From Patescibacteria group bacterium (lineage in GTDB: Bacteria; Patescibacteriota; Patescibacteriia; SCPX01), in contig SCPX01000018.1 of the NCBI GenBank assembly GCA_004298615.1, forward strand, positions 1 through 32,157: DNA of 32,157 nt, written 5' to 3'. Position 1 is the first letter of the stretch. Every line of letters begins with the position of its first letter. A program made the position numbers and the translations under genes. The notes below the pieces were generated by a model. That model had not been told where the DNA came from and did no database searches. It saw only the letters and a list, made by a program, of their open reading frames with translations. Positions 1 through 32,157 of this stretch are shown piece after piece.

Positions 1-465
1 CCCCTCTCAACAACTATTACGCCGATTGTTGACTTTATCATCGCTTTCGTCATTTTATTCCTGATGTTCATCTATTACCATCTATCCATTCATCTATATA
101 TTATTCTGCTCCCCCCCATTCTTTTAGCAATAACCCTTTTAACAGCTTCCGGCGTTGGAACATTCCTTTCCGCGATTAATATAAAATACCGAGACATTCG
201 ATACGCTCTGCCATTTTTTATCCAATTACTCCTTTTTGTCACGCCGGTTATTTATCCCGTATCTATGATCAGCTCAAAATACCATTGGCTATTGCTTTTA
301 AATCCTATGACTGGCGTTATTGAAACGGCTAGAGCGAGCATACTTGGAACCAAACCAATCGATCCATCGCTACTTTTAATCTCTGCGACTTTTGCGGGGT
401 TATTTTTCGTTTTTGGTATTTACTACTTTAGAAAAACCGAACGCATATTTGCCGATGTAGCTTAA
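1..465 (+). CDS. wzm: ABC-2 type polysaccharide transporter permease (Wzm/TagG-like), 5' truncated by window edge
   Basis: Frame open from base 1. Contains GVGTFLSAINIKYRDIRYALPFFIQLLLFVTPVIYPVSM...LLLNPMTGVIETARASILG, typical of O-antigen export permeases. Directly precedes the Wzt ATPase. Confidence 0.87.
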   Translation, partial: PLSTTITPIVDFIIAFVILFLMFIYYHLSIHLYIILLPPILLAITLLTASGVGTFLSAINIKYRDIRYALPFFIQLLLFVTPVIYPVSMISSKYHWLLLLNPMTGVIETARASILGTKPIDPSLLLISATFAGLFFVFGIYYFRKTERIFADVA

Positions 466-475
466 TTATTAAGTT

Positions 476-1747
476 ATGAATAATCCTATCATTGAAATTC
501 ATAATCTATCAAAGAGTTATATAATTTCTCATCGTTTACCTTATGCAACATTTCGAGATACAGCGGCTGAGCTCATAAAGAAGCCTTTTCGCTTGTTATC
601 AACTAGGAATGAGGTTGTTAAAAAAGAAGATTTCTGGGCGCTTAGAGATATTAATCTCTCTATAAATCAAGGAGAAAAAATAGGCATAGTAGGAAGAAAC
701 GGCGCTGGAAAATCAACGCTTCTTAAAATTTTATCGCAAATCACGCCTCCAACGAGTGGAAAAGTCCATCTGCGCGGACGAGTAGCCAGTCTATTGGAGG
801 TGGGGACGGGCTTTCATCCGGAACTCACGGGCAGAGAAAATGTTTTTTTAAACGGTGCTATTCTAGGAATGAAGCAAAAGGAAATAATGCAAAAATTTGA
901 CGAAATTGTTGATTTTGCCGAAATTGAAAAATTCCTTGATACTCCGGTAAAGCGCTACTCAAGCGGAATGTATGTCCGACTTGCCTTTGCAGTTGCCGCA
1001 CATCTGGAGCCGGAGATTCTCATTGTGGATGAAGTACTCGCCGTTGGCGACGCGCAGTTTCAAAAAAAATGCCTTGGGAAGATGGAAGAGGTTGGAAAAC
1101 TAGGAAGAACGATTATCTTCGTCAGTCATAACATGGGGATCGTCAATCAGCTTTGCACGAAATCAATCCTTTTGGAAAGCGGTTGTCTTATCGAATACGC
1201 GGAAACATCTCATGTAATTAAAAGATATTTAACCGCAAGGGATCAAAATGCCAGCAAGGTCGTATTTGATAAAAAAACCATACGCAGAGGGGATGGCAGA
1301 TGCACTTTTGATTGGGTGGAAATTCGCAATGAAGAGAATATTCCTCAAACTAAATTTTCAATAGGAGACAATCTTATGATAGTCTTTCAATTCAGCAAAA
1401 ATAAGCCGATTCCATGGAACATACGAATGGGTGTCCAGTGTTTTTCGCCGGAAGGGATAGCCATTGCCAACATGGTTGATATCGATTCTCGATTTAATAT
1501 CAATCAATTCAAAGATCATAATGAAGTGACGGTCAAGCTTCATGATATACGATTTTATCCCGGAACATACTCCTTTAGCATTGCTCTTGATAGTGAAAAT
1601 AGCGAGTCAACCTATGATTACATAGAAAATGCCATTGCCTTTGAGGTTATTAATGGAGGGAAATTAGCGACCAGGGATCTTCCTCGAAGCACAGGCCTCT
1701 TACTATTAACGCCTGAGTGGGGAAGTCGAAAAAATGATAAAACCTAA
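476..1747 (+). CDS. wzt: ABC transporter ATP-binding protein, Wzt-like, with C-terminal carbohydrate-binding-type extension
   Basis: Walker A GRNGAGKST, signature YSSGMYVRLAFAVA, Walker B ILIVDEVLAVGD. About 170 aa C-terminal extension (FSIGDNLMIVFQFS...IRMGVQCFSPEGIAI) resembling Wzt_C. Confidence 0.92.
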   Translation: MNNPIIEIHNLSKSYIISHRLPYATFRDTAAELIKKPFRLLSTRNEVVKKEDFWALRDINLSINQGEKIGIVGRNGAGKSTLLKILSQITPPTSGKVHLRGRVASLLEVGTGFHPELTGRENVFLNGAILGMKQKEIMQKFDEIVDFAEIEKFLDTPVKRYSSGMYVRLAFAVAAHLEPEILIVDEVLAVGDAQFQKKCLGKMEEVGKLGRTIIFVSHNMGIVNQLCTKSILLESGCLIEYAETSHVIKRYLTARDQNASKVVFDKKTIRRGDGRCTFDWVEIRNEENIPQTKFSIGDNLMIVFQFSKNKPIPWNIRMGVQCFSPEGIAIANMVDIDSRFNINQFKDHNEVTVKLHDIRFYPGTYSFSIALDSENSESTYDYIENAIAFEVINGGKLATRDLPRSTGLLLLTPEWGSRKNDKT

Positions 1748-2748
1748 TGAGAGAAAGTATGGTGGATCGAAATACTGAAACCATTGATGTCGTTATCCCT
1801 GTCTATAATGGCGAAAAATATATTATCCAAGCAATAACATCAGTTGAGCGGCAGACATATCTTCCGAAAAAAATCATTGTTGTTGATGACGGATCAACAG
1901 ACAAAACAAACCATTTCATTCACCATTTTCATGGCAAGATTCCTCTGGAATACATTCAAAAGAAAAATGAGGGGCCAAATTCCGCGCGAAATGCCGGAAT
2001 CCAAAAATGTACAAGCCAATTTATCGCATTTTTGGACGCCGATGACGAATGGTACGCGGATAAGCTTGAGCGACAAGTAAAGATATTTCAAATTTCACGG
2101 TTTAAAAATCTAGGCGTTGTCTACTGCGCCTACAGCATTATTGACGAAAAAGGAGATCTGATCAACGACCAATTTATTATTCACAATCCATCAGCACGGG
2201 GTCATGTGTTCAAACAAATTCTTCCATTAAATACCATTACAGGCAGCGCCAGCGGGGTCTTGATTAAGAATGAGTGCTTTGAGCGAGTTGGTATGTTTGA
2301 TGAGACACTGCGGATTGGCGAGGATTGGGATATGTGGTTACGAATCGCAAAAGAATACGAGTTTGATTATGTCAATAAAGCGCTAGTTAAAATTCGCCGC
2401 CACGATCGAAATGCGCAAAATAATGAGAGTTTCGTATTTCGGAATAAACTCATGTTCTACAATAAATGGGCGACCTCCCTTCCGGACGACATTGATGTCC
2501 CTCCATATTGGATAAAATCTCTGATAAACCTCATTTTCAACAGATTACCAAAAACTGACTTTATTAAACTCTTTCGATCATCCATTTCGTCTGAAGTTAA
2601 AAAAAAATTCCTTCACACGATTTCACACGAACTCAAATGGTACATATGCGTAAAAATAGCAATACTGCCTTTTATCCTAATTTCAAAAATTATTTATTTC
2701 CCTTTTAAAAAAACGTGTCAAAAGAACAAGATTAGCGCAAAAAGATAA
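1747..2748 (+). CDS. Glycosyltransferase family 2
   Basis: VVIPVYNGEKYIIQAITSVERQTYLPKKIIVVDDGSTDKT...FLDADDEW GT-A motifs; start codon overlaps the wzt stop (TAATG). Confidence 0.88.
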   Translation: MRESMVDRNTETIDVVIPVYNGEKYIIQAITSVERQTYLPKKIIVVDDGSTDKTNHFIHHFHGKIPLEYIQKKNEGPNSARNAGIQKCTSQFIAFLDADDEWYADKLERQVKIFQISRFKNLGVVYCAYSIIDEKGDLINDQFIIHNPSARGHVFKQILPLNTITGSASGVLIKNECFERVGMFDETLRIGEDWDMWLRIAKEYEFDYVNKALVKIRRHDRNAQNNESFVFRNKLMFYNKWATSLPDDIDVPPYWIKSLINLIFNRLPKTDFIKLFRSSISSEVKKKFLHTISHELKWYICVKIAILPFILISKIIYFPFKKTCQKNKISAKR

Positions 2749-2757
2749 CAAAGTTTT

Positions 2758-3759
2758 ATGCAAAAATATCTATTAGCGCCCTTTGATAAGTCCGACCTTC
2801 ATAATAAAATTTTTAACGGTCCGTATGGAATTTTGCGGGATCTTTTTCGCGATATTGGCATCGCGCTTCAGACATACGATCAAGAAAAGATAGCAGATGC
2901 CGACAAAATACTCTTTTTTAATCATCACCCTTCCATTCTAAAAGAATGCGAGAATGGCCTTATTGATAAAAATAAGCTTGTTCTTTTTTTATTCGAACCC
3001 GAAGTGGTTTTTCCCAGTCAATACAAAAAATTTATTTGGTCTAGTTATGGAACAATTTTTACTTGCCGAGACGATATACTTGGAAAAGAAAAAACATTCC
3101 ACAAGTTTCGCTACCCTCAAGGAGGAAAATTTCTTTCATCTTTGCCGTCATTTGCGAATCGGAAGTATGTTACATTAATTAATTCGAATTGGTACAGTTA
3201 CCTTCCGAATGAAGTTTACTCTTTTCGCCGCAAAGCTATACGATACTTCGAAAATCATTCTGATGGTTTTGATTTGTTCGGCCACGGCTGGAATAATAAC
3301 AGTATTTTAAGCCCGAAATACATTTTTAACGCTCTAAAATATAGTCGTCTGGGGCAATACGCCAAAGATGTTTATGAAGGCCTTCACCATTATCGAAGCT
3401 ACCGAGGATCGGTTTCTGACAAGTACCAAACGCTGGCATGCTATCGTTTTGCCATCTGCTTTGAAAACGAAACGAATACCAAAGGATACATCACGGAAAA
3501 AATATTTGACTGCTTCTTTTCCGGAACAATACCCATATATCTTGGGGCTCAAAATATCAGCGAATACATTCCCAAGAAATGCTATATTGACATGACTCAA
3601 TTTACGAATTTTGCCGATCTTGATTGCATGCTGAAACAGATGCCTGAAGAGACTTTTGCTTCGTACCAGCGGGCGGGACAGGACTTTATTCGAAGCGACT
3701 CGTTTGCAGAATGGAGGCCAGAAAATATTTTCCAAAAAATCGTTAAAATTCTCAAATGA
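2758..3759 (+). CDS. Glycosyltransferase family 10 (alpha-1,3/1,4-fucosyltransferase-like)
   Basis: YRFAICFENETNTKGYITEKIFDCFFSGTIPIYLGAQNISEYIPKKCYIDMTQF is the conserved GT10 FucT motif. Confidence 0.86.
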   Translation: MQKYLLAPFDKSDLHNKIFNGPYGILRDLFRDIGIALQTYDQEKIADADKILFFNHHPSILKECENGLIDKNKLVLFLFEPEVVFPSQYKKFIWSSYGTIFTCRDDILGKEKTFHKFRYPQGGKFLSSLPSFANRKYVTLINSNWYSYLPNEVYSFRRKAIRYFENHSDGFDLFGHGWNNNSILSPKYIFNALKYSRLGQYAKDVYEGLHHYRSYRGSVSDKYQTLACYRFAICFENETNTKGYITEKIFDCFFSGTIPIYLGAQNISEYIPKKCYIDMTQFTNFADLDCMLKQMPEETFASYQRAGQDFIRSDSFAEWRPENIFQKIVKILK

Positions 3760-3760
3760 T

Positions 3761-4672
3761 ATGAGTAATCCGCAGATCAGCGTTGTCATGAGTGTCTTTA
3801 ATTCGGAAAAATACCTCCGTGAAAGCATTGGGAGTATTCTTGTACAAAGCTTTAACGACTTTGAATTTCTCATTGTTGATGATTTTTCAACCGATAAAAG
3901 CTTTTCCATTGCCAAAGAATTTGCTCAAGAAGATCATCGAATTATTATACTGTCAAATGAAAAGAAAAAAGGCATAGCGGGAGCTGTCAATACGGGACTC
4001 GAATATGCTAAGGGAAAGTATATTGCTCGATTCGACGCAGATGACTATTCTTTTCCAGACAGATTCAGCGTTCAGTATGATTATCTTGAAAAACATAAAG
4101 ATATTGTCCTTGTCGGAGGAGGATATGCACCTTTCAACGAACAGGGGCACCGGGTTAATATTTTTCACCCGACATCCGAAATGGAGATCGCGTGGCGATT
4201 TGTATCAAATATGTATTTTTGCCAGCCAGCAGTAATGTTTCGAAAAAATATCATCAGCGAGATTGGTGATTATCCAAGCTATGTGGGCGGAGAAGACTTT
4301 GCGCTTTACTCAAAAGTTGTGCAAAAATCTCGGTGCGCGAACCTAAAAAAAATACTTATTCGATACCGAGAGCACCAAACAAACATCACGCTTACCGCAA
4401 AAGACATTATTGGAAAGAGCGTACAAAAAATCCGAGAGGAGAATTACCTTTTCTATATTGGAAACCTTACACATGCTGATGTCTTTTTTAGATACCAAAT
4501 GGAAAATAAACTCAGTATAAAAAAAATTTTCGCAATACAAAAGATTAATTCTATGATATTAAATAAAATACGAAAGCAATATGGCTTTTCGCGTCTTCAC
4601 CATGAATGTATCTATATGTTTTTTTTCCTCCAGCTAAGGACCATTATTGCTGTCATAAACCATTACAAATAA
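3761..4672 (+). CDS. Glycosyltransferase family 2
   Basis: MSNPQISVVMSVFNSEKYLRESIGSILVQSFNDFEFLIVDDFSTDKS...ARFDADD. Start trimmed from the ORF-track start 3656 to ATG 3761, just after the GT10 stop. Confidence 0.88.
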   Translation: MSNPQISVVMSVFNSEKYLRESIGSILVQSFNDFEFLIVDDFSTDKSFSIAKEFAQEDHRIIILSNEKKKGIAGAVNTGLEYAKGKYIARFDADDYSFPDRFSVQYDYLEKHKDIVLVGGGYAPFNEQGHRVNIFHPTSEMEIAWRFVSNMYFCQPAVMFRKNIISEIGDYPSYVGGEDFALYSKVVQKSRCANLKKILIRYREHQTNITLTAKDIIGKSVQKIREENYLFYIGNLTHADVFFRYQMENKLSIKKIFAIQKINSMILNKIRKQYGFSRLHHECIYMFFFLQLRTIIAVINHYK

Positions 4673-4744
4673 TATGGTAAAAGTAATCACCAAAACAATT
4701 TACGAAATAGCAGGCAATTATAGATTAATTCAAAATACGATCTT

Positions 4745-5449
4745 ATGAATAACGCTCCGTTGAACACGACCAACCGCCAAACCAAAATAAAGAATGCGCT
4801 TACAAAGACATTCGGCGATAAATTGGCTTTCGCGATTTTAATGAGCATCGAGGATGCCATACATTATTTTCGCCACCGCAAGGAACTGATATTATGGGAT
4901 AAAAATGAAAAGCCCGTGCAGCCGCCTCACTTAATTAAGCGAGATATAGTTCGCGAATATGCTAAAAAATTTAACCTCAACATTTTCATTGAAACGGGAA
5001 CTTACTTAGGTGAAATGATCGGCGCAATGCGTCGTATATTCAAGGAAATTTACTCTATAGAGCTTGACCCCGTTTTATGCGACCGCGCTAAGAAAAAATT
5101 TGCCAAATCAAGGCATATTAATATTTATTGCGGAGATAGTGGCATCGTCCTACCTCAAATCCTTTCTAAACAAACAACGCCTTGCCTATTTTGGCTTGAC
5201 GCGCACTATTCAGCCGGAATAACCGCCAAAGGAGAACTTGAAACGCCAATTATTAAGGAATTAAATCAAATCTTAGACCATCCCGTAAAAGAACATGTTA
5301 TATTGATCGACGACGCGCGCTGTTTTACTGGGGAAAATGATTACCCGACAATAGAAGGTGTCACTCAATTGGTTTCTTCCAAGCGCAGCGACTTAGTGAC
5401 TCATGTTGAAAACGATATTATACGCATTCACAAAAAATCTATCAAATAA
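4745..5449 (+). CDS. Class I SAM-dependent methyltransferase-like protein
   Basis: Rossmann-type pattern FIETGTYLGEMIGAMR...IYSIELDPVLCDRAKKKF...NIYCGDSG...LFWLDAHYSA; located in the polysaccharide operon. Confidence 0.55.
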   Translation: MNNAPLNTTNRQTKIKNALTKTFGDKLAFAILMSIEDAIHYFRHRKELILWDKNEKPVQPPHLIKRDIVREYAKKFNLNIFIETGTYLGEMIGAMRRIFKEIYSIELDPVLCDRAKKKFAKSRHINIYCGDSGIVLPQILSKQTTPCLFWLDAHYSAGITAKGELETPIIKELNQILDHPVKEHVILIDDARCFTGENDYPTIEGVTQLVSSKRSDLVTHVENDIIRIHKKSIK

Positions 5450-5514
5450 TAAATATTCTAACTCATAGAATACTTAAACATAATTTTTTACTCTTAATCC
5501 CTGAGTTTCTCCTT

Positions 5515-6396
5515 ATGATTATTGTTAAAATTGTGGGCGGCCTAGGCAACCAGATGTTTCAGTACGCTATGGGTCGGCGTCTCTCCGAGCAATATCATAC
5601 CAATCTGAAGCTTGATATAAGCGACTATACCGAGCGATACAAGCTTCGCCAGTATAGCCTTAGTCATCTGAATATAAATGCGCGAATCGCATCGACAAAA
5701 GAAATACACTCACACAAGAAAGAGCGGTATGGTATTTTTCAATTCATGCATCGATTACTGCCAAACCTCATTTCGTCCTACTCCTTTCAGCGCTATATCA
5801 CTGAAAAAGATTTCTCTTTTGACTCTTCCATGTTGTCTTTGGAGGATAATATTTATCTTGATGGATATTGGCAAAGTGAAAAATATTTTTTTGACATACA
5901 AAACATTATCCGTCGCGAGTTTACTATTAAAACTTCGCCGGATTCGGAAAATATGTCAATGATGGAGCGTATCGGAGCAATAAACGCTGTCGCCATCCAT
6001 ATTCGAAGGGGCGATTATGTCACGAATTCCCTCACCAATGCTGTGCACGGAACCGCACCTCTTGAATATTACAATCAAGCGGCTAATTACATGCTTCGTG
6101 CAGTTCGAAATCCCACCTTCGTTGTCTTTTCAGATGACCCAGAATGGGCAAAAAAGAATATGAAAATTCCGGCTCCGATAATATATATTGATCACAACCG
6201 ATCAAATAAGGATTACGAAGATCTCCGTCTAATGAGTTCCTGCAAGCATCATATTATCGCTAACAGTAGCTTCAGTTGGTGGGCGGCTTGGCTGAATTCA
6301 AACCCTCAGAAGGTTGTGATCGCTCCAAAGCGTTGGTTTGCCGATTCTACTAAAAATACTAAAGATTTACTCCCCGAAAGCTGGATAAAGATGTAA
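5515..6396 (+). CDS. Glycosyltransferase family 11 (alpha-1,2-fucosyltransferase-like)
   Basis: MIIVKIVGGLGNQMFQYAMGRRLS; VAIHIRRGDYV; HHIIANSSFSWWAAWLN: canonical GT11 motifs. Confidence 0.92.
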   Translation: MIIVKIVGGLGNQMFQYAMGRRLSEQYHTNLKLDISDYTERYKLRQYSLSHLNINARIASTKEIHSHKKERYGIFQFMHRLLPNLISSYSFQRYITEKDFSFDSSMLSLEDNIYLDGYWQSEKYFFDIQNIIRREFTIKTSPDSENMSMMERIGAINAVAIHIRRGDYVTNSLTNAVHGTAPLEYYNQAANYMLRAVRNPTFVVFSDDPEWAKKNMKIPAPIIYIDHNRSNKDYEDLRLMSSCKHHIIANSSFSWWAAWLNSNPQKVVIAPKRWFADSTKNTKDLLPESWIKM

Positions 6397-6415
6397 TAAT
6401 AGGGGGCCAAAATTT

Positions 6416-7366
6416 ATGGTGAAGCAATCGCCAAAATTATCCGTTATTCTCCCGGTTCATAATGCCGGATCATTTCTTATTGAAGCGATTGAAAGCATCC
6501 TCCATCAGACTTTCACTGATTTTGAGCTCATCATCATCAATGACGGTTCAACGGATGATTCAGGAAATATTATTGGGGAATTTCAGGACCCGCGCATCAA
6601 AGCAATCACCCAAGAAAATAAAGGATTACGAGCGACACTGAATATTGGTCTGGCAGCGGCGAGCGGCGCATATATAGCCCGTATGGATCAAGACGATATC
6701 TCTCTTCCGGACCGCTTTGAAAAACAAGTGGCTTTCTTAGATGCTCATCCAGACTATGTTTTAGTTGGCGCAACATATGGCTATATTGACGAGCAGAGTA
6801 ATATCACCGGATCTTTTCCCGCACTTCTTGATGATGAAGATATTAAACGCGAACTCTTCACCAAGTCTCCTTTTGGTCATGGAACAATTATGGCGCGGAC
6901 CGAGTCACTTAAGGGCGGAGGGTACACCTATTCGAATGAAGCAGTTCATATGGAAGATTATGAATTATGGATTCGCTTTTCTGTTGCAGGAAAATACGCT
7001 AATCTTCCAGAAATTCTTTATTTATGGCGCCGCTCGTCAACAAACACCACCAGCAAACACGGCCGCCTTCAACTGCACAAAGGGTATGAACTGCAAATAA
7101 AAACATTCAACCACTTTGACCTGCCATCGCTTGTTCAATGGCTTGGATGGAAAAATGCGCGTAAATATCGAAACACATCGATAGAAATTGGAGGAAAACG
7201 GGTCGATGTTCGGCGGCACGATGCTCATTGTTCGCTTTATCTCAATCTTGCTTGGTTATTTTTTCATCGTGGCAACTTCGGATTAAGCATACGCGCGATT
7301 TTTTATGCGATCCTTATTAGCCCTGTCTATATAATGAAATTTGGATGGAAATATGGAAAGCCTTAA
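6416..7366 (+). CDS. Glycosyltransferase family 2
   Basis: LSVILPVHNAGSFLIEAIESILHQTFTDFELIIINDGSTDDS...IARMDQDDISLPDR. Confidence 0.9.
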   Translation: MVKQSPKLSVILPVHNAGSFLIEAIESILHQTFTDFELIIINDGSTDDSGNIIGEFQDPRIKAITQENKGLRATLNIGLAAASGAYIARMDQDDISLPDRFEKQVAFLDAHPDYVLVGATYGYIDEQSNITGSFPALLDDEDIKRELFTKSPFGHGTIMARTESLKGGGYTYSNEAVHMEDYELWIRFSVAGKYANLPEILYLWRRSSTNTTSKHGRLQLHKGYELQIKTFNHFDLPSLVQWLGWKNARKYRNTSIEIGGKRVDVRRHDAHCSLYLNLAWLFFHRGNFGLSIRAIFYAILISPVYIMKFGWKYGKP

Positions 7367-8582
7367 AAATGATTTCTTATCAAAAAAAATATGTCTTGTT
7401 AATAATCTTTTCCCGCCCTATGCGAATGGCGGGACTGAAAGTGCGGTCCAGAAGACAATCGACATGTTGCGGCAAAATAATTATCAGGTTGTTTTAATCA
7501 CTTCCAAACCTCAACAATCAGCGCCCGGCTATTGGTCTGTTGAAGAAAATAATCATGTAACGATCTATCGATTCAAGCCTAAAAATATTTATTATTATAC
7601 TGAGGGCGGTCAAAAATCTATTGGCGCCAAAATACTTTGGCATGGCATTGACATGCTTAGTCCCATAGACAATAAAATTATTAAATCTATTCTCCAAAGA
7701 GAAGCGCCTCTTCTCGTCCATGGCCATAACTTAAAAGGCATTTCATACTCTTTTCCTCGAATCTGCCATAAACTCTCTATCCCATATATTCATACTCTGC
7801 ACAATTATCAACTTCTTCACCCTTTTGGAACATTCGCAGGAAAAGAACAACCTCCAAATTTTAAGCCTCGGCTGTTCGCGCAAATATATCGTATAATAAA
7901 TCGACAGTTATTTAAACAGACGAAAGGAGTAATAAGTCCGACGCGTTTACCGCTTCAAATCCATAATAGTTGCGGTTTTTTTTCTGATATTCCGTCAGCG
8001 ATCATCCCTAATCCTGTTTCTCAAGCTAAGATACTTTTTTCGCCCTTGTCAGACGGTAAACTTAAACTTGTTTATATGGGTGCGCTAGAAAAAATCAAAG
8101 GAATACAGCACTTAGTCAATGCTGTATTAATGCTATCTCCCCAGAAAGTAACTCTGGATATCTACGGGGAAGGATCGCTTTTAAATCAACTCCGCCTTTC
8201 TACTAAAAGAGCCTCACATATTCGTTTTCTTGGACGCTTATACGATAAAGATACCCTCGGACGATATGATGCTCTTGTATTTCCGTCCATATGCTATGAA
8301 ACCCAGGGATTATCTATGGCAGAAGCACTTATTCGAGGAACTCCTGTTATCGCATCAAATATTGGCAGCATTCCAGAAACAGTTCGCAATCATGTTAATG
8401 GCTTCCTTTTTGAAAATGGGGACGAAAAAGAACTGTCGGCTCTATTTCTCCGGCTTATTCGTCATCCAAAACAATTGTCAAACCTTCGTAGCGCAGCAAT
8501 ACAAAGCAGTAAACAATTCAATGAAAATAACTATTGTCAACAGTTGTTATTGTTTTACAAGTCGATAGAAAAATCAAATTAA
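7353..8582 (+). CDS. Glycosyltransferase family 4 (GT-B)
   Basis: NNLFPPYANGGTESAVQKTIDML...LVYMGALEKIKGIQHLVNAV...FPSICYETQGLSMAEALIRGTPVIASNIGSIPE; start could be 7341 or 7353. Confidence 0.88.
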   Translation: MESLKNDFLSKKICLVNNLFPPYANGGTESAVQKTIDMLRQNNYQVVLITSKPQQSAPGYWSVEENNHVTIYRFKPKNIYYYTEGGQKSIGAKILWHGIDMLSPIDNKIIKSILQREAPLLVHGHNLKGISYSFPRICHKLSIPYIHTLHNYQLLHPFGTFAGKEQPPNFKPRLFAQIYRIINRQLFKQTKGVISPTRLPLQIHNSCGFFSDIPSAIIPNPVSQAKILFSPLSDGKLKLVYMGALEKIKGIQHLVNAVLMLSPQKVTLDIYGEGSLLNQLRLSTKRASHIRFLGRLYDKDTLGRYDALVFPSICYETQGLSMAEALIRGTPVIASNIGSIPETVRNHVNGFLFENGDEKELSALFLRLIRHPKQLSNLRSAAIQSSKQFNENNYCQQLLLFYKSIEKSN

Positions 8583-8598
8583 TTATCCACTTTTGTTT

Positions 8599-9357
8599 TT
8601 AAAATAAATATTTATTGGGTTTAAATTTTCCATTACTACTCAATCGAGATATGTGGCGAGCAATATCATCCACTTTCCATAAGCCAAGCGATTTATCCGC
8701 GTATTGACCATCTTCTTCTGTGCACTGTTCGTTGATAATTTGAATTGGTTTAGGGAGAGCAAAGGGCGGCTTTTCCAAATTAAGTGGGCGCCATTGCCCG
8801 GTAAAAATGTCTGAATTGCTTGTCCGCTCTGCAAATGTTGTGGTCAAAAGATAAGTTGATTTGCTCCGGCAAATATTTTGCAGAGCTTGAAAGATGTCAT
8901 TATAAGAAAGATGCACCAAACAATCACGGACTAGAATGAGATTGGATTTCGGTAAATCATCTTTGGTTAAATCAAGGTTCTCAAAGCGTATATTTTCTTT
9001 CTCGTATTTTTTATTCCCTATGATAATCTCTTCAACAATATCCCCGCCCGTATAGTTGATTTGTCTTAAATCCACGTGCTTCATCCAGTGAAAGTCCCCG
9101 CAGGGAATATCCAATATGGCTTTTATATTGAAGTCACTAAATAATTTTTGCAGTTCTTTTCGTGTAACTTCGGTCTGCTCTAAGTTTGATCCCGTGCCGG
9201 AAATCGACTGCGCATCCCCCCAACTGTTATTCCGATATATGTCAGTAAATACCGTTTTCGTATCGAGTTTTCTTAATTTTCGCTCGTTATAAAAAATGCT
9301 TCGAATCATCCGCTGAATATTCAAAGGAATAATTTTTCCCATACTTTGTATCTTCAT
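8599..9357 (-). CDS. Class I SAM-dependent methyltransferase
   Basis: AILDIPCGDFHWMKHVDL...YTGGDIVEEII...LILVRDCLVHLSYNDIFQAL: motif I and post-motif pattern of SAM methyltransferases. Confidence 0.68.
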   Translation of the reverse strand: MKIQSMGKIIPLNIQRMIRSIFYNERKLRKLDTKTVFTDIYRNNSWGDAQSISGTGSNLEQTEVTRKELQKLFSDFNIKAILDIPCGDFHWMKHVDLRQINYTGGDIVEEIIIGNKKYEKENIRFENLDLTKDDLPKSNLILVRDCLVHLSYNDIFQALQNICRSKSTYLLTTTFAERTSNSDIFTGQWRPLNLEKPPFALPKPIQIINEQCTEEDGQYADKSLGLWKVDDIARHISRLSSNGKFKPNKYLF

Positions 9358-9359
9358 AC

Positions 9360-10292
9360 TTAATTTTTTTTACCAATAAGGTATCGGCTACCGGTTAAAT
9401 GGAGAATGGGGAAATCAGCCCATTCGTAATTTGTCCGTTCCTGTGTGAATTTTTTGAAATATTCTACATTATTGATGTTGTTGAATTGCTCTTGGTACGC
9501 TATCAAAAAGTATGATGGATGAGGAAGTTTTGCGAGCGTACTGTCACGAAAGGCAATCGGGGATTCGCTTAGCGACCAAAGGGCGATAAATATATCTATT
9601 GATTTTCCATTAATTGCTTTTAAACTTTGCTCGATGGTTGTTGCCAGCGATACTAATCTAGGATCTTCCGGCTCATCAAAATGAATGCCAAGTTCTGGAA
9701 TTGATGAAAGATAGTATTTCTGAAGAAGGGAAAACTCAGGAAAGTCAAAGATAATGTACTGTCCAGCAAATCCTAATTGATAGGCGAATCGGGCAAGGCT
9801 TCCGTAGCCACCACCGAATTCAAAAATACTCTGACAATCTCGGATGTTGACAGAAAATTTCTCAGAAAGAAACGCAATGCTGTAGGCGTGATGAATGAGA
9901 TTGCCGCTCGATGCAGGAAAAGCAGGGTATTTTCGAGGATTACCAATTATAGATTCCGCAAGCGCTGATTGATATTCGGCCCAACGAGAAAGACTCTTTA
10001 AATACTCTAATTCTGCGATATTACTTTCGTGAAACATGGTATATGTAACAACTGGCCAGCAAAGAAAATTGCGCGGATCGCGTTTCAAAATATTTGATCG
10101 TAATTCTATTCTATTCTTATCCCACTCTTGTTCAGAGGTATGGGCGGGCTCATTTTTAAGCGGCGGTAAGGCGAGGATACCGTTTCGCAAAACATCTACT
10201 CGAGCTTGTTCTTCTTTTGTTATTGCGGGGAGCGCCCAATCAGCAAGCATACCCGCTATCTTCCTTTTTACTGAATGGATTAATTCGTTCAT
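9360..10292 (-). CDS. Putative sugar O-methyltransferase
   Basis: SIFEFGGGYGSLARFAYQLGFAGQYIIFDFPEFSLLQKYYL resembles the putative sugar O-methyltransferase family; polysaccharide-locus context. Confidence 0.65.
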   Translation of the reverse strand: MNELIHSVKRKIAGMLADWALPAITKEEQARVDVLRNGILALPPLKNEPAHTSEQEWDKNRIELRSNILKRDPRNFLCWPVVTYTMFHESNIAELEYLKSLSRWAEYQSALAESIIGNPRKYPAFPASSGNLIHHAYSIAFLSEKFSVNIRDCQSIFEFGGGYGSLARFAYQLGFAGQYIIFDFPEFSLLQKYYLSSIPELGIHFDEPEDPRLVSLATTIEQSLKAINGKSIDIFIALWSLSESPIAFRDSTLAKLPHPSYFLIAYQEQFNNINNVEYFKKFTQERTNYEWADFPILHLTGSRYLIGKKN

Positions 10293-10409
10293 ATTTTTCT
10301 TCTTAAATATTATATTAAAGACCTCTTATTAAAATAATGTGGTATATTATTCGGAATTGTGCTGAATTATACATATTTTAACCATGATAGACAATATCGT
10401 CCTATTCCA

Positions 10410-12656
10410 TTACAACACTTCAAACATAATCGCTTGAATATTTTGGTTGCTGCCGGATGTATTCTTGAGCTGAATTTGAATCTGTTCTCCTTTTGCATGT
10501 ACAAAATCTTGCAATATATATCCATTGGAAAATTTCAAACTTCTTTCTTCCGGGTTAGTCATTATTGCGTTAACCATCGAGCTTGGGCCATCAACGCGGA
10601 GATTAATGCGGCGATCGGCGTCTACGGGGGCGATCATAATCAATAATGTTCCACGGGCAGGAAGAGTGAGCGCGTGTACCACATTTTGAAATTGAAAGTA
10701 AAACCTGTTGCCACAATATGCGCATGTTATTCGAAAATTACCCGAGATAGATATTTCTTTATTTTTAGTTGAATCGGACAAATTAATCATCCGATTTATT
10801 GTTGCATTTATCGGCTGATTATGAATTTGATAAAGTCGTGATGTCCCCGATTGGTATAGCAAACCAACGCATGGGTTTAGAAAATTCGCAACAAATTGCG
10901 AAGGAAGTAAAAGATACTGATATTTTTGCTTTATGAGTTGCCGCGGACATTCCTGATCATTATTTGTGAGCAAGTCAATAACTGCTTGATTTGTCTCTTC
11001 GGGCTCCTGACTATTGACGACGACATAAGCCGAGTACATAGTTTTTCTCTGGGTTATGCTAGCCCAAGCATTATACAATCCCCCGGGATTTATTATACCA
11101 GCATCTCTTGGAATATGTTCTTTTGCCCACCTTACCACTCGAATGTCGTCATAACTATAAAACATACCGAAACCGTTATTCTGTCCATATCGAGAAATCG
11201 CTCGGGAGTCAGATAGAAAAGTATTATCAAAAGATCTCGAACTGAAAATTAATATTATGACAACAAATAACGCAGCTAAGACGCTCGCCTTAATCGTTTT
11301 TGATGACACCAATTGCAAGCCGAAATAAAGTCCGGCCGCCGCCAATAAGGTAAGCGGGACAGTGAAACCGTAATAAAAAAGCAATTCCCTGAAAATTGGC
11401 GAATTTATATGCTCAAGTGCAAACTCGATGAGATAATATAAAATTGAAAAAATACTAAAATACATTACTATTGGATACCAATCATGCATCCTCCTTAAAA
11501 TAATTAGTATAATTCCTATTATTGCCAGCGACAAAATAAATAATCCATACCATTCCTGGATGACATCAAATACCTTTAAGGTATTTTCAAAAGCGAATAA
11601 GCCGATTATCACAAACAGCAGTTGAACCCAAACATTGAATAACATTTTCTTTATGCGACTGCTAAAAAATAAAATCACGACTTCAACCAGCAAAAATATC
11701 AAACAAGCAACAGCAAACTGAACTTGAAAACCAGGGATGTCTAAAAAATTTACCAATAACGGGGCCGCGATTAATAAACTTATGGGGAAAGCGGCTGTAA
11801 TCAACCAATGCTGACGACTCGTCTGATTGATTCGCAAGAACCATAAAACTGGGATCAACATGAATAAAGTAATGAAATGAAAGTAAAATACGGAAACATA
11901 AAATACGATTATAACTAAAAAATTCAGTCGTTTGCTACTATTAGACAATAACAAGATTAACACTATGCCGACTAATGTAAGCAGTATCGCTAATAAATGA
12001 GTAATTGAGCCATTAAGATAATTGTTATAAATACTCACATCAAGTACGGCCACCGATACTCCAATCATACCAGCCATATTGTTTCCAGAGATTTTTTTTA
12101 TGGAATAATATGTCAGGATAAATATATTGATTATAAAAAATATTTGCAACGCTAATAAGATAGTAGGTGTTAGATGTGATGAAATATTTTCGATAAATAA
12201 AATAAATATGTGCATACCTAATGGGTAGCTCGTATTGAAATTATTAAACTGAACGATATTGCTGATATATGCGGTATGTATAGCCGGATCAATACCTCCC
12301 GGTACAGGATACTTGCTGCTCTGAATAACAAAACCAATCGTAAGTAAAACAAACAGAATAAGCGCAATGACAGAAAACAGCGTCGGTTTTGCCAAGCTAG
12401 CCCCTTTTATTATAAAAAAAAGAGAGACTAAACCAACGCCTAAAAATAAAATGAATACGCCGTAAAGGATATCCGGGCGCCATCCTCCGCTAAAATATAA
12501 TATAGGCACAATAAGTCCGCCAAAAAAAATCATACCCGCGGCGGGTAGGCAAAAAAAAGGAACCTGCGGTATTTTCCATTTTAAGGGCACTCCAAGAGTA
12601 AAAAAAATGCCGGTTATTAGAGTAAGAGCTTGAACAATTTGCCAATCAATATTCAT
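10410..12656 (-). CDS. Large polytopic membrane protein, possibly GT-C fold, with C-terminal soluble domain
   Basis: Many hydrophobic segments; loop motif YPVPGGIDPAIHTAYISNIVQ; ~150-200 aa C-terminal soluble region with CAYCG. Confidence 0.6.
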   Translation of the reverse strand: MNIDWQIVQALTLITGIFFTLGVPLKWKIPQVPFFCLPAAGMIFFGGLIVPILYFSGGWRPDILYGVFILFLGVGLVSLFFIIKGASLAKPTLFSVIALILFVLLTIGFVIQSSKYPVPGGIDPAIHTAYISNIVQFNNFNTSYPLGMHIFILFIENISSHLTPTILLALQIFFIINIFILTYYSIKKISGNNMAGMIGVSVAVLDVSIYNNYLNGSITHLLAILLTLVGIVLILLLSNSSKRLNFLVIIVFYVSVFYFHFITLFMLIPVLWFLRINQTSRQHWLITAAFPISLLIAAPLLVNFLDIPGFQVQFAVACLIFLLVEVVILFFSSRIKKMLFNVWVQLLFVIIGLFAFENTLKVFDVIQEWYGLFILSLAIIGIILIILRRMHDWYPIVMYFSIFSILYYLIEFALEHINSPIFRELLFYYGFTVPLTLLAAAGLYFGLQLVSSKTIKASVLAALFVVIILIFSSRSFDNTFLSDSRAISRYGQNNGFGMFYSYDDIRVVRWAKEHIPRDAGIINPGGLYNAWASITQRKTMYSAYVVVNSQEPEETNQAVIDLLTNNDQECPRQLIKQKYQYLLLPSQFVANFLNPCVGLLYQSGTSRLYQIHNQPINATINRMINLSDSTKNKEISISGNFRITCAYCGNRFYFQFQNVVHALTLPARGTLLIMIAPVDADRRINLRVDGPSSMVNAIMTNPEERSLKFSNGYILQDFVHAKGEQIQIQLKNTSGSNQNIQAIMFEVL

Positions 12657-12703
12657 TAAAGTAGTATTTTAAGTTTTCAAAATTATCCACTCCATCATTG
12701 TAG

Positions 12704-13696
12704 CTACCAGTAATATTGTTTAAACTTCTCATAATACTGAAATGTTTTTTCAATACCCTCTCGCAGAGAAGTGCGTGGTTGCCAATTAACATGATTTTTA
12801 ATACGGGATATGTCTGCATAAAAATCACCTGTTTCAAAATGATCGTAATTCTTCGGCCATGGCACATTTTCTATTTTCCCCCTGCCTGCCACTTCCATCA
12901 CAATGCGGGCCATATCAATAAATTTTGTCGGCGCGCCGCTGCCGATATTATAGACTTGACCATCAGACTGATCATTTATGGCCGTGAGTACGAGCCCCTC
13001 AATTAAGTCATCAATATAAATATAATCTCTGATTTGTTCCCCTGTGCCGTAAATTTTTATAACTTGATTATCCATAATCAGGCGAATAAACCAATTGATC
13101 AAACTGTAGGCCGAGGTCTTCATTTGGCTTCTTGGCCCATACGGATTGGTGATCCGAAAACAAGTAGAACGAATGCCGTAGTGGTGAAAAAAAGTCTGGT
13201 AATACTGTTCAGCCGTGTTTTTGTGGATGGCATAAATACTCAGTGGTTCGCGCGGATGATCTTCGGCGACCGGCAAATGTTGAATGCGGCCATATTGCAA
13301 TCGAGAACCGGGGTAAACAACCTTAGCTTTGGGGTTGTAATTTTTGCAGGCCATAAGAATATTAATATGACCGATACAATTTAGCTGATTATCAAAAATT
13401 GGATTCTCAATGCCGATATTATGACTGATTTGAGCAGCGAAATTAAAAATAAAATCATGCCCTTGCACTATTTTGTTGACAAAATACGAGTCGCAAATAT
13501 CGCCTATAACCAGAGTAAATCTTCCATCCAAGTCGGATAGATTATAATCATTGGCTCCATATTCTGGCGATCGGTTATCCGCAATTGTCACTTTCGCTCC
13601 CCGCATCAAACAATATCGAGCGGTAGTGCTGCCTATCAAACCAAGACCGCCAATAATTAATATTTTTTTATCAGTGATCGTTTCTATATTTTTCAT
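12704..13696 (-). CDS. NAD(P)-dependent sugar-nucleotide epimerase/dehydratase (extended SDR)
   Basis: ILIIGGLGLIGSTTARYCLMRG Rossmann motif; YAIHK (YxxxK); NPYGPRSQ; IYGTGEQIRDYIYIDDLIEGL. Confidence 0.87.
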   Translation of the reverse strand: MKNIETITDKKILIIGGLGLIGSTTARYCLMRGAKVTIADNRSPEYGANDYNLSDLDGRFTLVIGDICDSYFVNKIVQGHDFIFNFAAQISHNIGIENPIFDNQLNCIGHINILMACKNYNPKAKVVYPGSRLQYGRIQHLPVAEDHPREPLSIYAIHKNTAEQYYQTFFHHYGIRSTCFRITNPYGPRSQMKTSAYSLINWFIRLIMDNQVIKIYGTGEQIRDYIYIDDLIEGLVLTAINDQSDGQVYNIGSGAPTKFIDMARIVMEVAGRGKIENVPWPKNYDHFETGDFYADISRIKNHVNWQPRTSLREGIEKTFQYYEKFKQYYW

Positions 13697-13705
13697 ATTA
13701 GTAAT

Positions 13706-14890
13706 TTATCTAGTTTTAACTATTTGTCCGTACAGCGTGAGATGCTGTTTTGCGATCGTTGTTAAATTAAAATAATTAGCAATCAAACTATGGCATTTTT
13801 GTCTCATAATTATTTGCTTTTTTGGCTCCTTGAAATACCTCCTTATAGCTTCGGCCGTATCTTCGGGCGTGTTGTTTTTTAATACAATGCCTGCGCCAAA
13901 AATTTCAACCTCCGGTAAATTGCAATCGGAACTTATAATGACCGGCAAGGCGGCGGCGCAAGCGTCTAAAACAGCCATAGGCAGCGATTCGGAACGAGAG
14001 TTAAAAACAAACAGATCGGCCGTTTCCAAATATTCTGACAGATCTTTTCCAAACATGGATTCAAAAAAAATAACTCGATCTTTGATGCAAAGATTCTCGG
14101 CCAATTCTTTCAACAAAGACAGTGCGCCTTCATCGCGGCCGATAATGACAAACTTATAAGGAATATCTTTTATCAGTGCCAAGGCTCTTAAAGTAATATC
14201 CAAACCTTTAATGTATTGAATACGACCAAAATAGATAATCATTTTCTCGTCTGGTTTGAATCTTAACCGTGAACGAAGCGCCGGATTGGGTTTCGATTGC
14301 GTTAATTGACTGGTATTCAAGCCATTGGGAACAACATGTGTTTTTCGGGCGAGCGTCTGGGAAATTCGGTTAATCTCATTATTTTTTTCTGTGTTTGTTG
14401 ACACAATGATAGCTGATGACAATTTCAATATATTAGCAAATATTTTAAGAAATAATATTTTCGGCGTTTTCATTTGAGCATTCATGCGAATTTCGTTAAG
14501 CGCGCCGTGAGGCTGTACAATAAATGGTACGCGAAACTTGGGAGCCACTTGCGAAACATGGACATTCAACCCCGAATATAAATCATGACAATGAATAATA
14601 TTATAATGATAAATATTCTTTTTAAGCCAGGCGCGAAATCCTATTGGAAGATAAAGATTTGCTTTATAAGCTAAGAAATTGCTGATATTCTTGAAGTAAA
14701 CAACATTAATGCCATCGAGTAAATCAGTTTTTTTATTATGCCGTTTTTCTACTGTGAGTACATCGGTTGTTGCAACAGTCACTTCGTGTCCTAGCCGGAT
14801 AAATTCTTTACAAAGATCATACACAACCTTGACCGGTCCTCCAAAAGACCAGGCCGGCGCAAAATATGGCACAGTAAAAAGAATTCGCAT
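13706..14890 (-). CDS. Glycosyltransferase family 4 (GT-B)
   Basis: FGGPVKVVYDLCKEFIRLGHEVTVATTD...IIYFGRIQYIKGLDITLRAL...FVFNSRSESLPMAVLDACAAALPVIISSDCNLPEV. Confidence 0.9.
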   Translation of the reverse strand: MRILFTVPYFAPAWSFGGPVKVVYDLCKEFIRLGHEVTVATTDVLTVEKRHNKKTDLLDGINVVYFKNISNFLAYKANLYLPIGFRAWLKKNIYHYNIIHCHDLYSGLNVHVSQVAPKFRVPFIVQPHGALNEIRMNAQMKTPKILFLKIFANILKLSSAIIVSTNTEKNNEINRISQTLARKTHVVPNGLNTSQLTQSKPNPALRSRLRFKPDEKMIIYFGRIQYIKGLDITLRALALIKDIPYKFVIIGRDEGALSLLKELAENLCIKDRVIFFESMFGKDLSEYLETADLFVFNSRSESLPMAVLDACAAALPVIISSDCNLPEVEIFGAGIVLKNNTPEDTAEAIRRYFKEPKKQIIMRQKCHSLIANYFNLTTIAKQHLTLYGQIVKTR

Positions 14891-14899
14891 ATCAAGATA

Positions 14900-15679
14900 C
14901 TATGAAAATCTTTGTAATACTTTATATCCAATAAGTATGCTCGCGCAGTTTAAATAATGGCAAATTATCGGCCATTGGCGGGCAGAGTATTTCTTGGCTA
15001 TCCGGAGTTCGTCATGAAATTGCTTAACGAAATTTTGAGAACTCTTTGATTGTGTGTGCGTTCGAAAACCAGCTAAATATTCATTAATAAACCCAGCCGG
15101 ATATTTTTGACCGATTCTTAACCAATATTCATAATCCATCACCAGATGCTCGTTTTTATTAAGAAACCCAAACTCTTCCATTATCTCCCGCCGCCAAAAT
15201 GTCGCCGGTTGATTGATAAAATTAATACTTAAAAGCTTATTATAAGAATATTCGCGCATCCAAAAATTTTTATAAGCAGTAATTAATTTTCTGATCTCTT
15301 GGTTATTTTCGTTGATAATTCGGCATCGTCCGTATGCCCATTTAATGTTCTGGTGTTTTTGAAAAAAATCATTCACGGCGAATAGACTTTGATCTAAGTA
15401 AACATCATCGGAATTAAGATACGCTAATATATCGCCAGTAGCCATTTTCAAACCTTTATTTATAGCGTCTGATTGTCCTCTGTCTTTTTCTGAAACCCAG
15501 CGTATTGCGTTTCCGTAACTTTTTAAAACCTCCACAGTGCTGTCAGTAGAGCCGCCATCAATAACAAGATATTCCAAATTAGGGTATCCTTGCCGCAAAA
15601 CACTATTAATTGTCTGCCTAATAAAACCGTCCTGATTATAGGACGGGGTTATTATTGAAATTTTTAGACACTTATTCAT
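14900..15679 (-). CDS. Glycosyltransferase family 2 (WcaA-like)
   Basis: ISIITPSYNQDGFIRQTINSVLRQGYPNLEYLVIDGGSTDSTVE...AYLNSDDVY; start trimmed to MNKCLKI. Confidence 0.9.
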   Translation of the reverse strand: MNKCLKISIITPSYNQDGFIRQTINSVLRQGYPNLEYLVIDGGSTDSTVEVLKSYGNAIRWVSEKDRGQSDAINKGLKMATGDILAYLNSDDVYLDQSLFAVNDFFQKHQNIKWAYGRCRIINENNQEIRKLITAYKNFWMREYSYNKLLSINFINQPATFWRREIMEEFGFLNKNEHLVMDYEYWLRIGQKYPAGFINEYLAGFRTHTQSKSSQNFVKQFHDELRIAKKYSARQWPIICHYLNCASILIGYKVLQRFS

Positions 15680-15712
15680 AAAAAAAACTTTCACACCCTT
15701 ATTAATTCATCT

Positions 15713-16045
15713 CTAGCCATGAATTGCGTCTTTTCTCACTAATTCCTCAAGCCGCCTTTCCGTTCGTCTTAATAAAACATAATTCCTAAATGTTATTCCG
15801 AATAAGATGACTATTCCGATAATTACTACAAGATCAAAGGTGCGGGTGATGCTGAATTTTTTCAGTATGAAGTCAACGCTTTTTGGAAAAATTACCACGA
15901 TCGCCAACCCGGCCCAAATAAATTGCCAAAATAAAAACTCCGTCAATGAAAATTCTTTTCTGCGAAAATGCAAATAACTGAAATAGGTCATCCACAAAAC
16001 AAAAATAATGGCCGCGATCTGTATGCCGATCATAAAAATTTCCAA
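15713..16045 (-). CDS. DUF2304-type small membrane protein
   Basis: About 110 aa with three hydrophobic segments, directly downstream of a DPM1-like GT2, the usual DUF2304 context. Confidence 0.75.
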   Translation of the reverse strand: MEIFMIGIQIAAIIFVLWMTYFSYLHFRRKEFSLTEFLFWQFIWAGLAIVVIFPKSVDFILKKFSITRTFDLVVIIGIVILFGITFRNYVLLRRTERRLEELVRKDAIHG

Positions 16046-16695
16046 TAAATCATATTAAAAAATATTCTGATTCCATCCAAAACGGTTGTACCGCGATATT
16101 TGTCGTGATAAATTGTTTGGATCGGAACTTCCGTGAAGCGGGCGCGGGCTTTGCCGGTATTTACAATCATTTCGGTTTCTACAGCATAACGAGGGGACCG
16201 CCACACTATTTTCGGATATATGTTGATATTTATGGCGCGGAAACCGGATTGCGTATCGGATACCTTAACTCTAAATAATAATTGAGATATTTGGGTAAGA
16301 AAAATATTTCCTAGACGAGCCACCAAAGGCATTCTTTTGTGAAATTTTCTTACCCCAAATACGATATCGGCATTATTATCTGCTAAAGGCGCTATTAATG
16401 ACGGAATTTCTGACGGATTATGCTGTCCGTCAGCGTCAATAAAAACAACATAATCCGCCTTGCGTATTTTAGCAAATTCTACGCCGGTTTTCAAGGCCGC
16501 TCCTTTGCCCAGATTAATTCTATGCCTTAATACAAAAAGATTAGGCAAAGAAGGTAAAAAATCTTTTAAAGGCTTCTTTGACCCATCATCAACCACAATA
16601 ATTTCCTCAACATATTTTGAAACTTGTTCAACCACCTCGCTTAATTTAGTATATTCGTTTAACGCCGGAATGACGGCAACAATTTTTTGATTCAT
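16030..16695 (-). CDS. Dolichyl-phosphate-mannose-synthase-like glycosyltransferase (GT2)
   Basis: VAVIPALNEYTKLSEVVEQVSKYVEEIIVVDDGS...GKGAALKTGVEFA...FIDADGQHNPSEI...DTQSGFRA; start trimmed to MNQKIVAV. Confidence 0.9.
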   Translation of the reverse strand: MNQKIVAVIPALNEYTKLSEVVEQVSKYVEEIIVVDDGSKKPLKDFLPSLPNLFVLRHRINLGKGAALKTGVEFAKIRKADYVVFIDADGQHNPSEIPSLIAPLADNNADIVFGVRKFHKRMPLVARLGNIFLTQISQLLFRVKVSDTQSGFRAININIYPKIVWRSPRYAVETEMIVNTGKARARFTEVPIQTIYHDKYRGTTVLDGIRIFFNMIYWKFL

Positions 16696-16779
16696 AAGCA
16701 GATTATATAATATCAAAATCATCCCAAAAAATCAAGGTGGCCGCTCATTAAAAAACGAGCAATAATGAGTTGCCGCTTC

Positions 16780-17199
16780 CTAAATCAAATCTCGCGGCTC
16801 TATTCGTTTTATATCTTTTATTTTGTCAAAGTCTCTATCATACGAACAAATATATTTAATCTGATGTTCCGTCGCCAAACTCGCACAAAAAGCATCAATA
16901 AAATCAATATTGCGATTTTTGAATATTTCAATCGCGCGGCTGATGATCTTTTCATCATTCATTGCCAAATTTTTTAAATCAAGAAGCAATGTAATGTATT
17001 CCGCGATCGTTTCTTTCTTGACTTTAAAAAAAGAATGCAGAGTCCACACGATTTCCGCCAAGACTATAATATGAGTTTGCGCTTTAATTTTCCCGCCCTC
17101 AATTAATTCAAAAAGTTTTTTAACATCTTCAGCTTTTTTATGGTCATCTTTAGTTAAAAACCTAATGAATATATTTGCATCAAGAAAAATCATTGTCAT
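16780..17199 (-). CDS. PIN-domain ribonuclease toxin (VapC-like)
   Basis: PIN acidic residues in FLDANIF, LAEIVW, IDFIDAF and SYDRDFD; overlaps the upstream antitoxin by ATGA. Confidence 0.86.
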   Translation of the reverse strand: MTMIFLDANIFIRFLTKDDHKKAEDVKKLFELIEGGKIKAQTHIIVLAEIVWTLHSFFKVKKETIAEYITLLLDLKNLAMNDEKIISRAIEIFKNRNIDFIDAFCASLATEHQIKYICSYDRDFDKIKDIKRIEPRDLI

Positions 17200-17444
17200 A
17201 AAGCCGCCTTTTTAGCCATTTCCCGCTCAAATTGTTTTTTTATTTTTTTTATATTCAATGGCTTTTTTATTTTAATCGCTCCATACAAATCCAGAAATGA
17301 CCGCTTCCCAAACGGCCTGATTTGAATCGTATCATCACCCTTTTCCACAATTACCTTATCTCTGGGAGAAAGCCCTAGCGAACGAATAATTTTCACCGGT
17401 ATGGTTATTTGATTTTTCGAAGTAATAGTAGTGAGAGTAGACAT
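17196..17444 (-). CDS. AbrB/SpoVT (swapped-hairpin) domain antitoxin
   Basis: MSTLTTITSKNQITIPVKIIRSLGLSPRDKVIVEKGDDTIQIRP is a typical AbrB-like DNA-binding domain; start trimmed from 17504 to ATG 17444. Confidence 0.87.
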   Translation of the reverse strand: MSTLTTITSKNQITIPVKIIRSLGLSPRDKVIVEKGDDTIQIRPFGKRSFLDLYGAIKIKKPLNIKKIKKQFEREMAKKAAL

Positions 17445-17471
17445 AAGTAATACAAATATAATAGGTAATAC
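17443..17471 (-). promoter_or_regulatory. Candidate TA autoregulatory operator: two direct repeats GTATTAC(C/T)TAT at 18-bp spacing overlapping the antitoxin start
   Basis: Minus strand reads GTATTACCTAT-TATATTT-GTATTACTTAT(G); repeats at 17461-17471 and 17443-17453. Confidence 0.45.
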
Positions 17472-17516
17472 TTTTATTCTATCTGATACCGTGCAGCAAG
17501 TCAAGGTTTTGGTAAT

Positions 17517-18518
17517 TTACATCCGCAAAACGCCTTTCATCGCTTTCATATAATCAACCGTTCTTTTGAGGCCGTCTTCCATCTTGATCAGCGGGAACCA
17601 GCCGATTTTTTCGCGCACTAGAGTAATATCGGGCAATCCCTGCCGAATAGCCTCGCCTTCATTATATAAAATATCAGCCGATGAATTGGTTAATTTTCTG
17701 ATTAATTCCGCCGCCTCCCGCACAGTCACTTTGTCCGGATTTCCCAAATTCACCGGTCCGGTAAAGTGATGATTCATAATTTTAATTAGGCCGTCCACAA
17801 TATCGGAAATATAACATAGCGAATAAACATCGTCCGCTCCGCTCTCCACTCTGATAGTCCGTCCCTCCAGGCCCTGCCTAATCAAATCCGGCACCAAGCG
17901 ATGATCCGTGTAGCGCATCCTGGGGCCGTAAACATTGAAAACGCGCGCTATTTTCATATCCAATTTGTACGAACGGTAAAAAGCCGCGATCAGGCTTTCC
18001 GCGTATCTTTTGGCTTCGGCGTAAATTCCCCGCGGACTCAATTGATCAACATATCCCCAATAGTCCTCCCTGAAATACGGATCTTCGTAATAAGGACTCC
18101 CGTACACGGCCGAGCTTGAGACCTGCACCATTTTGGCTTTGTATTTCAAAACCAAATAAAGCAGATTTTTCGTGCCATAGGCATTGGAGATAAGAGTCTC
18201 CAGCGGATATTTTGAGTAATCATTGGGGCTGGCCGGACTGGCTAAATTATAAATTTCCTGAATGCCTTGGAATTTCACGCGGAATACTTCCAATTCCGGA
18301 TAATGGTCAAGATCCAAAGGATCGGAAATATCGTGCCGTAAAAATTTGAAATCCGGGATTTTCAGCAAGTGATTGATATTTTCAATATCTCCGGTGATCA
18401 AATTGTCAACGCAAATCACGCGCGAAGTCCTGACCAGCTCCTCGCACAAGTGGCTCCCAATAAAGCCGGCCCCGCCGGCGACAATTACGTTTTTTTTGTC
18501 GAATAAAGCGTTTGGCAT
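17517..18518 (-). CDS. UDP-glucuronate decarboxylase-like SDR (UDP-xylose synthase type)
   Basis: VIVAGGAGFIGSHLCEELV; EIYNLASPASPNDYSKYPLETL; SSSAVYGSP; YAEAKR (YxxxK); ARVFNVYGPRM; VNLGNPDKVTVREAA. Confidence 0.85.
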   Translation of the reverse strand: MPNALFDKKNVIVAGGAGFIGSHLCEELVRTSRVICVDNLITGDIENINHLLKIPDFKFLRHDISDPLDLDHYPELEVFRVKFQGIQEIYNLASPASPNDYSKYPLETLISNAYGTKNLLYLVLKYKAKMVQVSSSAVYGSPYYEDPYFREDYWGYVDQLSPRGIYAEAKRYAESLIAAFYRSYKLDMKIARVFNVYGPRMRYTDHRLVPDLIRQGLEGRTIRVESGADDVYSLCYISDIVDGLIKIMNHHFTGPVNLGNPDKVTVREAAELIRKLTNSSADILYNEGEAIRQGLPDITLVREKIGWFPLIKMEDGLKRTVDYMKAMKGVLRM

Positions 18519-18519
18519 T

Positions 18520-19257
18520 TTATTTTCTCATTTTTAATTCAACTAATGTCCAAAACATTTTCCACCCGTTTTTGAAAAGACTGATTGGCGATCCCAGAGC
18601 TCCTGATTCCGGCTGGCCGTTCCAAATCGTGGGAATTTCCTTTATCTTCACTCCGCGCTTAAGCGCTATGGCCAGCATTTCCACATCAAAAGCCATATTG
18701 CTCACTTTCAATTCCGGTAAAATTTTTCCCAGCGCTTCCGCTTTGAATATTTTCACTCCGCATTGCGTGTCTTTGTATGGTAAATTAAATAATATTTTTA
18801 CAATCAAATGAAAACCATTACCGACCAAACCGCGCAAAACCGATCTTCCGAAAACTTCAGCCCCTTTTAAAAATCTTGAGCCGATCACACCGTCCGCCTC
18901 GCCTATCAAACCGGCCAATCTTTCGTATTCTTCCGGACTCGTCGCTTCATCCGCGTCCACAAAGCCGATCAGACTTGAAGCATGAATCTTGAAACTTGAA
19001 TCATTTTTTAAAATATGGCGAAAACCTTCCTGGACTGCCGCGCCTTTGCCGATCGCTTCTGAAAATTCAATAAAATCAATGTCTTTGTACTTGCCGGCCA
19101 ATTCTCTAACAATACCGCTTGAACGATCTTTACAACCGTTTAAAACAATCAGAATCTTCGCTTTGTCCGAAAAATACTCCGCATAATTTTTCACCGTCTT
19201 TTCTATCCGTTTTTCTTCATTATAGGCCGGTATGACGATAAAATGCTTCCAATTCAT
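18520..19257 (-). CDS. DPM1-like glycosyltransferase family 2
   Basis: FIVIPAYNEEKRIEKTVKNY...ILIVLNGCKDRSS...GKGAAVQEGF...GFVDADEATSPEEY...DTQCGVKIFKAEA. Confidence 0.89.
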   Translation of the reverse strand: MNWKHFIVIPAYNEEKRIEKTVKNYAEYFSDKAKILIVLNGCKDRSSGIVRELAGKYKDIDFIEFSEAIGKGAAVQEGFRHILKNDSSFKIHASSLIGFVDADEATSPEEYERLAGLIGEADGVIGSRFLKGAEVFGRSVLRGLVGNGFHLIVKILFNLPYKDTQCGVKIFKAEALGKILPELKVSNMAFDVEMLAIALKRGVKIKEIPTIWNGQPESGALGSPISLFKNGWKMFWTLVELKMRK

Positions 19258-19325
19258 TGTTATATTCTACACTATTTTTACATCCAAGGCAAGTAAGCCG
19301 GTATTCGTTAATCGTTCTCGCCGCC

Positions 19326-19401
19326 CGTATCGTTTATCGTTATTCGTTATACGGCCGTAAGACTAAACCTTACGACGATACGATCCGCGAAACCGTATAA
19401 C
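19326..19401. repeat. Intergenic nested inverted repeats with pseudoknot-like topology
   Basis: CGTATCG(19326-19332)/CGATACG(19376-19382); GTTATACGG(19346-19354)/CCGTATAAC(19393-19401); CGTAAG(19356-19361)/CTTACG(19369-19374). Arms interleave. Confidence 0.55.
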
Positions 19402-19414
19402 TTTTAACCGCAAA

Positions 19415-20653
19415 TTACTTTATAGGCAATGCGTCCAATTTTATCTTCACTGTCCTTTCTTTTCCGCTTCTTAGATATTTAATTTCCACCTCGTCGCCTT
19501 TCCGGTAATCCGCCATAATTTCCGCCAAGCCATTTATTCCATTGAATTCTTCATTATCAATACTTAATAAAATATCCCCATCGCGCAAACCGGCTTTGGC
19601 GGCCGGACTTTTGGCGGCAATGCCCGTTCCTTTCGGATCAAGACTGCCGACCAGAATCCCCTTTCTTTCCAAAAGCGGTTTTTCTAAAAACGATTTAAGG
19701 CTTATTCCCGAAACACCCAGGAAACCTTGTTCAATCTTGCCCTCATCAATCGCTTCCTTTAGCCGCGATTTGACGAAATCAATCCGCAGTACGGAATCGT
19801 CATCTAAAACGATTCCCGCCAATTCTCCCGAAAGCACAGCCACTCCCGATCCGAAAAAATTCTGCGGCAAATCCGAATCAAGCGCCATAAATCTGGAAAT
19901 TTTGTCTGAAAATTCCTCCGGAGCTTTTTGATTGAAAGACATAGAATCAATACCGGCCAGCCGAACGGACTGTTTGAACGAATCGTTGATCGCCGCCAAA
20001 GAGCCGCTGCTGATTTTTTCCAAATCGGCAAAATTGGCTGGCTGGACGTTTTGCGCGTCCGTCTCCAAATAAGCGATGCCCAAAAATCTGTCCGGAATAA
20101 TTTTCTTTATATTGAAAGATTCGCCGCGCGAGTCCAGTCCAAAATATTCAGACGGTTTGCCTGCCAGTCCGGACAGCGGAGCCGCCATCCAGCCGTCATT
20201 GGTCAGGATAATCCCCTGTACGGCGCGCCGCGTCTCATTATAAATATGAGCGCTCTTTTCATCAGCGGAAAATTTATTGAAAAACACCGCCTGGCTCTCT
20301 CCCAATTTCTTTACCGTTTCCGATACCATCGCGTCTTGCGCTACCGTGACGCTCTCGCGCTTGCTCACTATTATTTCCTTGGTCGGTAAATATTGATCAA
20401 GGCGCAATTTGTTAAACCACGGCAAATTCACGGCCCCGGTGAGCAGCCAGTAATTGACAGCCAATTCTCCCAAAATGCCGCCGGCTATCCCGAAAAACAA
20501 AGCGAAAAGCACCACGGCAAAAAAGAGCCGCGTGCGTTTGGCCGGCTTTTCAATTTTACTCAAAGGATTTTCCGTAAAGACCTTGGCCAATTCATCATGG
20601 CGTTCTTTTTTTTCATTCTCTTCTTTTGAACTTTTCTCTTGTTTTTTATCCAT
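19415..20653 (-). CDS. HtrA/DegP-like protein: TM anchor, degenerate trypsin-like domain, PDZ domain (predicted non-catalytic)
   Basis: PDZ: GILVGSLDPKGTGIAAKSPAAKAGLRDGDILLSIDNEEF. Trypsin-like scaffold: GIILTNDGWMAAPLSG...GIAYLET...FFGSGVAVLSGELAGIVLDD. Start trimmed from 20827 to ATG 20653. Confidence 0.78.
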   Translation of the reverse strand: MDKKQEKSSKEENEKKERHDELAKVFTENPLSKIEKPAKRTRLFFAVVLFALFFGIAGGILGELAVNYWLLTGAVNLPWFNKLRLDQYLPTKEIIVSKRESVTVAQDAMVSETVKKLGESQAVFFNKFSADEKSAHIYNETRRAVQGIILTNDGWMAAPLSGLAGKPSEYFGLDSRGESFNIKKIIPDRFLGIAYLETDAQNVQPANFADLEKISSGSLAAINDSFKQSVRLAGIDSMSFNQKAPEEFSDKISRFMALDSDLPQNFFGSGVAVLSGELAGIVLDDDSVLRIDFVKSRLKEAIDEGKIEQGFLGVSGISLKSFLEKPLLERKGILVGSLDPKGTGIAAKSPAAKAGLRDGDILLSIDNEEFNGINGLAEIMADYRKGDEVEIKYLRSGKERTVKIKLDALPIK

Positions 20654-20702
20654 AATAAATTCTTTAATTTTGCATTTTTCACTTTTCACTTTTAATTCAC
20701 TT

Positions 20703-21473
20703 TTATCTCCATCTCGCCGTGAGCAATAAAAGCGCCAGGGAGGCAAGCCCGATGGCCGCATACCCCTGAACGCGCGAAAGCGATTCGGTCCGATGGAATT
20801 TTTGGCGGACGATTCCCGTGAAAACATAAAATGCGATCATAATAATCAGAGCGGAAACCTTGGGATCAAACGGAAAAAGCGCCACTATGGCGAAAATCTG
20901 CGCGAAAAGAAAAAATAAAATGAGCGCCAAAGGATAATAATCCTTGGGCGCTATTTTTTGCATTACAAAAAAGGAGATGCCGCACAAAACGACCGCTGCC
21001 GCGCCGGCCAAAGAAACAATCGCGAAAGGCAGTCCGACTATAATGATAAAGAAAATAAAAGATGAAAATAAAAACAATATGCCGTATTGCAAAACTCGCG
21101 AGATTTGCTCAATGCTGTACGGCTCGTAAGCGGCCGGATTCCAAACAAAAGTAAAGATGTGTTCGGCAAAAAAGACGATCAGTACTGATATGCCGATCGC
21201 GGCCGCGTAATTCCACAGAGAAACGGCATTAAAAGACACAAACAAAAAACCCCCCAAAGAAAGAAATGACGGCAATAAAACCAAATGCAGCTTTTCCTTT
21301 TTGGGAAGCGGTCCGGCCAGCCGCCATAAAATGATTGAAACAAATATTACGGGGATTATGCCGATGGCCGAAAATGAATAAATCGTAAGCGGAGAAATAT
21401 TAAAAAGCAGCAAAAATGCCGCAAAAATCGCCAAACCGGAAATATATGGAATGGAGCGCCGCAAAAGAAACAT
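20703..21473 (-). CDS. Polytopic membrane protein of unknown function
   Basis: Multiple hydrophobic helices; start trimmed to MFLLRRSIPYISG; stop TAA at 20703-20705. Confidence 0.6.
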   Translation of the reverse strand: MFLLRRSIPYISGLAIFAAFLLLFNISPLTIYSFSAIGIIPVIFVSIILWRLAGPLPKKEKLHLVLLPSFLSLGGFLFVSFNAVSLWNYAAAIGISVLIVFFAEHIFTFVWNPAAYEPYSIEQISRVLQYGILFLFSSFIFFIIIVGLPFAIVSLAGAAAVVLCGISFFVMQKIAPKDYYPLALILFFLFAQIFAIVALFPFDPKVSALIIMIAFYVFTGIVRQKFHRTESLSRVQGYAAIGLASLALLLLTARWR

Positions 21474-21475
21474 AA

Positions 21476-21952
21476 TTACATCAGATCTTTTTCGTTTTCT
21501 GGAACAATATATTGATAGCCGTTCCATTTCAAATGATAACCAGGAATACTGCCTGGAAAAGACAAATAAAAAGATGGGTGGCTGTCTCCTTCGTATACCT
21601 GCAGCAATATTTTATCGGGCAGCATCAGCGTATTTTTATCTTCAAAGATAAGAGTCTTTTGATTATCAAAAATCATCAAATGATATGTTTTGGACGCCAA
21701 TTCTTCGGCCACGACCATTGTTTCTATTCCGTCCAGACCGCGCGTCTTGCCTTTTTTAACCAAGACCGCTTTCTCGCCTTCCGGTATGGGCAAATCAAGC
21801 TTGATTTGCGGCTGCGGCTTTTCAAACGACAATTCTTTGGGCACGGCCGGAATTTCCGGAATCTTTATCATATCTTTACCGAAAAAATATAAACCCCAAA
21901 TGCCAATGTTGAGGACTAAGAATGTAGCAGCTAAAACGATGAGCAGTCTCAT
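21476..21952 (-). CDS. Hypothetical protein with N-terminal TM/signal anchor
   Basis: MRLLIVLAATFLVLNIGIWGLYFFG followed by a soluble ~130 aa domain; abuts the downstream membrane protein gene. Confidence 0.6.
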   Translation of the reverse strand: MRLLIVLAATFLVLNIGIWGLYFFGKDMIKIPEIPAVPKELSFEKPQPQIKLDLPIPEGEKAVLVKKGKTRGLDGIETMVVAEELASKTYHLMIFDNQKTLIFEDKNTLMLPDKILLQVYEGDSHPSFYLSFPGSIPGYHLKWNGYQYIVPENEKDLM

Positions 21953-22074
21953 ATTATTTTTTTAATTTAAATCACACGCATCTCTAAACTTTAATCTCTA
22001 ATCCTTAACTATGACCTCGCTTTACGAGACAAAATAAGTGATAAGGGATAAAAGATAAGGGATTATCAATAAAG

Positions 22075-22773
22075 CTATTTCCCGTATCTCCTCTTCCTAT
22101 TCGCGTATTCTTCCAAAGCCGCATCCAAATCTTTTTCTAAAAAATCGGGCCAAAGCTTCGGAGTAAAATACAGTTCGCTATAAGCCGACTGCCAAAGAAG
22201 AAAACCGGAAAGCCGCTGTTCGCCAGAGGTGCGTATAATCAGGTCCGGATCCGGATTGGCCGGATTGTATAAAAATTCTCCCAATATTTTCTCGGTAATT
22301 TTTTTCATGCGCGGGTATTTTTCTAAAAGAGATGAAACGGCATCGGTAATTTCGGCTCTACCTCCGTAATTGACCGCCAGGGTAAAAACGGCTTTGGCAT
22401 TATGCTTTGTCAAATCAATCGCTTTTTTGATCGCCGTCTGCAGCTTGGCCGGAAGCTCGTTGATACGGCCGGCAACCTGAAAACGCACTCCTTTTTTATT
22501 CAAATCGTCTATTTCTTTTTCCAGCGCGAATTGCAACAATTGAAACAAATACGACACTTCTTTTTTTGATCTTTGCCAATTCTCTGTTGAAAAAGCGTAT
22601 ACTGTTAAATATTTTATACTGCGATCCAGACACCAATCCCCGACTTTTTTAAACACTTCATACCCTTTCTTATGTCCGAAAACTGATGGTAAATGCCGTT
22701 TCTTGGCCCACCGCCTGTTCCCATCCATAATAATCGCCACATGCTTTGGCAGTTGCTTATTTTCAATAACCAT
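22075..22773 (-). CDS. uppS: Isoprenyl transferase / undecaprenyl diphosphate synthase
   Basis: HVAIIMDGNRRWAKKRHLPSVFGHKKGYE; TVYAFSTENWQRSKKEV; NYGGRAEI; DLIIRTSGEQRLSGFLLWQSAYSELYFTPKLWPDF. Confidence 0.96.
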   Translation of the reverse strand: MVIENKQLPKHVAIIMDGNRRWAKKRHLPSVFGHKKGYEVFKKVGDWCLDRSIKYLTVYAFSTENWQRSKKEVSYLFQLLQFALEKEIDDLNKKGVRFQVAGRINELPAKLQTAIKKAIDLTKHNAKAVFTLAVNYGGRAEITDAVSSLLEKYPRMKKITEKILGEFLYNPANPDPDLIIRTSGEQRLSGFLLWQSAYSELYFTPKLWPDFLEKDLDAALEEYANRKRRYGK

Positions 22774-22829
22774 AACACTTATATTTTACCCCAAACTAAA
22801 GGACGAGTCAAACGCAAAAATTTTGCATA

Positions 22830-22860
22830 TTAAAAGCTCTCTAAATCAGAGAGCTTTTAA
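22830..22860 (-). terminator. Perfect 13-bp hairpin downstream of tRNA-Pro (probable transcript end or processing structure)
   Basis: TTAAAAGCTCTCT-AAATC-AGAGAGCTTTTAA; located 2 nt past the 3' end of tRNA-Pro on the - strand. The following T-tract is weak. Confidence 0.55.
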
Positions 22861-22862
22861 TT

Positions 22863-22933
22863 TCGGGCTGCTGGGAATTGAACCCAGTCAACACGCACCC
22901 GAAGCGTGTGTACTACCGGTATACGACAGCCCG
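22863..22933 (-). tRNA. tRNA-Pro(CGG)
   Basis: Acceptor CGGGCTG/CAGCCCG; anticodon arm CACGC-TTCGGGT-GCGTG (anticodon CGG); T-arm CTGGG-TTCAATT-CCCAG; CCA not encoded. Confidence 0.92.
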
Positions 22934-22988
22934 AAGTCAGATAATAATAACAAAAACTGCCAAAAAGTAAATACCCTCCGGCATTTTC

Positions 22989-23366
22989 CTACTTCAAATA
23001 TTCGCTTGCTTTTTCAACGATTTTCTGGATTGAAGAATCGGATTTTATCATATAATCAACCGCGCCGAGAGCTTTGGCTCTTTCAACATCAGATTCTTGT
23101 CCTAAATTTGACAAAACGATTATCGGAATTTTTTTTAATTTCGCGTCCGGTTTTATCGCTTCCAAAAATTCAAAGCCGTTTTTATTCGGCATAATCAAAT
23201 CAAGTAAAACAAGGTCCGGAATAAAATCGCCCAATTTTTGCAAAGCCTCCTCGCCGTCATGCGCGCAAGCCACTTCAAAACCTTCCTGCTTTAGGCTCGC
23301 CTCATAAGCGCGACAAATCAATCTGTCATCTTCAGCTAAAAGAATTTTGTTTTTTTTCTTGGGCAT
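22989..23366 (-). CDS. Single-domain response regulator (CheY-like receiver)
   Basis: ILLAEDDRLICRAYEASL...DLVLLDLIMPNKNGFEFL...PIIVLSNLGQ...VDYMIKSD; no output domain. Confidence 0.92.
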   Translation of the reverse strand: MPKKKNKILLAEDDRLICRAYEASLKQEGFEVACAHDGEEALQKLGDFIPDLVLLDLIMPNKNGFEFLEAIKPDAKLKKIPIIVLSNLGQESDVERAKALGAVDYMIKSDSSIQKIVEKASEYLK

Positions 23367-23378
23367 ACCCGATGCAAA

Positions 23379-23771
23379 TCAATCTTTGATATTTAAAATT
23401 TCATTAATCTTTTTTGTTAAAAGTTCAATAGACCATTCTGATTTGAGCAAGAAATCAATCGCATTCAAATGCGCGCTTTCCGATGTTTTGGCCTGATCAT
23501 TTGAATTGGTCAGCACCAAGACTTTCATATCCTTTCCCCATTCCTGTCCGCGCAATTCTTTTAACATCGTCAAACCGTCCATTACGGGCATTATAATGTC
23601 AAGCAAAATCAAATCCGGCTTTTCTTTTTTAGCCATTGCCAATCCTTCTTTGCCGTCATACGCCGCGATGGTTTTAAATCCTTCATGCGCCAAACCTACC
23701 TGATAAGCCTTTGAAATAAATTTTTCATCCTCAATAATTAAAATTTTCGGTTTATTTTTTATTTGAGCCAT
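23379..23771 (-). CDS. Single-domain response regulator (CheY-like receiver)
   Basis: ILIIEDEKFISKAYQVGL...DLILLDIIMPVMDGLTML...VLVLTNSNDQ...IDFLLKSEW; no output domain. Confidence 0.92.
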   Translation of the reverse strand: MAQIKNKPKILIIEDEKFISKAYQVGLAHEGFKTIAAYDGKEGLAMAKKEKPDLILLDIIMPVMDGLTMLKELRGQEWGKDMKVLVLTNSNDQAKTSESAHLNAIDFLLKSEWSIELLTKKINEILNIKD

Positions 23772-23776
23772 AAAAA

Positions 23777-26095
23777 TTATTTTATTTTATCAATAATCGG
23801 TATTGATACTGAAAATATCGTCCCCTTGCCTATTTGACTTTCATACCATACTTTTCCGCCCATTCTATTCAAAAGCATTTTAATGGTGTAAAGCCCCACG
23901 CCCGTGCCGTTGGCATCGGCTTTTACCGCATTGTCCGCCCGATAAAATCGGTCAAACAATCTGGATTTGGCTTCGTCCGGTATGCCTATGCCGAAATCTT
24001 GAACGCTCACAATACACTCTTTGCCATTTTTTTCCACCCTTACTATTATATCATTTTTCTTACCGTTTGTTGAGTAGCGAATGGCATTAGTCAACAGATT
24101 ATGAATCACCTGCCGGAAAAGGTCGGCGTCCAAATTGGATTGTATAATATTTTTTGGTTTTTTAAAAACCAAGCTTAATTTCTTTTCTTTAGCCAAAACA
24201 TCAGCTTCGTCAATCGCGCTTTTCACCACCTCGTCAATCCGGACGAGCATTAGCGCTGATTTCAATTTTCCCGACTCAATTCTGGAAAGATTGAGCAAAT
24301 CATTAACCAAGCCGATCATCCGTTCCGTGGAAATACTGACATCTTCAATGTATTCTTTTTGCGTTTTATTCAGACGGCCGGCTTTGCCCGTATTCAACAT
24401 TTCAACAAAAAGCTTAATAGCTGTCAGCGGCGTGCGGAGCTGATGGCTGGCTATGGAGATAAAATTTGACTTGGCGTCATCCAGCTGTTTTTCATCGGTA
24501 ATATCGCGAAAAACAACTACCGCGCCGATAATTGTTTCGCCGTACTTCAGTGGAGTGGTTGAGATCGTAACCGGAATTTTTTTACCGGAAAGCAACTGAT
24601 AATAATAATTATCGCTCAATTCCTTAAATACCGCTTTTCCGGTTCGGATGGCTTGAACAACCGGTCTTTCTTCAAACGGAAGAATTTTATCACCCTTTAA
24701 GACAGTCAATATTTTATCGCCTTTTTTATCCTTAATGCCGCTATACGAGACTTCCAATATTCTTTCCGCTATCTTATTCATTAACATTACTTTATAATCA
24801 GCGCTGACCACTACAAGACCTTCTCCAATGGATGAAATCACCGCATTGAGCCGATCTTTTTCTTCTCTCAAATTTATTTCAGCGGCAAAAAGATCAGCTT
24901 GGGATTTTTGGATGCTCGCCAGCATTTGATTAAACACCTTGGCCAATTGCCCGATCTCGTCTTTTCCTTTGACTTCGGCCCTGATATCCAAATCGCCCTT
25001 GGCCACTTCGCCCGCCACCATAGCGATTTTTCTCAAACCACTCAAAAGAAAACGGCTTAAAATTGTTATAGTCAGAGCGCTTGCCAAAAAAGCCAGCAGG
25101 CCAGCCATAATCAGCCGATTGCTCACTTCTTTAAGAGGCGCCAAAACTTCATCGGCGCCGACTTCCAAAATCAATGCCAAATCATCTCTTTCCAAACACA
25201 TAGTAGATCCCAAAACCGGCTTCCCCGAATAATTCAAATATTCTCCGGTTATTTCTTTCTTATTTTCAAAACAATTTCTGACCGGCACCGTGTCAACTTT
25301 CTGCCGCAAAATGGAACCGGCATCAAAACGCGAACTTGACGCCATTATTTTGTCTTCTCCCACCAAATAGATCTCGGCTGTCTTGTATTTTTGAAAAAGC
25401 GCCTGTCCGCTTACCGCTCCCTGATCCGCGGCCCATTTGCCGCTCAACATATCATTAATTTTATCCGCGTCCGTAAAATGCAAAAGAATCACCGCGTCCA
25501 GAGGAATCAATTTTCCAAGATCGTCCCGCTTGGTGGAAAAAACGCGCGCCACCACATGAGTCATCGGCTCCGCGCTTTCATCCTCTTCAAAAATCACAGG
25601 CCGGATAAAAGCCTGTCCGAATTCCGCTTTGACAGCAAAGCTGAATTTATGAGCGTTCAGTCTTTTTTCTTCTTCCGCTTCGTCCACGCCGATCCGATCT
25701 TCTTTGGATGAAGCAATCACCATACCCGTCGGCCCCAGTATATCAAATATAATCACCTTTGGATCATAAACTATTTTTCTTTCCCGCAAATACGCGCTTA
25801 ATTCTTTTGTCAATTTGTCCTTTTCTTCCGCATTGCCGCTTTTTATGGCTTCTAATAGCGCTTCAGTGTCATTTCTAATATATCCGTCCGAGCTCCAATC
25901 AATGGTCCTGATTTTTTCATTTTCCGTAAAAGCGAAATAAGTGCCTTCGCTCACCTCGGCCATCACGCGTAAATTATTAATCATCTGATCTTTAAGATAT
26001 TTTCTCAAATAACCGTCCAAATACAACAATAATCCGCCTATCAGCAGAAAAATAAAAGTACTGACTAAAATAACCGCCTTTGTTCGCAATTTCAT
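23777..26095 (-). CDS. Sensor histidine kinase (TM, extracytoplasmic sensor, HAMP, PAS, HisKA, HATPase_c)
   Basis: Phospho-acceptor motif FISIASHQLRTPLTAIKLFVEML; N box NLLTNAIRYS; G boxes VQDFGIGIPDEAKSRLFDRFYRAD, GTGVGLYTIKMLLNRMGG. Confidence 0.93.
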   Translation of the reverse strand: MKLRTKAVILVSTFIFLLIGGLLLYLDGYLRKYLKDQMINNLRVMAEVSEGTYFAFTENEKIRTIDWSSDGYIRNDTEALLEAIKSGNAEEKDKLTKELSAYLRERKIVYDPKVIIFDILGPTGMVIASSKEDRIGVDEAEEEKRLNAHKFSFAVKAEFGQAFIRPVIFEEDESAEPMTHVVARVFSTKRDDLGKLIPLDAVILLHFTDADKINDMLSGKWAADQGAVSGQALFQKYKTAEIYLVGEDKIMASSSRFDAGSILRQKVDTVPVRNCFENKKEITGEYLNYSGKPVLGSTMCLERDDLALILEVGADEVLAPLKEVSNRLIMAGLLAFLASALTITILSRFLLSGLRKIAMVAGEVAKGDLDIRAEVKGKDEIGQLAKVFNQMLASIQKSQADLFAAEINLREEKDRLNAVISSIGEGLVVVSADYKVMLMNKIAERILEVSYSGIKDKKGDKILTVLKGDKILPFEERPVVQAIRTGKAVFKELSDNYYYQLLSGKKIPVTISTTPLKYGETIIGAVVVFRDITDEKQLDDAKSNFISIASHQLRTPLTAIKLFVEMLNTGKAGRLNKTQKEYIEDVSISTERMIGLVNDLLNLSRIESGKLKSALMLVRIDEVVKSAIDEADVLAKEKKLSLVFKKPKNIIQSNLDADLFRQVIHNLLTNAIRYSTNGKKNDIIVRVEKNGKECIVSVQDFGIGIPDEAKSRLFDRFYRADNAVKADANGTGVGLYTIKMLLNRMGGKVWYESQIGKGTIFSVSIPIIDKIK

Positions 26096-26159
26096 ATCAT
26101 CTGACAAAATTATAACACATATTGACCAAATCTAAAAATTTTTGTAAGATATACTACAT

Positions 26160-26388
26160 GCCGGGATGGTGGAATCCCGCAACAGAACAAAGTTCTGTGC
26201 GGGACAAGCTGGCAGATTTACCCCGCATAGATGATGCCGCCGTGGTGGAACTGGCAGACACGCAGCACTCAAAATGCTGTGAGCGCAAGCTCGTGTCGGT
26301 TCGACTCCGACCGGCGGCATCACTTGCGCGGGACAGGCAAAATCGTGTCTCGCTTAGCGGGATGAGGGTTCGACTGCCTCCCGCGGCA
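26160..26388 (+). other. Interrupted tRNA-Leu-like sequence (5' and 3' half-copies) flanking an intact tRNA-Leu
   Basis: GCCGGGATGGTGGAA|34-nt hairpin insert|CTGGCAGATTTACC on the 5' side; GGCAAAATCGTGTC|~17 nt|GGTTCGACTGCCTCCCGCGGCA on the 3' side. Both match tRNA-Leu(CAA) segments apart from inserts. Confidence 0.55.
26236..26319 (+). tRNA. tRNA-Leu(CAA)
   Basis: Acceptor GCCGCCG/CGGCGGC+A; anticodon arm AGCA-CTCAAAA-TGCT (CAA); long variable arm GAGC-GCAA-GCTC; T-arm GTCGG-TTCGACT-CCGAC. Confidence 0.94.
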
Positions 26389-26411
26389 TTTTATTAAATA
26401 AAACCAAACCT

Positions 26412-27641
26412 ATGCTTATCGCCCTATCGTACATCTGGTCATTGATTGTCGGATCAATCAATATTATCGTACCTACCATTATTATCGGCATCATATTATT
26501 CATTGGTTTTAAAAAAATCCCGTTTTTCAAGCCATGGCAAATCAGACTGCCGATGATCGCCACCGTGGCGATTATTTTTCTAATCGCCCTGTTCGTCAAA
26601 CCGGCGATTTTTGAATTTCCGCCTTTTATTAAACCTTACGGCCCGGGCATCAGCGGATCCATTCCTTTTAAAAATGTAATCTCGTTTTTCAAAATGAAAA
26701 ATAAGATGGAAGAAGTGACGGATATCGCCATGGATCCCAATGCCGTGCCGCCGGCCATTACCCGCACCGAACCGGCGACTGTGAAATTCAGCATTGAAAC
26801 CAAGGAAGTGATAGCCGAAATGGCGCCGGGCGTGGTATTTAATTACTGGGCTTTTGATGGAAAAATTCCGGGACCTATGCTTCGCGTGCGCGAGGGCGAT
26901 ATGGTGGAACTCACGCTCAAAAACAACATAACCAGCGTCCACGGGCATAATATTGATCTGCACGCGGTCACGGGACCGGGCGGAGGCGCCGCCGTCACCG
27001 ATATCGGCCCGGGCGAATCAAAGACGCTGAAATTCAAAGCTCTCAATCCGGGGCTTTACGTATACCATTGCGCCCACCCCAATGTGCCGGCCCATATGGC
27101 GCACGGAATGTACGGAATGATTTTAGTGGAACCGAAAGAGGGCTTGCCGAAAGTGGACAAAGAATTTTATGTGATGCAGGGAGATTTTTACGCGGTTGAT
27201 CCGATGGGTGCTAAAGGTTTGCAGGTTTTTGACGCGCACCGAATGCTGGACGGATTACCCACTTACATAGTCTTTAACGGCAAGACCAATTCGCTCACCG
27301 GCAACAATATGAAAGCCAAAGTCGGAGAAAAAGTGAGAATTTATTTCGGCAATGGCAGTGTGAGCCAAATCTCGTCTTTCCATGTGATCGGCGAAATCTT
27401 TGACACCGTCTACCCGGAAGCGGCCATAGGATCGGAGCCGCACAAAAATATCCAGACCACGACCGTACCGGCCGGCGGCGCGACCATTGTGGAATTCGGA
27501 CTGGAAGTTCCGGGAAACAATATCTTGGTTGACCACGCGCTTTCGCGAATGGACCGCGGCGCTTGGGGAATTTTAAAAGTTGAGGGAGAACCCAATAAAG
27601 AAATATACGACGGCGTAATGGGCAAGAGTTCGGGACATTAA
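26412..27641 (+). CDS. nirK: Copper-containing nitrite reductase, AniA-like (class II NirK), N-terminal TM anchored
   Basis: HGHNIDLHAVTGPGGGAA; GLYVYHCAHPNVPAHMAHGMYGMILVEPKEGLPKVDKEFYVMQGDFY; SSFHVIGEIFDTVY; LVDHALSRMDRGAWGILKVEG. T1 and T2 Cu ligands and catalytic Asp/His present. Confidence 0.94.
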   Translation: MLIALSYIWSLIVGSINIIVPTIIIGIILFIGFKKIPFFKPWQIRLPMIATVAIIFLIALFVKPAIFEFPPFIKPYGPGISGSIPFKNVISFFKMKNKMEEVTDIAMDPNAVPPAITRTEPATVKFSIETKEVIAEMAPGVVFNYWAFDGKIPGPMLRVREGDMVELTLKNNITSVHGHNIDLHAVTGPGGGAAVTDIGPGESKTLKFKALNPGLYVYHCAHPNVPAHMAHGMYGMILVEPKEGLPKVDKEFYVMQGDFYAVDPMGAKGLQVFDAHRMLDGLPTYIVFNGKTNSLTGNNMKAKVGEKVRIYFGNGSVSQISSFHVIGEIFDTVYPEAAIGSEPHKNIQTTTVPAGGATIVEFGLEVPGNNILVDHALSRMDRGAWGILKVEGEPNKEIYDGVMGKSSGH

Positions 27642-27666
27642 ATTTTATATCTTCGCAAACAAAAAT

Positions 27667-27694
27667 GCTCCGATGTGTATCGGAGCGTTTTCTT
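27667..27694 (+). terminator. Rho-independent terminator of nirK
   Basis: GCTCCGAT-GTGT-ATCGGAGC followed by GTTTTCTT, 26 nt after the nirK stop. Confidence 0.8.
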
Positions 27695-27755
27695 AATATA
27701 AATGATTATAATTTAGCGGTAACTTGTCTCAATGATCACGAATTTGATTAACCGT

Positions 27756-27791
27756 TGGTCGCAGGTTGTGCGATCGTTTTATCTGCGACCA
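27756..27791. repeat. Stem-loop 1, 9-bp stem, 18-nt loop
   Basis: TGGTCGCAG-(GTTGTGCGATCGTTTTAT)-CTGCGACCA. Confidence 0.75.
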
Positions 27792-27811
27792 TAAAAATTC
27801 ATAAACAAACT

Positions 27812-27847
27812 ATGTCGTATATCAGCCGATCGTCGCATATACGACAT
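27812..27847. repeat. Stem-loop 2, 11-bp stem, 14-nt loop
   Basis: ATGTCGTATAT-(CAGCCGATCGTCGC)-ATATACGACAT. Confidence 0.77.
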
Positions 27848-27862
27848 TAATTTTTCATTTCC

Positions 27863-28576
27863 TTAGTTTTGAATGCTTTTTTCTTCCACCCGTTCAATCA
27901 TAATTTCATCAAAGAGTTCTCCTTGTTTTACGACTACATGGCGCTGTTTGACCATTTCCAAGACGGCTAAAAATGTGGCCACCACTTCTGATTTTGATTG
28001 GGCGTCTTCCAAAAGCTCGCGGAATTTCAAAGACGCTTTATTGAAAATTAAATTTTGAATATATTGATATTTTTCCCGGGCGCTTACGATCTTATGCATT
28101 GTTTCTTCCGCAAGCTTCACATACGGCTCTATTCCTTTTATTATCTCGAGAAACATTTCGCGCATTTCATTGGCGCCAAAATTTTGGGGCGGAACAAATA
28201 CCTTTTCTCCCAAAGGCGGATAGTCTTCTCTGATATACTCAAACGGTTTTTTTAAAATTATTTTGTGCAAAATCTTGGACGCTTCCAAATATTCTTTGTA
28301 AATGCGCAGTTGTTTTTCCAAATCGCTCCCGTCTTCTTCCAAAGCGATCTGCGGCAAAAGCACTCGGGATTTTATCAAAAGAAGCTTGGAAGCCACTACC
28401 AAAAAATCAGCCAATTCTTCCGGCTGTTTTTCTTCAATGCCAGTAAGATATTGAATGAATTGATCCGTCACCTTGGAAAGTGCCACTTGCGTCACATCCA
28501 TTTTTTCTTCCTCAATCATCCGCAATAAAAGATCCAAGGGACCCTCAAATTGTTCAAGTTTGAAAATATGTCCCAT
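27863..28576 (-). CDS. scpA: Segregation and condensation protein A
   Basis: FKLEQFEGPLDLLLRMIEEEKMDVTQVALSKVTDQFIQYL...ELADFLVVASKLLLIKSRVLLP. Confidence 0.94.
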   Translation of the reverse strand: MGHIFKLEQFEGPLDLLLRMIEEEKMDVTQVALSKVTDQFIQYLTGIEEKQPEELADFLVVASKLLLIKSRVLLPQIALEEDGSDLEKQLRIYKEYLEASKILHKIILKKPFEYIREDYPPLGEKVFVPPQNFGANEMREMFLEIIKGIEPYVKLAEETMHKIVSAREKYQYIQNLIFNKASLKFRELLEDAQSKSEVVATFLAVLEMVKQRHVVVKQGELFDEIMIERVEEKSIQN

Positions 28577-28578
28577 AA

Positions 28579-29073
28579 CTATTTTCGCTTTTTCCCGAAC
28601 ACTCCGGCTATTTTTCCTCCGGCTTTGACGAGGTCGGCGGCTTTTACTTTTACCGAGTCGGTAAAAGATCCGGTGCCGGCCAAAACTTCTTTGGCTTTGG
28701 TCAATCCTTTGTCAATTACTACCGGCACTTTATGGAAAGATGCGAATGGCGTAATGGCGCCCGGCTTGATTTTAAACAGCTTGGCCATTGTGTTTTCGCG
28801 ATCCAGATCTATCTTTTTTACCTTTAGAATCTTTTTTAATTTTCCCAAATCCAGCATCTGGTGCGCGCCCAAAACCGCCAAGATATGTTTGTGCTTAACG
28901 CCGTTTTCCTCAACGGCCGGTTCTACTTTCACCACCACTGTTTTGGCGATTTGATTTAATTTTAATTTCAAAGTATTGGCCAAATCAAAAGCGGTATAAA
29001 CCGTCTTATGCGCCACCGGTTTTGTCTTGATTTTTGTTTTTTCCAAAAATGATTGCAATTTTTTTGGAATCAT
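28579..29073 (-). CDS. YbaK/prolyl-tRNA editing-domain aminoacyl-tRNA deacylase-like protein
   Basis: TAFDLANTLKLKLNQIAKTVVVKV...HILAVLGAHQMLDLGKLKK...FKIKPGAITPFASFHKVPVVIDKGL...GTGSFTDSVKVKAADLVK. Confidence 0.87.
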   Translation of the reverse strand: MIPKKLQSFLEKTKIKTKPVAHKTVYTAFDLANTLKLKLNQIAKTVVVKVEPAVEENGVKHKHILAVLGAHQMLDLGKLKKILKVKKIDLDRENTMAKLFKIKPGAITPFASFHKVPVVIDKGLTKAKEVLAGTGSFTDSVKVKAADLVKAGGKIAGVFGKKRK

Positions 29074-29125
29074 ATTAATGAATAAAGGATTAAGAATAAT
29101 GAATTATGGGAATGATAATATTAAA

Positions 29126-30421
29126 TTATGGTGTCAATCTGTGCCGATCGCGAGGAAACAATGACGCTTGGCGGACATTGGAAAGGCCGAGCATTTTCAT
29201 TGTGATGCGCTCCAGACCGATAGACCAGCCGCCGTGCGGCGGCATGCCGTATTTGAAAATGGAAAGATAATCTTTGAAATTTTCCGGATCATAGCCCATC
29301 CGTTTGAATTTTTCCACCTGAACATCATAAAGATGATTACGCTGACCGCCGCTTGAGATTTCAATACCGCGGAAAAGCAAATCAAAGCTTAGTGATTTTC
29401 CTTCATGCTCCGCATCATCCATGAGATAGAAAGGTTTTTTCTTGGCCGGAAAATGCGTGACAAAAACATAATCCCCTTTCCCCTGCTTTTGCATATACTC
29501 GCAGATCATTTTCTCGTGTTCCGGATCAAGGTCGGGCAAACCCCTGCACTCTTTTTTATATTCTTTTTCAATCAATTTTTGAACTTCTTCAAGCGTCAAG
29601 CGTGGAATTTTTGTCACTTCCGGTATACTCGCGCCGTGCATTTCAAATTCCTTTGAGTAATTCCGTTTTAAATCCTGCGAAAGCCGCTTTAAAAATTCTT
29701 CCTGAATATCCATCACATCATCTTGGCCATCAATAAATCCCATTTCAATATCCATTTGCACGACTTCGTTCAAATGCCTTGATGTATTGTGTTCTTCGGC
29801 TCGATAAACATGGCCGATTTCAAACACTCTTTCAAAAACGCCCACCATTATTTGTTTGTACAATTGCGGACTTTGGCCCAAAAAAGCTTTACGGTCAAAA
29901 TAATCAACCTTAAAAAGCCCGGCGCCACCCTCGGCTCCGGCCGCGACAAGCTTTGGCGTAAAAATTTGCGTAAATCCTTCTCCCTTGAAAAAATCGGCAA
30001 AACTTTTGGCGATTTCCGCTTGCACCATAAATATCGCCTGCTCTTTTGCGTGGCGCAAAGCAATGGGCCGGTATTCCAAAACAGTATCAATATTGGCCGG
30101 CAAATCTTTCTTATTTATTTCCAAAGGAATTTCATCCGACACTTTTGAAACGATTTCAATGTCCGCCGCTTTTATTTCAACTCCTCCGGGCGCCCGATCT
30201 TCTTTCACAACTTTACCCCTGACGCTGATGACTGATTCAACGCCAATCCCTTTTATCTTTTCGGCTACTTCTCCTTCAATGGCCGCTTGCACGACTCCGG
30301 TCCGATCGCGCAGCATCAGAAAATTCATCCCGCCGAGTTTTCTGATTTTATGCGTCCAGCCGCGGACTCGCACTTCGCTTCCAATGTGTTTATTAAGATC
30401 GTTGACTAAAACAAAAAGCAT
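29126..30421 (-). CDS. aspS: Archaeal-type aspartate-tRNA ligase (probably non-discriminating Asp/Asn)
   Basis: 431 aa; GWTHKIRKLGGMNFLMLRDRTGVVQ; FLGQSPQLYKQIMVGVFERVFEIGHVYRAEEHNTSRHLNE; GIEISSGGQRNHLYD; YGMPPHGGWSIGLERITMKMLGLSNVRQASLFPRDRHRLTP. Lacks the ~100 aa bacterial insertion domain. Confidence 0.95.
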   Translation of the reverse strand: MLFVLVNDLNKHIGSEVRVRGWTHKIRKLGGMNFLMLRDRTGVVQAAIEGEVAEKIKGIGVESVISVRGKVVKEDRAPGGVEIKAADIEIVSKVSDEIPLEINKKDLPANIDTVLEYRPIALRHAKEQAIFMVQAEIAKSFADFFKGEGFTQIFTPKLVAAGAEGGAGLFKVDYFDRKAFLGQSPQLYKQIMVGVFERVFEIGHVYRAEEHNTSRHLNEVVQMDIEMGFIDGQDDVMDIQEEFLKRLSQDLKRNYSKEFEMHGASIPEVTKIPRLTLEEVQKLIEKEYKKECRGLPDLDPEHEKMICEYMQKQGKGDYVFVTHFPAKKKPFYLMDDAEHEGKSLSFDLLFRGIEISSGGQRNHLYDVQVEKFKRMGYDPENFKDYLSIFKYGMPPHGGWSIGLERITMKMLGLSNVRQASLFPRDRHRLTP

Positions 30422-30553
30422 AATATATTAAACAAAAAGTATTAAGTATTAAACATTAAGGAAAGCGCATCAAGCCATCGCGCAAACCTTACCACTTAAT
30501 ACTTGCTTCTTGATACTAAGTAAGACTTTACCAAAAATCCCCGAAAAGCGCAA

Positions 30554-32157
30554 CTATTTCTTGCTGTTTTCATGATTAAACACAAACATCCGCCACCGAA
30601 AAAACAGCTTGGTAATTTCCACAGCGATTATCGCGGCGGCGCTGATTCCGGCAATAATCGTCCAATCGGCGGCATTGAGTACCACCGTTCCGAAAAATCT
30701 TTGCAAAAACGGAACATAAATCGGCAAAATCAGCAGGAAAAATCCGATGATTATGGACAGGACAAGATAAGGATTACGAAAAATCTGCGAAGATAAAATC
30801 GTATGCCGTAACGAACGAACGCTCAGAACGAGAAACAAAGTGATAATGCCGACCAGCGCGAAAATCATTGTCTGGGCTTTGGGTATGTCATTTGTCTTGT
30901 CAAAAATGTAATTAAATAAAATCAATCCGGCCAGCGCAATAATCAAGCTGATAAAACCTATTAAAAATTTTCTTTTGCGGTCAAGAATCGGCTGGCTGGT
31001 TTCGCGCGGTTTTTCTTTCATCAATTCATCGGCCTCGGCGTATTCGGCCGTGAGCGCAATAGCCGGCAGGCTGTCCGTCACCAAATTAATCCAAAGAATT
31101 TGTGCGGCGGTCATAGGCAAGGGCAGTCCGTAAAGCAATGCCGCGGCGATAATACCCGCCTGCGCAAAACAATCGGAAAGAAGATATAAAGTGATTTTTC
31201 TGATATTGTCAAAAACCACTCTTCCCTGCTCCACGGCCCGGACAATGGTGGAAAAATTATTGTCCAAAAGCACCAGATCCGCGCTGTCTTTGGCCGCGTC
31301 CGTGCCCGAGCCCAGAGCCACGCCGATATCCGCTTTCATCAGAGCCGGCGCGTCATTGACGCCGTCGCCGGTCATCGCCACCACTTCTCCATTGGCTTTC
31401 AGAGCATTGACGATGCGCAATTTATCCATTGGCAGAGTGCGGGCGAAAACTGCGGCCGAATTGACGCGCTTGCGCAATTCATCATCGGACATTTCCGGCA
31501 ATTCGCTTCCTTGGATGATTTCTTTATCAGAAACATTCAATCCCACTTCGCCCGCTATGGCTTTGGCGGTCAGACGATGATCGCCCGTGATCATTATTAC
31601 CCTGATGCCGGCCGCTTGGCACAATTGCATCGCGTCTTTGACTTGGCTGCGCACCGGATCGCGGAAAGCCAAAAATCCGATAAATGTCAAATTATGCATC
31701 AAGCCGGTTTCTCGGCCTTCAAATTGATTCTCGCTGGAAGAAAGATCTTTAACCGCCACAGCCGTCATACGCAATCCGCTCGCAATCAGCGTCTCAAAAT
31801 CTTTTTCAAACTTTTTTCTTTCCGCGCCGCTTAGCGCAGAATCTTTCATATCACGCCGAACCGATGAACATAATGAAAGAATTATTTCCGGCGCGCCCAT
31901 GCAGAAAAGGGTATTCTCTTTGCCGCTTGTCCGGCTGATGATCGCGGTATATTTGGAGCGGGAATTAAAAGGAAGAATATCCACCCGGGGAAATTCTTTT
32001 TCAATATTATCCTTGTTTATTCCCAAAGCTTCTCCGGCCAAAACAGTCGCTTTTTCCGTGGGATTGCCGAAAGCTTTCCATATTTTGCGTCCGCCTTCGC
32101 TTATTTCTTCAATTGTAGCATCTGATAAAAGCACTGAGGCGCGTAAAATTTCAAAAA
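30554..32157 (-). CDS. Cation-transporting P-type ATPase (P2-type, Ca2+-ATPase-like), 5' truncated by window edge
   Basis: VIMITGDHRLTAKAIAGEVGL; VAMTGDGVNDAPALMKADIGVALGSGTDAAKDSADLVLLDNNFSTIV; C-terminal TM bundle. Frame open past 32134 to the window end. Confidence 0.94.
   Translation of the reverse strand, partial: FEILRASVLLSDATIEEISEGGRKIWKAFGNPTEKATVLAGEALGINKDNIEKEFPRVDILPFNSRSKYTAIISRTSGKENTLFCMGAPEIILSLCSSVRRDMKDSALSGAERKKFEKDFETLIASGLRMTAVAVKDLSSSENQFEGRETGLMHNLTFIGFLAFRDPVRSQVKDAMQLCQAAGIRVIMITGDHRLTAKAIAGEVGLNVSDKEIIQGSELPEMSDDELRKRVNSAAVFARTLPMDKLRIVNALKANGEVVAMTGDGVNDAPALMKADIGVALGSGTDAAKDSADLVLLDNNFSTIVRAVEQGRVVFDNIRKITLYLLSDCFAQAGIIAAALLYGLPLPMTAAQILWINLVTDSLPAIALTAEYAEADELMKEKPRETSQPILDRKRKFLIGFISLIIALAGLILFNYIFDKTNDIPKAQTMIFALVGIITLFLVLSVRSLRHTILSSQIFRNPYLVLSIIIGFFLLILPIYVPFLQRFFGTVVLNAADWTIIAGISAAAIIAVEITKLFFRWRMFVFNHENSKK

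Follow-up and report, generated by a model that had tools for sequence, protein, structure and literature searches.

Within the window, the whole 32,157-nucleotide stretch of Patescibacteria DNA that was analysed, a complete tRNA-Leu(CAA) gene lies inside a second tRNA-Leu gene. The separated halves of the outer gene enclose an insert with complementary arms, and the complete tRNA occupies the loop between these arms. We consider it probable that palindromic elements target the loops of tRNA genes in these bacteria, that copies carrying a matching tRNA survive by replacing the gene they break and that the outer gene subsequently decays. According to this proposal, the D-loop of the resident tRNA-Leu(CAA) would have received a palindromic element whose hairpin loop held an entire tRNA-Leu of matching isoacceptor. 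Such an insertion would break an essential single-copy gene yet bring a substitute, and the cell would survive because the carried tRNA takes the place of the destroyed gene. Freed from selection, the outer gene would take up more family hairpins in its loops and decay, and the inner tRNA with its paired arms would be retained; events in the window are presumed to have followed this order.

ARAGORN and Rfam were used to locate tRNA genes, and both recognised a single intact tRNA-Leu(CAA) (54.2 bits, E 3.5e-9) and nothing further in the region from 26160 to 26388. It is the only CAA copy found in the genome of the window (G000), in which the five Leu isoacceptors have one gene each. From 5′ to 3′, the features of the locus are:

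26160–26174, + strand: 5′ end of the outer tRNA-Leu, with acceptor strand GCCGGGA and the first half of the D-arm (TGGTGGAA), ending at A15 (read from the sequence; equal order in L010, L048, L053, L063, L219 and other loci)
26175–26208, + strand: hairpin element I1, 34 nt, separating A15 from position 16 in the D-loop of the outer gene (TCCCGCAACAGA...TCTGTGCGGGACAAG)
26209–26216, + strand: remainder of the outer D-loop (CTGGCAGA, G18G19 to A21; read from the sequence)
26217–26235, + strand: left end of insert I2, TTTA plus the left arm CCCCGCATAGATGAT, which pairs with 26320–26332 (inverted repeat; covariation in 20 units)
26236–26319, + strand: inner, intact tRNA-Leu(CAA) in the loop of I2 (ARAGORN, Rfam)
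26320–26332, + strand: right arm of I2 (TCACTTGCGCGGG; inverted repeat, covariation)
26333–26337, + strand: ACAGG tail, likely a remnant of I3, a hairpin that in relatives separates U33 from position 34 of the anticodon loop (from comparison with L053, L061/L240, L067 and L241)
26338–26388, + strand: 3′ half of the outer tRNA-Leu(CAA), from the anticodon loop (CAAAATCGTG) to discriminator A, with acceptor strand CCGCGGC and a T-arm with a mismatched 53-61 pair (read from the sequence)
26348–26362, + strand, within the preceding feature: class II variable arm of the outer gene (TCTCGCTTAGCGGGA)

An earlier note on this DNA had described an intact tRNA-Leu(CAA) bracketed by tRNA-Leu halves, which the two programs bore out, and the 5′ half-copy, the 34-nt hairpin and the six CCCGC/GCGGG modules all lie where it had placed them. 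The roughly 17 extra nucleotides that it saw as an insert in the 3′ half turned out to be the variable arm of the outer gene, as revealed by alignment from the anticodon loop. The outer CCCGC/GCGGG helix, which it had likened to an anticodon stem, is real and covaries; it closes the insert at the D-loop and is no anticodon stem, because the 5′ half ends inside the D-loop. Besides the tRNA scan, the note had suggested folding the transcript, and the whole stretch folded far better than shuffled sequences (−111 vs −85 kcal/mol, z −5.05).

The arms on either side of the inner tRNA make up an inverted repeat of 21 nt. In I2 of the window, ATC of the right arm, together with the discriminator, pairs with GAT of the leader; in relatives, GGT pairs with ACC of the encoded CCA. 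There, deletion of the inserts joins the D-loop remainder (G18G19 to A21) exactly onto the CGC of the D-stem. The 3′ half of the outer gene shares 23 nt with the intact gene at 83% identity, and the stretch between both GCGGG copies, including the 5′ strand of the anticodon stem, has likely been lost in the window. The outer gene shows two acceptor mismatches and G-G at the 53-61 pair, and after removal of the inserts the reassembled tRNA was not recognised by ARAGORN. As read from its sequence, the outer tRNA-Leu(CAA) is dead and cannot work, because of the acceptor mismatches, the lost 5′ strand of the anticodon stem and the broken T-stem pair. A 91-aa open frame (26122–26397) runs across the entire nested tRNA and through tRNA sequence, and was not taken as a gene.

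Independently assembled genomes of Patescibacteria, about 16 in number, share the nested order of 5′ half, hairpin, intact tRNA with complementary arms and 3′ half. Carriers with names belong to the Doudnabacteria, the Kerfeldbacteria and the Parcubacteria group; further cases within the class and across the phylum were found by a pattern built on the junction of D-loop and left arm. Nested loci comprise all five Leu isoacceptors as well as Ile, Asn, Asp, Thr and other tRNAs, and some loci (L048/L062, L219, L240) are nested two to four levels deep. Among 20 unselected related genomes, a same-strand 5′ half, scored by sequence similarity only, was present upstream of 8 of 70 tRNA-Leu genes, downstream of one and in antisense orientation at none, which exceeds chance; this is an undercount, as the locus of the window itself fell below the cut-off because the hairpin splits its match. 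Insertion sites, read by eye for all loci, were between positions 15 and 16 or 21 and 22 in the D-loop, 33 and 34 in the anticodon loop and 55 and 56 in the T-loop. Wherever the anticodon arm of the outer copy was readable (about two dozen loci, by eye), inner and outer tRNA were the same isoacceptor. The inserts occur in two forms, one with short arms directly on the tRNA (CCCCGCATAGTTGGT - tRNA - CTTGTGCGGGG) and one with long arms that are alike only in their outermost 8–10 nt. The genome of the window itself contains a tRNA-Asn nested likewise, and half copies and hairpins accompany its tRNA-Pro(GGG), tRNA-Ser(GGA) and tRNA-Gln(CTG). At this tRNA-Asn locus (L070, G000:C5:26067), the enclosing halves are likewise tRNA-Asn, the arms (CCCGCCCAAATTTTTTG/CAAAAAATTTAGGCGGG) measure 17 nt and the outer T-loop holds a hairpin. 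In L052, a series of dissimilar hairpins lies downstream of a nested tRNA-Leu(UAA), with GCAAGCC after every hairpin, as if they had been stacked successively.

For the arms, the outer ten positions were compared across 20 units. Pairs were formed at 182.5 of 200 positions compared with 158 ± 3 in shuffles, and none of 5000 shuffles reached the observed score, a result somewhat inflated by kinship among the sequences. Compensating exchanges (C-G/T-A and A-T/C-G/T-A) were evident at several arm positions. On this comparison, the arms of the insert are kept through compensating changes. Such changes also speak against an assembly artefact or collapsed tandem tRNA genes, as do the syntenic empty site described below and the identical, exact boundaries across independent projects and organisms; repeats and hairpins are difficult for short-read assembly and the named carriers are metagenome assemblies, but we regard an artefact as hardly credible.

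The strict form of the hairpin, CCCCGYA..TRCGGGGCARG, occurred in about 50 copies in 14 of 30 genomes, compared with a single match for the reversed-pattern control. I1 belongs to this dispersed family; its site and ends are constant and its loops differ across about 15 nested loci. Palindromic repeats of the REP/RPE type are recognised by scattered copies whose palindromic ends are conserved and whose loops vary, and the hairpin family fits this description. The evidence supports well the suggestion in the earlier note that tRNA genes were entered by a small palindromic element; moreover, what separates the halves is itself such an element, and its loop contains an entire tRNA. In the genome of the window, one strict hairpin was found at C4:27380 and looser ones at C3 (L089) and in the window. 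In G158, a Kerfeldbacteria draft that was read almost whole, 12 of 19 family hairpins lie within 300 nt of a tRNA, with 3% of the genome within 500 nt (P about 2e-14, calculated with this 500-nt fraction). Here, hairpins interrupt tRNA-Pro, Thr, Asn, Asp and Leu genes; a tRNA-Ile gene is interrupted in G432, and in G032 hairpins lie within nested Thr and Ile loci. Among the 28 intact tRNAs of G158, 12 are accompanied by a half copy on the side that nesting predicts (two to three at control positions) and nine are flanked by inverted repeats of at least 10 nt. Palindromic elements of Rickettsia and Wolbachia, and other REP-like palindromic repeats, are short palindromes scattered over the genome; their ends are conserved, their loops vary and they are found inside genes. 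The Patescibacteria hairpins resemble them in ends, loops and insertion within genes; they differ in being concentrated at tRNA genes and entering tRNA loops, and in some of them the loop of the hairpin encloses an entire tRNA gene. The strict hairpin at C4 (L271, G000:C4:27380–27422) is enclosed by a terminator-like hairpin (CGCCGA..TCGGCGTTTTTTT), whose loop it occupies; tRNA-Cys lies a short way downstream.

An empty site was provided by a plain tRNA-Leu(UAA) gene in G016, whose syntenic copy in G156 (same genus, same neighbours) is interrupted. The G156 copy reads GGCGGAA, 36 nt, CTGGCATA, 117 nt with the inner tRNA, CGCACAGGACT, 38 nt and TAAAATCC; that is, the gene is interrupted at three loop positions with neither loss nor duplication of the target, the 51-nt 3′ part is identical to that of G016 and one insert holds an intact tRNA-Leu(UAA). 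The 5′ acceptor strand of the outer copy has since changed and its pairing is gone. Exact removal of inserts was also possible at other loci. Deletion of I1 and I2 yielded a tRNA-Leu that ARAGORN recognised, of the same isoacceptor as the inner one, for L063 (UAG), L219 level 2 (CAG), L236 (GAG) and L240 level 2 (CAA). These four outer genes are perfect apart from their inserts, and some may still be used.

The outer copy resembles the resident tRNA of relatives in L053, L067, L219 level 2 and L240 level 2 (91–96% identical to the relatives' genes), and inner and outer copies are only 70–78% identical in L063, L236, L222, L067 and the window. A replacement of resident tRNAs is supported by the outer copy being the resident tRNA at some loci and by the inner copy being divergent at others. 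These comparisons, together with the exact insertions seen at the empty site, render insufficient the decayed tandem array that the earlier note had considered. Copies in a tandem array are similar and lie side by side; here one copy lies inside the other, and the outer 3′ half of the window is only 70% identical to the inner tRNA.

Evidence against replacement came from three loci. In L241, the outer gene without I2 and the anticodon-loop hairpin is identical to the inner one, and in L220 and L265 the 3′ halves match; for such identity, local copying or gene conversion is a better explanation than foreign cargo. A tRNA gene might have been duplicated locally, its copy coming to lie in the D-loop of the original (A-AB-B) through break repair or through template switching at hairpins, possibly after breaks by a GIY-YIG nuclease, with no mobile element involved. 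Forms of the type A-GIY-YIG-AB (L007, L012), in which only the 5′ half is doubled, point in the same direction, as does SegB, a GIY-YIG nuclease of phage T6 that amplifies a tRNA locus by recombination (PMC13096335). The SegB system is alike in linking tRNA copies to a GIY-YIG enzyme, but its product is a tandem repeat in a phage and not a nested gene. Local duplication would not predict shared ends (CCCCGYA/TRCGGGG) around different isoacceptors in different families, nor family hairpins elsewhere or divergent inner tRNAs, and we consider it unlikely as the general explanation. Also unlikely is a mobile class of tRNA that would move about in the loop of a palindromic element, home into the D-loop of a resident tRNA of the same isoacceptor and replace it, both being made at first from one nested transcript with the outer tRNA surviving in a D-loop-nicked form.

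With respect to replacement by palindromic elements, a parallel exists in integrative elements that target tRNA genes and restore the broken 3′ end of their target. In both cases the invader's own sequence makes good the broken gene; unlike integrative elements, the nested inserts are small, have no integrase and carry a full tRNA in the middle of a hairpin, and the resident gene has become an outer shell.

The nested gene might also be a working precursor: RNase P and 3′ processing would release the inner tRNA, and the outer tRNA would work either nicked in the D-loop or spliced. Both D-loop inserts keep the pairing strands of the D-stem, the four outer tRNAs mentioned above are perfect once I1 and I2 are removed, in every case read by eye the inserts are confined to loops, and the arms covary. 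However, the outer tRNA is dead in the window and at most loci, no known intron or ribozyme was matched in Rfam, and G041, G500 and G432, with 48–54 tRNA matches, likely have complete intact sets. A working precursor appears very improbable as a general explanation; where the outer gene is perfect, splitting or splicing of the tRNA is possible, because both D-loop inserts leave the D-stem strands pairable. Split and intron-containing tRNA genes occur in archaea such as N. equitans and the Thermoproteales. Like these, the nested genes have a GC-rich helix that joins the halves and inserts at several positions in tRNA loops. A split tRNA should have no intact gene for its isoacceptor between or next to the halves, whereas here an intact tRNA of the same isoacceptor, tRNA-Leu(CAA) in the window, lies between them, and the outer genes are mostly dead.

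In 932 kb of the G158 draft (L302–L360), ARAGORN recognised only 28 intact tRNAs and none for Cys, Phe, His or Tyr; masking extends over the full length of five small contigs. The missing tRNAs may reflect assembly gaps at tRNA loci or interrupted genes that escaped recognition. Obligate splicing, at which this number had seemed to hint, was rejected: a search for intact T-arms of the missing tRNAs yielded next to none, and the tRNA counts of better assemblies are full. We tentatively attribute the low count to the draft assembly.

tRNA genes are usually treated as slowly evolving and vertically inherited. If hairpins do repeatedly break and replace them, tRNA identity, the evolution of isoacceptors and tRNA-based annotation in Patescibacteria would need review, and the nested loci would be a clear case of an insertion that brings its own rescue for the essential gene it disrupts. 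Nested (matryoshka) tRNA genes would then stand as an arrangement beside split, permuted and intron-containing ones, and loci with an intact outer gene make the question of a split precursor directly testable. In the open-access literature, which leaves most subscription journals and preprints outside its scope, we found no account of nested tRNA genes or of tRNA-targeting palindromes in these bacteria. Insertions are known from rRNA genes of CPR bacteria, some with GIY-YIG ORFs in insertions that match no intron (PMC11270868); these are likewise interrupted stable-RNA genes, and that text does not mention tRNA, hairpins or palindromes.

Several candidate carriers and enzymes were examined. 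A mobile element specific for Leu was ruled out, other tRNAs being interrupted as well. Known intron and ribozyme covariance models of Rfam gave only tRNAs as real matches, which excluded a group I or group II intron in the tRNA, and no real match to tmRNA was obtained. Phages as carriers were rejected, the frame pattern being absent from IMG/VR. A Y1/RAYT transposase is unsupported as the common mobiliser, since PF01797 was missing from the genome of the window (G000) and from six other carriers (G136, G156, G032, G100, G500 and G531). Small GIY-YIG genes (about 78–88 aa) are located inside or beside interrupted tRNA-Leu genes at L007, L012, L024/L175, L027/L013, L029 and L236 (beside); at L007, L012, L024, L027 and L029 the gene follows the outer 5′ half and precedes the intact tRNA, and the family was confirmed for three such ORFs. 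In L007 and L012, a GIY-YIG gene plus a duplicated 5′ half restores an intact tRNA. These genes are present at only some nested loci, and the insert of the window contains no GIY-YIG nuclease ORF. This patchy presence and the absence of PF01797 count against replacement by mobile palindromic elements. By analogy only, the GIY-YIG nuclease is a candidate for the mobiliser. At L241, an ORF resembling a DUF559 (Vsr-like) nuclease, identified by eye only, begins shortly downstream of the outer tRNA.
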